Shown here: positions 1 through 64,000 of the stretch, piece by piece | Position numbering within the stretch: the first letter of the stretch is position 1 | How the letters are laid out: each line of letters begins with the position of its first letter | Source of the DNA: Rhizorhabdus wittichii RW1 | Lineage (GTDB): Bacteria > Pseudomonadota > Alphaproteobacteria > Sphingomonadales > Sphingomonadaceae | NCBI GenBank assembly: GCA_000016765.1 | Contig: CP000699.1 | Location: forward strand, 5,025,501-5,089,500 | Direction of reading: 5' to 3' | DNA length: 64,000 nt | Program-made: the position numbers and the translations under genes | The notes under the pieces: model-generated | What the model was told of the DNA's origin: nothing | Database searches by the model: none | What the model saw: the letters and a program-made list of their open reading frames with translations, nothing else

Positions 1-282
1 ACCGCCGCCAACGGCCCGAAGGCGACCTACAAGTCGGTGATGACGACCGCCGATCTCGTCTATGGCTACAAGGACTATGCGAAGGCGGCCGAGCTGTACA
101 AGGTCGCGCTGACCAAGCCCGGCGCCGACGCCGCCCAGGCCAATTTCCGCCTCGGCCTCGCGCTCGCCCAGGCCGGCGACAAGGCCGGCGCCAAGGCGGC
201 CCTCGACCAGGTGACGACCGGCAACTACGCCGTGCTCGCCAGCTATGCGAAGGTCTGGGCGCAGACCCCGCCGACCTCCTGA
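1..282 (+). CDS. TPR-repeat protein, C-terminal fragment
   Basis: Only the last 93 residues lie in the window and the reading frame is open to base 1, so the start is upstream. The visible part contains tetratricopeptide-type helix pairs: a segment around YKDYAKAAELYKVAL followed by ANFRLGLALAQAGDKAGAKAAL, with the small/large residue spacing of TPR hairpins. TPR proteins are scaffolds for protein-protein contact, and the partner cannot be told from this fragment. A strong hairpin terminator follows 18 bases after the stop, so this is the last gene of its transcript. Confidence 0.7.
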   Translation, partial: TAANGPKATYKSVMTTADLVYGYKDYAKAAELYKVALTKPGADAAQANFRLGLALAQAGDKAGAKAALDQVTTGNYAVLASYAKVWAQTPPTS

Positions 283-299
283 GCCCATTCGGCATCACG

Positions 300-336
300 G
301 AAAGGGCCCGGACGCCATCGGCGCCGGGCCCTTTTC
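300..336. terminator. Bidirectional intrinsic terminator
   Basis: AAAGGGCCCGG at 301-311 pairs with CCGGGCCCTTT at 324-334, with an A run on one side and a T run on the other. It sits between the convergent TPR and Lrp genes and can end both transcripts. Confidence 0.8.
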
Positions 337-359
337 GTTGGTATCGCGATGGGAGACGG

Positions 360-836
360 TCAGATTCCGTCGACGGGAATGCCGGCGATGTCCTTGGAGG
401 TCCTGATCGTCAGCGAGGTCTTGACGCTCGCGACGTTGGGGGCGGTGGTGAGCTGCGAGGTCAGGAACTGCTGGAAGGCCTGCAGGTCGTGCGCGACGAT
501 CTTCAGGATGAAGTCGATCTCGCCGTTGAGCATGTGGCATTCGCGCACCTCGGGCAGCGCGGCGACATGGCTCTCGAACTGGCGAAGGTCCTCCTCGGCC
601 TGGCTGCGCAGCGACACCAGCGCGAACACGGTGATGCCATAGCCGAGCGCGGCGGCGTTGAGGCGGGCATGGTAGCTCTCGATCACCCCCGCTTCCTCCA
701 GCGCGCGCACGCGGCGGAGGCAGGGCGGGGCGGTGAGGCCGGCCTTCCGGGCCAGGTCGACGTTGGTCATCCGCCCGTCCTCCTGCAGCTCATGCAGGAT
801 GGTGCGATCGATTTGATCGAGCGAGGGGGCGGACAT
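360..836 (-). CDS. Lrp/AsnC family transcriptional regulator
   Basis: 158 residues, the usual size of the family. The N-terminal part (about residues 5-60) is the winged helix-turn-helix: LDQIDRTILHELQEDGRMTN, then the PPCLRRVRALEEAGVI recognition region. The rest is the RAM effector-binding and oligomerisation domain. The ATG at 836 is chosen because AAAGG lies seven bases upstream; a TTG at 851 would swallow that site. Members usually answer amino acids and control amino-acid metabolism. The ligand is unknown here and no amino-acid transporter is adjacent. It is divergent from the histidine kinase at 975. Confidence 0.9.
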   Translation of the reverse strand: MSAPSLDQIDRTILHELQEDGRMTNVDLARKAGLTAPPCLRRVRALEEAGVIESYHARLNAAALGYGITVFALVSLRSQAEEDLRQFESHVAALPEVRECHMLNGEIDFILKIVAHDLQAFQQFLTSQLTTAPNVASVKTSLTIRTSKDIAGIPVDGI

Positions 837-974
837 GGAGCAACCTTTCAAAAACTGGCACTATCCGTAGAATAAAGTTTCCGGCAAGTGCAATAAAAAT
901 AGCGGCGAGCGCTTCCGTTCAAACGCTCTTTCCGCTCGCGCCGTTGCCATCTAATATCCGCGGCAGGGGGAACG

Positions 975-2849
975 GTGGCTGAAACCCGTTCAAGACCGAG
1001 TGGAGGCGGGTCTTTGCGTTTCGATGACATGCTGGCCACGTTGCTTGCGCAACCGGCGCCGACGCCCGAAGCCAGGGCGATCCTCTGGCGCCAGGTGGTC
1101 GACGTGCTGGCGCAGGGGCGTGGGCATCGCGTCGACGATCCGCTGGTCGACGCGCCGCGCGCCGTCGATGCCTATAATTTCCTGCGCTCGGTGCGGCCGG
1201 AGATTCCGGTCGAGCTGCGGCTGGCCGCCGGGCGCGGCCTCGCCGGGCGGCGGGTGCCCCCCGAACTGGTCCTGCTGTTCGCCGAGGACCTGCCCCATAT
1301 CGCCGCGCCGATGCTCGGCCATGTCATCCTCGGCGGGCGGCAATGGCTCGACCTGCTTCCCCGGCTCACCCCCAGCGCGCGCAACCTGCTGCGCAACCGG
1401 CGCGATCTGGGCGGCGAGGTCGAGAAGGCGCTCGAAGGCTTCGGCTCCAGCGACTTCCTGATCCAGGGTCCGGTGGAGACGCCCGAGGCGAGCCTCGCGC
1501 CGCTGGCCGCGCCGATCGAGGCGCTGGTCGCCGAGGCGCAGGAGCCGGAGCCGCCGGTCGCCGTGGCCGTCGAGGAACTCCCTCCGGCAGTCGAGACGGC
1601 CGGATCGCAGGACGTGCCGGAGCCGGTGGAGCCTGCCGCGCTCTCGGCCTGGCTCGACGAGGCGGCGGAGCCGCTGCCGCCGTCGGGCGAGAGCCAGATC
1701 CGCGATCTCCTGTCCCGTATCGAGACGTTTCGCAGCCGCTATCCGCAGGCGACGCTCGAGGGCGAGGCGGCCGGCGACGGCGGCGCATCGGGCCGGGTCG
1801 AGAATTTCCGGTTCGAGACCGGCGTCGACGGCGTCATCTGCTGGGTGCAGGGCGTGCCGCGCGGGCCGATCATCGGAGAGACCATCGCCGTCGCCGCGCA
1901 CCAGACCGACCATGGCGTCGACGGCCATGCCGCGGGGGCCTATCGCAGCCGCACCCCGTTCCGCGACGCCCGGCTGACGATCGCCGGGCAGGGGCCCGCA
2001 TCGGGCGACTGGCGGATTTCGGCGGTGCCCTTCTTCGATCCCAAGGACGGTCGGTTCAGCGGCTATCGCGGCACCGCCCGCCGCCCGCGCGCCGACGAGA
2101 GCGCCGCCGTCATGGCGGGCGGATCGGGGCCGCCGGCCGAGCCGGGACTCAATGATTCGCTGCGCCACCTGGTCCATGAGCTGCGCACCCCGCTCAACGC
2201 GATCATCGGCTTTTCGGAGATGATCGAGGGGCAGATGCGCGGCCCCGCCGCAGCGGCCTATCGCGGCCGCGCGCAGGAGATACTGGACCAGAGCAAGAAG
2301 CTGCTCGGCGCGGTCGAGGATCTCGACATGGTGGCCGCGGCGCGGACCGCCGAGACGCCGGCGCACGGTTTGGCGGCGGTCGATGCCGGCGCGATCCTGA
2401 CCCGGCTCCATGCCAATTTCGAGGCGGTCGCCAAGGAGCGGGCGAGCGGCCTCGCCTTCCGGATCGATTCCACCCTGCCGCCGGTCGCGGTCGACGCGCC
2501 CACCGTCGAGCGGATGCTGTCGCGCCTGCTCGCCGCGACGATCGCGATGGCGGGGGAGGGCGAGCGGATCAGCGTCGACCTGCAGCGCGACCCGCGCCGT
2601 TCGACCCATATGCTGCTGACGATCCTGCGCCCGCGCTCGCTCGACGGCCGCGACGAGAAGATGCTGCTCGATCCCGGCTATAATCCGGGCGGCAACTGGC
2701 CCGATGCGCCGGTGCTCGGCCTCGGCTTCGCGCTCCGCCTCGTCCGCAACCTCGCCATCGCCAGCGGCGGCATGCTGGAGATCGATGCGACCCGCTTCTA
2801 TCTGAGCCTGCCCCTCGGCGACCAGTCGGCGGAGCAGGATGCGGTGTAA
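975..2849 (+). CDS. Cytoplasmic PAS-like sensor histidine kinase, divergent ATPase domain
   Basis: 624 residues with no membrane segment or signal peptide. Order: an alpha-helical N-terminal region (about 15-165), a Glu/Pro/Ala-rich linker (165-240), a PAS-like domain (about 265-385), then a HisKA dimerisation helix with the phosphoacceptor His near residue 401 in LVHELRTPLNAIIGF. The C-terminal HATPase region keeps a G2-like GLGFALRLVRNLA box, but the N-box (ERMLSRLLAATIAMAG) lacks the usual Asn and no clear DxGxG box is seen. It may have weak or no kinase activity, or may act as a phosphatase or scaffold. Start is GTG 975, preceded by a GGGGG-rich site; no response regulator is adjacent. 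Confidence 0.8.
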   Translation: MAETRSRPSGGGSLRFDDMLATLLAQPAPTPEARAILWRQVVDVLAQGRGHRVDDPLVDAPRAVDAYNFLRSVRPEIPVELRLAAGRGLAGRRVPPELVLLFAEDLPHIAAPMLGHVILGGRQWLDLLPRLTPSARNLLRNRRDLGGEVEKALEGFGSSDFLIQGPVETPEASLAPLAAPIEALVAEAQEPEPPVAVAVEELPPAVETAGSQDVPEPVEPAALSAWLDEAAEPLPPSGESQIRDLLSRIETFRSRYPQATLEGEAAGDGGASGRVENFRFETGVDGVICWVQGVPRGPIIGETIAVAAHQTDHGVDGHAAGAYRSRTPFRDARLTIAGQGPASGDWRISAVPFFDPKDGRFSGYRGTARRPRADESAAVMAGGSGPPAEPGLNDSLRHLVHELRTPLNAIIGFSEMIEGQMRGPAAAAYRGRAQEILDQSKKLLGAVEDLDMVAAARTAETPAHGLAAVDAGAILTRLHANFEAVAKERASGLAFRIDSTLPPVAVDAPTVERMLSRLLAATIAMAGEGERISVDLQRDPRRSTHMLLTILRPRSLDGRDEKMLLDPGYNPGGNWPDAPVLGLGFALRLVRNLAIASGGMLEIDATRFYLSLPLGDQSAEQDAV

Positions 2850-2896
2850 CTTGCCGCGCGGCGGAGCCTCGGCTATCGCCTGCGCGGCGCTGGGCG

Positions 2897-2972
2897 GGGC
2901 CTGTAGCTCAATGGTTAGAGCTGGCCGCTCATAACGGCTAGGTTGCGGGTTCGAGTCCTGCCGGGCCCACCA
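2897..2972 (+). tRNA. tRNA with CAU anticodon (Ile2 type or elongator Met)
   Basis: 76 bases with encoded CCA. The acceptor arm GGGCCTG pairs with CGGGCCC (one G-U), the D arm is AGCTC..GAGCT, the T arm carries GGTTCGAGTCC, and the anticodon CAT is at 2930-2932 in the loop CTCATAA. A CAU anticodon is shared by elongator Met and by tRNA-Ile2, whose C34 is changed to lysidine by TilS. The short D loop resembles Ile2, but primary sequence alone does not settle it. Confidence 0.9.
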
Positions 2973-3017
2973 GCGTCCATTACCCCGATCCTGGCCCCTG
3001 TCCGCTCATCAGGTCGG

Positions 3018-3578
3018 TCACCGCTTCGCTTCGTCGATGAAGCCGACGAAGCCGGCCATGAAGGCGCCGAGGCGGTCGCGCGTCGCCGCATCGGTCAACT
3101 GCCCTTCGCCGTCGAACAGCGATTGCGCGCGCGACGCCATCAGGCGGCCGCCGAACCAGGGCCGCGCGCCCAGCGTACGGAGCACTGGAAGCCAGTCGTT
3201 CTGCGCGAGCAGCGTTCCGAAATTGCCTGGCGACGCGCCGATCACCGCCATCGGCCGGTTGCCGAAGATGCGGCCGATGTCGGTCGCCGGGCGCGAGAGC
3301 CAGTCGATCGCGTTTTTGAACACGCCGGGGATGCCGTTATTATATTCGGGGGTGACCAGCAGCACCCCGTCGGCCGCCGCGACGGCCTCCTTCAGCGCGG
3401 TGACCGCGTCGGGCAGGCCCGCTTCCTCCTCCTCGTCGGCATTGTAGAGCGGGATGCCGTGGAGCGTCCGTACGTCGAGCGTCGCGCCCGGCGGCATCAG
3501 CGCCTCCGCCGCGCGCAGCAGGCCGAGGTTGAACGACTGTCGCCGCAAGCTGCCGGCGATGCCGATGATATGGGTCAT
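3018..3578 (-). CDS. NADPH-dependent FMN reductase
   Basis: 186 residues, typical of the ChrR/ArsH-like flavodoxin-fold reductases. The phosphate-binding loop GIAGSLRRQSFN at the N terminus and the VTPEYNNGIPGVFKNAIDWLSR signature binding the flavin ring (about residues 95-120) are both clear. It reduces FMN, quinones or xenobiotic electron acceptors with NAD(P)H in the cytoplasm. A GAGGAG site precedes the ATG. It is the last gene of a four-gene minus-strand run, 11 bases after the pirin gene. Confidence 0.9.
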   Translation of the reverse strand: MTHIIGIAGSLRRQSFNLGLLRAAEALMPPGATLDVRTLHGIPLYNADEEEEAGLPDAVTALKEAVAAADGVLLVTPEYNNGIPGVFKNAIDWLSRPATDIGRIFGNRPMAVIGASPGNFGTLLAQNDWLPVLRTLGARPWFGGRLMASRAQSLFDGEGQLTDAATRDRLGAFMAGFVGFIDEAKR

Positions 3579-3589
3579 GGCGGCTCCTC

Positions 3590-4480
3590 TCAGGCCTTCG
3601 CCGGCGTGGGCAGGGGGGCGTCGGGGAGCGGAATGAACTCCTGATCGTCGGCGTCGGGAAGCTTCATGCGGCCCGCCTTCCAGTCTTCGGCCGCTTGCGC
3701 CAGCCTGTCGTGCGACGAGGAGACGAAGTTCCAGTAGAGATAGCGCTCGCCGACCGGTTCGCCGCCGAGCAGCATCACCGCGGAACGCTCGACGGCGCGC
3801 AACGCCGACACGTCCGCGCCGAGGACGAGCATCTTGCCGGCATCGTAGCGCGCGCCGTCGACCTCGACAGCGCCGGTGGCGACGTAGAGCGCGCGTTCGG
3901 GATGGCCGGCCGGGACCTCGGCGGTCGCGCCCGGCTCCATGTCGAGATGCGCGTAGAAGAGCGGCGAATGGGTCCGCGCCGCCGCCGTCAGCCCATAGGC
4001 GCTCCCGGCGATCAGGTGCCCCGCCACCCCGCCGTCGTTCCAGTGCGGCAGGTCCGCGCCGGCATGGTGGGAGAAGCTCGGCGCGGTCTCCTCGTCCGCC
4101 GTCGGCAGCGCCACCCAGGCCTGGATGCCGTGGAGATGATCGCCCGAGGCGCGCGCCTTCTCGAACCGCTCGCTATGCGTGATGCCGCTGCCCGCGGTCA
4201 TCCAGTTGACTTCCCGAGGCCGGATCGCCTGCTCGGACCCGACGCTGTCGCGGTGCATGATCTCGCCCGAGAACAGATAGGTCACGGTCGAGAGGCCGAT
4301 ATGCGGGTGCGGCCGCACGTCGAGGCTGCGATCGGCCCCGGCCGCCACGTCGAGCGGCCCCATATGGTCGAAGAATATGAAGGGGCCGACCATCCGCCGC
4401 TTCGCGAAGGGCAGCACCCGGCCGACCTCGAGCCCGCCGCCCAGGCTGCGACGGCGCTGCTCGATCACCATTTCGATCAT
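3590..4480 (-). CDS. Pirin family protein
   Basis: 296 residues forming the two-cupin pirin fold. The N-terminal RMVGPFIFFDHMGP and the metal-ligand region HPHIGLSTVTYLFSGEIMH carry the conserved His residues, and the C-terminal cupin carries the ALYVATGAVEV strand. Pirins bind iron and some act as quercetin dioxygenases; substrate unknown here. ATG 4480 is used because GGGAG lies eight bases upstream, whereas an upstream TTG at 4495 has no such support. It lies in the same run as the FMN reductase, suggesting a redox or electrophile-stress operon. Confidence 0.88.
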   Translation of the reverse strand: MIEMVIEQRRRSLGGGLEVGRVLPFAKRRMVGPFIFFDHMGPLDVAAGADRSLDVRPHPHIGLSTVTYLFSGEIMHRDSVGSEQAIRPREVNWMTAGSGITHSERFEKARASGDHLHGIQAWVALPTADEETAPSFSHHAGADLPHWNDGGVAGHLIAGSAYGLTAAARTHSPLFYAHLDMEPGATAEVPAGHPERALYVATGAVEVDGARYDAGKMLVLGADVSALRAVERSAVMLLGGEPVGERYLYWNFVSSSHDRLAQAAEDWKAGRMKLPDADDQEFIPLPDAPLPTPAKA

Positions 4481-4504
4481 TGTCTCATCTCCCAACGCCT
4501 CGGT

Positions 4505-4807
4505 TCAGCCGTCGACGATATCCGAATATTCGGGGTGCAGGGCATAATATCGGACCATGAAGCTGCATTTGAGCACCGCCTTGCGCCCGCTCGCCCGGAT
4601 GGCGTCGAACACGCCCTGCGCGAGCCGGGAGCCGATCCCCTGTCCCGAATATTCATAGGGCACCTCGGTATGCGTCAGCACGACCCGGCCGGCGTCGTCG
4701 ATCCGGTAATAGGCCGCGGCGACGTCGTCGCCGTCCAGCGCGATCTCGAAGCGATGCTGGGCCGGGTTGTCCTTCACCGTGCGCTCCATCGCATCAGGCC
4801 TTGTCAT
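4505..4807 (-). CDS. Small GNAT-family N-acetyltransferase
   Basis: 100 residues, the short single-domain GCN5-related type. The acetyl-CoA loop is seen in YEYSGQGIGSRLAQGVFDAIR and the family-typical ending in KCSFMVRYYALHPEYSDIV. The ATG at 4807 overlaps the last 14 bases of the upstream hydrolase gene; an internal ATG at 4789 would avoid the overlap, so the exact start is open. It is co-transcribed with its neighbours. The acetyl acceptor is unknown. Confidence 0.8.
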   Translation of the reverse strand: MTRPDAMERTVKDNPAQHRFEIALDGDDVAAAYYRIDDAGRVVLTHTEVPYEYSGQGIGSRLAQGVFDAIRASGRKAVLKCSFMVRYYALHPEYSDIVDG

Positions 4808-5432
4808 AGCCGAACTGGATGCCGGCGGTGCCGCCGGTCTCGATGAACAGGTTCATGAAGGCGGGGACGGTCTCGCTGCGCTTCCAGTCGCGCTGGAGTT
4901 CGCAGAAGAGCTGCGCCACCGAGATCATCTTGCCGCCGGCCTGCTCGATACGGCGCAGCGCCGCTTCATGGGCCGCGACCGACGTGCCGCCGACCGCGTC
5001 GACCGGGACATAGACCTCATAGCCCTCGGCGAGCGCGTCGAGCGCCGGGAAGGTCAGGCAGGCCTCGGTCCACAGCGCGGTCATGATCAGCTTCCGGCGG
5101 CCGGTCGCCTCGACCGCCTGGCGGAATTCGACGTCCTCCCAGCTGTTGATGGTGGTGCGGTCATAGGTCGGATAGTCGCCGAGCACCTTGCGGACCTGCG
5201 GGACCGGCGGCTTGTTGAGGCCCGTCTCGACGTTCACCGTCGAGTGGATGACCGGAAGATCGTAGACGACCGCCGCCTTGGCGCAGCCGGCGATATTGTT
5301 GAGCAGCAACTGGCGGTCCATCGAGGCGATCGAGTTCACCTGCACCGGCTGATAGTCGATGATGATGAAGGCGGCATTCTGCGGCGTGAGCAGGTGATCG
5401 GTCTTCGGATCGCGGATGGCTTCGCTCGTCAT
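4794..5432 (-). CDS. Isochorismatase-like cysteine hydrolase (YcaC type)
   Basis: 212 residues of the isochorismatase-like fold. The catalytic triad is visible: Asp26 in FIIIDYQPVQ, Lys74 in GLNKPPVP, and nucleophile Cys125 in MTALWTEACLTFPALDAL. Such enzymes cleave amide or ester bonds; the long C-terminal part and TEAC motif resemble YcaC-type hydrolases of unknown substrate. The start at 5432 is fixed by a consensus AGGAGG five bases upstream; the frame is open 261 bases further, but that part has no family similarity. It is the first gene of the minus-strand operon with GNAT, pirin and FMN reductase. Confidence 0.88.
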   Translation of the reverse strand: MTSEAIRDPKTDHLLTPQNAAFIIIDYQPVQVNSIASMDRQLLLNNIAGCAKAAVVYDLPVIHSTVNVETGLNKPPVPQVRKVLGDYPTYDRTTINSWEDVEFRQAVEATGRRKLIMTALWTEACLTFPALDALAEGYEVYVPVDAVGGTSVAAHEAALRRIEQAGGKMISVAQLFCELQRDWKRSETVPAFMNLFIETGGTAGIQFGYDKA

Positions 5433-5773
5433 GTCTTCCTCCTGCAAGGGGCCGGGATGTGGGCCCGGAATTGGCGCTGGCGGCCGGTCTTCCGGCTTGA
5501 AACAAGCATGAACCTGCACCGCTGATGACGAAAGATCGCGATTTCGGACGCAGCGTCCCACCAATGGAACGATGGCGCTTGCCGGTGCTTCCGGGCGGGC
5601 CGGCGTGGGGTGCTGCGCTCTCTCGCGAATCGGCGCGGCTTCCGTAGCGTTAAATTGTTGGGAACCATTACGGATCAGGAACTTTTTACGCATCGCGGCG
5701 ACTATCGCTTCCCTTGCGGGGCAGGCCCTAGCGCCGCGCCGGACACAGGACTTGCCGGCTCCGGAGACCGCGT
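5433..5773. other. Non-coding divergent intergenic region
   Basis: 341 bases between the divergent hydrolase operon and the EgtD-like gene. I see no convincing gene, and no LysR-type regulator as is often found beside such operons. An AT-richer stretch at about 5645-5695 could hold the rightward promoter, but no clear -35/-10 pair stands out. Confidence 0.5.
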
Positions 5774-6766
5774 TTGACCGATCATTCCCCGGATGGTGCC
5801 CCGAAGCCGGGAGACATCGTCGCGCTGCACGAACATGGTCCGCCGCCGGCGGACTTCGCGGCGCTGTTCCTTGCCGGAATGGAGCGGCGGCCGAAGAGCC
5901 TGGTCGGGTCGATGCTGCTCGATCGCCGGTCGCCGGCCTTCCACCGGCTCTGCGCCCTGCCCGAATATTATGTCCAGCGCGCCGAGCTGGAGATATTGCG
6001 CGACCAGGCCGTGGCGATCGCCCGGCTGGTCGGCCCGGCGGCGCAACTGGTCGATTTCGGCCGCGGGTCGAGCGCGCAGACCTCGTTGCTGCTGTCGGTC
6101 CTCGATCGGCCCTGGGGCTATGTCATGGTCGATCGCGACCGCGACAGGCTGCTCGACGATGCCCGGCGCGTCCAGCAGCTTCATCCGCGCCTGTGGGTCG
6201 AGGCGGTCCGCGCCGATCCGCGCATCGGCTTCGACCTGCCGCCCAATGCCGGCGGCGGGCGGCGGCTCGGCTATCTGCCCGGCAACGCGATCGGCACCTT
6301 CGACCCGCCCGAGGCGCTCGCCATGCTGTCGCTGTGGGAACGCGAGCTCGGCCGGCGCGGGCTGCTGCTGGTTGGCGTCGACCTGCGCAAGAGCGTGCTG
6401 ATCCTCGAAGCGGCCTATGACGATCCGCACGGGCTCAACCGCTCGCTGATCCTCGACGTGCTGCGCCGCGCGAACCGCGAGCTCGGCGCCGATTTCGACG
6501 AGCGGATGTTCGAATATCGCGTCCGCTTCGACAAGGACAGCGGACGGGTGAACAACGACCTCGTCAGCCTCGGCCTGCATGAGGTCCAGGTCGGCGGCCG
6601 TCGCCTCCGGTTCGACCAGGGCGAGGCGATCCACGTCGAGGAGAGCTGGAAATATTCGGTCGAGGATTTCCAGGCGCTCGTGCGCGGGGCGGGGTTCCGG
6701 CCGCTCCAGGTCTGGTTCGACGCGAAGCGGCTGTTCAGCCTGCACCTGCTGGAGGCCGGAGCCTGA
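5774..6766 (+). CDS. EgtD-like histidine-specific SAM-dependent methyltransferase family protein
   Basis: 330 residues, the length of EgtD, which trimethylates histidine to hercynine in ergothioneine synthesis. Family features in order are LPEYYVQRAELEIL (about 60-75), a SAM loop DFGRGSSAQTSLLL, YLPGNAIGTFDPPEA (about 167-182), a NRELGADFD stretch and the C-terminal VEESWKYS. Several hallmark residues differ: the GSTIGN-type loop reads GNAIGT, so the Asn that binds histidine in mycobacterial EgtD is Thr175, and the usual FNxN segment is changed. No egtB is adjacent. It may methylate histidine or a related amine; family membership is firmer than substrate. Confidence 0.78.
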   Translation: MTDHSPDGAPKPGDIVALHEHGPPPADFAALFLAGMERRPKSLVGSMLLDRRSPAFHRLCALPEYYVQRAELEILRDQAVAIARLVGPAAQLVDFGRGSSAQTSLLLSVLDRPWGYVMVDRDRDRLLDDARRVQQLHPRLWVEAVRADPRIGFDLPPNAGGGRRLGYLPGNAIGTFDPPEALAMLSLWERELGRRGLLLVGVDLRKSVLILEAAYDDPHGLNRSLILDVLRRANRELGADFDERMFEYRVRFDKDSGRVNNDLVSLGLHEVQVGGRRLRFDQGEAIHVEESWKYSVEDFQALVRGAGFRPLQVWFDAKRLFSLHLLEAGA

Positions 6767-6809
6767 CCGGGCCCTAGCCAGCGGCCGCCCGAGCCGATAG
6801 ATCGGCCGC

Positions 6810-7418
6810 ATGGCCGGTCCCAGCTTCGATCTCGAAATCGCCCATCCATTGCCGCTCGCCGGGGTCGACGAGGCGGGCAGGGGGCCGCTGGCCGGGCCGG
6901 TCGTCGCGGCCGCGGTGATCCTCGATCGCGGGCGCGTGCCGGCGGGGATCGACGATTCGAAGAAGCTCGGCGCGGAGGCGCGCGCCGATCTGTGCGGCAA
7001 GATCCGCGAGGTGGCGCATGTCGGCGTCGGCATCGCCACGGTCGAGGAGATCGACGAGATCAACATATTGTGGGCGTCGATGCTGGCGATGGAGCGCGCC
7101 GTCGCGGCGCTGGGTGTCGAGCCGGCGATGGTGCTGGTCGACGGCAATCGCTGCCCGCGCTGGACCCGGCCGTCGCAATGGGTGATCGGCGGCGACGCGC
7201 TGTGCCTGTCGATCGCGGCCGCTTCGATCGTCGCCAAGGAGGAGCGCGACCGGATGATGGCCGACTATGACGTGCATCATCCGGGCTATGGCTGGGCGAA
7301 GAACAAGGGCTATGGCACCCCTGCCCATCTCGATGCGCTGGCGCGGCTGGGCCCGTCGCCGCTCCACCGCCGCAGCTTCGCGCCGGTCGCCCAATTCTCG
7401 CTGTTCCCGGCGGCCTAG
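6810..7418 (+). CDS. rnhB: Ribonuclease HII
   Basis: 202 residues, standard for the enzyme that cuts RNA-DNA hybrids and single ribonucleotides in DNA. The active-site start LAGVDEAGRGPLAGPVVAA carries the Asp-Glu pair, followed by GIDDSKKLG, the VDGNRCP region and ASIVAKEERDRMM. It starts 43 bases after the methyltransferase gene and may share its transcript. Its stop directly abuts the stop of the convergent small gene on the other strand. Confidence 0.95.
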   Translation: MAGPSFDLEIAHPLPLAGVDEAGRGPLAGPVVAAAVILDRGRVPAGIDDSKKLGAEARADLCGKIREVAHVGVGIATVEEIDEINILWASMLAMERAVAALGVEPAMVLVDGNRCPRWTRPSQWVIGGDALCLSIAAASIVAKEERDRMMADYDVHHPGYGWAKNKGYGTPAHLDALARLGPSPLHRRSFAPVAQFSLFPAA

Positions 7419-7766
7419 CTAGATACCGCCGACATAGTCGAGGCAGCCGCGCCGGAAGGCCCAGCTGTCGTTCGGGCATTGTGCCGGTTCGTGGACGGCG
7501 GCGAGGGCCGCCCAGCGATAGCCCAGGTCGCGTTCGCTGCACTGGTCGCAGCGCGCCGCCGAGAGCAGGCCGTCGGGCGCATCGGCGGCGGCATCGGACG
7601 GCGCGCCGGCCTGCGCTGGGGCGAACAGCGAGGGCGGTTCGATCGGGCCATAGCGGTTGGGACGGAGGCCGTGGACGGCGACGGCCCCGGCCGTGATCCC
7701 GCCCGTCATGGCGGCGAACACCCAGAGCAGCAGTGGCGACATCCGGCGGGGCGAAGGCGGCCTCAT
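7419..7766 (-). CDS. Hypothetical membrane-anchored small protein with four C-terminal Cys
   Basis: 115 residues. One hydrophobic segment near the N terminus (about 10-30, PLLLWVFAAMTGGITAGAVA) is a signal anchor; the rest would be periplasmic. A C-terminal block from CDQCSERDLGYRW to FRRGCLDYV has four cysteines (CxxC, then two singles) that could form disulfides or bind metal. No family was recognised. The start at 7766 is uncertain because neither it nor an internal ATG at 7742 has a strong ribosome site. Confidence 0.55.
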   Translation of the reverse strand: MRPPSPRRMSPLLLWVFAAMTGGITAGAVAVHGLRPNRYGPIEPPSLFAPAQAGAPSDAAADAPDGLLSAARCDQCSERDLGYRWAALAAVHEPAQCPNDSWAFRRGCLDYVGGI

Positions 7767-7827
7767 GGCGGCAAGAACGGCGGGACGGTCGGCCCGTTCC
7801 AATTTTTTTCGCGAAAGCCACGGGGGT

Positions 7828-7979
7828 GAGTCCTCGGGGCCACACCACAAGGGATTGAGTCTCCCCCGACTGTTGAGACTCAATATGAGGTAACGGACTC
7901 CTTTCGTTCATCCGGCTTCACCGGAATCTCAGATTCGAGAGCCAAAACATTGATCTTGACCGAAGAGTCCTGATGAATC
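7828..7979. promoter_or_regulatory. GANTC-dense regulatory region upstream of ccrM
   Basis: Eight GANTC sites, the CcrM methylation sequence, start at 7828, 7857, 7877, 7896, 7924, 7932, 7965 and 7975. Two of them lie in the arms of a perfect inverted repeat, ATTGAGTCTC at 7854-7863 and GAGACTCAAT at 7875-7884. A TTGACC at 7956-7961 could be a -35 element, with the last two GANTC sites in or near the spacer. This is the layout expected of a promoter read by CcrM methylation and GcrA. Confidence 0.75.
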
Positions 7980-7987
7980 ACCCTTAA

Positions 7988-9163
<1,176 letters not shown>

Positions 9164-9203
9164 CGGGCTTTCCTCCGGCCGTTCGAGCGAATAGGTCGGC
9201 GGC

Positions 9204-10319
9204 ATGAGCATCTCCCGCTACGCCCGGCTCTATTTCCGGCCGACCGCCTTCGTCGCCTCGCCCTTCGGCCATGCCGAGGGCACGGTGGCCCGGCTGGCGG
9301 GCGGACTGGTCTGGTTCTCCGCCTATGAGGTGATCGCCGTCGATGGGGGGCAGCGGGTCGCGACCCGCCATGTGCCCGTCGCGGCGATCGATGCTTTCGT
9401 CGACAGCCTGTCCGGCGAGCAGGCGGAGGACGCGCGGCGGACGATCGCGCGGATCGTGGCGCCGCGCCCGCCGGTCGAACTGGGCGAGCGCGTCCTGCGC
9501 TTCGATCAGCCGCAGGTCATGCTGATCCTCAACATCACGCCCGACAGCTTCTCGGACGGCGGCAACCATCTCGACGACCCCGCCGCCGCGACCGATGGCG
9601 CCTTCGCGGCGGTCGAGGCGGGGGCGGCGATCGTCGATGTCGGCGGGGAGTCGACCCGGCCGGGCGCGCAGCCGGTCTGGGAGGGCGACGAGATCGCCCG
9701 GATCGAGCCGGTGGTGCGGCGGCTGGCGGCGGGCGGGGCGATCGTCTCGATCGACACGCGCAAGGCGGCGGTGATGGCGGCGGCGCTGGCGGCGGGGGCC
9801 GCGATCGTCAACGACGTCTCCGCGCTCGTTTATGACCCGAAGGCGGCTACGCTGCTGGCGCGGCACGATTGCCCGGTCGTGCTGATGCACCATCAGGGCG
9901 ATCCCGAGACGATGCAGCGCGAGCCGCGCTACGGCGACGCGCTGATCGAGGTCTATGACTGGCTGGCGGAGCGGATCGCCTTCGCCGAGGCGGCGGGCAT
10001 CGCGCGCGGCCGGATCATCGTCGATCCCGGCATCGGCTTCGGCAAGAACCTCCGCCACAATCTCCAGATATTGAACGGGCTGGCGCTGTTCCACGGCCTC
10101 GGCTGTCCGCTGCTGCTGGGCGCCAGCCGCAAGCGGATCATCGGCGCGCTGTCGAACGAGGCGCCGGTCGACCAGCGCCTCGGCGGCTCGGTCGCGCTGG
10201 CGCTTCACGGCGCCCAGATGGGCGCGCAGATATTGCGGGTCCACGACGTGCCCGAGACGGTGCAGGCGATCCGGGTGTGGCGCGGGATGCGCGACGAGGC
10301 GTTGACGCCTTCCTTTTGA
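9204..10319 (+). CDS. folP: Dihydropteroate synthase
   Basis: 371 residues. The catalytic TIM barrel begins near residue 106 with MLILNITPDSFSDGG, the pterin/pABA loop 1, followed by VDVGGESTRPGAQ, SIDTRKAAV, NDVSAL, DPGIGFGKNLRHN and LGASRKRIIGAL. It joins p-aminobenzoate to hydroxymethyl-dihydropterin diphosphate in folate synthesis and is the sulfonamide target. About 100 residues at the N terminus precede the barrel and have no counterpart in the E. coli enzyme. The start lies 40 bases after ccrM, so the two may be co-transcribed. Confidence 0.94.
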   Translation: MSISRYARLYFRPTAFVASPFGHAEGTVARLAGGLVWFSAYEVIAVDGGQRVATRHVPVAAIDAFVDSLSGEQAEDARRTIARIVAPRPPVELGERVLRFDQPQVMLILNITPDSFSDGGNHLDDPAAATDGAFAAVEAGAAIVDVGGESTRPGAQPVWEGDEIARIEPVVRRLAAGGAIVSIDTRKAAVMAAALAAGAAIVNDVSALVYDPKAATLLARHDCPVVLMHHQGDPETMQREPRYGDALIEVYDWLAERIAFAEAAGIARGRIIVDPGIGFGKNLRHNLQILNGLALFHGLGCPLLLGASRKRIIGALSNEAPVDQRLGGSVALALHGAQMGAQILRVHDVPETVQAIRVWRGMRDEALTPSF

Positions 10320-10415
10320 CGTCGCCCCTGCGTAGGCAGGGGCCCATGTCTGTCCTCTCCCCGATGGTCAACTGGCTGAGAAGAGACATGGGCCCCTGCC
10401 TGCGCAGGGGCGACG
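10320..10415. repeat. REP/BIME-like inverted pair, possible terminator
   Basis: Two 32-base arms (10320-10351 and 10384-10415) are inverted copies with one mismatch. Each arm itself folds into a hairpin with the stem CCCCTGC/GCAGGGG and a four-base loop. It fills the gap between the convergent folP and parE genes, where it could stop both transcripts. The same architecture recurs at 18434, 24750 and 30645. Confidence 0.85.
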
Positions 10416-10419
10416 CCAC

Positions 10420-12402
<1,983 letters not shown>

Positions 12403-12482
12403 TGCCGGCGACTATAGGACCGCTCGACGCCAAAAGGAAAGTGGCGCCGACACCGATGCGACGATGGCGGCGCGACCTCCGG

Positions 12483-12788
12483 TCAGCCGCAATAGACCTT
12501 CACGACATTGCCCGCCGCGTCGGTCTCGACGTTCAGCCGGTCGGTGCGATAGTCCATCGTCACCGCCTGGCCGGGCGCGATCACGCGCACCGTCTTGGCG
12601 CCGGCCGCGGTGCGGGCCTGTTCGGCGACGGCCTGGCCGTTCTGGCCGACGAAGGCCTCGGCCCGGGCGGGCGCGCAGGCGACCGGCGGCACGGCGTTCG
12701 ATTCAGGCACCGACTGGCCCGGTTCCGACACCGTCGCCGTGCATCCGCCCAGCGCCAGCGCCGACAGCCCGATCACCCATGTCCGCAT
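12483..12788 (-). CDS. I78-type peptidase inhibitor family lipoprotein
   Basis: 101 residues. The N terminus MRTWVIGLSALALGGC is a lipoprotein signal with acylation at Cys16. The mature part matches the I78 inhibitor pattern: a Cys in ACAPARAEAFVGQ, then VRVIAPGQAVTMDYRTDRLNV and a final strand ending near VVKVYCG. Two Cys could form the family disulfide. Members of this family inhibit serine proteases or simply share the fold. AGGGGA lies about seven bases before the ATG. It is 31 bases downstream of gcrA on the same strand. Confidence 0.78.
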   Translation of the reverse strand: MRTWVIGLSALALGGCTATVSEPGQSVPESNAVPPVACAPARAEAFVGQNGQAVAEQARTAAGAKTVRVIAPGQAVTMDYRTDRLNVETDAAGNVVKVYCG

Positions 12789-12819
12789 CGATCTTCCCCT
12801 CGCGATGTTGCGAAAGGGA

Positions 12820-13479
12820 TTATCTGACGCGCGGACCGCCAAAGGGCAAGGGCGGCGGCGGCCGGCGGTCGCGGCGCGGCAGCTGCGCCTGATAGGCGAC
12901 CGAGCAATGCTCGAGGCAATAGGGGAAGCCGGGGTTGATCGGATCGCCGCAGAAATGGAAGTCCGGCTCGCCCGGATGGCCGAGCGGCCATTTGCAGACC
13001 TTGTCGTTGAGTTCGAGCAGGCTGGTCTTGTCCGCCATCTCCGCCGAAGGCTTGGCGGGGACCAGGCGGCGCGGCGGCGCCGGCGGGATCGGGCTGCTCT
13101 GCTCGCCGGGCGACTGGCGCTGGAAACCGCCCGGGCCGATCGAGCGGACGATCGGCTGCGGCGTCGTCGGCGCAGGGGCCGGAGCGGCAGCGGCCGGGGG
13201 CGGCGACACCGGGGCCGGGGCGGGCGTCGGGGCCGGGCGCGGCGGCGGCGCGGCCGCCTTTTCGGGGGCGGGCGTCGCGGCGGCGGCGCTGGCGCCGCCC
13301 GATGCGGCGGCATCGCCGCCCTTCACCGGGGAGGGACGCGCCTCAAGGCCGAGGCGATGGGCCTTGCCGATCACCGCGTTACGGCTGACGCCGCCCAGCT
13401 CGTCGGCGATCTGGCTCGCCGTCATCCCCTGCCCCCACAGGCGCTTGAGCTGGTCTATCCGTTCTTCCGTCCAGGACAT
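12820..13479 (-). CDS. gcrA: Cell-cycle transcriptional regulator GcrA
   Basis: 219 residues. The N-terminal helix-turn-helix (1-45, MSWTEERIDQLKRLWGQG then SASQ-type helix SRNAVIGKAHRLGL) is the GcrA DNA-binding domain that prefers methylated GANTC promoters. A Pro/Ala-rich linker of roughly 85 residues follows. The C-terminal domain (CKWPLGHPGEPDFHFCG ... YCLEHC) is the sigma70/RNA-polymerase-binding part, with Cys/His that look metal-binding. Caulobacter GcrA is about 173 residues, so the extra length is in the linker. Its functional partner ccrM lies 3.7 kb away. Confidence 0.94.
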   Translation of the reverse strand: MSWTEERIDQLKRLWGQGMTASQIADELGGVSRNAVIGKAHRLGLEARPSPVKGGDAAASGGASAAAATPAPEKAAAPPPRPAPTPAPAPVSPPPAAAAPAPAPTTPQPIVRSIGPGGFQRQSPGEQSSPIPPAPPRRLVPAKPSAEMADKTSLLELNDKVCKWPLGHPGEPDFHFCGDPINPGFPYCLEHCSVAYQAQLPRRDRRPPPPLPFGGPRVR

Positions 13480-13553
13480 GCTTTCACCTCGTCTGCGCCC
13501 GCGCCTGGGCGTCCCCAGGCTCTTGCAGGCGGGGCGGGGAGCCGATAGGCGAA

Positions 13554-14387
13554 ATGCCCATGAGCGACCAGCCCAAAAAATTCGTGATTCCCACGCCCGG
13601 CGAGCCGGTGATCCCGTTCTTCAACTGGGGGGGAATGCGCGCCCTCTATGTGAAGGAGGTGAAGCGTTTCTTCAAGGTCCAGCTTCAGACAATCTGGGCC
13701 CCGGCCTTCACCACCCTGCTGTACCTGATCATTTTCACCGTCGCGCTCGGCCGCGGGGGGCGGGAAGTGATGGGGCATCCCTTCGCGACCTTCGTCGCGC
13801 CGGGCCTGATCGTGATGGGCATGATGAACGCCGCCTTCGCCAATTCCAGCTTCTCGCTGCTGGTCGGCAAGATGCAGGGGACGATCATCGATTATCTGAT
13901 GCCGCCCCTGTCGACCGGCGAGATGCTGGCCGCGCTGGTCGGCGCGGCGGTGACCCGCGCTATCCTGGTCGGACTGGCGCTGTGGGTGGCGATGCTGTTC
14001 TGGCCGGGGGTCGACGTGATCCCGGTCCATCCGGCCGCCGTGCTGTGGTTCGGGCTGATGGGATCGATGCTGCTCAGCCTGATCGGGGTGCTCACCTCGA
14101 TCTGGGCGGACAAGTTCGACCATAGCGCCGCGATCCAGAATTTCGTGGTCGGGCCGCTGTCGCTGCTGTCCGGCACCTTCTATTCGATCGAGAACCTGCA
14201 CGGCGTGTTCCAGGCGCTGAGCCACGCCAACCCGTTCTTCTACGTGATCTCGGGCTTCCGCTACGGCTTCATCGGCACCGCCGACTCGCCGGTGCTGATC
14301 GGCGCGATCAGCCTGCTGGTGATCAACCTGCTGCTGGTCTGGGCCAATTATGTGGCGCTCGACCGCGGCTGGAAGATCAAGAGTTGA
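13554..14387 (+). CDS. ABC-2 type transporter permease
   Basis: 277 residues with about six membrane segments in the ABC-2 fold: WAPAFTTLLYLIIFTVALG, the FATFVAPGLIVMGMMNAAF signature, and a last segment near LLVINLLLVWANYV. The PLSLLSGTFYSIENL ... ANPFFYVISGFRYGF region matches the lipid/polysaccharide exporter type. The ATP-binding partner is not next to it and must be encoded elsewhere. It is divergent from gcrA with only 74 bases between them. Confidence 0.87.
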   Translation: MPMSDQPKKFVIPTPGEPVIPFFNWGGMRALYVKEVKRFFKVQLQTIWAPAFTTLLYLIIFTVALGRGGREVMGHPFATFVAPGLIVMGMMNAAFANSSFSLLVGKMQGTIIDYLMPPLSTGEMLAALVGAAVTRAILVGLALWVAMLFWPGVDVIPVHPAAVLWFGLMGSMLLSLIGVLTSIWADKFDHSAAIQNFVVGPLSLLSGTFYSIENLHGVFQALSHANPFFYVISGFRYGFIGTADSPVLIGAISLLVINLLLVWANYVALDRGWKIKS

Positions 14388-14397
14388 TTTTGTTTGA

Positions 14398-14460
14398 GCC
14401 TCAGGCGCCCGGCGCCTGAGGCCCAATCAAAAAAAGCCCCGGCAAGAACCGGGGCTTTTC
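14398..14460. terminator. Double hairpin terminator
   Basis: A near-perfect palindrome GCCTCAGGCGCC / GGCGCCTGAGGC (14398-14422) is followed by AAAAGCCCCGG / CCGGGGCTTTT (14432-14442 with 14449-14459), which has A and T runs on its sides. It lies between two convergent genes and can end transcription both ways. Confidence 0.85.
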
Positions 14461-14463
14461 GGC

Positions 14464-14754
14464 TTACTTGTAGCGGCGGCGGCCATGCTTATCGATGTAG
14501 TATTTCCGGCCGTGGCTATCGCGATAATAGCGGCGTTCCTTGTTGAGGGTGTTGACCAGCGCGCCGCCCGCGCCGCCGATCAGGGCGCCTTCGCCCACCG
14601 ACAGGCCCGGGATCACCGCACCGGCGACCACGCCGCCCGCGGCGCCGATGCCGGCGCCACGCAGAATATGTTCGGCGCTCTGCGCAAAGGCGGGAGCGCC
14701 CGCACCGGCGACCGACAGGGCGGATACCGCCGCAATGATCTTGATCGTCTTCAT
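14464..14754 (-). CDS. Small secreted glycine-zipper protein (copy 1)
   Basis: 96 residues. A signal peptide ends at AGAPAFA before QSAEHILRG. The core is a Gly/Ala-rich zipper, GAGIGAAGGVVAGAVIPGL then GEGALIGGAGG, able to insert in or pack against the outer membrane, and the tail is Tyr/Arg/Lys-rich (HGRKYYIDKHGRRRYK). The ATG at 14754 is supported by GGAAGG upstream. A paralogue lies at 21108-21440. Function is unknown; related zipper proteins are envelope-stress or outer-membrane components. Confidence 0.75.
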   Translation of the reverse strand: MKTIKIIAAVSALSVAGAGAPAFAQSAEHILRGAGIGAAGGVVAGAVIPGLSVGEGALIGGAGGALVNTLNKERRYYRDSHGRKYYIDKHGRRRYK

Positions 14755-14888
14755 GACTACTTCCCTTCCTGCAAACGCGTGCCTGACAAACGTGGTCGCC
14801 CGACATGGGTTCCGCCGTTCACCCGGCGTTGTTTCGTATAGGAAAGGCCAACTGAACGCCCGCTGAAAGCGTCGTTCATCCTGGGGCT

Positions 14889-15887
14889 TCAAACCCAGCC
14901 TTCGAACACCTGGTCGCGCGGGCGGTGGCCGTCGGCCCATTGGCGGATATTGGCGATCACCCGCTCGCCGGTCTCGGCGCGCCCTTCGAAGGTGGCCGAT
15001 CCCATGTGCGGCAGCAGCACGACATTGTCGAGCGCGAGCAGCCGGGGATCGATCGCCGGCTCGTGCGCGAAGACGTCGAGGCCGGCGCCGGCGATCGCGC
15101 CGCGTTCGAGCCGGTCGAGCAGCGCCTCCTCGTCGATGATCGGGCCGCGCGCGGTGTTGATCAGGTAGAGATGCTCGGGCAGCAGCGCGAGCCGCCGCGC
15201 GTCGATGAGGTTCTCGGTCTCGGGCGTGTGCGGGCAGTGGATCGTGACGATGTCGCTGTCGACCAGCAGCCGGTCGAGATCGGGCTCGTAGCGCGCGGCA
15301 AGCTCCTGCTCGACCGCCTCGGGCAGGCGATGGCGGTTGTGATAGCTCACCGTCAGGTGGAACGCGGCGGCGCGGCGGGCGACGGCGCGGCCGATCCGGC
15401 CCATGCCGACGATGCCGAGCCGCTTGCCCGAGACGCGGTGGCCGAGCATCGACGCCGGGCTCCAGCCGGTCCAGCTTCCCGACCGCACCAGCTTCTCGCC
15501 CTCGGCCAGCCGCCGGGGCACCGACAGGATCAGCGCCATCGTCATGTCGGCGGTGTCCTCGGTCAGGACGCCGGGGGTGTTGGTGACGATGACGCCGGCG
15601 GCGCGCGCGGCCTTCAGGTCGATATGGTCGACGCCGTTGCCGAAATTGGCGATCAGTTGCAGCCGGCCCCGGCCCGCCGCGATGACGGCGGCGTCGACAT
15701 GGTCGGTGATCGTCGGGACCAGCACGTCGCAGCGCGCGGCGGCGGCGGCGAGCGCCTGGGGGTTCAGCGCAAGGTCGCCCTCGCTCAGCTCGACGTCGAA
15801 CAGCTCGCTCATCCGCGCCTCGATCTGCGGGGGGAGGCGCCGGGTGACGACCAGCCTGGGACGGCGGGGGCGATCTTGCTTGGCCAT
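14889..15887 (-). CDS. D-2-hydroxyacid dehydrogenase (glyoxylate/hydroxypyruvate reductase type)
   Basis: 332 residues. The NAD(P)-binding Rossmann motif is GKRLGIVGMGRIGRAVARRA (about 155-175). The catalytic Arg lies in LINTARGPIIDEEALL, the Glu in AHEPAIDPRLL and the His in LLPHMGSATFEGR. FGNGVDHIDLKAARAAGVIV marks the substrate domain hinge. It reduces 2-oxo acids such as glyoxylate or hydroxypyruvate to D-hydroxy acids; the precise substrate cannot be read from sequence. Confidence 0.9.
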   Translation of the reverse strand: MAKQDRPRRPRLVVTRRLPPQIEARMSELFDVELSEGDLALNPQALAAAAARCDVLVPTITDHVDAAVIAAGRGRLQLIANFGNGVDHIDLKAARAAGVIVTNTPGVLTEDTADMTMALILSVPRRLAEGEKLVRSGSWTGWSPASMLGHRVSGKRLGIVGMGRIGRAVARRAAAFHLTVSYHNRHRLPEAVEQELAARYEPDLDRLLVDSDIVTIHCPHTPETENLIDARRLALLPEHLYLINTARGPIIDEEALLDRLERGAIAGAGLDVFAHEPAIDPRLLALDNVVLLPHMGSATFEGRAETGERVIANIRQWADGHRPRDQVFEGWV

Positions 15888-16004
15888 GGGCTGTCGCTAA
15901 TCCCGCCCGGCCCCGAGCGCAAGCGGAGCGTCTCGACTCTCGGGCCCGAGGCCCTTGAACCGCGATGGCCGCCCTCTACTATGGCGACAGGAGCCGATTG
16001 GGGA

Positions 16005-16487
16005 ATGATGGTGAAGAAGCTGGGTTGGACGTTGTTGGGGGCTCTGCTGATCGCGGGGGCGGGGGAGGCGCAGGAGCGCCGCGTGCCCTATTGGGCGTCG
16101 ATCGCGACCGGCGACGCGCTGCTCCGCACCGGGCCCGAGCGCACCTATCCCGCCACCTGGCGCTATCGCCGCCGCGACCTGCCGGTGCAGGTGGTGCAGG
16201 TCTACGGCAACTGGCGCCGCATCCGCGAGCAGGACGGGACCGAGGGCTGGATGCTCGCGACGCTGCTGAGCGCGACCCGCACCGCCGTCGTCACCGGCGA
16301 CGCGCCGGCGGAGATGCATGCCGATCCCAGCAGCGGCTCGGGCCTCAACTGGCGCGCCGAGCCCGGCGTCGTCGGCCGCATCAGCAAGTGCGAGAGCGAC
16401 TGGTGCCTGTTCGACGTCGGCGGCAAGCGCGGCTACATCCAGATCGAGCATATCTACGGCGTCGATCCGGGAGAGGTGGTCGAGTGA
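16005..16487 (+). CDS. Secreted SH3-domain protein
   Basis: 160 residues. An N-terminal signal peptide (MMVKKLGWTLLGALLIAGAG) precedes a bacterial SH3 domain: LLRTGPERTYPATWRYRRRDLPVQ, VYGNWRRIREQDGTEGW, and a second half ending in CESDWCLFDVGGKRGYIQ. The repeat of the pattern suggests two SH3-like units that could bind peptidoglycan in the periplasm. The start is chosen at the paired ATGs 16005/16008; an upstream in-frame ATG at 15981 is less likely. Its stop overlaps the GTG of the next gene. Confidence 0.82.
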   Translation: MMVKKLGWTLLGALLIAGAGEAQERRVPYWASIATGDALLRTGPERTYPATWRYRRRDLPVQVVQVYGNWRRIREQDGTEGWMLATLLSATRTAVVTGDAPAEMHADPSSGSGLNWRAEPGVVGRISKCESDWCLFDVGGKRGYIQIEHIYGVDPGEVVE

Positions 16488-17020
16488 GCCTGGGCCCGAC
16501 CATCGAAACGGCGCGGCTCGTCCTGCGCCCGCACCGGATCAGCGACTATGAGGATTGCTGCGCGCTGACCAGCGATCCCGAGGCGGTGCGGATGATCTAC
16601 CAGAACCCGATGAGCCGCGAGGATACCTGGCACCGGCTGCTGCGCTTCGCGGGCCATTGGTCGCTGCTCGGCTACGGCCTGCTGATCGTCGAGGAGAAGC
16701 TGAGCGGCCGGGTGGTCGGGGAGGTCGGCCTCGCCGATTTCCATCGGGGCCTGGGCGATGATTTCGATCCCTTCCCCGAAATGGCCTGGATGATGTCAAC
16801 CGAGGTCCATGGCCGCGGCTATGCGACCGAGGCGGCGCAGGCGGCGCTGCGCTGGATGGAGGTCGCCTTCTCGCCCGATCGCACCGTCTGCATCATCGAT
16901 CCGGCCAACGGGCCGTCGCTGCGCGTGGCCGAGAAGCTGGGCTATCATCCGATCGGCAATGCCGAGTATAAGGGCAAGCCGATCCTCAAGCTGCGGCGCT
17001 TTGCTTCGGCGCACGGGTGA
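16484..17020 (+). CDS. GNAT N-acetyltransferase (RimJ/RimL type)
   Basis: 178 residues. IETARLVLRPHRISDYEDCC is the RimJ/L opening strand, VVGEVGLADFH and MAWMMSTEVHGRGYATEAAQ carry the acetyl-CoA loop, and PANGPSLRVAEKLGYHPIG is the C-terminal signature. It acetylates a protein N terminus or a small amine; the substrate is not visible. The GTG start overlaps the TGA of the SH3 gene (GTGA), so translation is probably coupled. Confidence 0.87.
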   Translation: MSLGPTIETARLVLRPHRISDYEDCCALTSDPEAVRMIYQNPMSREDTWHRLLRFAGHWSLLGYGLLIVEEKLSGRVVGEVGLADFHRGLGDDFDPFPEMAWMMSTEVHGRGYATEAAQAALRWMEVAFSPDRTVCIIDPANGPSLRVAEKLGYHPIGNAEYKGKPILKLRRFASAHG

Positions 17021-17148
17021 TCCGACCGGCGGCGGCCCCGGGCCGTCGCAAAAATTTCGCAGGGCTGTCGGATAAGGGTCGACGGGTTCGTCGTAGCGGC
17101 GTTGGGGCAGGCGGCCCCATCGATCGCATCGTGACGAAGGAGGATGCC

Positions 17149-17619
17149 ATGTCCCGGATTACCCCCTGCCTGTGGTTCAAGGACCAGGCCGAGGAGGCCG
17201 CGCGCTTCTACTGCTCGATCCTGCCCGATTCCCATGTCGACGCCGTCCACCACGCCACCGTCGATTCGCCCGGCCCCAAGGTCGGCGACGTGCTGCTGGT
17301 CGAGTTCACCCTGGCCGGCCAGAAGATGCAGGCGCTCAACGGCGGCATGGACGCCGAATATGGCCTTGCGGTATCGATGTCGTTCGCCGCGCGCGACCAG
17401 GCGGAGCTCGACCGGGTGTGGGACGGGCTGCTGGCCGGCGGCGCCGCGCAGCAGTGCGGCTGGCTCGCCGACCGCTACGGCCTGCACTGGCAGATCGTGC
17501 CCGAGAACATGGGAGCGATCCTCGCGGACCCGGCCAAGTCGAAGGCCGCCACGACCGAAGTGTTCAAGATGGTGAAGATCGACATCGCGACGCTCGAAAA
17601 GGCCGTCGCCAACGCCTGA
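17149..17619 (+). CDS. VOC family protein (PhnB-like)
   Basis: 156 residues, the size of PhnB / 3-demethylubiquinone-methyltransferase-like VOC proteins. ITPCLWFKDQAEEAARFYCS opens the fold, ALNGGMDAEYG lies mid-domain, and WLADRYGLHWQIVPENM is the family ending. The name methyltransferase is historical; no SAM motif is present. The ATG is preceded by AAGGAGG at six bases. The next gene, also a VOC protein, starts 14 bases downstream. Confidence 0.87.
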   Translation: MSRITPCLWFKDQAEEAARFYCSILPDSHVDAVHHATVDSPGPKVGDVLLVEFTLAGQKMQALNGGMDAEYGLAVSMSFAARDQAELDRVWDGLLAGGAAQQCGWLADRYGLHWQIVPENMGAILADPAKSKAATTEVFKMVKIDIATLEKAVANA

Positions 17620-17633
17620 ACGGGAGAGACGAC

Positions 17634-18419
17634 ATGGCCAGCAAATTCTTCTGGTACGAACTGATGACCGATGACCGCGCCGCGGCCGAAGCCTTCTACA
17701 AGGAGGTGATCGGCTGGACGCTGTCGCCCTACGGCCCGGCCGAGGACCCCTATGTGATCGTCGAGGCCGGCGGCCGCGGCGTCGGCGGGATCATGGCGAT
17801 CCCCAAGGAAGCCTGCGACCAGGGCATGAAGCCCTGCTGGGCCGGCTATATCCATGTCGGCGACATCGACGCGGCGGTGGCGAAGGTCCGCGCGGGCGGC
17901 GGCAAGGTCTATCGCGAGCCGCAGATGATCCCGAACATCGGCCGCTTCGCGGTCTGCGCCGATCCCCAGGGCGCGATGTTCAACCTGATGCAGCCCGAGG
18001 GCGAGGACATGCCGCCGGTGCCGATGGGCACGGTCGGCGCGATCGACTGGCACGAGCTGCACAGCAGCGACGGCAAGGCCGGGTTCGGTTTCTACGCCGG
18101 CCAGTTCGGCTGGTCGGCCACCGACGCGCTCGATATGGGGCCGATGGGCACCTATCAGATGTTCGCGATGGAGCCGGTGTCGGGGCCGACCGAATGCGGC
18201 GTCACCGTCGGCGGGATGATGACCGACGCGCAGGCGCCCAATCCCTATTGGACCTTCTATTTCCATGTCGACGACATCGACGCGGCGCAGGGCCGGATCG
18301 CGGCGAACGGCGGCAGCGTGCTGTTCGGCCCGCAGGAGGTTCCGGGCGGCGCCTGGATCATCAACGCGCTCGACCCGCAGGGCGCGATGTTCTCGATCGC
18401 CGGTCCGAAGGCAGGGTGA
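17634..18419 (+). CDS. VOC family protein with two glyoxalase-like domains
   Basis: 261 residues made of two homologous halves. Residues about 1-125 start with FFWYELMTDDRAAAEAFYKE and residues about 135-258 with IDWHELHSSDGKAGFGFYAG. Each half ends in the same kind of strand, ADPQGAMFNLMQ and LDPQGAMFSIAG. Related proteins include glyoxalase/bleomycin-resistance and extradiol-type enzymes; activity unknown. It forms a short operon with the PhnB-like gene upstream. Confidence 0.87.
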   Translation: MASKFFWYELMTDDRAAAEAFYKEVIGWTLSPYGPAEDPYVIVEAGGRGVGGIMAIPKEACDQGMKPCWAGYIHVGDIDAAVAKVRAGGGKVYREPQMIPNIGRFAVCADPQGAMFNLMQPEGEDMPPVPMGTVGAIDWHELHSSDGKAGFGFYAGQFGWSATDALDMGPMGTYQMFAMEPVSGPTECGVTVGGMMTDAQAPNPYWTFYFHVDDIDAAQGRIAANGGSVLFGPQEVPGGAWIINALDPQGAMFSIAGPKAG

Positions 18420-18433
18420 GGGCTGCCTTTGTC

Positions 18434-18527
18434 CGTCATTCCCGCAGAAGCGGGAATCCACGGTCACGGGACGCTATTTGACGCGAGGTGCCGCCGTCCA
18501 TGGATTCCCGCTTTCGCGGGAATGACG
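18434..18527. repeat. REP-like inverted repeat, GTCATTCCCGC family
   Basis: Arms of 27 bases at 18434-18460 and 18501-18527 are inverted copies with one mismatch. Each arm is also a hairpin, ATTCCCGC with GCGGGAAT around a four-base loop. Its sequence is the same family as the element at 30645-30741. Confidence 0.87.
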
Positions 18528-18568
18528 ATGGTTGTTGGTGGCTGTCTGGCCCGATTAGGGCGGGTCGA

Positions 18569-19168
18569 TCAGCTATAGTTGAAACTGATGCTGATCCGGT
18601 CGCCCTTGGCTGTGCTGGGCGGCACCTCGTGGCGCAGCCAGCTTTCCCAGAGCAGGACCATGCCGGGCTTCGGCTCGGCATAGACGAAGCTGCGGCTGTC
18701 CTCGGGCGCGTCGGGGGTGCGCGGCGGGGCGGCCATCATCAGCGGCAGGCGCGGGTCCTCCAGCTTCAGCCCGCCCGATCCCGGCGGCACGCAGACGTAG
18801 AAGGTGCCGGAGATCACGCTGTGCGGGTGGATATGGCCCGAATGGGTCGCGCCCGGCTTCATCAGGTTGACCCACAGGCTGTCGAGCCGGAGCCGGCGGC
18901 CGAGGTCGAGATGCGACTCCTCGGCGAAGCGGCGGACATGGCCGTTGAGCAGCTTCACGAGATCGGCGATCACCGGATCGCGCGCGGGCAGGTCGTTGAG
19001 CGACGCATAGGAGGTGTAGCCGCGATAGCCGTGCGCCTTCGACCAGCCCTGGCCCGCGCGGTCATCCGTCGCGAGCATGCGGACCGAGTCCTCCAGCTCC
19101 TCGATCAGCGCGGGATTGTCGATCATCGCCTCGTAGAGGCGGGTGACGAAGAGGGTGCGGATGGCCAT
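18569..19168 (-). CDS. TIGR02466-type putative 2OG-Fe(II) oxygenase
   Basis: 199 residues. It begins with the family-typical LFVTRLYEAMI and has GYTSYASLNDLP in the first third. The jelly-roll core shows GATHSGHIHPHSVISGTFYV (candidate HxH/D iron ligands) and a distal LRHEVPPS that would give the second His. It ends DRISISFNYS. The family is predicted to hydroxylate an unknown substrate with 2-oxoglutarate and iron. The start at 19168 follows family length; the frame is open further upstream. Confidence 0.8.
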   Translation of the reverse strand: MAIRTLFVTRLYEAMIDNPALIEELEDSVRMLATDDRAGQGWSKAHGYRGYTSYASLNDLPARDPVIADLVKLLNGHVRRFAEESHLDLGRRLRLDSLWVNLMKPGATHSGHIHPHSVISGTFYVCVPPGSGGLKLEDPRLPLMMAAPPRTPDAPEDSRSFVYAEPKPGMVLLWESWLRHEVPPSTAKGDRISISFNYS

Positions 19169-19199
19169 GCGTCGCCCCAAGCATGGGCGCGGGCGCAGT

Positions 19200-20129
19200 T
19201 CAAGGGCGAGCTTCGCGAGGGCCGGCGCCCTTGAGCAGCGCCACCGCCCTGGCCAGCGCCAGGTCGTTGGGCTTCTTCGCCGCCGACACGCGGTAGCGCG
19301 GGGTGAAGCCGTCGCCTTCGAGCCGCTTGCCGCCGGCGGTGCGGACGTCATATTCGGCGATGGTGATGCGCCCGCCGCCGGGCAGGCCGTGGTCGACGCC
19401 GCCGGTCACCGCGCCCGCGCTGCGCTGGCCGACGGTGAAGGCGCCGTTTTCGTCGAGGAAATAGGCCAGTATCTCCGCCGCGCTCGCCGTGTCGGGGCCG
19501 ACGATCACCGCGAGCGGGCCGAGATAGGCGCCGGCGCCCGATCCGCGCGTCTTCTCCTCGATGTCGCGCTTCCCGCTCAACCGGACCAGCACCCGCCGCT
19601 CGCGGGTGAAGGTGCCGGCGATCCTGTCGAGCACGTCGTCGCGCCCGCCGCTGTTGTTGCGCAGGTCGAGGATCACGCCGCGCAGGCCGGGCGTCTCCGC
19701 GATCGCCTGCCGGACCCAGCGGTCGTCGCCCGGATCGAACTGGTCGAAGGCGAGCAGCAGCAGCCCGCCGTCGAGCCGTGTCATGCGCCGCGCGGAGGGC
19801 TCGTCGCCCTCCTCCGGCGGCTCCTTCGACCGCGCGAGCTCGCTCGGGCTGGTCGCATAGACATGGCTGTCGTCGAGCTGGTCGAGCATCCGGTTGATCA
19901 CGGCGTAGAGCTGCTTCTCGCCGCGCGCGGCGATCGCCTGCGGGTAGAAGCGGTCGCGGATCAGGCCCCAGTCGTTGCCGCCCATCTTCGGGTCCCAATA
20001 GCGGTCGGCGACCAGTTCCCAGGCGCGGTCGAACACGCGTTCGTTGAGCGAGTCCTCCCGCGCGAGGGCGGGGCCGTTCGCCGCGACGAGCAGGCTCGCC
20101 AGCAGGGCGAGGCGGGGCAGGGCGCGCAT
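19200..20129 (-). CDS. Secreted S41 family (C-terminal processing type) peptidase
   Basis: 309 residues. A signal peptide (LALLASLLVAANGPALA) precedes the helical region DRAWELVADRYWDP, and LDQLDDSHVYATSP is the conserved Asp-Ser-His stretch. The protease core has GVILDLRNNSGGRDD and the nucleophile Ser in GPDTASAAEILAYFL. No canonical PDZ domain is obvious, so it is a short S41 type acting in the periplasm. The ATG at 20129 overlaps the TGA of the upstream gene (TGATG), so the two are translationally coupled. Confidence 0.87.
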   Translation of the reverse strand: MRALPRLALLASLLVAANGPALAREDSLNERVFDRAWELVADRYWDPKMGGNDWGLIRDRFYPQAIAARGEKQLYAVINRMLDQLDDSHVYATSPSELARSKEPPEEGDEPSARRMTRLDGGLLLLAFDQFDPGDDRWVRQAIAETPGLRGVILDLRNNSGGRDDVLDRIAGTFTRERRVLVRLSGKRDIEEKTRGSGAGAYLGPLAVIVGPDTASAAEILAYFLDENGAFTVGQRSAGAVTGGVDHGLPGGGRITIAEYDVRTAGGKRLEGDGFTPRYRVSAAKKPNDLALARAVALLKGAGPREARP

Positions 20130-21094
20130 CAATCCTCTCCTTCGGCGGCGCAGCGCAGCGTCAATATGTGGCGGTTCCCGTCATAGGCAGCCTCGCCGCA
20201 GCGATCGAGCCGGTCGCGCGCGACCAGCACCACCGGCCACGCCTCCTGCAGCGGGACCTTCTTCGCGACGACGATGTCCTGCGGTTCGGACGGATCGACC
20301 GGGAAGGCGTGGCGCCCGCCGAAATCGGCGGTGCGCACCGCGACCCGCGGATAGGGGAAGCCGGCGATCGCAGCGGGCCGGTCGAAGTCGAGGGTCGAGA
20401 TCGGGCGCTCGATGCCGAACGCCGCGACCACCGATCCGCCGTCCGTCAGCCGGCCACCCTGCGCCCGCGCGAGGATCGCGCCGGCCGAGGCGGTGGCGAC
20501 GCTTTCGGGGCGTTGCAACGAGAATTGGACGAAGATGGTGTCGCGACCCATCGCGATGGCGGCCTGGGGGCCGTGCTCGTCATTGTCGTCGATCAGGAAA
20601 TCGGCGGTCCGTTCGGGCGGGGGCGCACCCGGCCGCGCGAAGCGGATCGTCGCATAGGGGAGCAGGCCGATCCCGATCTCCCCGTCGACCCCGGCGCAAC
20701 AGTCGCGGCCGTGCGACGCGACCGTCACCAGCATGCGCCGGCCGTTGAGGGTGACCGGCGCGGCCGCCTGGATGCCCTTCAGCGTCTCGCGCCCGACCAG
20801 CGCGTCGAAGCCCGATTCGAAGCGGAAGCGGCGATCGGGCGGATCGGCGGCGAGCCGGCCGGCGGCATCGGGATTGAGCTCGATCAGCCGTTTCTGGTCG
20901 AGCGCGACGCGCAGCCGCAGCGGCACGTCGCCGATCCGGACCTCGATCACCGGATCGTCCCGGTCGAGCCGGAGCTCGCCGGTGAAGGGTGGGGGCTGCC
21001 GGGGCGGGGCGGCGGGGGATGTCGTCGCCAGGAGGATCGACACAAGCAGGACCGGCGCCAGCAGGCTTGCCGCTCGCGCCGGTCCGTCGGGCAT
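20129..21094 (-). CDS. Secreted protein of unknown function with an aspartyl-protease-like layout
   Basis: 321 residues. A hydrophobic signal segment (about 8-28) is followed by a beta-rich protein. The stretch VIEVRIGDVPLRLRVALDQKR resembles the opening strands of retropepsin-like proteases, but the DTG/DSG catalytic triplet is replaced by ALD, and no second one is seen. GIGLLPYATIRF and the Cys pair DCCAGVDGEIG are other landmarks. I do not recognise a family with certainty. Coupling to the S41 peptidase by a one-base overlap suggests a shared task in envelope protein turnover. Confidence 0.65.
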   Translation of the reverse strand: MPDGPARAASLLAPVLLVSILLATTSPAAPPRQPPPFTGELRLDRDDPVIEVRIGDVPLRLRVALDQKRLIELNPDAAGRLAADPPDRRFRFESGFDALVGRETLKGIQAAAPVTLNGRRMLVTVASHGRDCCAGVDGEIGIGLLPYATIRFARPGAPPPERTADFLIDDNDEHGPQAAIAMGRDTIFVQFSLQRPESVATASAGAILARAQGGRLTDGGSVVAAFGIERPISTLDFDRPAAIAGFPYPRVAVRTADFGGRHAFPVDPSEPQDIVVAKKVPLQEAWPVVLVARDRLDRCGEAAYDGNRHILTLRCAAEGED

Positions 21095-21107
21095 CTATCG
21101 GCCGCCG

Positions 21108-21440
21108 TCAGTTGGCGCGATAGCTGCGATATTGCGGGGTCGCCGCGACCGTGCGGGCGCTGCGGCTGCTGCTGTAGCGGGTGGTGCCGCGATAGCTGCG
21201 ACCGCGATAGGTGCGGTGCTCCTTGTTGATCAGCGTGTTGTACAACACGCCGCCCGCGCCGCCGACCAGCGCGCCTTCGCCGATCGAGAGGCCGGGGATG
21301 ACCGCGCCGGCGATCACGCCGCCGGCGGCGCCGATGCCCGCGCCGCGCAGGATGTGCGAGGCGCTCTGCGCCGAGGCGGGCGCAGCGACGGCGCCCATCG
21401 AGAGCAGGGCGGCGCTGCCAAGGACGAACAGTTTCTTCAT
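21108..21440 (-). CDS. Small secreted glycine-zipper protein (copy 2)
   Basis: 110 residues, a paralogue of the protein at 14464-14754. The signal peptide ends at AAPASA; the mature core SHILRGAGIGAAGG then AGAVIPGLSIGEGAL is nearly identical in the two, while the tail here is Arg/Ser/Tyr-rich (TYRGRSYRGTTRYSSSRSAR). AAGGAG lies eight bases before the ATG. Function unknown; likely outer-membrane associated. Confidence 0.78.
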   Translation of the reverse strand: MKKLFVLGSAALLSMGAVAAPASAQSASHILRGAGIGAAGGVIAGAVIPGLSIGEGALVGGAGGVLYNTLINKEHRTYRGRSYRGTTRYSSSRSARTVAATPQYRSYRAN

Positions 21441-21598
21441 GGCAGGTACTCCTTCAAAATCCGATACCGGTAACGGGCGAGAAACGACCCGGTTCCGGCG
21501 TTCATTCCGGAGCAAGGAAATAGTTGCCTGGCTCCGTCCTGCTCATTGAAGGTTCAGTAGCTGAACCGCATATTGCTCGCGGAAGTGGAGACCATGCC

Positions 21599-21991
21599 AT
21601 GCGCGCTACTCTGTGCTTAATCGGCGCTATGTTGATGACGACGACCTTGCCGGCCCAGGCGGCCCGGCCCGATCCCGAAGCCCGGATCGCCAAGGCGCTC
21701 GAGGGGCGGGTGGCCGGCAAGCCGGTCGATTGCATCCCGCTGCGCCAGATCCAGTCGACCGAGATCTTCGACCGGACCGCGATCCTCTACAAGGTCGGCA
21801 GCACCTGGTACCTCAACCGGCCGGCGTCGGGGGCGAACTTCCTCGACCGCAACGATATCCTGCTGACCGACACGCACAGCTCCAACCTGTGCAGCATCGA
21901 TATCGTCCGGCTGATCGACCAGACGAGCCGCTTCCCGAGCGGTTCGCTCGGTCTCGGCAAGTTCGTGCCCTATACGAAGAAGAAGGGCTGA
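21599..21991 (+). CDS. Conserved-looking secreted hypothetical protein
   Basis: 130 residues. A signal peptide ends near TTTLPAQA. The mature part has two Cys (VDCIPLRQIQSTEIFD and SNLCSIDIVRL) that could pair, and the strand TAILYKVGSTWYLNRP. It resembles a family of short periplasmic proteins of unknown function (DUF6491-like), but I cannot confirm this. GGAG lies about eight bases before the ATG; the frame is open upstream to 21524 without signal-like sequence. Confidence 0.68.
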   Translation: MRATLCLIGAMLMTTTLPAQAARPDPEARIAKALEGRVAGKPVDCIPLRQIQSTEIFDRTAILYKVGSTWYLNRPASGANFLDRNDILLTDTHSSNLCSIDIVRLIDQTSRFPSGSLGLGKFVPYTKKKG

Positions 21992-22013
21992 CGCCTCTCG
22001 ACTCCGGCCGAGG

Positions 22014-22277
22014 CTATTCGGCGGACAGGTCCTCGCCGGTGTCGTGATAGGCCAGCTCGCGCTGGACCGCGATATTGTCCCGATAGGCCGCGATCAGGGC
22101 GGCGTCGCGCGGCGCGCGGACGCGGACTTGGACGGGACCGGACATCGCATAGGGGATGATCGGGGCGTCGGCCTGCTGCGGCGCGACCGGCGTCCGCGGG
22201 TGGAGGTCGATCGACGGCTGCGCCATGGCGCCGGTGCCGCTGATGATCGCCAGGGTGACGGCCAACGTCCTGAACAT
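22014..22277 (-). CDS. Small secreted hypothetical protein
   Basis: 87 residues. The N terminus MFRTLAVTLAIISGTGAMAQ is a signal peptide. The mature part is Pro/Ala-rich and then helical (DAALIAAYRDNIAVQRELAYHD). No family was recognised. The ATG at 22277 gives a proper signal peptide; an in-frame ATG 30 bases upstream would add a charged leader and is less likely. Confidence 0.6.
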   Translation of the reverse strand: MFRTLAVTLAIISGTGAMAQPSIDLHPRTPVAPQQADAPIIPYAMSGPVQVRVRAPRDAALIAAYRDNIAVQRELAYHDTGEDLSAE

Positions 22278-22396
22278 CGTTCGATCCTCGAGCTTACAGA
22301 TACGCAACCAACTTTCGTCCGCTGATTACACCCGCCCGGCTCCCGGAAAAAGTAAACTATCCGCATCCGTGGCGATCGGCGCCGTCGGGCGCGCAA

Positions 22397-22428
22397 AGAA
22401 AAACGCCGGGGGAGGACCCCCGGCGTTT
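22397..22428 (-). terminator. Intrinsic terminator of rplM-rpsI
   Basis: AAACGCCGGGGG at 22401-22412 pairs with CCCCCGGCGTTT at 22417-22428 around a four-base loop. On the minus strand a T-rich stretch follows the stem, 32 bases after the rpsI stop. Confidence 0.88.
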
Positions 22429-22459
22429 CTCGTTTCTTCGCGGTATCGAAGGGCTGGGA

Positions 22460-23026
22460 TCAGCGCTTCGAGAACTGGAAGCTGCGGCGGGCCTTCGCCT
22501 TGCCGTACTTCTTGCGCTCGACCGCGCGGCTGTCGCGGGTCAGGAAGCCGGCGGCCTTCACCGGCGCGCGCAGGATCGGCTCATACTTGGTCAGCGCCTG
22601 GCTGATGCCATGCTTGACCGCGCCGGCCTGGCCCGAAAGGCCGCCGCCCTTGACGGTGGCGACGACGTCATACTGGCCCTCGCGCTCGGCGACGCCGAAC
22701 GGCTGGTTGATGACGAGGCGCAGCGTCGGACGCGCGAAATAGACTTCCTGGTCACGGCCGTTGACCGTGATCTTGCCGGTGCCGGGCTTCAGCCACACGC
22801 GGGCGACGGCGTCCTTGCGGCGGCCGGTCGCATAGGCACGGCCCTGCGCGTCGATCTCCTGCTCGCGGAGCGGAGTGGTCGGCAGGATGGGAGCGGCGAC
22901 GACCGGAGCCGCGGCTTCGTCAGCCGGCGCGGCGGCGGCGGGCGCCGCATCGACGGGAGCGGCCGGGGCGGGCGCCGCGCTGGTCAGCGCGGCGAGATCG
23001 GAAAGGGACTGGCGGTTGTCGGACAT
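22460..23026 (-). CDS. rpsI: 30S ribosomal protein S9
   Basis: 188 residues. The last about 130 are classical S9: [39 protein letters not shown] and the basic C-terminal tail [11 protein letters not shown] that reaches the P-site tRNA. The first about 55 residues are an Ala/Pro-rich extension absent from E. coli S9. The ATG overlaps the rplM stop (TAATG), giving the usual L13-S9 coupling. Confidence 0.96.
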
Positions 23027-23505
23027 TATGCGCCCACCTTGTTCTTGCGGTTCATCGACGCGATGTCGAGGACTTCAGGGTTCTGGGCGGCGTGCGGATG
23101 CTCCGCGCCCTTGAAGATGCGCAGGTTGCGCATCTGCTGGCGGCCGAGCGGGCCGCGCGGGATCATGCGCTCGATCGCCTTTTCCAGCACGCGCTCGGGG
23201 AAGCGGCCGTCGAGGACCTTGTCCGCGCGGGCTTCCTTGATGCCGCCGGCATAGCCGGTGTGGCGATAATAGACCTTCTGGGTCAGCTTCTTGCCGGTGA
23301 AGCGCACCTTCTCCGCATTGATGACGATGACGTTGTCGCCGCAATCGATGAACGGGGTGTAGCTCGGCTTGTGCTTGCCGCGCAGGATATTGGCGATGAT
23401 CGAGGCGGCGCGGCCGACGATCAGCCCTTCCGCGTCGACGATGTGCCACTTCTTTTCCACCGTGGCGGGGGTCGCCACCTTGGTGGTCTTCATGAGCGCC
23501 TTCAT
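23026..23505 (-). CDS. rplM: 50S ribosomal protein L13
   Basis: 159 residues. [20 protein letters not shown], the central [19 protein letters not shown] and [18 protein letters not shown] are diagnostic. It is an early-assembly protein of the large subunit. The first ATG (23505, AAGG about nine bases upstream) is used; the ATG at 23493 also has an AAGG and cannot be excluded. The upstream leader contains a small hairpin at 23529-23545 (TCGTTC/GAACGA) that could serve feedback control, but this is speculative. Confidence 0.95.
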
Positions 23506-23577
23506 GGGCCTGGACCTTCTTGTTTCGATCGTTCCAAATGAACGACGCCGCCCGGTGAGGAGCGGCGTTGACGGAGC

Positions 23578-23607
23578 GCTAATGCGCGCGGGCCCCGAAA
23601 GAGTCAA
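23578..23607 (-). promoter_or_regulatory. Candidate rplM promoter
   Basis: Read on the minus strand, TTGACT (23607-23602) is followed after 18 bases by ATTAGC (23583-23578), about 70 bases before the rplM start. A GAGTC (GANTC) site at 23601-23605 overlaps the -35 element. Confidence 0.45.
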
Positions 23608-23634
23608 GGAAAATGGGCTTATTTTAATGAGGTA

Positions 23635-24690
23635 TTATGATACCTTTGGCTTGTCCAGACCGTGCCCGGCCCACAGCAGCGCGGCCAGCAGCAGCACCGC
23701 CACCGCCTGGTGCGCGACCGCGACGGCGATGTCGACGCCGGTCAGCAGCGTCGCGATGCCGAGGGCGATCTGGACGACGATCAGGGTGGCGACCGCGTGG
23801 ACCGGGCCGACCGCGCCCCGCTTGCGCGCCGCGCGGGCGACGGCGAGCGCGGCGATCGCCGCGGCCCAGGCCCACCAGCGATGGACGAACTGCACGACGA
23901 TCGGGTTTTCGTGGAGATTGGCGAGGCCCTGCGCCACGTTCCATCCGCCGGCGGGGAACCATTCGTCGCCCATCTTCGGCCAGGTCGCGAAGGCATAGCC
24001 CGCGCGCAGGCCCGCGACGAAGGCGCCGAGCATGATCTGCACCGCCAGGATCAGCACGGCGGCGATGGCGAGGGCGGTCGGCCGCGCCGGGCGGGCATCG
24101 GGATCGCGCGCCAGCCGGCGCAGGTCGAGCACCGTCCAGACCAATGCCGAGAAGATCAGCAGCGCGGCGATCAGATGGGTGGCGAGGCGGATATGGCTGA
24201 CCTCGGTCCGCACCGACAGGCCCGAATAGACCATCCACCAGCCGATCGCGCCCTGCAGCCCGCCGAGCGCGAAGATGCCGATCATCCGCCAGCCATAGCC
24301 AGCCGGGATCGCGCGCTTCCACCAGGCGACGATCATGACGCCGGCCAGCACCGCGCCGATGCCGCGCGCGAGCAGCCGGTGCATATATTCCCAGAAATAG
24401 ATCGCCTTGAATCCCTCCAGCGTCATGTGGAGGTTGAAGGCGGCATATTGCGGGATGCGCTTGTAATTCTCGAACTCGGCCAGCCATTCGGCTTGGTTGA
24501 GCGGCGGGACGATGCCGCGCACCGGCTTCCACTCGGTGATCGACAGGCCCGACTCGGTCAGCCGGGTGATGCCGCCGACGACGACGATCGCGAACACCAG
24601 CACCGCCACCAGCAGCAGCCAGTTGGCCAGGGCGTTGGGGCGGGGCGAGGGAGCGGCGGGACGGGCGAGGATCGACATGGCCGCGCTCAT
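23635..24690 (-). CDS. ctaA: Heme A synthase (COX15/CtaA)
   Basis: 351 residues with eight predicted membrane segments. It oxidises the C8 methyl of heme O to give heme A for aa3-type oxidases. The heme-ligand histidines are in the paired helices: HMTLEGFKAIYFWEYMHRLL, IRLATHLIAAL, VVQFVHRWWAW and AVAHQAVAV. GGITRLTESGLSITEWKP is the family hallmark. The start at 24690 (MSAAMSIL) is likely; an ATG at 24678 is possible. Transcription runs toward rplM. Confidence 0.93.
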   Translation of the reverse strand: MSAAMSILARPAAPSPRPNALANWLLLVAVLVFAIVVVGGITRLTESGLSITEWKPVRGIVPPLNQAEWLAEFENYKRIPQYAAFNLHMTLEGFKAIYFWEYMHRLLARGIGAVLAGVMIVAWWKRAIPAGYGWRMIGIFALGGLQGAIGWWMVYSGLSVRTEVSHIRLATHLIAALLIFSALVWTVLDLRRLARDPDARPARPTALAIAAVLILAVQIMLGAFVAGLRAGYAFATWPKMGDEWFPAGGWNVAQGLANLHENPIVVQFVHRWWAWAAAIAALAVARAARKRGAVGPVHAVATLIVVQIALGIATLLTGVDIAVAVAHQAVAVLLLAALLWAGHGLDKPKVS

Positions 24691-24749
24691 GCGCCAGCGG
24701 ACCGCGGGGATCAAGTATGGCGGGCGATGACCCTTTCCACTCCCTTCCA

Positions 24750-24846
24750 CGTCACCCCAGCGGAGGCTGGGGTCCATGTCTCTTTTCACCCGAAATGACA
24801 TCTGAGAAGACGACAGACATGGATGCCAGCCTCCGCTGGCATGGCG
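24750..24846. repeat. REP/BIME-like inverted pair with covarying stems
   Basis: The two arms are inverted copies centred near 24798. Left hairpin: ACCCCAGC-GGAG-GCTGGGGT (24754-24773). Right hairpin: ATGCCAGC-CTCC-GCTGGCAT (24823-24842). They differ at two stem positions and the partners are changed to keep pairing. The element separates the divergent ctaA and oxidoreductase genes. Confidence 0.82.
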
Positions 24847-24925
24847 GATGACGATTGCAGTGGTCTCGCACATTCGGCCCGCCTATCATGGTCGCATGCA
24901 TGCACGGATCGAGCGGGAGGATGGG

Positions 24926-27154
24926 GTGAACAAGCCCCGGCGCGGCGTCACCCGGCGCAGTCTGCTGGTCGGCGGCGGCGCGGCGGCGGGGCTGGTGCTG
25001 GGCTGGGCGGTCTGGCCGCGCCGCTATGGGCCCAATCTCGCGCTCGGGCCGGGCGAGCAGCTTTTCAACGCCTTCCTCAAGATCGCGACCGACGGCCGGG
25101 TGATCGTCGCGGTGCCGCAGGCGGAGATGGGGCAGGGCGTCTACACTTCCATGCCGCAGATACTGGCCGACGAACTGGGCGCCGACTGGCGCACGGTCGG
25201 CGTCGAGCCGGCGCCGATCAACCCGGTCTACGCCAACACCCTGCTGGCCGAGGAGCAGGCGCGCGAGCAGCTTCCCGCCTGGCTGCACGGGCCGGGCGAA
25301 TGGGTCGCGCGCGAGGTCGCGATCCGCATGAACCTCACCATCACCGGCGGCTCCTCCTCGATCCGTTCGTTCGAGACGCGCCTGCGCGAGGCGGGCGCGG
25401 CGGCGCGCAGCCTGTTGTGCATGGCGGCGGCGGACCGCTGGGGGATCGACTGGAAGGCGTGCGACACCGAGGCCGGCTTCGTCGTGCGCGGCGACGACCG
25501 GCTGGCGTTCGGCACATTGGCCGAGGCCGCCGCGCGGCTGACCCCGCCCGACGATCTGCGGCTGCGGGACCGGGACGAACGGACGCTGGTCGGCCGGCCG
25601 GTGCCGCGCCTCGACCTGCCGGCCAAGGTCGACGGCAGCGCGCAGATGGGCGCCGACATCCGGCTGCCGGGCATGGTCTACGCCTCGATCGCGCACGGCC
25701 CCTATGGCGACGCGCATCCCGTGAAGATGGCGACCGCCGCGGCCGACGAGACGCCCGGCGTGATGGCGGTGCTCACCAATCCCGGCTGGGTCGCCGTGGT
25801 CGGCACCAATTGGTGGGCGGCCGATCGCGGGCTGGAAGCGCTGGCGGTCGAGTTCGAGACGCGTTCGCCTCGCCCCGACGACGGCACCGTGCGCCGCGCG
25901 CTGGCCGCCGCGCTCGACAAGGGCGAGGCGAAGCGCTTCGTCGAGCATGGCGATCCCGATGCGGCGCTGGCCGGGCAGGGCGTGGTCGCCGCCGCCTATT
26001 CGGTGCCGATGATCGCCCATGCGGCGCTGGAGACGCTGACCGCGACCGCGCGCTTCGGCGATGGCGGGGTCGAGGTCTGGGTGCCGACCCAGGCCGCGCC
26101 GATGGCCCGCGCCGCCGTGGCGCGAGCGGTCGGCCTCGACGAGGGGCGGGTGACGATCTACCCGACGCTGGTCGGCGGCGGCTTCGGCCGCAAGACCGAG
26201 GTGCAGGCGGCGGTCGAGGCGGCGATCATCGCGTCCAAGGTCCGCAAGCCGGTCCAGCTCGTCTGGCCGCGCCGCGAGGATATCCAGCACGGCCGCTTCC
26301 GCCCGCCCGCGACCGCGCGGCTGAAGGCGAAGCTCGGCCCGGCCGGGGCGATCGCCGGCTGGTCGGCGCGGATCGCCGCGCCCTCGACCAATGCCGAGAT
26401 GATGGCGCGGCTGACCGGCGGCGCGCAGAAGTCCAGCTACGGCCCCGACCGCGGCGTGGTCGAGGGCGCCGCGCCGCCCTATGCGATCGCGGCGCTGGCG
26501 GTCGAGCATGTCGAGGCGGTGACCGGCGTGCCGACCGGCGCCTGGCGGTCGGTCGCCAACAGCTACACCGCCTTCTTCACCGAGAGCTTCGTCGACGAGC
26601 TGGCGCTGGTCGCCGGGCTCGATCCGCTGTCCTTCCGCATGCAGGCCTTGAGCGGCCAGCCCCGCCTCGCCCGCTGCCTGCAGATGGCGGCGTCGATCGG
26701 CGCGTGGCAGGGCGGGGAGCCCGGCACCGGCCAGGGGCTGGCGGCCCATAGCTGCTTCGGCAGCCATGTCGCGATGCTGGTCGAGGCGCGGATCGAGGGC
26801 GACCAGGTCAAGGTGCCCAACGTCACCGCCGTCGTCGACATCGGCCGCACGATCCACCCCGACATCGTCCGTCAGCAGGTCGAGGGCGGCATCTTGTGGG
26901 GGCTGGCCAACGCGTTCGGCAACGGCATCTCGATCCGCGAGGGGATCGTGACCGCGCAGAATTTCGACGGGCTGGGCCTGCCCGACCTCATGTCGACGCC
27001 GGAGATACGGGTCGAGATCATCCCCTCCGAGCTGCCGCCCGGCGGCGCGGGCGAGATCGCGGTGCCGCCGGTCGCCCCGGCCGTCGCCAACGCGATCTTC
27101 GCCGCGACCGGCAAGCGCCTCCGCCACCTGCCGCTGAGGCTGTCCGACACATGA
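24926..27154 (+). CDS. Molybdopterin-binding aldehyde/isoquinoline-type oxidoreductase large subunit, Tat-exported
   Basis: 742 residues, the length of IorB-type subunits of the xanthine oxidase family. RRGVTRRSLLVGGG followed by a hydrophobic stretch is a Tat signal. The catalytic subunit motifs include AEMGQGVYTSMPQILADELG, VGGGFGRKTEVQAAVEA, TGAWRSVANSYTAFFTESFVDE and the C-terminal PPGGAGEIAVPPVAPAVANA. It needs a molybdenum-cytosine-dinucleotide cofactor and normally pairs with a small 2Fe-2S subunit, which is not adjacent. GTG 24926 is used because GGGAGG lies five bases upstream; ATG 24896 and 24848 are alternatives. Its stop overlaps hemH. Confidence 0.87.
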   Translation: MNKPRRGVTRRSLLVGGGAAAGLVLGWAVWPRRYGPNLALGPGEQLFNAFLKIATDGRVIVAVPQAEMGQGVYTSMPQILADELGADWRTVGVEPAPINPVYANTLLAEEQAREQLPAWLHGPGEWVAREVAIRMNLTITGGSSSIRSFETRLREAGAAARSLLCMAAADRWGIDWKACDTEAGFVVRGDDRLAFGTLAEAAARLTPPDDLRLRDRDERTLVGRPVPRLDLPAKVDGSAQMGADIRLPGMVYASIAHGPYGDAHPVKMATAAADETPGVMAVLTNPGWVAVVGTNWWAADRGLEALAVEFETRSPRPDDGTVRRALAAALDKGEAKRFVEHGDPDAALAGQGVVAAAYSVPMIAHAALETLTATARFGDGGVEVWVPTQAAPMARAAVARAVGLDEGRVTIYPTLVGGGFGRKTEVQAAVEAAIIASKVRKPVQLVWPRREDIQHGRFRPPATARLKAKLGPAGAIAGWSARIAAPSTNAEMMARLTGGAQKSSYGPDRGVVEGAAPPYAIAALAVEHVEAVTGVPTGAWRSVANSYTAFFTESFVDELALVAGLDPLSFRMQALSGQPRLARCLQMAASIGAWQGGEPGTGQGLAAHSCFGSHVAMLVEARIEGDQVKVPNVTAVVDIGRTIHPDIVRQQVEGGILWGLANAFGNGISIREGIVTAQNFDGLGLPDLMSTPEIRVEIIPSELPPGGAGEIAVPPVAPAVANAIFAATGKRLRHLPLRLSDT

Positions 27155-28161
27155 GCCTTTTGCCGGAGGGGCATGCGCCCGTCGCCGCGCCGAAGGTCGG
27201 CGTGCTGATCGTCAATCTCGGCACGCCCGACGCCCCGACGCCGGGCGCGGTCAGGCGCTATCTGGGCGAGTTCCTGTCGGACCGGCGGGTGGTGGAGATT
27301 CCGCCGATCGCCTGGCAGCCGATCCTGCGCGGCATCATCCTCAACGTCCGGCCGCGCAAGTCTGCCCATGCCTATGCGCAGGTGTGGAGCGAGGAGGGGT
27401 CGCCGCTCGCCGCGATCACGGCGCGCCAGGCGGCGGCGTTGCAGGCCCGTTTCGGCGGTCGGGCGATCGTCGATCATGCGATGCGCTACGGCAAGCCGGC
27501 GATCGGCGATCGGATTGCCGCGCTGCAGGCGGCGGGCTGCGACCGCATCCTGATCGCGCCGCTCTACCCGCAATATTGCGCGGCGACGACCGCGACCGCC
27601 AACGACGCGGCCTTCGCGGTGCTGGCGAAGATGCGCTGGCAGCCGGCGATCCGTACGCTGCCGCCCTATTTCGATCATCCCGCCTATATCGATGCGCTCG
27701 CCGCCTCGGTGCGCGACGGGCTGGCGGCGTTCCATGGCGAGCCCGACGCGATCCTCGCCAGCTTCCACGGCATGCCGGCGCGGACGCTCGACCTCGGCGA
27801 TCCCTATCATTGCCATTGCCGCAAGACCGCGCGGCTGCTGGGCGATGCGCTGGGCCGCGAACTGTACGTCTCCTTCCAGTCGCGCTTCGGCCGCGCCCGC
27901 TGGCTCGAACCCTCGACCGAGGCGATGCTCGATCGGCTCGCCGGCGACGGTGTCCGACGGCTGGCGGTGATCGCGCCGGGCTTCTCGGCCGACTGCCTGG
28001 AGACGCTCGAGGAACTGGCGATCCGCGGGCGCGACCGCTTCCTCGCGGCGGGGGGCGAGAGCTTCGCCTATCTGCCCTGCCTCAACGACGGCGCGCCCGG
28101 CATGGCGATGCTCGAAACGCTGATCGGCGACGAAATGAAGGGTTGGATCGACCGCCCCTGA
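27151..28161 (+). CDS. hemH: Ferrochelatase
   Basis: 336 residues, the standard size. KVGVLIVNLGTPDAPTPGAVRRYLGEF opens in the classic form; the catalytic His is in ILASFHGMPARTLDLGD and the distal Glu in APGFSADCLETLEEL. Cysteines in DPYHCHCRKTARLL resemble those of other proteobacterial enzymes. It inserts Fe2+ into protoporphyrin IX. The ATG overlaps the TGA of the molybdopterin subunit gene (ATGA), so its translation probably depends on the upstream gene. ctaA, another heme gene, lies just beyond that gene. Confidence 0.95.
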   Translation: MSLLPEGHAPVAAPKVGVLIVNLGTPDAPTPGAVRRYLGEFLSDRRVVEIPPIAWQPILRGIILNVRPRKSAHAYAQVWSEEGSPLAAITARQAAALQARFGGRAIVDHAMRYGKPAIGDRIAALQAAGCDRILIAPLYPQYCAATTATANDAAFAVLAKMRWQPAIRTLPPYFDHPAYIDALAASVRDGLAAFHGEPDAILASFHGMPARTLDLGDPYHCHCRKTARLLGDALGRELYVSFQSRFGRARWLEPSTEAMLDRLAGDGVRRLAVIAPGFSADCLETLEELAIRGRDRFLAAGGESFAYLPCLNDGAPGMAMLETLIGDEMKGWIDRP

Positions 28162-28267
28162 TCATTGCGTGGCGACGACCTTTGAACTGTCATGAATTTC
28201 TGTTCGGGGAGCTTCCGTCACGCACGCAGAGGCTCTAGCATCGAGCCGAGTCTATGGGAGATCAGTT

Positions 28268-28990
28268 ATGGCGCGGGTTGCGATCGTTACCGGTGGAACC
28301 AGGGGTATCGGCGAGGCGATCAGCCTGGCGCTCAGGGACGCGGGCGTCGCCGTCGCGGCCAACTATGCGGGCAATGAGGAACGGGCCAGGGCCTTCACCG
28401 AGAAGACCGGCATCCGCAGCTACAAATGGGACGTCGCCGACTATGACGCCTGCCACAAGGGCGTCGAGCAGGTCGAGGCCGAGCTGGGCCCGGTCGACAT
28501 CGTCGTCAACAATGCCGGCATCACCCGCGACGGCACGCTGCTCAAGATGACCTACCAGGATTGGAAGGACGTCATGGACACCAATCTGGGCGGCTGCTTC
28601 AACATGGCGAAGTCGACCTTCCCCGGCATGCGCGCGCGCGGCTGGGGCCGGATCGTCAACATCGGTTCGATCAACGGCCAGGCCGGCCAGTACGGCCAGG
28701 TCAACTATGCCGCCGCCAAGTCGGGCATCCACGGCTTCACCAAGGCGCTGGCGCAGGAAGGCGCCAAGTCGGGGGTGACCGTCAACGCGATCGCGCCGGG
28801 CTATATCGACACCGACATGGTCGCCGCGGTGCCGCAGGACGTGCTCGCCAAGATCGTCGCCAAGATCCCGGTCGGCCGTCTCGGCCATGCCGAGGAGATC
28901 GCGCGGGGCGTGGTGTTCCTGTGCGGCGAGGAAGCGGGCTTCGTCACCGGGTCGACGCTGTCGATCAACGGTGGCCAGCACATGTACTGA
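28268..28990 (+). CDS. phaB: Acetoacetyl-CoA reductase
   Basis: 240 residues of the short-chain dehydrogenase family. AIVTGGTRGIGEAI is the nucleotide loop, and the catalytic Ser, Tyr and Lys lie in NIGSINGQAGQYGQVNYAAAK. NAGITRDGTLLKMTYQDW and the ending TLSINGGQHMY match PhaB enzymes that make (R)-3-hydroxybutyryl-CoA for polyhydroxyalkanoate. It is NADPH-type by family. No phaA or phaC is adjacent, so it stands alone here. A GGGAG site precedes the ATG. Confidence 0.92.
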   Translation: MARVAIVTGGTRGIGEAISLALRDAGVAVAANYAGNEERARAFTEKTGIRSYKWDVADYDACHKGVEQVEAELGPVDIVVNNAGITRDGTLLKMTYQDWKDVMDTNLGGCFNMAKSTFPGMRARGWGRIVNIGSINGQAGQYGQVNYAAAKSGIHGFTKALAQEGAKSGVTVNAIAPGYIDTDMVAAVPQDVLAKIVAKIPVGRLGHAEEIARGVVFLCGEEAGFVTGSTLSINGGQHMY

Positions 28991-29019
28991 GCCCCCCGGG
29001 AAAGGAGGGGCGCGGACGG

Positions 29020-29259
29020 ATGGCGGGGCCGGTCAAGCGGTCGGTGAACATCGCCGGCCATGCCACGTCGATCACCCTCGAACCGCCATTCTGGGACGCG
29101 CTGGTCCGCGCGGCCGGGGAGGAGGGGGTGCCCCTCAACGCCCTCGTCGCGCGGATCGACGTCGATCGGATCGCCGACGACGACCTGCCCAACCTCGCCA
29201 GCGCGATCCGTGTCTGGCTGTTCCGCCGGGCGCTCGCCGCCGCCGAAGGAACCGGATGA
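29020..29259 (+). CDS. Ribbon-helix-helix domain protein
   Basis: 79 residues, a complete RHH_4-type domain: VKRSVNIAGHATSITLEPPF (ribbon), then FWDALVRAAGEEGVPLNALV (helix 1 and turn) and LASAIRVWLFRRAL (helix 2). Such proteins bind DNA as dimers; this alphaproteobacterial class is usually uncharacterised. AGGAGG lies about 12 bases before the ATG, slightly far. It starts 29 bases after phaB. Confidence 0.8.
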   Translation: MAGPVKRSVNIAGHATSITLEPPFWDALVRAAGEEGVPLNALVARIDVDRIADDDLPNLASAIRVWLFRRALAAAEGTG

Positions 29260-29328
29260 TCGCATTGCGGGTGTATTGAAATAGTAATACACTCCGTCCC
29301 GCTCGGATCATGAAGGGGGGATCGGCGG

Positions 29329-30216
29329 ATGGTCGTGATCGGATCGGCGGGGGTGCTGGCGGACGGAAAATGGCGTCCGTTGCGGGCACTGGGCTGGCTC
29401 CTGCTGTTGTGCGTCCTCATCGTCGTCACCTTCAACGGCGTCGCCAAGGCGGCGTTGGCGCTCATGGTCGCGGCCGGCGCCCTTCCGTCCGCGCCGGCCA
29501 GCTACAGGCTCGTGGCGGCGGTCCTCGGCGCGATGGCCCTTATCGCCGCCTATTGGGGAGCGGTCCGGTTCGGCGAGCGCAGGACGGTCCCGGAGCTGGA
29601 CCTGCGCCGGGCGCCGTCCGATCTGCTGCTGGGGCTGGCCGTGGGCGCCGCGCTGATGACCGCGATCGTCGGCGCGCTGTGGCTGTTCGGCTGGGCGAGC
29701 ATCGAGCGGAGCGTCGTCGATCGGGTCGCCCTGGCGCTGCGCGACTCGATCCGGTCGGGCGTGCTCGAGGAACTGGTGCTGCGGCTGGTGATCTTTCGGC
29801 TGCTCTGGCGGGCGGTCGGCATATGGCCCGCGCTTGCCGGCGCGGCGTTGCTGTTCGGCCTGCTGCACCTGATCAACCCCGACTCCAGCCCGTTCGCGGC
29901 GGCCTGCCTGATCGCCGGGGAGGGCGTCGGCATCGGGCTCTACCTCATCACCGGGCGGATCTGGGCTTCGATCGGGATGCACGCCGGCTGGAACTTCACG
30001 CAGGGCTGGATTTTCGGCGCGGCGGTCTCGGGCACCACCGATATCGCCGGCGGGCCGCTGGTCCTCAAGCCGATCCCCGGCGTGCCGGATATCCTCAGCG
30101 GCGGCGGCTTCGGCCCGGAGGCATCGCTGGCGGCGCTCGCCATCTCCCTTCTCGCGAGCGCGGCCTTCCTGTGGTGGGCGTGGAAGCTGGGCAGCTTCGC
30201 CGCCGCCGACGCGTGA
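29329..30216 (+). CDS. CPBP family intramembrane glutamic endopeptidase
   Basis: 295 residues with about seven to eight membrane segments. The three CPBP motifs are present in order: EELVLRLVIFR (EExxxR type, about residue 145), FGLLHLINP (FxxxH type) and MHAGWNFTQG (HxxxN). Members are Rce1-like membrane proteases or bacteriocin self-immunity proteins. No peptide or bacteriocin gene is nearby, so the substrate is unknown. Confidence 0.86.
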   Translation: MVVIGSAGVLADGKWRPLRALGWLLLLCVLIVVTFNGVAKAALALMVAAGALPSAPASYRLVAAVLGAMALIAAYWGAVRFGERRTVPELDLRRAPSDLLLGLAVGAALMTAIVGALWLFGWASIERSVVDRVALALRDSIRSGVLEELVLRLVIFRLLWRAVGIWPALAGAALLFGLLHLINPDSSPFAAACLIAGEGVGIGLYLITGRIWASIGMHAGWNFTQGWIFGAAVSGTTDIAGGPLVLKPIPGVPDILSGGGFGPEASLAALAISLLASAAFLWWAWKLGSFAAADA

Positions 30217-30230
30217 GGTCGCAGAGCCGA

Positions 30231-30581
30231 TCAGGCGTGGGACAGGATGTTGAGCAGCTTGCCGAAGGGATCGCGGACGAAGAAGCGCCGCACGCCCCAG
30301 GATTCGGTCGCCGGACCATATTCGATCGCATGCCCCGCCTCGACAATCCGCCGATAGCTTTCGTCGAGATCGTCGACCTCGATCGACAGGTCGGGAACCG
30401 GCATCCCCGAACCGCCCTCGCTCGCGAAGCTGATCTGCGGGACGGCATCGCCCGATCCGACGAAGGTGACGATCCAGCCATGGTCCATCGCCAGGCTCAT
30501 CCCTAGCAGATCGCCATAGAAGGCCTTGGCCGCCTCCATCCGATCGGTCGCGATATTCGCCACGACGCGTCTGACCGTCAT
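30231..30581 (-). CDS. VOC family glyoxalase-like protein
   Basis: 116 residues, one VOC domain. VVANIATDRMEAAKAFYGDLLGM opens the fold, MPVPDLSIEVDDLDE lies in the middle, and GVRRFFVRDPFGKLLNILSH is the characteristic end. Function is unknown; the family includes glyoxalase I, dioxygenases and antibiotic-binding proteins. A GAGGAG ribosome site is eight bases from the ATG. Confidence 0.85.
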   Translation of the reverse strand: MTVRRVVANIATDRMEAAKAFYGDLLGMSLAMDHGWIVTFVGSGDAVPQISFASEGGSGMPVPDLSIEVDDLDESYRRIVEAGHAIEYGPATESWGVRRFFVRDPFGKLLNILSHA

Positions 30582-30644
30582 CCGTCCGGCTCCTCGGTTG
30601 GCGAATTCGTTCCGGGTTTGGTCGAGGCGGGTCTTCTGCCCCTT

Positions 30645-30741
30645 ATCGTCATTCCCGCGAAAGCGGGAATCCATGGACGGTGGCCCGCAAGAGATCGGAT
30701 GCTTCGTGACCCTGGATTCCCGCTTTCGCGGGAATGACGAT
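30645..30741. repeat. REP-like perfect inverted repeat, GTCATTCCCGC family
   Basis: Arms of 29 bases at 30645-30673 and 30713-30741 are perfect inverted copies, each containing the ATTCCCGC/GCGGGAAT hairpin. It is almost identical in the arms to the element at 18434-18527 but differs in the spacer. It lies between two minus-strand genes. Confidence 0.9.
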
Positions 30742-30757
30742 GAAGAGAGCAGGGTCG

Positions 30758-31729
30758 CTAATAGACCGACCGCCGGTAGAGCCCCGCCTCGGTCATCGCC
30801 TCGAGCACCCCGGTGCCGAGCAGGTCGCCCAGCGTCGCGTGGACATCGTCGTCCATCCGCTTGCTGCCGCAGACATAGATGGCGCCGCCGGCCAGCACCC
30901 AGTCGAGGATCGGCGCCTTGGCGTCCTTGATCTGGTCGGTGACGAGGCGCTGCTCGCCGGTTTCGCCCGGGAAGACGAGGTCGCAGCGTTCGAGGTGGCC
31001 GGTCGACACCCATTCGGCGATCTCGGCGGCGAGCACCTCGTCGTCGGCGCTGTTGCGGTCGCCGAAGATCAGCCAGTTGCGGGTGCCCGCCGGCCGCGCC
31101 TTGATATGGGCGTGCAGCCCGGCCAGCCCGGTCGCGTTGCCGATCAGGATCAGCGGCACCGTATCGGGCGGCGGCACGAAGGCCGGATCGTCGCGGACCA
31201 GCAGCGCGATCCGCTGGCCGGTGTCGACCTCCTCGCACAGCCAGCGCGATCGACGCCCTTCGGCCGGGGCGCTGGTCGGGACCTTGCGGACGACCAGGTG
31301 GATGGCGCCCTCGGCCGGCAGCGACCCGATCATATAGTCGCCGGCCGCGAGCGGCGCCGGACGGCCGCCGGGATCGAGCACGTCCTGCGCGGGGCCGCAA
31401 TAGACATGGGCGACGGCGCCGGCCCGCCATTCGGGCAGGCCGTCCTCCGGCTCGAGCCGCAGCCGGTAGAGCGGTCCGCCGGCCGAATCGGGATTGGCCA
31501 CGGCCCGCGATATCAGGCGCCAGGCCGTATAGGGCGGCTGCTCGGTCTCGACCGGGTCGGCGATCGGCGGTGCGCGCGGCCGTGCCGGCCGGGGGGCGGG
31601 GGCGGGTTGGGGATCGGGCGGCTCCAGCCCTTCGCCGCGCGTCCGCCTCGCCAACAGGAAGACGAGCAGCACGAACGCCAGCGCGGCGAACGCCGCGAGG
31701 ATCAGCAGCAGATGGTTGAAGCCGTTCAC
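30758..31729 (-). CDS. Membrane-anchored sulfite reductase flavoprotein-like (CysJ-type FNR) protein
   Basis: 323 residues. One N-terminal membrane helix (LLLILAAFAALAFVLLVFLLA) is followed by a Pro/Ala-rich linker and then a ferredoxin-NADP-reductase-type domain related to CysJ. The NADPH-side motif reads LILIGNATGLAGLHAHIKA where CysJ has a GPGTGIAPF loop; the end IYVCGSKRMDDDVHATLGDLL is typical. The flavodoxin domain of CysJ is missing. It is probably a membrane-tethered electron-transfer module, possibly for a PepSY-type or cytochrome partner, but no partner is adjacent. Confidence 0.78.
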   Translation of the reverse strand: MNGFNHLLLILAAFAALAFVLLVFLLARRTRGEGLEPPDPQPAPAPRPARPRAPPIADPVETEQPPYTAWRLISRAVANPDSAGGPLYRLRLEPEDGLPEWRAGAVAHVYCGPAQDVLDPGGRPAPLAAGDYMIGSLPAEGAIHLVVRKVPTSAPAEGRRSRWLCEEVDTGQRIALLVRDDPAFVPPPDTVPLILIGNATGLAGLHAHIKARPAGTRNWLIFGDRNSADDEVLAAEIAEWVSTGHLERCDLVFPGETGEQRLVTDQIKDAKAPILDWVLAGGAIYVCGSKRMDDDVHATLGDLLGTGVLEAMTEAGLYRRSVY

Positions 31730-32007
31730 CGACGCGCTCGTCCGGATGGAGGCAGGGCGACCCGGTCCTGCGGGATGGTCGGTCGCATCGGTCGCTGCCT
31801 CCCGTCAGTCGCTGGCGGAGGAAGGCAACGGATAGAGATCAACCGGTTCGGCTGCCGCACACTGTCGTTCCCCTACGGGCATGATGATAGGCGGGGTCCG
31901 CCCCCGCTGACAACATCATAGCGCGGCCTGGATCGAATTCTCCATTCGTTTCTGTGCCGTAGCGATCTTTCCTGCCGGGCGGCGGCGGCGCCCGCCGTCC
32001 CGCCCGC

Positions 32008-35000
32008 TCACCGCATCAGCAGCGAGCGGGCCTGTGCTGCGATCTGCGCCAGCATCGCCGCGGTCGGGGCCGCCGCCGATCGGGCGCGGCCGACCGTCTG
32101 GCGGAACTGCTCGGCCCGGTCGCGATGGGTCTCCAGCCAGGCGGTGACCGCCTCGCCGGGGCCCTTGCCGCCGTGCCGCGCCAGGAAGTCGAGGCGGATC
32201 TGGCCGAACTCGCGGGTCAGCCCCGCGATCAGCAGCCGTTCCCAGGCATCCGCGCTGCGGAAGCGCGCCGCCGCGGCCTTGGCCCAGTCGAGCCCCAGCG
32301 CCTCGCCCAGCACCACATAGGCGCGGGTGACGTCGACCTCGTCGGCCGAAAGCTCGCTGGCGAGCGCGGCCGTGCCGATCGCGCCGTCGATCTCGGCGAT
32401 CTCGACGACCGCGTCGATCAGCGCGGGATCGACGTCCTCGGCGGTGATGCGTTGGCGGAGCTGGTCGGACTGCTGGCGCGCCTCGCTGCGGATCAGGTCG
32501 GCGCGGGCGTCGTCGAGCCGGGCGAGGCCGGGCTTCAGCATCGCCACCATCGTGCCGATGTCGGTCTCCGCCGCGATGCTGCGGAGCAGGTCGGCGACAT
32601 GGCCGCGCGCGATCTCGGCCAGCGCGGCGAGCAGCGTCAGCCGCGCCTGCTCGCCGATCGCGGCCTGCTCGATCCGCATGAACAGCGCTTCGAGCCCGAA
32701 CAGCGCGTCGACCGTGAAATAGGCGGTCGCCACCTGCGCCAGCGAGCAGCCTTCCTCCTCGGCCATCTCGAACGGCGCGACCAGGCCCAGCCGGTTGATC
32801 ACCCGGTTCGACATCTTGGTCGCCAGGATCTGCGGACGCAGGCGATGCGCCTCGATCGCGTCGGCGAAGCCCTTCTGCATCGCCGGCGGGAAGGCCGCCA
32901 GCAGCAGCGGGGCGAGCATCGGATCGCCGGTGCGGTCGCTGTTCTCGATCGCGTCCTGCAGCGCCAGCTTGCCGTGCGACAGCACCACCGCCAGCTCGGG
33001 CCGGGTCAGGCCGAGATGCTCCTGCGCGCGGCGCAGCAGCATGTCGTTGCTGTCGAAGCCGTCGACCGCGCGGTTGATGCGGCCATTCTCCTCCAGGATC
33101 TCGATGACGCGAAGCTGCGCGGGCATCGCCTCGGCCCCGCCGCGTTCGGCCAGCGACAGCGCCAGCGTCTGCAGGCGGTTGTCCTCCAGCACGATATGCG
33201 CGACGTCGTCGGTCATCTTGACGAGCAGCGCGTTGCGCTTGTCGAACTCCAGCCGGCCTTCGAGCATCTCGCGGTTGAGCGCGATCTTGATGTTGACCTC
33301 GTTGTCCGAGCAGTCGACGCCCGCCGAATTGTCGATGAAGTCGGCGTTGATCCGGCCGCCCTTCATCGCGAAGGCGATGCGGCCCGCCTGGGTCACGCCC
33401 AGATTGGCGCCTTCGCCGACCACCCGGGCGCGGACGTCCTCGCCGTTCACGCGGTGCGCCTCGTTCGAACGGTCGCCGACCTCGGCGTTGGTCTCCGACT
33501 TCGCCTTCACATAGGTGCCGATGCCGCCGAACCACAGCAGGTCGACCGGGCTCCTGAGGATCGCCGCGATCAGCGCGGAGGGATCGAGCACCTCGTCGGC
33601 GATGTCGAGCGCCTCGCGGATCTGCGGGGAGATCGGGATCTCCTTCTGGTCGCGCGGGAAGATGCCGCCGCCCTTCGAGATCAGCTTGGCGTCATAATCG
33701 GCCCAGCTCGACCGGGGCAGGGCGAACAGGCGGTTGCGCTCCTCCCAGCCGGTCGCCGCATCGGGATCGGGGTCGAGGAAGATGTGGCGATGGTCGAACG
33801 CCGCGACCAGGCGGATCGACTTCGACAGCAGCATGCCGTTGCCGAACACGTCGCCCGACATGTCGCCGCAGCCGACGACGCGGACCGGATCATTCTGCAC
33901 GTCGACGCCCATCTCGGCGAAATGGCGCTGGACCGAGACCCAGGCGCCGCGCGCGGTGATGCCCATCGCCTTGTGGTCATAGCCATGGCTGCCGCCGCTG
34001 GCGAAGGCGTCGCCCAGCCAGAAGCCGCGCTCCACCGCGATCGCGTTGGCGACGTCGGAGAAGGTCGCCGTGCCCTTGTCGGCGGCGACGACGAAATAGG
34101 GATCGTCGCCGTCGCGGATCGCCACCTTGGGCGGATGGACGACCTTGCCCTCGACGATATTGTCGGTGACCGACAGCAGTGAGCGGATGAACACGCGATA
34201 GCTTTCGGTGCCTTCCGCCAGCCAGGCGTCGCGATCGGACGGGGAGGGGAGCTGCTTCGGGTAGAAGCCGCCCTTCGCGCCGGTCGGCACGATCACCGCG
34301 TTCTTGACGACCTGCGCCTTCATCAGGCCGAGGATCTCGGTGCGGAAGTCGTCGCGCCGGTCGGACCAGCGCAGGCCGCCGCGCGCGATCGGCCCGCCGC
34401 GCAGGTGGATGCCCTCGACGCGCGGGCTGTAGACCCAGATCTCGCGCCACGGCACCGGCGCGGGGAGGCCGGGGACGCCGCTCGAATCGATCTTGAAGGC
34501 GAGCGCTTCCTTGGCGGCGGGGGAGAAGGCGTTGGTGCGCAGCGTCGCGCGGACGACGGCGCGGAAGCGGCGCAGCATGCGATCGTCGTCGATCGCCGTC
34601 ACCTTCTTCAGGCCGGTCTCGATCTCGGCATGGAGGCGCTCCGCCTCGGCCGCGTCGTTGCGGGTCGGGTGATGCAGCGCGCGGAAATAGGCGATGATGC
34701 CGCGCGCGACGTCCGGCGCCTTCTTGAGCGCCTCGACCGCAGTGGCGAGGCCATAGGCGAAGCCGGTCTGGCGCAGGTAGCGGAACCAGGCGCGGAACAG
34801 CAGCGCCTCGTCCGGCGACAGGCCGACCGAGACGATCAACTCGTTGAACAGGTCGTTCTCGGCGCGCCCTTCGAGGGTCGCGGCGATCGACTCCTCGGCG
34901 ACCGCGCTATGCTCGATCAGCCGGCTGGCGGTATCGGCATCGGGCAGGTCGAGCTTGAACTCGTGGATATAGCCGATCGCGCCGCCGTCGAGCGGGGTCG

Positions 35001-36669
35001 GGATCTCCTCGATCACGCGGAAGCCGAAATTCTCCAGCACCGGCACCGCCTCGGACAGCGGGATCAGCGCGCCGCGCCGATAGATTTTCAGCCGCAGGCG
35101 ATGGTCGGGATCATGCTCGCCGCGATAGAGGCGGCAGCCGCGCGCCGCGCCGTCGCCCAGCGCGTTGAGCCGCAGGATATCGGTCGCGGCCTCGGCCGGG
35201 GTCGAATGGGTGCGGTAGGCGATCGGGAAGGCGGCGGCATAGTCGAGCGTCAGCCGCACCGCGCGGTTGCCCGCCTCCATCTCGGCGAGCTGCGCCTCGA
35301 CCGCGGGCTCCCAGCCGCGCAGCATCTCGGACAGCCGCCGGTCGAGCGGCTCGTTGTCGGGCACCGTGCCGCCGGCCGGCAGGTCGAGCATGTAGCGGAT
35401 CTGGGCGATGTCGCCCTCGCCGAGCTGGAGCGACCAGTTGGACAGGGTCGCGCCCGACGCCTGGGCCAGCATCTCGCCGATCGCGACGCGGCGGCCGGTG
35501 GTCAGCAGCTCGCGCGGCAGCCAGACGATCGCGACCAGATGCTCGCCCAGCGTGCTGCGCACCAGTTCGAGCCGCGGGCGCGGGCGATCGACCAGCGACA
35601 TCGCGGTCAGCACCACCTTCTCCAGCGAGTCGAGTGGCAGCGCCAGGACGAGGTCGGGCGGCAGTTCCGACAGCGCATGGTGCAGCGCCTTGCCGGCATG
35701 GCCCTTCGGGTCGAAGCCCAGTCGCTCCTCGATCGCGGTGAGGCGGCTGCGCAGCACCGGGATGTCCTCGGCCAGGGTGCGCAGCGCGGCGCTGGTCCAC
35801 AGGCCGGCGTGGATCGACAGGCCGGTGACGTCCTTGCCCTGCCGCACCGGGGTGACGATCAGGTCGAGCGGCGCGCGGCGGTGGACGGTCGACCGGCAAT
35901 CGGACTTGAGCAGCAGCGGCGCCGCGCCGCCCTTCTCGAACCAGGCGATCGCCGCCTTCGCGGTGGAATCGCGCCACAGCTTGCGGCTGCCGACGCGCAG
36001 GATGCCGAGCCGGTCGCGCGGCTCGCCCTTCGCCATGGCGACGTGATGGCCGAGCAGGGTGAGGTTCTGGTCGAGCAGCCAGCGCAGCAGCGCCGCTCCC
36101 TCGCCGTCGGGCAGTCCCTCGGCGTCGTCGCGCATCGCGATCTGCATCGCCTGCCAGTCGCGCACCGCGGCGCGGACGTCTTCGAGCACCGCTTCGATCG
36201 CCTGGGCGAGCGCCTGCCGTTCGCGGGCGTCGACCCGCTCGGCTTCGAGATAGATGAAGGATTCGCGCCGCTCGCCGGTCGATCCCTGCGGCAGCACGGC
36301 GGTGAGCGCGCCGTCCTCGTCGCGGCGGACCGCGATGACGGGGTGGAGCAGGCGACGGACCTCGACGCCCTGCGTGGCGAGCGCGGCGGAGACCGAGTCG
36401 ACCAGGAAGGGCATGTCGTCGTTGACGACGGCGATCCGCATCAGCCGGCTGCCGCCGACATTGCCCGCGATCGTCTGTACCGCGATCGCGGCATGGCCGG
36501 GCTGTCGCCGCCGCGCGGTGTGGGCCAGGAAGGCCGCTGCCTTTTCGAGGGGTTCGCCGTCGAGGCCGGCAAGTTCGCCCGGAAGGGCGCCGCTGGTCAG
36601 GGCCTTGGCGAAGATGTCGGTGAATTCGTGCTTGTCCGAAGCCGTGCGCCTGGCCGTCTCGGTATCCAT
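32008..36669 (-). CDS. gdhZ: NAD-specific glutamate dehydrogenase, large 180-kDa class
   Basis: 1553 residues, matching the L_180 class described in Streptomyces, Pseudomonas and Caulobacter. The N-terminal half (1-700) holds ACT-like regulatory regions (RIAVVNDDMPFLVDSVSAAL). The dehydrogenase core begins near GGPIARGGLRWSDRRDDFRT, with the catalytic Lys region VVKNAVIVPTGAKGGFYPK and the nucleotide-binding GCGDMSGDVFGNGMLLS. It converts glutamate to 2-oxoglutarate and ammonia for carbon catabolism and is usually amino-acid regulated. It is transcribed alone, 224 bases after the PAS-protein gene. Confidence 0.94.
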   Translation of the reverse strand: MDTETARRTASDKHEFTDIFAKALTSGALPGELAGLDGEPLEKAAAFLAHTARRRQPGHAAIAVQTIAGNVGGSRLMRIAVVNDDMPFLVDSVSAALATQGVEVRRLLHPVIAVRRDEDGALTAVLPQGSTGERRESFIYLEAERVDARERQALAQAIEAVLEDVRAAVRDWQAMQIAMRDDAEGLPDGEGAALLRWLLDQNLTLLGHHVAMAKGEPRDRLGILRVGSRKLWRDSTAKAAIAWFEKGGAAPLLLKSDCRSTVHRRAPLDLIVTPVRQGKDVTGLSIHAGLWTSAALRTLAEDIPVLRSRLTAIEERLGFDPKGHAGKALHHALSELPPDLVLALPLDSLEKVVLTAMSLVDRPRPRLELVRSTLGEHLVAIVWLPRELLTTGRRVAIGEMLAQASGATLSNWSLQLGEGDIAQIRYMLDLPAGGTVPDNEPLDRRLSEMLRGWEPAVEAQLAEMEAGNRAVRLTLDYAAAFPIAYRTHSTPAEAATDILRLNALGDGAARGCRLYRGEHDPDHRLRLKIYRRGALIPLSEAVPVLENFGFRVIEEIPTPLDGGAIGYIHEFKLDLPDADTASRLIEHSAVAEESIAATLEGRAENDLFNELIVSVGLSPDEALLFRAWFRYLRQTGFAYGLATAVEALKKAPDVARGIIAYFRALHHPTRNDAAEAERLHAEIETGLKKVTAIDDDRMLRRFRAVVRATLRTNAFSPAAKEALAFKIDSSGVPGLPAPVPWREIWVYSPRVEGIHLRGGPIARGGLRWSDRRDDFRTEILGLMKAQVVKNAVIVPTGAKGGFYPKQLPSPSDRDAWLAEGTESYRVFIRSLLSVTDNIVEGKVVHPPKVAIRDGDDPYFVVAADKGTATFSDVANAIAVERGFWLGDAFASGGSHGYDHKAMGITARGAWVSVQRHFAEMGVDVQNDPVRVVGCGDMSGDVFGNGMLLSKSIRLVAAFDHRHIFLDPDPDAATGWEERNRLFALPRSSWADYDAKLISKGGGIFPRDQKEIPISPQIREALDIADEVLDPSALIAAILRSPVDLLWFGGIGTYVKAKSETNAEVGDRSNEAHRVNGEDVRARVVGEGANLGVTQAGRIAFAMKGGRINADFIDNSAGVDCSDNEVNIKIALNREMLEGRLEFDKRNALLVKMTDDVAHIVLEDNRLQTLALSLAERGGAEAMPAQLRVIEILEENGRINRAVDGFDSNDMLLRRAQEHLGLTRPELAVVLSHGKLALQDAIENSDRTGDPMLAPLLLAAFPPAMQKGFADAIEAHRLRPQILATKMSNRVINRLGLVAPFEMAEEEGCSLAQVATAYFTVDALFGLEALFMRIEQAAIGEQARLTLLAALAEIARGHVADLLRSIAAETDIGTMVAMLKPGLARLDDARADLIRSEARQQSDQLRQRITAEDVDPALIDAVVEIAEIDGAIGTAALASELSADEVDVTRAYVVLGEALGLDWAKAAAARFRSADAWERLLIAGLTREFGQIRLDFLARHGGKGPGEAVTAWLETHRDRAEQFRQTVGRARSAAAPTAAMLAQIAAQARSLLMR

Positions 36670-36893
36670 GAAAATCCGCTCCTCCTCCCCCGCTTCCGGG
36701 CTGTCCGGATCGCGGCTGGGACATTGCCGAGCCGATATGGACCCGTCCGCGGAGCGTCACAAGGGTCGTGCCGTCGGCCGCGAACTTTGCAACGAACGTG
36801 CGGGAACGCATCCGTCACGACCATATTGTCGCGTGGGCGTGTATGGGCGCGGGAAAATCTCCCGCCCGAAAATCTCGCCTGCCCGGCGACGGC

Positions 36894-38117
36894 TCAGGCG
36901 CTGAAGCGTTGCAACGCCCGGTCGACCAGCGCGCGTTCGCCGATCGGCCGCGAAACGATCGCCAGCCGGCCGTCGTCTTGGCGCCGCGCGATCAGCAGCA
37001 CGATCTCGTCCTCGACCGCGCCCAGGTCGACCGTCGCGCGCGACGGGGCGCTGCCCAGCATCATCCGCGCCGAACGCGCCTTGTCGACCTTCAGCGCGGG
37101 CCGGCGCTCGCCGCGTTCGGCGGCGACCACCGCCTTGATCCCGCCGGCGAGGCCGGGCAGCCAGCCCTCGACCATGCCGGCCGCCAGGCAGAGGCGGCGC
37201 GCATGGGTGAGGACGGCGGCGAATTCGGTGATCCGCTTGCGGTCATAGTCGCGGCCGAACACCAGCTTGACGACCGGCGTCATCGGCGCGCGCGCCTGCG
37301 GCACGATGCCGGCCTCGGCGAGCAGCGCGGCGAAGCCGGCCGGATCGCCCTCGGCGGCGAGCGCGACGTCATAGGCGAGCGAGATGGCGCGATAGAGCGC
37401 GGCGCGGGTGCGGCCTTCGCAATCGCGCGCCTCGCTGGCGAGCTCGCGGGCGTCCTCGACCAGCTCGGCGAGGTCGGGCTGCTCCTGGTCGGGCGCCGCG
37501 ACCGGCGTCTCCTCCACGGCCGCCGGCTGGGCCGGGCCGGCGAAGGCGGTGGTCACCGCCTGGACGATGTCGGGGGCGAGCGCCTGCTCGGCGGTTTCCT
37601 TCCAGTTGATGACGCCGTGGACCAGGTCGATCGCGCGGCCGTCCGACGAATAGGGCATCAGGATGCCGCGATAGAGCATCGGCTGGCCGCGATGACTGAC
37701 GAACTCGGCCTCGAAGCCGACCGGCGCGCGGTTGTCGAGGATCTCGGCGTAATGGGCGGTCAGGCGCGACAGCAGCGCGCGCGCGGGCACGTCGGCGACG
37801 GTCGCGACCTCGGCGCCCAACTCGCCTTCCTCGCGCAGCGCGCGGCCGAGATAGGCGATCGACGGATTGGCGCGGTCGGCGGCGAAGTCGAGCAGCACCG
37901 AATAGGGGCCGAACTCGCCCAGCGCCTCCGAATCGAGATCGGCGATCGACGGATAGTCGCGGCCATCGAGCAGCGACAGCCAGGTCTCATAGGCGCGCAC
38001 ATGCATGCGCCGCTCGTCCGCGCCGATCAGCGGCGGCAGGTCCATGCAGGGCTCGTCGGCGACGGGGAAGTCCCAGTCGGCGAGATCCTCGGCGATGAAC
38101 GAGCGATAATCTTCCAT
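36894..38117 (-). CDS. PAS-domain protein of unknown function
   Basis: 407 residues, no membrane segment. An N-terminal module (about 1-170) has YPSIADLDSEALGEFGPYSVLL, then DVPARALLSRLTAHYAEILDNRAPVGFEAEFV and YRGILMPYSSD, the layout of an alphaproteobacterial PAS-like sensory domain. An acidic helical region (about 205-260) and a C-terminal domain of unknown type follow. The ligand and output are unknown. The ATG at 38117 has GGGG eight bases upstream. It precedes the glutamate dehydrogenase gene on the same strand. Confidence 0.7.
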   Translation of the reverse strand: MEDYRSFIAEDLADWDFPVADEPCMDLPPLIGADERRMHVRAYETWLSLLDGRDYPSIADLDSEALGEFGPYSVLLDFAADRANPSIAYLGRALREEGELGAEVATVADVPARALLSRLTAHYAEILDNRAPVGFEAEFVSHRGQPMLYRGILMPYSSDGRAIDLVHGVINWKETAEQALAPDIVQAVTTAFAGPAQPAAVEETPVAAPDQEQPDLAELVEDARELASEARDCEGRTRAALYRAISLAYDVALAAEGDPAGFAALLAEAGIVPQARAPMTPVVKLVFGRDYDRKRITEFAAVLTHARRLCLAAGMVEGWLPGLAGGIKAVVAAERGERRPALKVDKARSARMMLGSAPSRATVDLGAVEDEIVLLIARRQDDGRLAIVSRPIGERALVDRALQRFSA

Positions 38118-38285
38118 GGTCGATCCCCGATAGGGCGGCCGATTCCGGAATCGCCGCCTCATCGACCATCATGCGCGCGGGCGGGTTGAGGATTGGTAAA
38201 GGCGCGGGCGCTGGGCCGGCGTGAAAGATAGCGGCGAGAGCGCTTGAAACTGCCGGTCACCACTGTTAGAGGCGCGCTTCGGTTC

Positions 38286-38361
38286 GCCGCTTTAGCTCAG
38301 TTGGTAGAGCATCGCATTCGTAATGCGGGGGTCACAGGTTCGAGTCCTGTAAGCGGCACCA
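38286..38361 (+). tRNA. tRNA-Thr (CGU anticodon)
   Basis: 76 bases including CCA. The acceptor GCCGCTT pairs with AAGCGGC, the anticodon CGT is at 38319-38321 in the loop TTCGTAA, and the T arm is CACAGGTTCGAGTCCTGT. It reads ACG codons. Its 3' end marks the switch from core genes to catabolic genes. Confidence 0.95.
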
Positions 38362-38378
38362 CCTCAATCCGAAATTGC

Positions 38379-38708
38379 TTACTTTCCGTCGCGATCACCG
38401 AGAGCGCGCGCGGTCCACAGACCGGCGTCGTTCGTCTCGACGGCGACGCGCTCACCAGGGGCGAGGCCGTCGGCGACGAAGCAGATCAGGTGGGGGGCGG
38501 CGTCGAGCAGGACCGTTCCGATCCGCAGCGGCAGCCGCGCGGCGAGGTCGGGTTCGAGCGAGCGGTGGAGCGCGCTGGTCGCGAGCAGCCGGCCGGTGCC
38601 GGGATGGTCGGCCGGCGCCAGCGCGTCGGACAGGCAGGATCGGCAGATGTCGCGGCGCGGATATTGCCAGGTCCCGCAGTCGGAACAGCGCTGCAACGAT
38701 ATGGTCAT
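38379..38708 (-). CDS. DUF35 OB-fold protein with zinc ribbon
   Basis: 109 residues. The N-terminal rubredoxin-like zinc ribbon has C8xxC11 and C22xxC25 (QRCSDCGTWQYP ... CRSC), followed by an OB fold (STRUCTURE: TGRLLATSALHRSL, GTVLLDAAPHLICFV). DUF35 proteins act as partners of thiolase-like enzymes, as ChsH2 does for the aldolase Ltp2 in steroid side-chain breakdown. The ATG overlaps the TGA of the thiolase-like gene, which supports a complex between the two products. Confidence 0.86.
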   Translation of the reverse strand: MTISLQRCSDCGTWQYPRRDICRSCLSDALAPADHPGTGRLLATSALHRSLEPDLAARLPLRIGTVLLDAAPHLICFVADGLAPGERVAVETNDAGLWTARALGDRDGK

Positions 38709-39877
38709 GGCCGCCCCTCCAGGATCGCGGCGGCGGTGGCGAGGCAGCGGTCGAAGGTGACCATGCCATAACCGCTCGCCAGCGCGATCCGCGCATCGGG
38801 CAGCTGCGCTCCGATCGGCCGGCGGACCACCTGGCGCAGCGCCTCGACCACCGGCAGGAAGCCGCCCGCCGCCCCGGCCTGGCCGCAGCCGAGCTGGCCG
38901 CCGCAACTGTTGACCGGAAAGTCGCCGCCGACGCCGAGATCATGGCGGCGGACGAAGGCCGCGCCCTCGCCCTTGGCGCAGAAGCCGAGGTCCTCGATCT
39001 GCTGGAGGACGATCACCGGATAGTCGTCATAGGCCTGGAGGCAGTCGACGTCGCCGGGGCCGAGGCCGGCCTGGGCGTAGAGCGTGTCGCGGTCCATCGC
39101 CCAGCCGCCGCGCTCGGCGATCGGGTCGTCGGCATAGGCGTCGTGCCGCTCGATCGCCCCGCGGATCACCGCATAAGGCAGCCCCAGCCGGCGGGCGCGC
39201 TCGACCGTCATCACCAGGAAGCCCTCGGCCCCGGCGCACGGCATCACGCAGTCGAACAGATGAAGCGGCGTCGCGACCGGCGGCGCGGCGAGATAGTCGT
39301 CGATCGTCAGCGGCTTGGCGCCGAGCAGCGCATTGGGGTTGGCGCGGGCATGGCTGCGCTGGGCGACGACGACCCGGCCGAAATCGGCGCGCTCGGCGCC
39401 ATGGGTCCGCATATAATGGTCGGTGATCAGCGCGAAGACGCCGTTCGGGCCGGCCGCGCCATAGGGATAGACCGCCTCGCGCGAGAAGCGGCTGAAATTG
39501 CGCACCAGATCGCCGAACGCGCCGGCATCGGCCGTGTCGCCGCCGATGCAGGCGACCACCGAGGCGTCGCCGGCCTGCACCGCCCGTGCCGCACGGCGCA
39601 GCGCCATCACCCCGCTCGCGCCGCCGGTTGGAATCCAGTCGAGCCAGCGCGGCGACAGGCCGAAATGCTCGGTCAGCGCGATGCTGGTGTCGGGGCCGAG
39701 GGTGAAGGAGGAAGCGGCGAGGCCGTCGACCTCCGCCTTGGCGATCCCCGCCTGCGCGATCAGCTCGCGCAGCGCCGTGCCGATGTGCCAATGCGCCGAG
39801 CGGTCGCTGTGCCGCGCATAACGGACCGTGACCGGACAGGCGATCGCGACCCCGTCATAGCCGCGCGGCAGGGTCAC
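38705..39877 (-). CDS. Thiolase-like (SCP-x/Ltp-type) protein lacking the thiolase Cys and His
   Basis: 390 residues of the thiolase fold. Where thiolases have the acyl-accepting Cys the sequence is PTGGASGVMALRRAARAVQAG, and the C-terminal NxHGG motif reads NSCGGQLGCGQAGAAGG, so the usual Cys/His chemistry is not retained. The same replacement occurs in the Ltp2-like aldolases that cleave CoA thioesters with a DUF35 partner. GTG 39877 overlaps the stop of the acyl-CoA ligase gene (GTGA) and the end overlaps the DUF35 gene (ATGA). The three probably form one pathway module. Confidence 0.83.
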   Translation of the reverse strand: MTLPRGYDGVAIACPVTVRYARHSDRSAHWHIGTALRELIAQAGIAKAEVDGLAASSFTLGPDTSIALTEHFGLSPRWLDWIPTGGASGVMALRRAARAVQAGDASVVACIGGDTADAGAFGDLVRNFSRFSREAVYPYGAAGPNGVFALITDHYMRTHGAERADFGRVVVAQRSHARANPNALLGAKPLTIDDYLAAPPVATPLHLFDCVMPCAGAEGFLVMTVERARRLGLPYAVIRGAIERHDAYADDPIAERGGWAMDRDTLYAQAGLGPGDVDCLQAYDDYPVIVLQQIEDLGFCAKGEGAAFVRRHDLGVGGDFPVNSCGGQLGCGQAGAAGGFLPVVEALRQVVRRPIGAQLPDARIALASGYGMVTFDRCLATAAAILEGRP

Positions 39878-41526
39878 GCGCGCCGCGCCCCGCCGCCGCG
39901 ACCGACGGTGTAGCCGGCCGCCTCCCGGTCCCATGTCTCGGGCGTCACCCCGATCTCGCGCAGCCGGTATTTCTGCACCTTGCCATTCTCCGTCATCGGC
40001 AGCCGGTCCGCGAACAGCACATAGCGCGGCACCGAGAAATAGCTCATCCGCGGCTTGCAATAATCGAGCAGCGCGACCGGATCGAGGGCCATCCCTTCTT
40101 TCAGCACCACCGCCGCCATCACCTCGTCCTCGGTCAGTTCGGAACGGACCGGGAAGACCGCGGCCTGGGCGACCGCCGGATGGCTCGCCAGCACCTGCTC
40201 GACCTCATAGGCGGAGATGTTCTCGCCACGCCGCCGGATCGCGTCCTTGATCCGGTCCATGAAGGTGAAGCGGCCGTCGGCGTCGCGGACGACGCGGTCG
40301 CCGGTGTGGAGCCACAGGTTGCGCCAGGCGGCGACGGTCGCCGACGCCATCTCGAAATAGCCGGTCGCCATCGCGAAGGGCTCGTCGGCGCGCACGACCA
40401 GTTCGCCCGGCACGCCCGGCGGCAGTTCATTGTCCTCCTCGTCGACCACGCGCGCCGTGAAGCCGGGACGGACGCGACCCATGCTGCCCGGCTTCTGGTC
40501 GGCCAGCCGGTCGCCGATGACGAAATTGGTCTCGGTCGATCCATAGCCGTCGACCGCGCCGATGCCGAAGCGCGCGCGGAAGTCGGCGGCGAGCGCGGCC
40601 GAGACGCCGGGGGCCAGCGCGCGCGTCGTCGGATGGTCGTTGTCGCGGTCGGACGGCGGGGTCGACTGCAGGATCGAGACCATCGCGCCGAGCAGATAGG
40701 TGACGGTCGCCCGGTGCTTGCGCAGCGCATCGGTGAAGCCGCTCGCCGAGAAGCGTTCGAGGACGACGAGCGTCGCCCCGCTGAGCAGCGCCGAGAAGAA
40801 GGTGGCGAGCGCGTTGACGTGGAACAGGGGCAGGGTGGTCAGCAGCACGTCGCGCGCCTCGATCTCCAGCAGGTCGACCGAATGGGCGCCCCACCAGTAG
40901 AATTGCGCATGCGGGCAGCAGACCCCCTTGGAGGGGCCGGTGGTGCCTGATGTGTAGATGATCGCGGCCATGTCGCCGGGGCGCGGCGATGCGGCGTCGG
41001 CGCCCGCGTCCAGCGGCGGCATCGGGCCGACCTTCCAGGCCGCGGGCCAATGGCCGGCGGCGGGGGGCGGGCTATTCTCGCCGTCGAGCAGCCAGACCTC
41101 GGCCAGCGCCAGCGCGGAGGGATCGACATGGTCGAGCGCGGCGGCGCCGTCGGCATCGGCGGCGATCAGGCGCGCGCCGCTGTTGCCCAATATGTGCTGG
41201 AGTTGCGGCCCGCGCGCGAAATGGTTGATCGGCACCGCCACCGCGCCGATCCAGGCGCAGCCGAGGAACAGGTCGAGAAAGGCGATCCGGTTGCCGCAGA
41301 AGATCGCGACCCGGTCGCCCCGCGCCACGCCGGCATCGCGCAGCAGCGCGCCCGCCGCCGCCGCGCGCGCCGCCATCTCGCCATAGCCGAAGCGCGTGTC
41401 GCCGAAGATGACCAGAGGCTTGTCGCCCAGCGCCGCCCGCCGCGTCAGCAGGGCGGGGATCGATCGATCGGCAAGAACCTCGCTACCCGCCATGACAGGC
41501 TGCGCGGCGTCTTCATGAACAGGCAT
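39874..41526 (-). CDS. AMP-forming acyl-CoA synthetase
   Basis: 550 residues of the ANL superfamily. AAIIYTSGTTGPSKGVCCPH is the P-loop motif, DGYGSTETNF the adenine-binding A5 motif, LWLHTGDRVVRDADG A7, and DRIKDAIRRRGENISAYEVE A8. The catalytic Lys is in TENGKVQKYRL. It activates a carboxylic acid with ATP and CoA; steroid, aromatic or fatty side chains are all possible. The start is uncertain: ATG 41526 is used, with in-frame ATGs at 41622 and 41587 also open. Confidence 0.88.
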   Translation of the reverse strand: MPVHEDAAQPVMAGSEVLADRSIPALLTRRAALGDKPLVIFGDTRFGYGEMAARAAAAGALLRDAGVARGDRVAIFCGNRIAFLDLFLGCAWIGAVAVPINHFARGPQLQHILGNSGARLIAADADGAAALDHVDPSALALAEVWLLDGENSPPPAAGHWPAAWKVGPMPPLDAGADAASPRPGDMAAIIYTSGTTGPSKGVCCPHAQFYWWGAHSVDLLEIEARDVLLTTLPLFHVNALATFFSALLSGATLVVLERFSASGFTDALRKHRATVTYLLGAMVSILQSTPPSDRDNDHPTTRALAPGVSAALAADFRARFGIGAVDGYGSTETNFVIGDRLADQKPGSMGRVRPGFTARVVDEEDNELPPGVPGELVVRADEPFAMATGYFEMASATVAAWRNLWLHTGDRVVRDADGRFTFMDRIKDAIRRRGENISAYEVEQVLASHPAVAQAAVFPVRSELTEDEVMAAVVLKEGMALDPVALLDYCKPRMSYFSVPRYVLFADRLPMTENGKVQKYRLREIGVTPETWDREAAGYTVGRGGGARRA

Positions 41527-41678
41527 TTGGGCATCCCGGAAAGGCAAGGCATAGGGCGATCGTGGGGCAGGCTCGCATGGCTCCATGAATGGTTCAAGCT
41601 TAAAATGAATTCGATCTGCCAATCATCGCTGACTTTCTCGATTATGCCCCATGGCGGGGGGCGTTCGGAGCCCTCCCG

Positions 41679-41738
41679 GAGCCTGATCGTTTGAGGCGGA
41701 AGCGCCCCGCGCTTCCGCCGATGACGTGAATCAGGCTC
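41679..41738. repeat. Dispersed 60-bp palindromic repeat, copy 1
   Basis: Begins GAGCCTGATCGTTTGAGG and ends ATCAGGCTC; the centre is a GGCGGAAGCGC/GCGCTTCCGCC hairpin (41695-41719). A closely related copy in the same orientation lies at 43580-43638. It lies 11 bases past the epimerase stop and may also serve as its terminator. Confidence 0.8.
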
Positions 41739-41748
41739 TCTTCAAGGT

Positions 41749-42744
41749 CTAGAGGCCGCCCCAGAAACCCTGCGGAACGCGGCAGGTTCCGGCGTCGTAC
41801 ATCGCGGCGGCCACGGTGTCTTCCGACAGGAACCATGCGCCGTCCAGATCGACGATCTCGCAATATTGCCCGACCACGAAGGCGGGCGCCATGGCGAGGC
41901 TGGATCCGGCCATGTTGCCGACCATCAGCCTGACCCCGATCCGTCGGGCGAGGTCGACCATCCGCAGCGCCTCGGTCAGTCCGCCGCACTTGTCGAGCTT
42001 GATGTTGACGACGTCGAAGCGATGGCGATGCCGGTCGAGCTCGACGCAGTCGAGGATGCTCTCGTCGGCGGCGACGGGGATCGGGCAGCGCCAGCCGTCG
42101 AGCTGCGCCTCCTCGCCGCGGCGGACGGGCTGTTCGAGCAGCGCGACTCCCGCCTCCACCAGGGCGGCTGCCAACGCCTCGAACGATTCGGCCGAATAGC
42201 CCTGATTGGCGTCGACCCCCAGCCACACATCGGGGCGGGCTCGCCGCACCGCCCGCATCCGCGCGATGTCGGCCGGCAGGTCGCCGTCCAGCTTCAGTTT
42301 GATCGCCTCGACCGGCGGAAAGCCGGCGAGCCGGTCGAGGATCTCCTCGGGCGTATCCGCGGGAAGGGTGAATGTCGTGACGAGCGGACGCGCGGCGTCG
42401 AGCCCGGCGATCCGCCAGACCGGCTGGCCGGTCAACCGCGCCTCCAGGTCCCAGAGCGCGCAGTCGAGGGCATTGCGGGCGCCGCCCGGGGGGAGGAGTT
42501 CCTGCAGTTCGGCGCGGCCGGCCCCGGCCTCGATCGCATCGCGGACCCGCTCGATCTCGGCGGCCATATGGGCCGGATCGTCGTGGAGATAATAGACGCC
42601 CGCCGCCTCGCCGCGCCCCGCCACACCGTCCTGCTCGATCGAGGCGACGACCGAAGGCATCGAATCGAACTGATAGCCGGCGATCCGGAAAGGCTCGCGC
42701 ATCCGGTTCTCGATCCGCTTATGGGTCAGGACCCGCCGGCTCAT
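41749..42744 (-). CDS. Dipeptide epimerase (enolase superfamily, L-Ala-D/L-Glu type)
   Basis: 331 residues. The barrel acid-base Lys motif is EAIKLKLDGD (KxK), metal ligands lie in GVDANQGYS, ALLEQPVRR and VAADESI, and the second-face Lys is in NIKLDKCGGL. The C-terminal LMVGNMAGSSLAMAPA is typical of dipeptide epimerases. It inverts the second residue of a dipeptide, classically L-Ala-D-Glu from murein, though family members vary in specificity. Start MSRRVL at 42744. It is downstream of the XRE-cupin regulator on the same strand. Confidence 0.85.
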   Translation of the reverse strand: MSRRVLTHKRIENRMREPFRIAGYQFDSMPSVVASIEQDGVAGRGEAAGVYYLHDDPAHMAAEIERVRDAIEAGAGRAELQELLPPGGARNALDCALWDLEARLTGQPVWRIAGLDAARPLVTTFTLPADTPEEILDRLAGFPPVEAIKLKLDGDLPADIARMRAVRRARPDVWLGVDANQGYSAESFEALAAALVEAGVALLEQPVRRGEEAQLDGWRCPIPVAADESILDCVELDRHRHRFDVVNIKLDKCGGLTEALRMVDLARRIGVRLMVGNMAGSSLAMAPAFVVGQYCEIVDLDGAWFLSEDTVAAAMYDAGTCRVPQGFWGGL

Positions 42745-42845
42745 CGGGGCGTTCCCGGGATCGGGCGGCGGGAAAGGGCGGGGGCCGCCGGCGGCGGGCT
42801 GTGCATGGTCGTGGACATGACCGCGACATCGCACAGCCGTGACGA

Positions 42846-42864
42846 TGTTTCAATATTAGAAACA
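42846..42864. promoter_or_regulatory. Inverted repeat upstream of epimerase, candidate operator
   Basis: TGTTTC and GAAACA flank the seven-base AATATTA. It lies 102 bases before the epimerase start, in an AT-rich patch unlike its GC-rich surroundings. GAAAC half sites recur at 43731 and 43740 in front of the divergent TonB receptor gene. Confidence 0.45.
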
Positions 42865-42884
42865 ATATGCCATATCAGAAATGA

Positions 42885-43559
42885 TCATCCGTCCGGGCCG
42901 TCGCCCGCATCCGCCTCGCCGGGCGGGGCTTTGTCCCAGCGATGATTGGCGGTTTCGACGAAGCGCTGTATCCCGGCGCCGGCGCAGATCGACAGCAGCC
43001 GGCAGGGGCCGTCGCTGACGCGGACATAGGCATGCGCCATGCCGCTGTCGAAATAGATCGAGTCGCCCTGTTCGAGGCGCAGCGGCGCGTAAAGATCGGA
43101 GTGCAGCTCCATCGCGCCGCACAGGACGTACAGATATTCCTCGCCCTCGTGCCGGGCGATCCCGCGATATTCCTCCAGGGTGCGGGCCTCCACCTCGATG
43201 ATCATCGGGACCATCATCTTGTCGAGCAGATCGGCCGCCAGATAATGGTGACGATAGCGCTCCGAACTCGATTCGGGCCACTCCCCCGCCCGGATGATGC
43301 TTCGCCGGCCGACCGCGCCGCGGGCGGGCTCGTCGGGCGCGGCGGTGGAGAAGAGCTTGCCGATCTCGACGCCCAGCGCCTGGGCCAGCAGCACCAGCCT
43401 GTCATAGGTCATCCCCATCTTGCCGTTTTCGAGCTTGGACAGGGTCGAGAAGGGCAGGCCGGTCCGGGCGGCGAGCTCGCGCAGGCTCAGCCCCTTGTCG
43501 AGGCGCGCGGCGCGGAGCGCGGGGCCGGGCTGGGAAGTGTTGCGGGGTGTTTTCGCCAT
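42885..43559 (-). CDS. XRE-family regulator with C-terminal cupin
   Basis: 224 residues. The helix-turn-helix is at about 14-68 (LRAARLDKGLSLRELAARTG, PFSTLSKLENGKMGM). A cupin sensor domain follows, with HEGEEYLYVLCGAMELHSD and a YFDSGMAHAYVRV strand. Regulators of this build sense a small ligand and often control amino-acid, polyamine or peptide use. It faces the TonB receptor and lies upstream of the epimerase, so it is the likely regulator of the whole locus. No good ribosome site is seen before the ATG. Confidence 0.87.
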   Translation of the reverse strand: MAKTPRNTSQPGPALRAARLDKGLSLRELAARTGLPFSTLSKLENGKMGMTYDRLVLLAQALGVEIGKLFSTAAPDEPARGAVGRRSIIRAGEWPESSSERYRHHYLAADLLDKMMVPMIIEVEARTLEEYRGIARHEGEEYLYVLCGAMELHSDLYAPLRLEQGDSIYFDSGMAHAYVRVSDGPCRLLSICAGAGIQRFVETANHRWDKAPPGEADAGDGPDG

Positions 43560-43579
43560 GGTTTCCGGGGAAATCCCTA

Positions 43580-43638
43580 GAGCCTGATCGTCTGAGGTGG
43601 AAGCGCTCCGCGCTTCCGCGATGATGTGCACCGGGCTT
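43580..43638. repeat. Dispersed 60-bp palindromic repeat, copy 2
   Basis: GAGCCTGATCGTCTGAGG, then the hairpin GGAAGCGC/GCGCTTCC, aligning with 41679-41738 with few differences. The 3' arm is less conserved here (CACCGGGCTTTT). It sits in the intergenic region between regulator and TonB receptor. Confidence 0.78.
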
Positions 43639-43785
43639 TTCAAGGGTTTATCCTGGAGCCCGGGGCGGCCGAGATTTAGCGCAACCAATTCCTCTTGTGA
43701 ACCGGCGCGATCCTGTGCAAGAAACGTGTTGCTAAAAATGAAACATGCGTCATCCTCGGGCGGCGCAGATGCAAGGGAGCATGAA

Positions 43786-46140
43786 ATGGCGATAAGGCTG
43801 AAGGCATTCTGCCTGGCGGGCGCGGCGCTGGTCGCGGTCGCGCCGGCGGCGGCCCAGCGGTCGGGGGCGGCCGATGCGACGGCGCCGGGGGCGGACGATC
43901 GGATCGACGAGATCGTCGTGACCGCGCAGAAGCGCGAGGAGCGGCTGCTCGACGTTCCCCAGTCGATCTCGGTGGTGTCCAGCGCGACGCTCGAGCGGCA
44001 GCAGATCAGGAGCATCGCCGATTATGCTTCGCTGGTTCCCGGTCTCACCATCCAGCAGCAGACGCCGGGGCAGGCCCGCGTCGTCCTGCGCGGCATCAAC
44101 ACCGGCGGGGCGAGCCCGACCGTCGCCATCTATGTCGACGACACGCCGTTCGGGTCGAGCACCGGCCAGAGCAACGCGGCCTATCTGGCGGGCGACATCG
44201 ATACGTTCGACGTCGAGCGGATCGAGGTGCTGCGCGGGCCGCAGGGTACGCTCTACGGCGCCAATTCGCTGGGCGGCGTCGTCAAATATGTCACCGCCGG
44301 CCCCAAGCTCGACCGGCTCGAAGGGAAGGCCCAGGCCGGTCTCGAAACGGTCAAGGGCGGGAATCTGGGCTGGTCGGCCAACGCCGCGGTCAACGTGCCG
44401 CTGTCCGGCAAGATCGCCGTGCGGGCGAGCGGCTTCTATCGCCGGACCGGCGGCTTCATCGACACGCTGGGCCTGGCGCGCCGCGACGCCAACGACGTCG
44501 ACAGCTATGGCGGCCGCGGCTCGATCCTGCTGCAGCCGACCGAGACGCTGACGGTCCGCCTGTCGGCGCTCGCCCAGAATCTGCGCAGCGATTCGCGCGC
44601 CATGTACGATGCCGATCCGGTCACGCTGGCGCCCCAGGCGACCGATCCCAGCACCGGCGCGCCGGTGTCGGGCCTGACCCGCACCGAATTCTATGCCGAG
44701 AAGACCGGCGTCGACTATCGCCTCTACAACGGCACGCTCGACTGGGACGCGGGGTTCGCCACCCTGACCTCGGTGACGAGCTACGGCCGGCTCTTCTCGA
44801 ACGACGTCGGCGACGTCAGCTATCAGCTTCCCGGCATCGGCGACGCGGTCTTCGGCACCGGGCCCAACACGCGCGGCCTGTTCTTCCCGACGCAGATCAC
44901 CCAGAAGAAGTTCACCCAGGAACTGCGCCTGGCATCGCCGGACAATGATCGGCTCGAATGGCTGGTCGGCGGCTATTACACGCATGAGAAGGGCCGGATA
45001 TTCCAACGATATCTGCCCTTCGACCTCGCCACCGGCAAAGCCGTCGACCAGACGCTCGTCCTGCCGGTGGGGCCGGGCGGCGCGGACGTCACCTTTCCCG
45101 ATTTCCTGGTCGCGAACCTTGCCTCGGTCTACAAGGAATATGCCGGCTTCGGCAGCGCCACCTGGCATGTCGGCCCGCGCCTCGACCTGACCGGCGGCGT
45201 CCGCTACAGCCATAACCGGCAGAGCACGGTCCAGAGCCTCGACGGGTCCTTCCTGCCGCTTTCGGGCGCGCCGATCGGGCCCGACACGAGCCGCGGGCGA
45301 TCGTCGGAGAATGTCTTCACCTGGTCGGTCTCGCCGCGTTTCGAACTGGGCGACCATGCATCGATCTATGCGCGGGCGGCGAAGGGCTATCGGCCGGGCG
45401 GCCCGAACGTCGTGCCGCCGGGGGCTGGACCGGACTTCCCGCGCCGGTTCGAGGCCGATACGCTGATCAGCTATGAACTGGGCCTGCGCGCCGAAACCCC
45501 CGGTCACGGCTTCTCGGTCGACGCGTCGGTCTATTATCTCGACTGGCGCAACATCCAGACCACGGTCACCTATCAGACCAGCCTCGGCCCGGTGACCGGC
45601 GACGGCAATGGCGACAAGGCGCGCAGCAAGGGGGCGGAGATCACCGTCACCGCGCGGCCCGCGCGCGGCTTCGACCTGACGGCGAGCATCGCCTATAGCG
45701 ACGCCAAGCTGAAGGACGACCTGCCCGGCATCGACATCGGCGCCCCGGCGCTCATATCCCCGGGGCTGAAGGGCGACCGGCTTCCTTATGCGCCGGAATG
45801 GACGGTCGACCTGTCGGGCGACTATCGCTGGTCGATCGGCGGCGACGCCGAGGCCTTCGTCGGCGGCAATATCCGGCTGATCAGCGACCAGGCGACCGAT
45901 TTCGACCTGGCCTATCGGCTGACCTATGGCCGCCGCCTGACGATCGACGGCTATGCCACCGCCGATCTGCGCGCCGGTATCGAGACCGGACGGTTCAACC
46001 TCCAGTTCCAGGTCCGCAACCTCACCAATTCGCGTGGCCTGATCAACGCGGGCCGGTTCCAGACACGGCCGGGCACGCTGGTCAACGCCTCTCCGATCCG
46101 GCCACGCAGCTTCGGCGTCACCTTGGGAGCCTCCTTCTGA
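43786..46140 (+). CDS. TonB-dependent receptor (peptide-locus)
   Basis: 784 residues. A signal peptide ends at APAAAQ; the TonB-box-like region is DEIVVTAQKREERLLDVPQS, the plug follows to about 170 (LRGINTGGASPTVAIYVDD, VERIEVLRGPQGTLYGANS), and the 22-strand barrel ends in the required C-terminal Phe (GVTLGASF). It imports a large or scarce substrate across the outer membrane with TonB energy. GGGAG lies six bases before the ATG; the open frame to 43597 has no signal sequence. The next gene overlaps its stop. Confidence 0.92.
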   Translation: MAIRLKAFCLAGAALVAVAPAAAQRSGAADATAPGADDRIDEIVVTAQKREERLLDVPQSISVVSSATLERQQIRSIADYASLVPGLTIQQQTPGQARVVLRGINTGGASPTVAIYVDDTPFGSSTGQSNAAYLAGDIDTFDVERIEVLRGPQGTLYGANSLGGVVKYVTAGPKLDRLEGKAQAGLETVKGGNLGWSANAAVNVPLSGKIAVRASGFYRRTGGFIDTLGLARRDANDVDSYGGRGSILLQPTETLTVRLSALAQNLRSDSRAMYDADPVTLAPQATDPSTGAPVSGLTRTEFYAEKTGVDYRLYNGTLDWDAGFATLTSVTSYGRLFSNDVGDVSYQLPGIGDAVFGTGPNTRGLFFPTQITQKKFTQELRLASPDNDRLEWLVGGYYTHEKGRIFQRYLPFDLATGKAVDQTLVLPVGPGGADVTFPDFLVANLASVYKEYAGFGSATWHVGPRLDLTGGVRYSHNRQSTVQSLDGSFLPLSGAPIGPDTSRGRSSENVFTWSVSPRFELGDHASIYARAAKGYRPGGPNVVPPGAGPDFPRRFEADTLISYELGLRAETPGHGFSVDASVYYLDWRNIQTTVTYQTSLGPVTGDGNGDKARSKGAEITVTARPARGFDLTASIAYSDAKLKDDLPGIDIGAPALISPGLKGDRLPYAPEWTVDLSGDYRWSIGGDAEAFVGGNIRLISDQATDFDLAYRLTYGRRLTIDGYATADLRAGIETGRFNLQFQVRNLTNSRGLINAGRFQTRPGTLVNASPIRPRSFGVTLGASF

Positions 46141-48173
46141 TGTCCAGACTATCTTCGCAGCGCCCGGACGTGCCGGGCCGCCTCGGCCGCCTGTTCCGGC
46201 GGGCCGCGGTCCTGCTGGCCGCGCTGGCGCTGCCGGCGGCGGCGCAGTCGCCGACCGATCCCAACCCGGCGCACGCGATCGTTCCCGCCGCCACAGGCCG
46301 GACCGGGGACACGCCGGTCCTCGCCGGACAGGCGCAGCGGGCGCTGACGGCGGCCGACGTCGATGCCTGGCTCGACGGTTTCGTACCCTATTCGATCGAG
46401 GCCGGCGGGGTCGCGGGCGCGGTCGTCGTGGTCGTCAAGGACGGGAAGCTGCTCACCGCGCGGAGCTACGGATATTCGGACGTCCGCGCGCGCAAGCCGG
46501 TCGATCCGGCCAGGACGCTGTTCCGCCCGGGCTCGATTTCCAAGCTGTTCACCTGGACGGCAGTGATGCAGCAGGTCCAGGCCGGGAAGATCGACCTCGA
46601 CAAGGACGTCAACGCCTATCTCGATTTCCGGATTCCCGATGCCTTCGGCAAGCCGATCACGATGCGCCACCTGATGACGCACACCGCGGGCTTCGAGGAA
46701 ACCGCCAAATATCTGATCGTCGAGAAGGCGGAGCAGAAGCATTCGCTGGGCCATGTGCTCAAGCGCTGGGTGCCGACCCGCATCTACGCGCCGGGGACGA
46801 TGCCGGCCTATTCCAACTATGGCGCGTCGCTGGCGGCCTATATCGTCGAGCGCGTCTCCGGCGAGCGGTTCGAGGACTATGTGCAGCGGCACATCTTCAC
46901 GCCGCTGGGCATGCGCCATTCGAGCTTCGAGCAGCCTTTGCCGGCCCACCTCGCACCGCTTCTCTCCAAGGGCTACAACCTCGCTTCGGAGGACCCCAAG
47001 CCCTTCGAGATCGTCGAGATGGCGCCCGCCGGGGCCTTGTCGTCGACAGGCACCGACATGGCCCGCTTCATGCTGGCCTTCCTCGACAATCGCGGCGCGC
47101 TGATCAGCCCGGAGACCCGCGCCCGGATGTTCGCCGACGTCAACCGGCCGCTCCCGGGCCTGCCTGCGATGGGGCTCGGCTTCTATCATGAGGATCGCAA
47201 CGGCGAGGTGATCGTCGGCCATGGCGGCGACACGAACTGGTTCCATTCGGACCTGCACCTGATCGTCGACAAGGGTGTCGGCGTCTACATGTCGTTCAAC
47301 AGTTCGGGCAAGGACACCGCCGCGCACGTCATCCGCCAGCGGCTGTTCGAACAGTTCATGGATCGCTATTTCCCCGATCCGAACTCCGAGCCGCGCACGA
47401 CGGCGACGGCGCGCGAGCATGGCCGCCTGATGGCCGGCCATTATCTTCTCAGCCGCGGCTCCGCCACCAACTGGCTCCGCTTCGTCGGCTTGCTGAGCGA
47501 GGCCGAGGTGATCCCGAACGACGACGGCACCATTTCGGTGTCGATGCTCGTCGATCCGGCAGGGGCGCCCAAGCGCTGGCGGGAGGTCGCCCCCTTCCAG
47601 TGGCGTGAGGTCGGCGGCAGCGGCCGGCTGGCCGCCAGGGTCGAGAACGGCCGGGTGACCGCCTTCTCGATCGCGGACTTCGCGCCGATCTTCCTGTTCC
47701 TCGCGGCGCCCGGCGATCTCGACGCGGGGTGGATCGTCCCGGCTCTCGTCGCCGCGCTCGGCGTGATGCTGCTGACCGTGCTCGCCTGGCCGGTGGTCGC
47801 GGGAATGCGCAAGGTCTATGGCTATCGTTCGTCGCTGGCGGGCCGGCCGCTCATGCTCGACCGCGCGATGCGGGCGACCGCGGTGGTCTCGGTCCTGGCG
47901 GCGGCAGGCTGGATCGGTATGGTGGGGGCGATCGAATCCGACGTCGGGCTGCTCGACGGGCGGCTCGACATCTGGATGCGCGTGATCCAGTTGCTCGAGA
48001 TCATCGCCATCGTCGGGACGCTGGCTTCGATCTACAACGCCTATGTGACCATCGGCGCCTCCGGCCGATCGCTGGTCGCGAAGATCTGGTCCGTCGCGGT
48101 TCCGCTGGCCGGGCTGTTCCTCGGCTGGATCGTGCTCAGCATGGGCCTGCTGACCTTCGGACTCGATTATTGA
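46140..48173 (+). CDS. Secreted serine hydrolase, beta-lactamase/S12 family, with C-terminal membrane domain
   Basis: 677 residues. A signal segment (AAVLLAALALPAAAQ) is followed by the penicillin-binding fold: SxxK at 132-135 (RPGSISKLF), YxN in PAYSNYGASL and HGG in VIVGHGGDTNW. After about residue 500 a linker leads to four predicted membrane segments that anchor it in the inner membrane. S12 enzymes act on D-amino-acid peptides or related amides and esters. The ATG overlaps the TonB receptor stop (TGATG). With the epimerase and transporter this suggests hydrolysis of peptides in the periplasm. Confidence 0.88.
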   Translation: MSRLSSQRPDVPGRLGRLFRRAAVLLAALALPAAAQSPTDPNPAHAIVPAATGRTGDTPVLAGQAQRALTAADVDAWLDGFVPYSIEAGGVAGAVVVVVKDGKLLTARSYGYSDVRARKPVDPARTLFRPGSISKLFTWTAVMQQVQAGKIDLDKDVNAYLDFRIPDAFGKPITMRHLMTHTAGFEETAKYLIVEKAEQKHSLGHVLKRWVPTRIYAPGTMPAYSNYGASLAAYIVERVSGERFEDYVQRHIFTPLGMRHSSFEQPLPAHLAPLLSKGYNLASEDPKPFEIVEMAPAGALSSTGTDMARFMLAFLDNRGALISPETRARMFADVNRPLPGLPAMGLGFYHEDRNGEVIVGHGGDTNWFHSDLHLIVDKGVGVYMSFNSSGKDTAAHVIRQRLFEQFMDRYFPDPNSEPRTTATAREHGRLMAGHYLLSRGSATNWLRFVGLLSEAEVIPNDDGTISVSMLVDPAGAPKRWREVAPFQWREVGGSGRLAARVENGRVTAFSIADFAPIFLFLAAPGDLDAGWIVPALVAALGVMLLTVLAWPVVAGMRKVYGYRSSLAGRPLMLDRAMRATAVVSVLAAAGWIGMVGAIESDVGLLDGRLDIWMRVIQLLEIIAIVGTLASIYNAYVTIGASGRSLVAKIWSVAVPLAGLFLGWIVLSMGLLTFGLDY

Positions 48174-48174
48174 C

Positions 48175-49512
48175 GTGACGGTCGTTTCCCCCCTTTCGTC
48201 ACCGGACGCGCCGGCGCTCTCCCCTGGAGGCGCCGGCCGTACGCTGTTCGGTCATCCGCCCGGTCTCACCAGCCTGTTCCTGACGCAGATGTGGGCCGAA
48301 TTCTCCTATTTCGGCCTGCAGGCGCTGCTCGTCTACTACATGACCCGGCACCTGCACTTCTCGCAGGGCCAATCCTCGCTGATCTATGGCCTCTACGGCG
48401 CCGCGGCCTTCTTCAGCCCCTTCGTCGGCGGGATCGTTGCCGACCGCTGGCTGGGGCGCACGCGCAGCGTGGTGCTGGGTGGCGGGCTGATGATGATCGG
48501 CCATTTCCTGATGGCGTTCGAAGGCCTGCTCTTCCCGGCGCTCGCCCTGGTCGCCGTCGGCAACGGCCTGTTCATCCCGCCGCTCGCCGTCCAGGTGGGC
48601 GGCCTCTATGCGGAGGACGATCCCCGCCGGCCGCAGGCGTTCAGCGCCTATTATATGGGGATCAACCTCGGCGGGCTGCTGGCGCCGCTCGTCTGCGGGA
48701 CGCTGGGCGAGCTCTATGGCTGGCACTGGGGCTTCTCCGCCGCCGGGATCGGCATGGCGGTGGGGCTGGCGATCTACCTCGGCACGCTCCGCCTGCTGCC
48801 GCCCGACCCCGCGGCCGGCCGGATCGGCGGCGCCCGCCGGACGCCCCTCGACGCGGAGGACTGGCGCAAGCTCCGGCTGCTGCTCGGCATCGTCCTGGTC
48901 ATCGTCCTCTTCCGCATCGGCTATGAGCAGAGCGGCAATGTGATCGCGCTGTGGGTCGACGAGCAGACCGACCGGCACGTCGCGCTGATGGGCCTGGATT
49001 TCGAGATACCGGCGACCTGGTTCCAGGCCGTCAACCCGCTGCTGATCATCCTGTTGACGCCGCCGCTGATCCGCTTCTGGCGGCGGCACGATCGCGACGG
49101 CTCGCCCGCGGCGCTCCTGCGCCGGATGAGCCTCGGCTGCGCGATCGCGGCGGTGGCGATGCTGGTGATGGTCGGGGCGGCGGCGCTGTTCGGCGCGACC
49201 GGCCGGCCGGTGGGGGCGGGCTGGGTGCTCGCCTATTTCCTGTTCCTGACCCTCGGTGAACTGCTGACCCTGCCGGTCGGCCTCAGCCTGATCGGGTTGC
49301 TGTCCCCGGTGCAGATCGCGGCGATGCTGATGGGGGCCTGGTATATCGCGAAGTTCCTCGGCAGCCTGCTGGCCGGGGTGATGGGCGCCTATTGGGGCGC
49401 GATCCCGGCCACCGCCTTCTTCGGGATCGGCGCGATATCGGTGCTCGCCGCGTCGGCGATCCTGCTGGCGATGAGCCGGCGCGAGCGAGCGCACCCGGCG
49501 GGACGGAGCTGA
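48175..49512 (+). CDS. POT/PTR-type peptide MFS transporter with altered ExxER motif
   Basis: 445 residues, about 12 membrane segments. DPRRPQAFSAYYMGINLGGLL is the PTR2 signature of proton-coupled oligopeptide transporters. The TM1 motif, normally ExxERFxYYG, reads QMWAEFSYFG (Q38, A41, E42), so all three residues linked to proton coupling are changed. It may be a facilitator or couple differently. GTG 48175 lies one base after the hydrolase stop. The substrate is probably a di- or tripeptide made by the upstream hydrolase. Confidence 0.85.
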   Translation: MTVVSPLSSPDAPALSPGGAGRTLFGHPPGLTSLFLTQMWAEFSYFGLQALLVYYMTRHLHFSQGQSSLIYGLYGAAAFFSPFVGGIVADRWLGRTRSVVLGGGLMMIGHFLMAFEGLLFPALALVAVGNGLFIPPLAVQVGGLYAEDDPRRPQAFSAYYMGINLGGLLAPLVCGTLGELYGWHWGFSAAGIGMAVGLAIYLGTLRLLPPDPAAGRIGGARRTPLDAEDWRKLRLLLGIVLVIVLFRIGYEQSGNVIALWVDEQTDRHVALMGLDFEIPATWFQAVNPLLIILLTPPLIRFWRRHDRDGSPAALLRRMSLGCAIAAVAMLVMVGAAALFGATGRPVGAGWVLAYFLFLTLGELLTLPVGLSLIGLLSPVQIAAMLMGAWYIAKFLGSLLAGVMGAYWGAIPATAFFGIGAISVLAASAILLAMSRRERAHPAGRS

Positions 49513-49531
49513 ACCGGCAGTCCGCCGCTCG

Positions 49532-51802
49532 TCATTCGGCGGCGGGGAGGGGCGGGGCGCGCCGGCCGCCCTTCCAGAGACCCAGGACCACGACCTGCCA
49601 CGCCAGCGCGACCGCGCCGATGATGAACACCACGTCGCCGAAGGTGCGGACCCAGCGGAGCGTCTGGAACAGCGGCTGCTGGAGGAAGTCGGCGCTGCGC
49701 GCATACCACATGCCGGTCGTCACGCTCGCCTGGAACTGGAACAGGCCGATGGGCAGGAGGCTGGTGAAGATCATCAGCACCAGCCCGGCGTTGAGCGACC
49801 AGAAGCCCACCCGCATCAGCCGCTCGTTGAGGATCAGGTCCGGCCGGATGTAGCGCAGCACCAGCAGGGTGAAGCCCAGCGCCAGGAAGCCGTAGACCCC
49901 GAACAGCGCGGCATGGGCATGGACGGCGGTGGTGTTGAGCCCCTGCAGGTAGAACAGCGCGACCGGCGTGTTGATCATGAAGCCGAAGACGCCGGCGCCG
50001 AGCATGTTCCAGAAGGCGACCGCGACGAAGCAGGCCAGCGGCCAGCGCAGCGCCGTCATCCACGGCGCCTTGTGCCGCTGGTCCCACCGCTCCCAGGCCT
50101 CATGGCCGAGGATGACGAGCGGGACGACCTCGAGCGCGCTGAACGCGGCGCCGATCGCCATGACCGGGGTGGTGGTGCCCGAGAAATAGAGATGGTGGAA
50201 GGTGCCGGGCACGCCGCCGACCATGAACAGTGAGGCGGACACCAGGCTGGCGGCTGTGGCGATGCGCTTCGACACCAGGCCGAGGGTCGCGAAGATGAAG
50301 GCGATCGCGGCGGTGGCGAACACCTCGAAAATGCCCTCGACCCACAGATGGACCACCCACCAGCGCCAATATTCCATGACGGTGATGGAACTGCGTTCGC
50401 CGTAGAACAGGCCGCTGCCGTAGAACAGGCCGATCGCGACGGTGGACAGGCAGAGCAGGGCGAGCAGGTTCCGGTCGCCGTCGGCCCGGAGCGCGGGGAT
50501 CATCGCGCGCAGCATCAGCGCGAGCCACAGGCACAGGCCCGCGAACAGGGCGATCTGCCAGACGCGGCCGAGGTCGAGGAACTCATAGCCCTGATGGCCG
50601 ATCCAGAAGCTCCAGTCCCGCGGGAGCAGATGGGCGATGGCGAGGTAATTGCCGAGGAAGGAGCCGGCCACGACCAGGACCAGCGCCCAGAACAATATGT
50701 CGACGCCGAGCTTCTGATGGCGGGGATCGGCGCCGCCGTTGATCACGGGGGCAAGGAACAGGCCGGCGGCGAGGAAGGCCGTCGCGATCCACAGCACCGC
50801 GCTCTGCAGGTGCCAGGTGCGCGCGAGCGAATAGGGCAGCCATTGCGACAGGTCGACACCGTAGAAGCTCTGGCCCTCGACCGTGTAGTGCGCGGTCAGG
50901 CCGCCGATGAATATCTGGAAGATGAAGAGCGCGATCACGACGAAGAGATATTTGCCGAGGGCCTTTTGCGACGCGGTGAGCGCGATGCCCCGCAGCGGAT
51001 CGGCCGCGGCGACCGGCGCCGCCGTCTCGTCATGGTCGCGCAGGAACGCCCAGCCCCAGATCAGCGCGCCGATGCCCGCGATCAGCAGGACGACGCAGGC
51101 GAGCGACCACAGCACGTTCTCGGTCGTCGGCCGGTTGCCGATCAGCGGTTCGGGCGGCCAGTTGTTGGTGTAGGTGGCGACGGTCCCGGGGCGCTCGGTC
51201 GCGGCGGCCCAGGCGGTCCAGAACAGGAAGTCGGCCAGCGCCGCCCGCCGGTCGGGGTCGGGCAGCGTGTCCTCCTTCATCGCATAATCTTCGCGCAGCG
51301 GGCGCAGCTCCGGGTCGTCGCCGAACAATTGCTGGTAATGGAGCGCGGTCCGCCGGATCGCCTCGGCGCGGCGATCGGACACGGTCAGCGTGCCGCTCGC
51401 GCGATCGAGCATGTTGCGGCGATACTCGCCCTGTAGCCGATAGGTGAGCGCCGCCTTCTGCGCCCCGTCGAGCCGGTCGAACGGCTTGCCATGCTCCTGC
51501 GCCGCGGCCAGGTCGAGCCAGGCGACGAGTTCGCGGTGGAGCCAGTCGGCCGACCAGTCGGGCGCCTGGTAGGCGCCATGGCCCCAGATCGAGCCCAGCT
51601 GCATGCCGCCGACGCTCTGCCAGGCAGCCTGGCCCTCCATGATGTCCTCGCGGGTCATCAGCTCGGTGCCTGACGTGGTCACGATCTTGGCGGGGATGGG
51701 CGGCGCCTGCCGGTACACCTCGACGCCCGACAGGCCGAGGATGGCGAAGGTGATCGTCAGGATCGCGATCAGCGTCCACCAAAGGCGTCGATATTCGCCC
51801 AT
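49532..51802 (-). CDS. norB: Quinol-dependent nitric oxide reductase (qNor)
   Basis: 756 residues, the fused single-subunit type. After the first helix comes the hydrophilic N-terminal domain (about 35-220, SGTELMTREDIMEGQAAWQ, SIWGHGAYQAPDWSADWLH), then 13 or so helices of the heme-copper fold. Heme/FeB histidines are in TWHLQSAVLW, VVHLWVEGIFE, TFHHLYFSG and AVHAHAALFG. It reduces 2 NO to N2O with electrons from quinol. GGGAG is five bases before the ATG. No other denitrification gene or NO regulator is adjacent, so NO detoxification is more likely than respiration. Confidence 0.93.
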   Translation of the reverse strand: MGEYRRLWWTLIAILTITFAILGLSGVEVYRQAPPIPAKIVTTSGTELMTREDIMEGQAAWQSVGGMQLGSIWGHGAYQAPDWSADWLHRELVAWLDLAAAQEHGKPFDRLDGAQKAALTYRLQGEYRRNMLDRASGTLTVSDRRAEAIRRTALHYQQLFGDDPELRPLREDYAMKEDTLPDPDRRAALADFLFWTAWAAATERPGTVATYTNNWPPEPLIGNRPTTENVLWSLACVVLLIAGIGALIWGWAFLRDHDETAAPVAAADPLRGIALTASQKALGKYLFVVIALFIFQIFIGGLTAHYTVEGQSFYGVDLSQWLPYSLARTWHLQSAVLWIATAFLAAGLFLAPVINGGADPRHQKLGVDILFWALVLVVAGSFLGNYLAIAHLLPRDWSFWIGHQGYEFLDLGRVWQIALFAGLCLWLALMLRAMIPALRADGDRNLLALLCLSTVAIGLFYGSGLFYGERSSITVMEYWRWWVVHLWVEGIFEVFATAAIAFIFATLGLVSKRIATAASLVSASLFMVGGVPGTFHHLYFSGTTTPVMAIGAAFSALEVVPLVILGHEAWERWDQRHKAPWMTALRWPLACFVAVAFWNMLGAGVFGFMINTPVALFYLQGLNTTAVHAHAALFGVYGFLALGFTLLVLRYIRPDLILNERLMRVGFWSLNAGLVLMIFTSLLPIGLFQFQASVTTGMWYARSADFLQQPLFQTLRWVRTFGDVVFIIGAVALAWQVVVLGLWKGGRRAPPLPAAE

Positions 51803-51967
51803 AACATCTCCCAACCGCTTCCGGCGTCCGCGACCGTGCCGCCTGTCTATCGTGAGCCGGCCCGGCTTCGTCACTTCGGTTCTTTACGGACCCGATCGGC
51901 GCAGTGCTCATGGCCCGTGTCGGAATCTTCCTCTATTTCCCTATAGACCGTCGAACGTCATCGAAGC

Positions 51968-53887
51968 ATGACTTCGACGAAACAGGGAGTTCATGTGGGC
52001 AAGGGGGCGGGCTATCGCGCGGACATCGACGGCTTGCGGTCGGTCGCCGTCTTGCCCGTGCTGCTGTTTCACGCGGGGATTTCCGGTTTCTCCGGCGGCT
52101 ATGTCGGCGTCGACATATTCTTCGTCATCTCGGGTTTCCTGATCACGGGCATCATCGCGCGCGAGATCGATGGAGGCCGTTTTTCGATCGTCCATTTCTA
52201 CGAGCGGCGCGCGCGGCGGATATTGCCCGCGCTGACGGTCGTGATCGTCGCCATATTGGCGGCGGCGGCATGGCTCTATCTGCCCGGCGATTTCGAGTCC
52301 GTGCCGAAATCGGCGCTCGCCGCCCTGCTGTTCGTCTCGAACGTCGGCTTCTTCCTGGAGACCGGCTATTTCCAGGGCGGCGCCGAGACCAAGCCGCTGC
52401 TCCACACCTGGTCGCTCGCGATCGAGGAGCAATTCTATCTGACCTTTCCGCTGCTCCTGATCCTGCTGGGGCGCCACGCCATGCGATGGCGCACGGCCGT
52501 CATCGCGGGGATCGCGCTCTTGTCCTTCGCGCTGGCCGTCGCGACGCAGAACGATGGCGACGGCTTCGCCTTCTACCTCCTGCCGCCGCGGGCGTGGGAA
52601 CTGGCGGTCGGCGCGCTGCTCGCCCTGGGGGCGGTGCCGCCCGTGACGGCGCGGCCGCTGCGCGAGGCGCTGGCGATGGCGGGGTTGCTGGCCATCGGCG
52701 TGGCGGTTTTCACCTATGACAAGCACACCATCTTTCCCGGCATGACCGCCACCCTGCCGGTGCTCGGCGCGGCGGCGCTGATCCACTGCGCGCCGCGGAC
52801 CTTGATGGGCAGGCTGCTCTCGCTCAGGCCGCTCGTGGCCGTCGGGCTGATCTCCTATTCGCTCTACCTGTGGCATTGGCCGCTGATCGTCTTCACCGAA
52901 TATGCGACCGACCAGCGGCTCGCGGGCTGGCCGCGCGCGATCGTGGTCGCCGCCGCCTTCGCGCTGGCGTTGCTGTCGTGGCGATATGTGGAAAGGCCGT
53001 TCCGCGATGCGTCGCGGGTGCCGCGCGCCCGGCTGTTCCGGATGGCGGCGGGCGCGATGGCGGCGCTGTGCGCGGTGTCGCTCGCCATGATCGCGGCCGG
53101 GCCGTGGCCGGCGCGCTTCGATCCCCGCGTCATCGCCATGGCGGAGGCGAAGAACGACGTCAGCCCTTATCGCGGCCGCTGTCACGACAGCAGCTCGGCC
53201 GGGCTGCCGGCCTGCGTGCTCGGGGCCAAGGCGCCGCCCGGCGCGGTGGTGTGGGGCGACAGCCATGCGGTCGAACTCGCTTATGTCCTCTCGCGGATCG
53301 AGGCGGAGCAGGGGCGCTCGCTCGTCCAGCGCACCCAGTCGAGCTGTCCCCCCATCGCCGGCTATGATCCGCCCGGTGATCCTCGCTGCGGGAAGGCCAA
53401 CCGCGAGGCCATCGCGGCGATCCGGTCGGACCCGCGGTTGCGGACGGTCTATCTCGCGGCCTTCTGGGCCAGCCCGCTCAACGCCAGCGACGCGGTGCTC
53501 GCGGGGCTGGACCGTACGGTCGGGCTGCTGGCCGGGGAGGGGCGCCGGGTCGTCATCGTCGGCCCGGTCCCGCCCGCGCCCTTCGAGGTGCCGCGCCGGC
53601 TGGCGCATCTCGCCGCGTTCGGCCGGATGGACGAGGCCTTCAACCCGCTCGGCGCCGACACGAGGGCGGCGGCCGCCCGCATCGAGGCGATCGCCCGCCG
53701 CTGGCGGAGCGCCGGCGTGACCTATATCGATCCGGTCGCGGCCCTGTGCGACGGCGAGCGCTGCCTGCTCCTCCATGACGGACGGCCGCTCTATTTCGAC
53801 AGCCATCATCCGAGCCTCGCCGGAATTCGGTTCATCCTCGCCCGGCAGGGCGGAAATCCGTGGACCTCGCCGCCGGTCCGCCGCTAG
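51968..53887 (+). CDS. OafA/YrhL-type acyltransferase with SGNH domain
   Basis: 639 residues. An acyltransferase-3 domain with about 10 helices (1-365) opens with YRADIDGLRSVAVLPVLLFHAG and FFVISGFLITGII and contains PLLHTWSLAIEEQFYL. A periplasmic SGNH domain (about 400-639) has VVWGDSHAVELAYVL and the catalytic DSHHPS. Such enzymes O-acylate LPS O-antigen, exopolysaccharide or peptidoglycan. It is divergent from qNor and followed after nine bases by a TetR gene; no glycan cluster is present. Confidence 0.9.
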   Translation: MTSTKQGVHVGKGAGYRADIDGLRSVAVLPVLLFHAGISGFSGGYVGVDIFFVISGFLITGIIAREIDGGRFSIVHFYERRARRILPALTVVIVAILAAAAWLYLPGDFESVPKSALAALLFVSNVGFFLETGYFQGGAETKPLLHTWSLAIEEQFYLTFPLLLILLGRHAMRWRTAVIAGIALLSFALAVATQNDGDGFAFYLLPPRAWELAVGALLALGAVPPVTARPLREALAMAGLLAIGVAVFTYDKHTIFPGMTATLPVLGAAALIHCAPRTLMGRLLSLRPLVAVGLISYSLYLWHWPLIVFTEYATDQRLAGWPRAIVVAAAFALALLSWRYVERPFRDASRVPRARLFRMAAGAMAALCAVSLAMIAAGPWPARFDPRVIAMAEAKNDVSPYRGRCHDSSSAGLPACVLGAKAPPGAVVWGDSHAVELAYVLSRIEAEQGRSLVQRTQSSCPPIAGYDPPGDPRCGKANREAIAAIRSDPRLRTVYLAAFWASPLNASDAVLAGLDRTVGLLAGEGRRVVIVGPVPPAPFEVPRRLAHLAAFGRMDEAFNPLGADTRAAAARIEAIARRWRSAGVTYIDPVAALCDGERCLLLHDGRPLYFDSHHPSLAGIRFILARQGGNPWTSPPVRR

Positions 53888-53896
53888 GGTCGGGGC

Positions 53897-54547
53897 ATGA
53901 GGGACGCGACCACGACGACGACCGCGACCGCGACCGGCCGGCGCTACACGCAGGCGCGGGGCCGCGCGCGGCGGGAGGCGCTGATCCAGGCCGCCCGCGA
54001 TCTGCTGCAGGAGCGCGAGATCGACGACATCACCCTGCCGATGGTGTCGGAGGCGGCGAACATCCCGTCCAGCTCGACCTATCATTTCTTTCCCGACCTG
54101 CGGGAACTCTACAAGGAACTGGCGCGGACGATCTCCGACGAGATGGCGAGCGTCGAGCCCGCGATCGGCGCCGACGCGTCGTGGCAGGCGATCATCGGCA
54201 CCTTCCTCGCCGCCTCGGCCGACTATTTCAACGCCGACGCGGCGGCGCGGCAGCTCATCCTCGGGCCGCGGACGACGCCCGACATCCGCCAGGCCGGCTG
54301 CCATGACGATTATCGTTTCGGCGTGCAGCTCCACGCGGCGCTGGCCGCGCATTTCCACCTGCCCGAACTGGCCGAGCCGATCGCGATCTTCTTCCGCGCG
54401 ATCGTCATCGCCGACGCCTTCTTCGCGCTGTCGGTGCTCGAGGACGGGGTCATCACCCGCCACATGGTCGGCGAAGCGAGCCGCGCCGCCACCGCCTATC
54501 TGGGCAACTACCTGCCGCCGATCCTGCAGCGCAAGCGCAGCCACTGA
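53897..54547 (+). CDS. TetR family transcriptional regulator
   Basis: 216 residues. A Thr-rich N-terminal tail (TTTTTATATG) precedes the HTH: RREALIQAARDLLQEREIDD, then LPMVSEAANIPSSSTYHFF. The C-terminal ligand-binding half is all-helical and not recognised. It lies just downstream of the acyltransferase gene and convergent to the FAD oxidoreductase gene, whose divergent promoter carries duplicated operator-like motifs it could bind. Confidence 0.87.
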   Translation: MRDATTTTTATATGRRYTQARGRARREALIQAARDLLQEREIDDITLPMVSEAANIPSSSTYHFFPDLRELYKELARTISDEMASVEPAIGADASWQAIIGTFLAASADYFNADAAARQLILGPRTTPDIRQAGCHDDYRFGVQLHAALAAHFHLPELAEPIAIFFRAIVIADAFFALSVLEDGVITRHMVGEASRAATAYLGNYLPPILQRKRSH

Positions 54548-54562
54548 TCAGCCCGGACGAGA

Positions 54563-54636
54563 ACGGCCCGATCCCCCGCCAGGGAGTCGGGCCGTCGATC
54601 GGTGACAAGGACCGGGAAGGGGTTCACCGGTCCTTG
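54563..54636. terminator. Two terminator-like hairpins between convergent genes
   Basis: ACGGCCCGA/TCGGGCCGT (54563-54571 with 54587-54595) and CAAGGACCGG/CCGGTCCTTG (54606-54615 with 54627-54636). Neither has a long T run, but position and stem strength favour transcription termination from both sides. Confidence 0.6.
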
Positions 54637-54649
54637 TTCCCGAACCGGA

Positions 54650-56602
54650 TCACAGCATCGGCAGGACCTGTTTCGCTGCGCGCTCGCCCTCCAGCACCGC
54701 GGTCTCCCACATCTGCGCGCCCGCCAGTTCCGAATGACCGAAGGCGATGCGGTGCCACGGTTCGCGCAGCACGTCCTTCGCCGCCTTCTTGCCGTTGCGG
54801 CCGAAATGGAAGCCGGGCGGCGCGACCATATAGGCATGGCCCTGCCGGTTGGTGATGATCCCGGCGATGTCGCGCTCGGCGTCGAAGCCATAGGGCCCGA
54901 ACATCTTGGTGAACTGATCGCGCACCTGCGCCTCGATGTCGGCGTAGGACATCGAGAAGAGCATCATCCGCGCCTGGGTGCACTGGTCGGGCCATTCGAC
55001 GCCGGGGATCAGGAAGGGGATGTACTGCGTCAGCACCACTGGCTTGTCCGGATCGAGCGGCTGCGGCTCATGCCCGTCGATGACGAGGTTCCGGCGCAGG
55101 CTGGTCCACCAGCCTAGCCCCTCGAACCAGCGGATGCCGGCGACGCCGAGCTTGTCGAGGAACTTCCAGTTCCTGAGCGCGACGTTGATCACCAGCATCG
55201 GCGCATGGTGGAATTCCTGCATCGCCGTGCGATACTGGGCGTCGATGTCGTGGCAGATGCGGCGGTTCGCGTGCTGCTGTCCCGCGCAGATCACCGCCTT
55301 GCCGCGCGCGCTGACCAGCTTGCCGTCCTTGTCATAGGTGACGCGCACCGTCTTCGCCTTGGCGGGCTTGCCCTCATGGACGACCGAGAAGACCGTGCTC
55401 GACAGGCGCAGCCGCACCTTCTGGCCGGGCAGGTCGAGCTGGTCCCAGCGGACCTGGCTCTCCATCAGGCCGTGGAGGCTGTCGTCGCCGCTCAGCGCCT
55501 CGGGCTTGGCGAGCTTCAGGAAGCGTTTCGCGGCGATCGTGTTGCCGCCGGGGAAGGTCGCCAGGTAGATGGTGTCGGTCGGATCGGCGCCGCCATGCTG
55601 GTAGCGATAATAGCCGATCACCCCCGGCATCAGGTAATTATAGGCCGAATAGGCGGAGATGACGTCGCCGCCCTGGCCGCAGCCCATGCTGGCCATCACC
55701 GGGCTCAGCACGTCGAGCACGCCGTCGATGCAGTCGGCCGGCACCTCGGCGACGTTGAGCAGGAATTCCTTGTAGGTCATCGTGTCGAGCCACTGCGCCC
55801 AGTCGTCGCGGACCGGCGGGGTGCGGTAGAGTTCGAGGTCGACCAGCGCCTTCTTGACCTTCTCGGGGATCGGCGCGTCGCGGAAGCCGTTGCGCCAGGG
55901 ATTCTTCACCATCCCCTTGCCTTCATAATAGAAGGCGGTGTCGGCCATCTCCCAGGAGATGTGCATCGGCCCCCAGGCGTCGCGCGGCACCAGGATCGGC
56001 TGCGACAGGTTCTTCGGCTCCTGGTAGACGAACTCCTCGGGATAGCCGAGCTCCTTGAGGAACGGGCTGCCGAAGCCGAATTTCTCGGCCGGCGCGAAGG
56101 GGACGACGATGCCGGTCGATCCTTGCGGCGCGGTCAGGCGATAGCCGTCGACGTCGAACTCGTTCTGCTTGGCCTCGCCGCCGAAGATGGCGTGCTGGTC
56201 GAGGATCAGGATCTTGGCGGACGGGTTGTCCCGCGCGGCGACGAAGGCGGAGGTGAGGCCGGAGATGCCGGCGCCGACGATGATCAGGTCGTAGAGGTCG
56301 TCGACCAGCGGGGCGTTGGCGATCCGCTTGTCGAGGTCGCCGTTGCGGATATGGCCGTGGGCGGCGTTGACGACGACATGGGTGTTGCCGTTCTTGTCGG
56401 CATAGTCGCCGACGCCGCCGGGGCCGGTCCAGTCGGGGCCCAGCCCGGTGAGCGGGCTCGGCACGGTCTGCGCCTGCGCGCTCGTCGTCATCGCCGGCGC
56501 GCCCATCGTCAGCAGCGCCGCGCCCGACCCGATCATGGTGCCGCCGACGAAGTCCCGCCGCGTCACCGACGGCCTGGTCTTTTCTTCCCCTTGTCCGTTC
56601 AT
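54650..56602 (-). CDS. Tat-exported FAD-dependent oxidoreductase (spermidine dehydrogenase-like)
   Basis: 650 residues. The Tat signal is TRRDFVGGTMIGSGAAL with the Arg pair at 15-16. The FAD Rossmann motif IIVGAGISGLTSAFVAAR begins near 105, followed by NPSAKILILDQHAIFGGEA. A GPMHISWEMADTAFYY region and the C-terminal FGHSELAGAQMWETAVLEGE fit the NAD(P)-binding Rossmann amine oxidase group that includes spermidine dehydrogenase. Substrate unknown: an amine or alcohol in the periplasm. It is divergent from a TonB receptor with a 328-base promoter region between them. Confidence 0.83.
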   Translation of the reverse strand: MNGQGEEKTRPSVTRRDFVGGTMIGSGAALLTMGAPAMTTSAQAQTVPSPLTGLGPDWTGPGGVGDYADKNGNTHVVVNAAHGHIRNGDLDKRIANAPLVDDLYDLIIVGAGISGLTSAFVAARDNPSAKILILDQHAIFGGEAKQNEFDVDGYRLTAPQGSTGIVVPFAPAEKFGFGSPFLKELGYPEEFVYQEPKNLSQPILVPRDAWGPMHISWEMADTAFYYEGKGMVKNPWRNGFRDAPIPEKVKKALVDLELYRTPPVRDDWAQWLDTMTYKEFLLNVAEVPADCIDGVLDVLSPVMASMGCGQGGDVISAYSAYNYLMPGVIGYYRYQHGGADPTDTIYLATFPGGNTIAAKRFLKLAKPEALSGDDSLHGLMESQVRWDQLDLPGQKVRLRLSSTVFSVVHEGKPAKAKTVRVTYDKDGKLVSARGKAVICAGQQHANRRICHDIDAQYRTAMQEFHHAPMLVINVALRNWKFLDKLGVAGIRWFEGLGWWTSLRRNLVIDGHEPQPLDPDKPVVLTQYIPFLIPGVEWPDQCTQARMMLFSMSYADIEAQVRDQFTKMFGPYGFDAERDIAGIITNRQGHAYMVAPPGFHFGRNGKKAAKDVLREPWHRIAFGHSELAGAQMWETAVLEGERAAKQVLPML

Positions 56603-56930
56603 CGTTGATCGTCCCTCCCGTCCGGCCGTTCGCCGGTCACTGTCTCCATAGTGCCAAAGCTCGATGTCGCTGGCAATCGAGATTCTCGATTCAAATTGAC
56701 TTTCTTGTCGCCAGGGAATTTTTCCTTCCGCGGCCGGCCGCGGAAACGGGATTTGCGGCGGATATGGTATAAAAATCCAGATTTATCATGGTGTTCATCT
56801 GGTATTCCAGAAGCTGACCCAGCCCGATTGACATCGGCCGGATAGCGCGAGATACTCGATTCTATTCCAAAACTAGCTCGAATGAAATCGAGTCGCGGCA
56901 GGGACGGTCAGCGAAAAGGGGAACGGGAAT
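56603..56930. promoter_or_regulatory. AT-richer divergent promoter region with duplicated operator-like motif
   Basis: No gene is seen. GAGATTCTCGATTC (56679-56692) and GAGATACTCGATTC (56849-56862) are near-identical direct repeats 170 bases apart. The first lies in the palindrome AATCGAGATTCTCGATT (56675-56691). An inverted AATCGAGT follows at 56886-56893. A candidate -35 TTGACT lies near 56697. The region plausibly holds both promoters and one shared repressor's sites. Confidence 0.55.
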
Positions 56931-59132
56931 ATGGCGAGTCGACTTTCAAAACTGATGGCTTCCGCCGCGATCGTCATGGGTTCCGCCGGCGGCGCGATGG
57001 CGCAGGTCTCCACCACCGAAGCCGGTTTCGAGCCGGGCGAGATCGTCGTCACCGCGCAGAAGCGGACGCAGAGCGCGCAGGCGATCGGCGTCGCCGTCTC
57101 GGCGCTGGGGGCGGACAATCTGGCCGCGCTGGGGCGGCAGGACATATCGGCGCTGGCGGCGCAGGTGCCCGGCCTGCAGGTCAACCAGTACAGCCCGACG
57201 GTGACCGTCTTCAACATCCGCGGCGTGTCGCAGAACGACTTCGCGGACAGCCAGGAGGCGCCGATCGCCTTCTACAATGACGAGGTCTATATCAGCGCGC
57301 TCGGCGCGATCGCCGGCATGACCTACGACCTCGAACGGGTCGAGGTGCTGCGCGGGCCGCAGGGCACGCTGTTCGGCCGCAACGCCACCGGCGGCCTGAT
57401 CCAGATCGTGTCGGCCAAGCCGACCGACCATCTCGACGGCTTCGTCACCGCCACGGTCGGCAGCTATGGCCAGGTCGCGACCGAAGGCGCGGTCGGCGGC
57501 CCGCTGAGCGACCGGCTGCGCGCGCGCCTGTCCTTCACCACCAACCATGGCGGCGGCTATTTCAAGAACCGGATCGGCCGGGACCTGGGCGCCGCGAAAT
57601 TCTATGCCGGTCGCATCCAGCTTGCCGGGGATGTCGGCGAGGGCGGCAAGTTCAACATCAAGGTGCAGGCCCTGCGCAACGACCGCGATCGTCAGGCGGG
57701 CATATATTCCCATCGCTCCGCCTTCCCGAACGCGCTGGGCCTGGGCGTCTATTTCGACCCGTCCGAAAACGCCTGGGGCAATTGCAACGGCTGCGATGCC
57801 CTGGGCTATGCGGAGCCCGATCGCGATCCCTTCACCGGAGCGCTCAACGGGCCGAACTATTTCAGCCGCACCTTCTGGGCCGTCACCGCGCGCTACGAAC
57901 AGGATCTGGGCGGCGCGACGCTGACCTCGATCACCGACTATCAGGACCTGCGCAAGCGCTATGGCGAGGACAGCGACATGTCCCCCGCCACCAACTTCGT
58001 CTACACGACGGCGCAGGACCTCTATCAGCTTTCCCAGGAATTGCGGCTGTCGGGGGAGGGCGACCGGCTCACCTGGCTTGCCGGCCTCTACGGCATCAAG
58101 ATCCACACGAAGAACGGCTATGTCACCGACACGACCGGCGCCTTCGGCCTGCTCGAGCGATATGACAGCGTCCTGAACACCGAGTCCGTCGCCGCCTTCG
58201 GCCAGCTCGAATATAAGCTGGACGACCGGTTCACCCTGATCGGCGGCCTGCGCTATTCGCGCGACTGGAAACGGTTCGATTATGTGCATTCCGAGAATGG
58301 CGTGCAGGACTTCGCGTTCGACAGAAGGCTGTTTCCCGATCTCGCGAAGCGGCGCTTCAGTGATTATTCGGGCAAGATCGAGCTCGATTTCAAGCCGAGC
58401 CGGAACGCCTTCCTTTATGCCAGCGTCAATCGCGGCACCAAGAGCGGCGGCTTCGGCACCCAGGCCTTCGGACCCTTCGATCCGGCGACGATCGCCTTCG
58501 ATGGAGAGGTTTTGACCAATGTCGAAGGCGGCGTGAAGCTCACGCTGTTGAACCGGACGACGAACTTCAACGTCGCCGGCTTCCACTACAAATATAGCGG
58601 CTACCAATCGTTCGAACTGGTCGGCGTCACCCAGATCATCCGCAACAAGCCCGCTCGCATAAAGGGGCTCGAATTCGAGTTCACGACCCGTCCGGTTGCC
58701 GGCCTCTATCTCCAGGCGTTCCTGACCCTGCTCGACGGCGAGGTCCGCAATGTCACGGTTCCCTCGGGCGATGTCCTCGATCGGGACATGCCGCAGGCGC
58801 CCTCGCTCAGCGCGGGCGGCCTGATCCGCTACGAATTCGCGGCGGGGCCGGGGCGGCTGGCGCTCCAGACCAACTGGAAGCATGACAGCCGGCAATATTT
58901 CTCGACCTTCAACGCCCCGGTCGATCGCGAGCCGGCCCGCTGGGTCGGCGATGCGCGCGTCTCCTATGCCTTCGACGACCTGCCGATCGAGGCCGCCTTC
59001 TTCGTCAACAACCTGACCGACCGGAAATACCGGCTCTACACGCTCGATCTGTCGGGGCCCTTCGGCTTCACCCAGCAGAACTACGCCCGCCCGCGCTGGT
59101 TTGGCGGCAGCCTCACCTACCGCATCCAATGA
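56931..59132 (+). CDS. TonB-dependent receptor (oxygenase-locus)
   Basis: 733 residues. The signal peptide ends at GGAMAQ; EPGEIVVTAQKRTQSAQAIG is the TonB-box region, the plug carries FNIRGVSQNDFADSQEAPI and VEVLRGPQGTLFGRNATGG, and the barrel ends RPRWFGGSLTYRIQ. This class in sphingomonads imports plant- or xenobiotic-derived molecules rather than siderophores. Its start is preceded by a GGGAA-rich stretch and the upstream region carries the duplicated motif. A short secreted protein gene follows. Confidence 0.92.
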   Translation: MASRLSKLMASAAIVMGSAGGAMAQVSTTEAGFEPGEIVVTAQKRTQSAQAIGVAVSALGADNLAALGRQDISALAAQVPGLQVNQYSPTVTVFNIRGVSQNDFADSQEAPIAFYNDEVYISALGAIAGMTYDLERVEVLRGPQGTLFGRNATGGLIQIVSAKPTDHLDGFVTATVGSYGQVATEGAVGGPLSDRLRARLSFTTNHGGGYFKNRIGRDLGAAKFYAGRIQLAGDVGEGGKFNIKVQALRNDRDRQAGIYSHRSAFPNALGLGVYFDPSENAWGNCNGCDALGYAEPDRDPFTGALNGPNYFSRTFWAVTARYEQDLGGATLTSITDYQDLRKRYGEDSDMSPATNFVYTTAQDLYQLSQELRLSGEGDRLTWLAGLYGIKIHTKNGYVTDTTGAFGLLERYDSVLNTESVAAFGQLEYKLDDRFTLIGGLRYSRDWKRFDYVHSENGVQDFAFDRRLFPDLAKRRFSDYSGKIELDFKPSRNAFLYASVNRGTKSGGFGTQAFGPFDPATIAFDGEVLTNVEGGVKLTLLNRTTNFNVAGFHYKYSGYQSFELVGVTQIIRNKPARIKGLEFEFTTRPVAGLYLQAFLTLLDGEVRNVTVPSGDVLDRDMPQAPSLSAGGLIRYEFAAGPGRLALQTNWKHDSRQYFSTFNAPVDREPARWVGDARVSYAFDDLPIEAAFFVNNLTDRKYRLYTLDLSGPFGFTQQNYARPRWFGGSLTYRIQ

Positions 59133-59158
59133 TCCCCCTGAAAGGAAAGAGGAAAAGA

Positions 59159-59668
59159 ATGTCCAAGTCCATTGCTATGCTGGCGTCCGTCCTGCTGGGC
59201 CTGTCGGCCATGGCGGCGCCCGCGGCCGCGGCCGCTCCGGCTCCGGCGATCGGCGATCTGCCCAAGGCCGATGCCGCCGACGTCACCGAGTTCCGCCGCC
59301 AGGTCGACGCGCTCTACCGGATGAAGGAGGCGGCCTTCGCCAGGGACGATGCCGACACGATCGTCGACCGCTTCTACACGCGCGATTCGATCACCTTCGG
59401 TCCCGACGGCAAGCCGGTGATCGGCCGGGACGCCTTCCGGAAGGAATATCAGGGCATCGTCAGGATCGCCAATGTGAAGGTCGAGCCCATCGCCACCCAT
59501 GTCGGCAAGGACGCCGCCTGGGAATGGGCCAATTTCCGGGCCTTCCCGAAGGACAAGACGCAGAAGCCCTTCACCTTCATCATGCTGTTCGTCTTCGCGA
59601 AGAAGGACGGCCAGTGGGTGTCCGGCGGCGATGCCTATACCGTCGGGGAGTTTCCCGGAAGCCATTGA
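59159..59668 (+). CDS. Secreted SnoaL/DUF4440-like protein
   Basis: 169 residues. A signal peptide (SIAMLASVLLGLSAMAAPAAAAA) precedes a cystatin-like NTF2 fold: RRQVDALYRMKEAAFARDDA, IVDRFYTRDSITFGPDGKPV, and FTFIMLFVFAKKDGQWV. The fold serves as a small binding pocket, isomerase or subunit. GAGG lies seven bases before ATG 59159. An ATG at 59129 overlaps the receptor stop but adds a basic leader, so it is disfavoured. It probably binds or modifies the imported substrate in the periplasm. Confidence 0.8.
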   Translation: MSKSIAMLASVLLGLSAMAAPAAAAAPAPAIGDLPKADAADVTEFRRQVDALYRMKEAAFARDDADTIVDRFYTRDSITFGPDGKPVIGRDAFRKEYQGIVRIANVKVEPIATHVGKDAAWEWANFRAFPKDKTQKPFTFIMLFVFAKKDGQWVSGGDAYTVGEFPGSH

Positions 59669-59703
59669 GGCCGTTGCTCGCCGGAGGGAGCCGACGGCTC
59701 TCC

Positions 59704-59721
59704 CCGGCGGCTTTCCGCCGG
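59704..59721. other. Short hairpin in intergenic region
   Basis: CCGGCGG-CTTT-CCGCCGG. It lies 36 bases after the SnoaL-like gene and before the MFS gene, without a T run. It may be an mRNA stabiliser or weak attenuator. Confidence 0.35.
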
Positions 59722-59780
59722 TCCGAAGCCGGGCCGGGCGGGAAGCCCGCGCAATGGAGCCGCGGCCGGGGGAGGGGGCG

Positions 59781-60917
59781 ATGGACAAGGGCATGATCCG
59801 GCGGATTTTTCCGATCGTCGCCGGAACCTATATCGCGATGATCCCCATGGAGGTCGCGCCCTTCGTGATCGGCGCGGCCGTCGAGCGCGGCCTCTCGGCC
59901 GGGCAGGCGGGATGGGTGGGCACGGCCACCATCGCCTTCGTCGCGATCGCGTCGATATGCGCTCCACCCCTGATCGCGCGCCTGCGCTTCCGCCAGGCCA
60001 TGATCGGCTTCGCCTGTATCGAGGCCGCCGGCTATTGCGGCTTCGCGGCGGCACAGGGCTTCGCCCTGCTGCTGGCGATGGGCAGTCTTGCCGGCTGCGG
60101 GGCCGGCGGGTTGCTCGCCGGCATGGCGATCCGCATCGCGCGCACCGACGATCCGGACAGGACCTATGGCTATGTCTACGCGGCCACCGGCCTGGGGTTC
60201 GCGCTCCTGCTGTTCCTGTTCCCGATCATCGGCGCGAAGTTCGGGACGGCGGCGATGTTCCTGTTCGCCGGCTTCATCGCGCTGGCGCTGAGCTGTCTTC
60301 TCCGATCCCTGCCGGCGGGCTTCCTGCATGAGGAGGTCGAGGCGGGCCCTGCGCAGCCGGTCGACCGGTGGGGCGTGGCCCTGCTGGTCGCCGCGATGAT
60401 CGTCGCTATGCCCGTCTATGGCGGAACCTATGGCTTTTCCGAAAGGAAGGCCGTGGAAATCGGCCTGTCCTCGCGCGATGCCGGGCTCGCGCTTTCCTGC
60501 GCCATGCTAATGTCGATCATCGGCTCCTCGATCGTCGCCCTGGTCGGCACGCAAAGGGGACGGCTGCTTCCCATGGCCACCGTCCTCCTGCTCGCCAGCC
60601 TCGCCTATCTCACCGTGCTCGGGGCCCGGTCGGCGCCCGTCTATGTCGCGGGCACCTTGATCTTCGGGCTGATGCAGCTGGCCCTGACCTCCTATTTCTT
60701 CGGATTGGCCTCGGCCCTGGACAGGAACGGGGGCGTCGCCGCGCGACTGCAGGGCTTCTCGCTCATTCCCTATGGGCTCGGCACCGGGCTGTTCGGCAGC
60801 CTGGCCGACGGCGGCAGCCTGGCGCGCCTCGCCGTGCCGGCCGCCGCCGCCAATCTCGTCGCCCTGGCCATCGTCCTGCCGGTCCTCGTCAGGCAGGACC
60901 GTGGCCGCCGCGCCTGA
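59781..60917 (+). CDS. MFS transporter
   Basis: 378 residues, about 11-12 membrane segments in two halves joined by a loop near 185-200. It opens MIRRIFPIVAGTYIAMIPM; the inter-helix loop ARLRFRQAMIGFACIEAAG sits where MFS motif A occurs. It is short for the superfamily and the subfamily is not recognised. A GGGGAGG ribosome site precedes the ATG. It lies in the receptor/oxygenase cluster and is likely to move the imported compound across the inner membrane. Confidence 0.82.
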   Translation: MDKGMIRRIFPIVAGTYIAMIPMEVAPFVIGAAVERGLSAGQAGWVGTATIAFVAIASICAPPLIARLRFRQAMIGFACIEAAGYCGFAAAQGFALLLAMGSLAGCGAGGLLAGMAIRIARTDDPDRTYGYVYAATGLGFALLLFLFPIIGAKFGTAAMFLFAGFIALALSCLLRSLPAGFLHEEVEAGPAQPVDRWGVALLVAAMIVAMPVYGGTYGFSERKAVEIGLSSRDAGLALSCAMLMSIIGSSIVALVGTQRGRLLPMATVLLLASLAYLTVLGARSAPVYVAGTLIFGLMQLALTSYFFGLASALDRNGGVAARLQGFSLIPYGLGTGLFGSLADGGSLARLAVPAAAANLVALAIVLPVLVRQDRGRRA

Positions 60918-60963
60918 CGGCCGGCGCGGAAATGCTCTTGCCAAATAGCGGCGGTGGCTATAG

Positions 60964-60991
60964 CCGTTATCGGTATATATACCGATAACGG
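60964..60991. promoter_or_regulatory. Perfect 28-bp palindromic operator candidate
   Basis: The half CCGTTATCGGTATA is followed directly by its exact complement in reverse, with no spacer. It ends 13 bases before the Rieske oxygenase ATG, so a bound protein would block polymerase or the ribosome site. Size and symmetry fit a TetR-family site; the TetR gene at 62750 in the same cluster is the obvious candidate. Confidence 0.75.
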
Positions 60992-61004
60992 AAGAGGGCT
61001 TCGA

Positions 61005-62276
61005 ATGCGTGACGACATCCGTGCTTGGCTGGACGCGGAAAGCGGCCTGCCGGATCAGCCGCTGCGAGGGGAATTCTATGTCGATGCCGGGATCTTCGCG
61101 GCGGAGATGCGGGATGTTCTCGGCCGGCAATGGCTCTATGCGGACCATGTCTCCCGCATTCCCCGGCCGGGGGATTATTTCCTGTTCGAGGTCGGCGGCG
61201 AATCGATCATCGTCGTGCGCCGCAAGGACGGGACGATCGGCGCCTATTTCAACGTCTGCCGGCATCGCGGCTCGCGCATCTGCCTCGACCGGCAGGGATC
61301 GCTATCGTCCTTCGTCTGCCCCTATCATGCGTGGACCTATGATCTCGACGGGGCGCTGCGCGGCGCGGCGCATATGCCGGACGACTTCGAAAGGCGCGAC
61401 GCCGGGCTGATGCCCTGCCACGTCCGCGAGCTGGAGGGGCTGATCTTCCTCTGCCTGGCGGAAGGGGAGGCTCCCGATTTCGACGCCCTGGCCGAGATCG
61501 CGCGTCCCTATCTGGCGCTGAACGGCCTGGCGCCCGCCCGGCTGGCGGCCCGGCGATCCTATCCGACCTCGGCCAACTGGAAGCTCGTCGTCGACAATTT
61601 CCAGGAATGCTATCACTGCGCGCCCGCCCACAAGCTCTATTCGAGCGCGCATTCGAAGGACAAGCTGCTGGCCTTCGGGGCCGGTCCCGGCTCCGGTCCG
61701 GTCGATGCGGCCGAACGTTTCTCCGGCGAACTGGCGACATGGCGGGAAAGGGCGTCGGCGGCCGGCACCTGGCTCGATGCGCGCGCGGAGGAAGAGGACG
61801 ACATCCGTTCCATCTGGAGCGTCGGGCGGCTGCCGATCAAGGCCGGGGCGCTCACCGAAAGCGTCGATGGGGCTCCCGTGTCGCGATTGATGGGCCGCTT
61901 CGCCGAATTCGACGGAGGTCACAGCGCCGTGGCCTTCAACGTCTTCTCCTATTTCCTCGCCAGCAACGACCATGTGGTCATGATCCGGTTCACGCCGCGC
62001 GGCGTCCTGGAGACCGATGTGGAGTTCCAGTGGTTCGTCCACCCCGAGGCGGAGGAGGACGTGGACTATGAGGTCGAGCGCCTCGTGCGGGTCTGGGACG
62101 TGACCACCACCGAGGACAAGCGGATCACCGAGGACAACCAGGCCGGCGTGGCGTCGAGCCGCTACCGCCCCGGGCGCTTCTCCGCGCTCGAAGGGCGGCT
62201 GTCCACGATCAAGCGATGGTATCTCCACGAAATGGCGACCGCGTCGGTCCCATCCCATGAGGAGTTGGGTGCATGA
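61005..62276 (+). CDS. Rieske ring-hydroxylating oxygenase, alpha subunit
   Basis: 423 residues. The Rieske 2Fe-2S site is NVCRHRGSRIC ... FVCPYHAWTYDLDG, with CxH, 17 residues, then CxxH (about 83-108). The mononuclear iron site is NWKLVVDNFQECYHCAPAH, including the bridging Asp that passes electrons between subunits. It hydroxylates an aromatic or related substrate with O2. The ferredoxin and reductase partners are not in the cluster. AGAGGG precedes the ATG; the palindrome lies just upstream. The next gene overlaps its stop. Confidence 0.92.
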   Translation: MRDDIRAWLDAESGLPDQPLRGEFYVDAGIFAAEMRDVLGRQWLYADHVSRIPRPGDYFLFEVGGESIIVVRRKDGTIGAYFNVCRHRGSRICLDRQGSLSSFVCPYHAWTYDLDGALRGAAHMPDDFERRDAGLMPCHVRELEGLIFLCLAEGEAPDFDALAEIARPYLALNGLAPARLAARRSYPTSANWKLVVDNFQECYHCAPAHKLYSSAHSKDKLLAFGAGPGSGPVDAAERFSGELATWRERASAAGTWLDARAEEEDDIRSIWSVGRLPIKAGALTESVDGAPVSRLMGRFAEFDGGHSAVAFNVFSYFLASNDHVVMIRFTPRGVLETDVEFQWFVHPEAEEDVDYEVERLVRVWDVTTTEDKRITEDNQAGVASSRYRPGRFSALEGRLSTIKRWYLHEMATASVPSHEELGA

Positions 62277-62683
62277 GTGACGACGAGAAGAAACAGGCTG
62301 TCGTGAGGCGCTTTTTCCAGGCCGCCGGCAGCGGCGATTTCGCGACGGCGATGGGGTTGATCGCTCCCGGATGCCTGTGGACATATCATGCGCCGGTCGA
62401 TCTCATTCCCTTCGGCGGCCGTCATGAGGGGCCGGCGGGCGTGGCGCGCTTCTTCGAGATCACGGCGGGCCTGCTGTCGATCGACGCGATGGAGATCGAC
62501 CGGATGGCGGCCTTCGACGATCATGTGATCGTCGCGGGGCGCGAGCGTTGCACCGTGCACCGGACGGGCGCGAGCTACGAGGCGGAATGGCTCCACCTCG
62601 TCAGGACCGATGGCGAGACGATCCTCGCCTATGACGAATATGTCGATGGCGCCACGATCGCCCGGGCGATCGGGGCATTGTGA
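62273..62683 (+). CDS. SnoaL-like (nuclear transport factor 2 fold) protein
   Basis: 136 residues, no signal peptide. KQAVVRRFFQAAGSGDFATA and LIAPGCLWTYHAPVDLIPFGG match the SnoaL/ketosteroid-isomerase type fold, with FDDHVIVAGRERCTVHRTG in the sheet. Its ATG overlaps the oxygenase TGA (ATGA), so the two are translated together. It may play the part of an oxygenase beta subunit, which shares this fold, or act on the product. Confidence 0.83.
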   Translation: MSDDEKKQAVVRRFFQAAGSGDFATAMGLIAPGCLWTYHAPVDLIPFGGRHEGPAGVARFFEITAGLLSIDAMEIDRMAAFDDHVIVAGRERCTVHRTGASYEAEWLHLVRTDGETILAYDEYVDGATIARAIGAL

Positions 62684-62709
62684 GCCCGACGGCTTTCTGG
62701 CACCTGCTC

Positions 62710-62740
62710 ATCCGTTGCGTCCGTCCGGACCGCAACGGAT
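62710..62740. promoter_or_regulatory. Inverted repeat upstream of TetR gene
   Basis: ATCCGTTGCG (62710-62719) and CGCAACGGAT (62731-62740) are perfect complements around 11 bases that pair further with one bulge. No T run follows, so an operator for the TetR protein starting nine bases later is as likely as a terminator. Confidence 0.55.
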
Positions 62741-62749
62741 GAGGTTCCC

Positions 62750-63391
62750 TTGGCGACAGTGAAGACGCCGCGCCAGCGGCTCGATCCCGACACGCGGCGG
62801 GCCCAGATCGTCCGCACGGCGCTCGATGTCCTCCTGGAGAGCGGCTATGCGGCCGTCTCGATCAAGAACGTCGCCGAGCGGTGCGGCATCCGGCTCTCGA
62901 CGGTGCAGCATCATTATCCGGGCAAGCCGCGGCTGATGGCGGCGGTGATCGAGGAGGTCGCCGATCGCTGCATCCGCAAATATGGGCATCTGGCCGAAGC
63001 CTCCGGCGCGGATGCCCGGGAAAGGTTGCGAGCGACCATCGGCGCGCTGTGCGGCGTCGAGCCCGATGCCGAGATCGACACGCTGTTCGTGGAGCTGTGG
63101 GCCTATGCCCGCCGCGATGCGAACGGCGCCGCCATCCTGCGGGCCTTGTACGATCAGGGCCGCGCGATGCTCAGCCGGCTGATCGAGGAACTGGTTCCCG
63201 GCCTAGCCCCCGATGAGGTGCGGCAGCGCGCCGTCACCATCATGGCGGCGGCGGACGGCCTCGCCGCGATCAGCAGCGCGCCGACGGCGGTCGGCGCCGC
63301 CGATCGGCGGGCGACGGTTTCCCATCTGATGGACCTCGCGAAGGCGCCGCCCGCCGCCGGTGACGATCCCGATGGAGAATATCGGGCCTAG
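62750..63391 (+). CDS. TetR family transcriptional regulator (BetI-like layout)
   Basis: 213 residues. The HTH is RRAQIVRTALDVLLESGYAA then SIKNVAERCGIRLSTVQHHYPGK (about 17-62). The C-terminal part resembles the BetI/YcdC C-terminal helical domain. TTG is the start, with GAGG five bases upstream; no in-frame ATG precedes it. It follows the oxygenase operon and is the likely controller of the palindrome at 60964. Its stop overlaps the stop of the convergent phosphatase gene. Confidence 0.86.
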   Translation: MATVKTPRQRLDPDTRRAQIVRTALDVLLESGYAAVSIKNVAERCGIRLSTVQHHYPGKPRLMAAVIEEVADRCIRKYGHLAEASGADARERLRATIGALCGVEPDAEIDTLFVELWAYARRDANGAAILRALYDQGRAMLSRLIEELVPGLAPDEVRQRAVTIMAAADGLAAISSAPTAVGAADRRATVSHLMDLAKAPPAAGDDPDGEYRA

Positions 63392-64000
63392 TCCAGATAT
63401 CGGGCCCGCAGCGCTTCCCTGGCCCGGGCGTCGATGCCGATGCGTTTCTCCAGATAATTATCGAGCGAGCCATAGCGCCGCTCGATCTCGTCGATCGCAT
63501 GGGAGAGGAACGGGGTGCCGTCCGGCTCCAGCAGGGGATGGGGCTTCTCTTCCTCGTCGGCGGGGCTGAACAGTCGCGCGGCCGCATTGTCGGGGAAGGC
63601 CGCCGGATCGAATTTCGGCATTTCAAAGGCCGGGCGGCGATAGCGGGTGGAAAGATGATAGTCGGCCAGGATGGCGTCGCGCGGCACGCCGAGCGCGGTG
63701 AGGATCAGCGCCGTCGCGAAACCGGTCCTGTCCTGTCCCGCCGAGCAATTATAGGCGAGCGGGCCCTGATGGGCGAGGAGCAGGCGGAACAGCAGGCGCA
63801 TCTGTGGGGCGAGCTGCTCCGGCATGCGCCGATAGATGTCGGCCCAGCTGATGTCGTCGGCCTCGTCGGTCGACAGGATATCCCTGATCGAATAGCCGAC
63901 CGCATGATAGGCGACGCCGCCGATCCTGGTGGGCGCCAGCTGGCGCTCCTCGCTGCTGCGCAGGTCCACCATGTCGGTGAGCCCGAGACGGCCGATCGTC
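63388..64000 (-). CDS. Tyrosine-protein phosphatase family protein, N terminus outside window
   Basis: The frame stays open to base 64000 (TIGRLGLTDMVDLRSSEER continues past the ATG at 63972), so that ATG is internal and the gene runs off the window. The visible 203 residues include the P-loop YNCSAGQDRTGFATALIL with catalytic Cys and Arg of the CX5R type, and a distal YHLSTRYRRPAFEM. These LipA/Mptp-type phosphatases act on phosphotyrosine, phosphoinositides or other small phosphates. It is convergent with the TetR gene. Confidence 0.85.
   Translation of the reverse strand, partial: TIGRLGLTDMVDLRSSEERQLAPTRIGGVAYHAVGYSIRDILSTDEADDISWADIYRRMPEQLAPQMRLLFRLLLAHQGPLAYNCSAGQDRTGFATALILTALGVPRDAILADYHLSTRYRRPAFEMPKFDPAAFPDNAAARLFSPADEEEKPHPLLEPDGTPFLSHAIDEIERRYGSLDNYLEKRIGIDARAREALRARYLD

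Follow-up and report, generated by a model that had tools for sequence, protein, structure and literature searches.

A conserved, helically phased GANTC element upstream of ccrM in Rhizorhabdus wittichii RW1 as a candidate methylation-read control region

Introduction

In the E. coli Dam/GATC switches, such as pap and dnaA/oriC with SeqA, several methylation sites are read together within one control region. The promoter and leader of the Caulobacter ccrM gene, encoding the GANTC adenine methyltransferase, were reportedly described by Stephens in 1995, and this leader holds few GANTC sites. Like the locus described here, Caulobacter ccrM has GANTC near its promoter and is thought to be autoregulated.

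Published accounts describe Caulobacter ccrM as activated by CtrA (PMC2877005, PMC3667746) and as most probably regulated by methylation (PMC3973325). Caulobacter GcrA is described as a dimeric protein whose binding depends on GANTC methylation and whose footprint differs between half- and fully methylated DNA (PMC3667746), and a GANTC between the −10 and −35 elements is reported to go with one timing class of promoters (PMC4287350). Outside Caulobacter, GANTC is reported to be m6A-methylated in a Sphingomonas (PMC8067484), and in the relevant text of Brilli et al. 2010 GANTC sites before cell-cycle genes were counted, with no conclusion drawn from them (PMC2877005).

Here we describe the region upstream of ccrM in R. 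wittichii RW1, within a 64,000-nucleotide stretch of DNA that was analysed as a whole (the window). In contrast to Caulobacter ccrM, the R. wittichii ccrM region arranges four upstream GANTC sites as a phased dyad, carries two more in the promoter spacer and lacks the CtrA half-site TTAACC. It shares with mipZ, podJ and ctrA P1, which are described as σ70-type promoters with GANTC in the promoter region and in some cases between −35 and −10, the placement of methylation sites in the promoter, but it has two core sites and a distal phased element that the available text of those accounts does not mention for the three promoters (PMC4287350, PMC3667746). Compared to the Dam/GATC switches, the methyltransferase and the readers differ, and the target here is the methyltransferase gene itself. 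No description of a phased upstream GANTC element of ccrM was found in the available text of the open-licence literature searched. Control of promoters by CcrM and GcrA is already known; judged by these searches, the phased four-site dyad appears to be new.

Materials and Methods

The GANTC background was sampled by taking 60 pieces of 20 kb at nearly even spacing along the R. wittichii RW1 genome (1.2 Mb), and GANTC was counted over 1.26 Mb of the 5.9-Mb genome in all. Alignment A2 of the upstream element started from 84 Sphingomonadaceae loci, of which 81 were anchored, 75 aligned and 70 full length; 61 remained at 85% identity, and 59 rows were used after manual removal of L090, truncated at its start, and L100, which lacks GAGTC. 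For alignment A3, 26 of 29 stretches were used and L057, L102 and L297 were excluded by hand. The 80 added Sphingomonadaceae loci and 58 added loci from outside the family were hand-picked, mostly one per genus or family, and L101 was moved by hand from the family set to the outgroup. One of the 118 outgroup loci, L313, begins inside the gene, and its upstream region is not properly covered. Spacings were taken from 164 Sphingomonadaceae loci, of which 24 were skipped (21 for lack of a site-1 anchor) and 19 were removed as near-duplicates, leaving 121 dereplicated loci. Profile R1, built from sequence without structure, represents the upstream element and model R2 its dyad.

Results

The R. 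wittichii RW1 genome encodes both ccrM and gcrA, which lie 3.7 kb apart in the window.

8015..9163, plus strand: ccrM, GANTC adenine methyltransferase (NF050803 match)
12871..13479, minus strand: gcrA (matched part), candidate reader of methylated GANTC (PF07750, E 1.5e-40; Pfam E 2.6e-42)

The ccrM open reading frame matched NF050803 with an E value of 7.6e-187 and 620 bits, below the equivalog cut-off of 830. All 14 genomes of the genus and 198 of 199 family genomes gave a CcrM match, although that of at least one genome (G163, E 3e-13) is too weak for CcrM. Downstream of ccrM are the genes for dihydropteroate synthase and a gyrase-B-type topoisomerase, probably parE, followed by gcrA, whose product carries a long Pro/Ala-rich stretch between its N- and C-terminal parts. 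The convergent ends of the dihydropteroate synthase and gyrase-B-type genes are separated by a long REP-like inverted repeat (10320-10415, with GGGGCCCATG and CATGGGCCCC parts). Upstream of ccrM are a small reverse open reading frame (7419-7766, no Pfam match) and rnhB, and a terminator-like stem with a trailing T run (7779-7809, plus strand) lies just upstream of the GANTC sites, where it could shield them from upstream transcription.

A sequence-only reading of this DNA had pointed to eight GANTC sites before ccrM, at 7828, 7857, 7877, 7896, 7924, 7932, 7965 and 7975, and to an inverted repeat with perfect arms (ATTGAGTCTC, 7854-7863, and GAGACTCAAT, 7875-7884), all of which we confirmed from the letters. 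A ninth GANTC, at 8032, falls within the ccrM coding region. The rate of one per 256 bp given there for random sequence does not describe the real background, which is one per 817 bp: the 60 sampled pieces contained 1.22 GANTC per kb compared to 2.95 expected from base composition, a 2.4-fold depletion over the sampled 1.2 Mb, and 79 GANTC were counted in the window where 326 were expected. A comparison with this background had been set beforehand as a test of the cluster, and the density at ccrM proved far higher, eight sites in 152 bp compared to a maximum of six in any other 152-bp stretch of the 1.26 Mb counted; within the 1.2 Mb of sampled pieces the densest stretch had six, five stretches had four and the rest three or fewer. 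In dinucleotide shuffles, the intergenic region 7767-8014 gave a mean of 2.0 GANTC and reached eight in 3 of 20,000 cases, and 7828-7979 reached eight in 1 of 20,000. The array region has a GC content of 51%, compared to 69% in its surroundings; AT-richness thus accounts for part of the GANTC density, not for the count of eight. The same enrichment was seen across the family: in 84 Sphingomonadaceae loci, the 330 bp surrounding the ccrM start were 13.5-fold denser in GANTC than the remaining sequence, compared to a 1.3- to 2.7-fold difference for control motifs of like form.

The second densest cluster in the genome sample, with six GANTC in 152 bp (L185:850-1060, at about 3.116 Mb on contig 1), lies directly before a hemE-like gene and contains DnaA-box-like sequences. 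The sampled cumulative GC skew has its minimum between about 3.0 and 3.65 Mb, and this cluster is probably the chromosome origin.

Comparison with relatives divided the sites before ccrM into an upstream element and a predicted core promoter. Distances below are from the first T of the −35 hexamer, and the numbers of loci refer to the 121 dereplicated Sphingomonadaceae loci.

7828..7909, plus strand: upstream element (module 1), four GANTC and conserved non-GANTC blocks (59-row alignment A2)
7828..7832, plus strand: site 1, GAGTC, at −128; GAGTC in 59 of 59 A2 rows, in part a product of row selection, as the rows had been anchored near GANTC and L100 was excluded for lacking GAGTC
7841..7846, plus strand: CACACC block separating sites 1 and 2 and not itself a methylation site; nearly invariant in A2, partly by construction, since the block served as an anchor
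7845..7893, plus strand: dyad around the inverted repeat, family consensus approximately CCACAAGATRTTGAGTC-N15-GACTCAAYATCTTGTGG
7857..7861, plus strand: site 2, GAGTC, left arm, at −99; GANTC 27-31 bp past site 1 in 101 of 121 loci
7877..7881, plus strand: site 3, GACTC, right arm, at −79; GANTC 46-52 bp past site 1 in 100 of 121
7896..7900, plus strand: site 4, GACTC, within conserved CGGACTCCTTTCGTTC (7894-7909), at −60; GANTC 65-72 bp past site 1 in 80 of 121
7924..7928, plus strand: linker GAATC, at −32, position not conserved
7932..7936, plus strand: linker GATTC, at −24, position not conserved
7956..7961, plus strand: predicted −35 hexamer TTGACC, TTGAC in the relatives scored
7965..7969, plus strand: core site 5, GAGTC, in the −35/−10 spacer, at +9; at +8 or +9 in 86 of 121
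7975..7979, plus strand: core site 6, GAATC, reaching the first base of the −10, at +19; at +19 or +20 in 103 of 121
7979..7984, plus strand: predicted −10 hexamer CACCCT, a poor TATAAT match placed by its 17-bp spacing from the −35

The view of the sites as a single dense array therefore held for the density but not for the unity, since there are two modules and six sites keep their places family-wide while those at 7924 and 7932 do not. Among the 59 rows of A2, site 2 was GAGTC in 50 and site 3 was GACTC in 51. Spacings between the upstream sites of approximately 29, 20 and 19 bp recurred across the 121 loci when counted inside set windows around the expected places (29 bp in 91 of the 101 loci that have site 2, 20 or 19 bp in 84 of 86, and 19 bp in 50 of 64), and GANTC peaked at −128, −99, −79, −60, +8/+9 and +19. 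That relatives would share the GANTC density was borne out by these comparisons, in which the same sites occur in the same places. Sites 2, 3 and 4 are nevertheless each absent from their place in about one-sixth to one-third of the 121 relatives, which argues against a methylation switch. In searches of the R. wittichii genome with R1, ccrM was the only significant place, and the additional match to the opposite strand at the dyad (E 0.0085) is expected because the element is a dyad. A further match (E 0.45) fell, as judged by eye, inside the coding region of an apparent LysR-type regulator and was dropped as chance. Taken on the aligned sequences, the upstream element together with the predicted core promoter is a real, conserved and ordered regulatory element.

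The gene that this element could serve was also indicated by its surroundings in relatives. An rnhB stop in the same direction lay at most 450 bp upstream in 52 of 121 relatives, so the reverse open reading frame at 7419-7766 is unlikely to be the target, and a role of the element as a divergent promoter for it was set aside as unlikely. In 11 of the 52 loci scored, the rnhB stop TGA overlaps site 1 (TGAGTC), so that the element begins exactly at the end of the upstream gene.

A simple σ70 consensus scan of the array region found no promoter match, and the predicted core promoter therefore rests on conservation. It contains GANTC between −35 and −10, as do some GcrA/CcrM-regulated promoters. 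A TTGAC-like hexamer followed by two GANTC was present in 57 of 84 Sphingomonadaceae loci and 21 of 35 other loci, and 59 of the 118 loci outside the family had a slightly looser two-site pattern; the other half of these 118 (e.g. L105, L117 and L131) lack the two-site core, a second point against a methylation switch. The two-site core pattern had five matches in 1.26 Mb of the R. wittichii genome on both strands, with TTGAC only at ccrM. The extended GcrA motif YGAKTCK, as given in PMC7987155, fits only sites 2 and 3 (TGAGTCT on one strand) and none of the six others, including both core sites; the same source reports no preference beyond GANTC for 18 genes in Brevundimonas. In five loci from outside the family (L107, L109, L112, L118 and L130), a GANTC in a TTGATTCCAATAAA-like context stands shortly before the −35 in a different layout.

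The distance between the upstream element and the core promoter varied in discrete steps. From site 1 to the −35 it was 116-119 bp in 10 loci, 125-131 bp in 91 and 136-141 bp in 19 (n = 121), with none of the 121 at 120-124 or 132-135 bp; the single value of 164 bp is a mis-anchoring of L070, for which the anchor expression took a GACTC upstream of the real site 1. These groups are 10-11 bp apart, corresponding to steps of one helical turn. Two control distances showed no steps: that from the rnhB stop to site 1 was scattered from −52 to 191 (52 loci), and that from the −35 to the start codon formed one broad peak from 41 to 88 (88 of 121 loci readable). When the spacings, available for 70 of the proteins, were mapped onto a tree of 84 CcrM proteins, a minimum of seven changes of spacing class and 32 changes of exact distance was required. 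Because Rayleigh values were dominated by the main peak, they were set aside and the phasing argument is based on the class counts. Variation of promoter distance in one-turn steps is the criterion of a stereospecific site, and it suggests that a protein bound to the upstream element contacts the promoter complex from one face of the DNA.

The complete element appears to be confined to one family, while its parts are more widespread. At an E value of 0.001, R1 matched 157 of 246 Sphingomonadales genomes, some of which had given rows to the model and many of which had not, and all matching rows were Sphingomonadaceae. Of the 89 genomes without a match, 20 were listed, comprising 6 Sphingomonadaceae and 14 from other families; if the listing is sorted by kinship, as it seems to be, 157 of 163 Sphingomonadaceae and none of 83 genomes from other families match. 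In at least 48 genomes, all of those with both R1 and ccrM coordinates among the matches listed, the R1 match precedes ccrM by 100-373 bp and shares its strand. Across 289 alphaproteobacterial genomes, R1 gave ten matches at E 0.01, four in Sphingomonadaceae (R. wittichii included) and six outside. Four of these six, two of them in one genus, covered only the dyad and stood directly before a CcrM-like gene; for the other two no CcrM-like gene was found within the fetched flanks. Of the 118 non-family loci, six (L107, L327, L344, L369, L306 and L307) gave full matches (E <0.01) to the dyad model R2 before ccrM, and L386 gave a half-match; the R2 training rows include L107 and also L299, which is the same place as L327. 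Because dyad matches stand before ccrM in other alphaproteobacterial families, the dyad seems to be older than the Sphingomonadaceae, with a patchy occurrence outside them. GANTC-rich regions upstream of ccrM are not special to the Sphingomonadaceae: non-family regions had a median of four GANTC in about 370 bp, with four or more in 60 of 118. The highest non-family count, 12 GANTC in about 370 bp (L377), exceeds that in R. wittichii RW1.

For the inverted repeat, the sequence-only reading had offered a second layer, either a cruciform or a site for a dimeric protein, and the comparative data favor the latter. The dyad positions paired in 71.6% of cells, compared to 27-45% when the pairing was slid. 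The ten arm pairs formed in 77.6% of cells over 59 relatives, showing that the arms, perfect in R. wittichii, are not perfect throughout. The number of dyad cells changed on both sides (58, compared to 41.1 in shuffles, 1 of 500 being as high) and the covariation score (0.115 compared to 0.093, 5 of 500 being as high) would suit a structured RNA, but a palindromic DNA site gives the same signal, and these were the two of five measures that clearly exceeded shuffles, pair types being no more numerous than in shuffles. An RNA layer found no support: fold energy did not improve on that of shuffles (z −0.18), no consensus structure emerged from the 59 sequences, Rfam gave no match at the gathering score in the array region (two matches were far below it), and transcription is predicted to start downstream of the element.

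Discussion

We propose, with a probability of roughly 55%, that the array forms the ccrM control region, acting as an autoregulatory switch read through its own methylation. In this proposal a protein, probably dimeric, would bind the dyad and touch the polymerase complex directly or via a small loop, and both this binding and that of GcrA at the core would depend on full versus half methylation. Replication of the locus would leave all sites half-methylated at once, changing occupancy and allowing ccrM to be transcribed, after which CcrM would re-methylate its own promoter and close it, completing a negative feedback. GcrA would be the first candidate for both dyad and core, with an unknown family regulator second for the dyad. 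The dimeric state and methylation-dependent binding described for Caulobacter GcrA agree with this role, but the restriction of YGAKTCK matches to sites 2 and 3 speaks against it. If several sites were read by one complex, the response could be sharper than that of one site. Shut-off by full methylation seems likelier than activation, although the sign is a guess.

Timing in such a switch would be set by replication of the locus. In Sphingomonadales, ccrM is reported to have no clear position along the ori-ter axis, from which it follows that timing by fork passage would differ between species; a pure fork-position timer is weakened by the same observation (PMC8116508).

The principal alternative is that an ordinary activator or repressor uses the element as its operator, with GANTC methylated but serving just as recognised letters. 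Conserved letters beyond GANTC (CACACC, a GTG near 7888-7893, and TTTCGTTC), the restriction of site 1 to GAGTC rather than any GANTC, and the dyad-like matches before ccrM in other families are all compatible with such an operator, and a methylation-blind activator would produce the same phasing. We regard this explanation as unlikely, since it would require that four CcrM targets in the operator of ccrM itself, together with two in the core, arose by accident in a genome depleted of GANTC, which is implausible.

A more specific version of the methylation-read switch, which we put forward tentatively and also consider unlikely, invokes a dedicated, hitherto unknown dimeric methyl-reader. This protein would bind GATRTTGAGTC-N15-GACTCAAYATC in one methylation state and contact the promoter from a fixed face, with the four to six sites acting as one unit, ccrM pulsed once per cycle and the dyad older than the family.

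It is less probable still that a MucR-type or other occluding protein covers this AT-rich region and keeps its GANTC unmethylated, such that the sites report occupancy. The R. wittichii genome has six MucR-family matches, local GC content is low, and MucR is reported to occlude GANTC in Caulobacter and Sinorhizobium, in control regions that, like the one before ccrM, contain GANTC and may be covered by a protein (PMC5172544). The ccrM element, in contrast, has strict sequence, spacing and helical phase, whereas according to the account in PMC7987155 no MucR consensus has been identified in Caulobacter with which it could be compared.

A region that is origin-like or controlled by DnaA, in which DnaA and GANTC couple ccrM to the initiation of replication, is very improbable for R. 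wittichii, although several observations in relatives pointed this way. Strict DnaA boxes numbered 26 in 25 of 84 Sphingomonadaceae upstream regions, a few of them near-duplicates, compared to none in 311 kb of the rest of these loci. A DnaA box was present in 53 of 121 relatives, and in 43 of the 121 it covered the likely start of transcription, at positions +28 to +33 relative to the −35. In addition, the second densest GANTC cluster in the genome sample is the probable origin, with its DnaA-box-like sequences, and Brilli et al. 2010 predicted that DnaA controls ccrM, chiefly in cases lacking CtrA sites (PMC2877005). Nevertheless, motif scans found no DnaA box (even relaxed), CtrA half-site TTAACC or IHF consensus in the R. 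wittichii ccrM upstream region, and of the 53 loci in relatives that have a DnaA box, 43 carry it downstream of the core promoter rather than in the dyad. DnaA is likely an added layer in some lineages and an unlikely explanation of the R. wittichii RW1 array. CtrA half-sites were found in 35 of 84 Sphingomonadaceae upstream regions, 33-fold over the rest of the loci, and in relatives they are mostly grouped near −39, −28 and −15.

Finally, regulation of ccrM by an RNA leader hairpin or cruciform, for which the perfect 10-bp arms in R. wittichii and the paired changes in the dyad might have spoken, is extremely improbable; the fold energies and the position of the element speak against the RNA form.

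For the methylation-read switch proposed here, the quantised spacing gives a direct prediction, in the form of 5-bp versus 10-bp insertions between element and promoter. The 80-bp element also provides a defined bait for finding the reader, and more than 100 natural variants form a set for asking how several methylation sites are read together. Most of what is known about how CcrM synthesis is confined to a short part of the cell cycle comes from Caulobacter, in which CtrA drives ccrM. In the Sphingomonadaceae, and perhaps in much of the Alphaproteobacteria, ccrM seems to be wired differently, via its own methylation sites.
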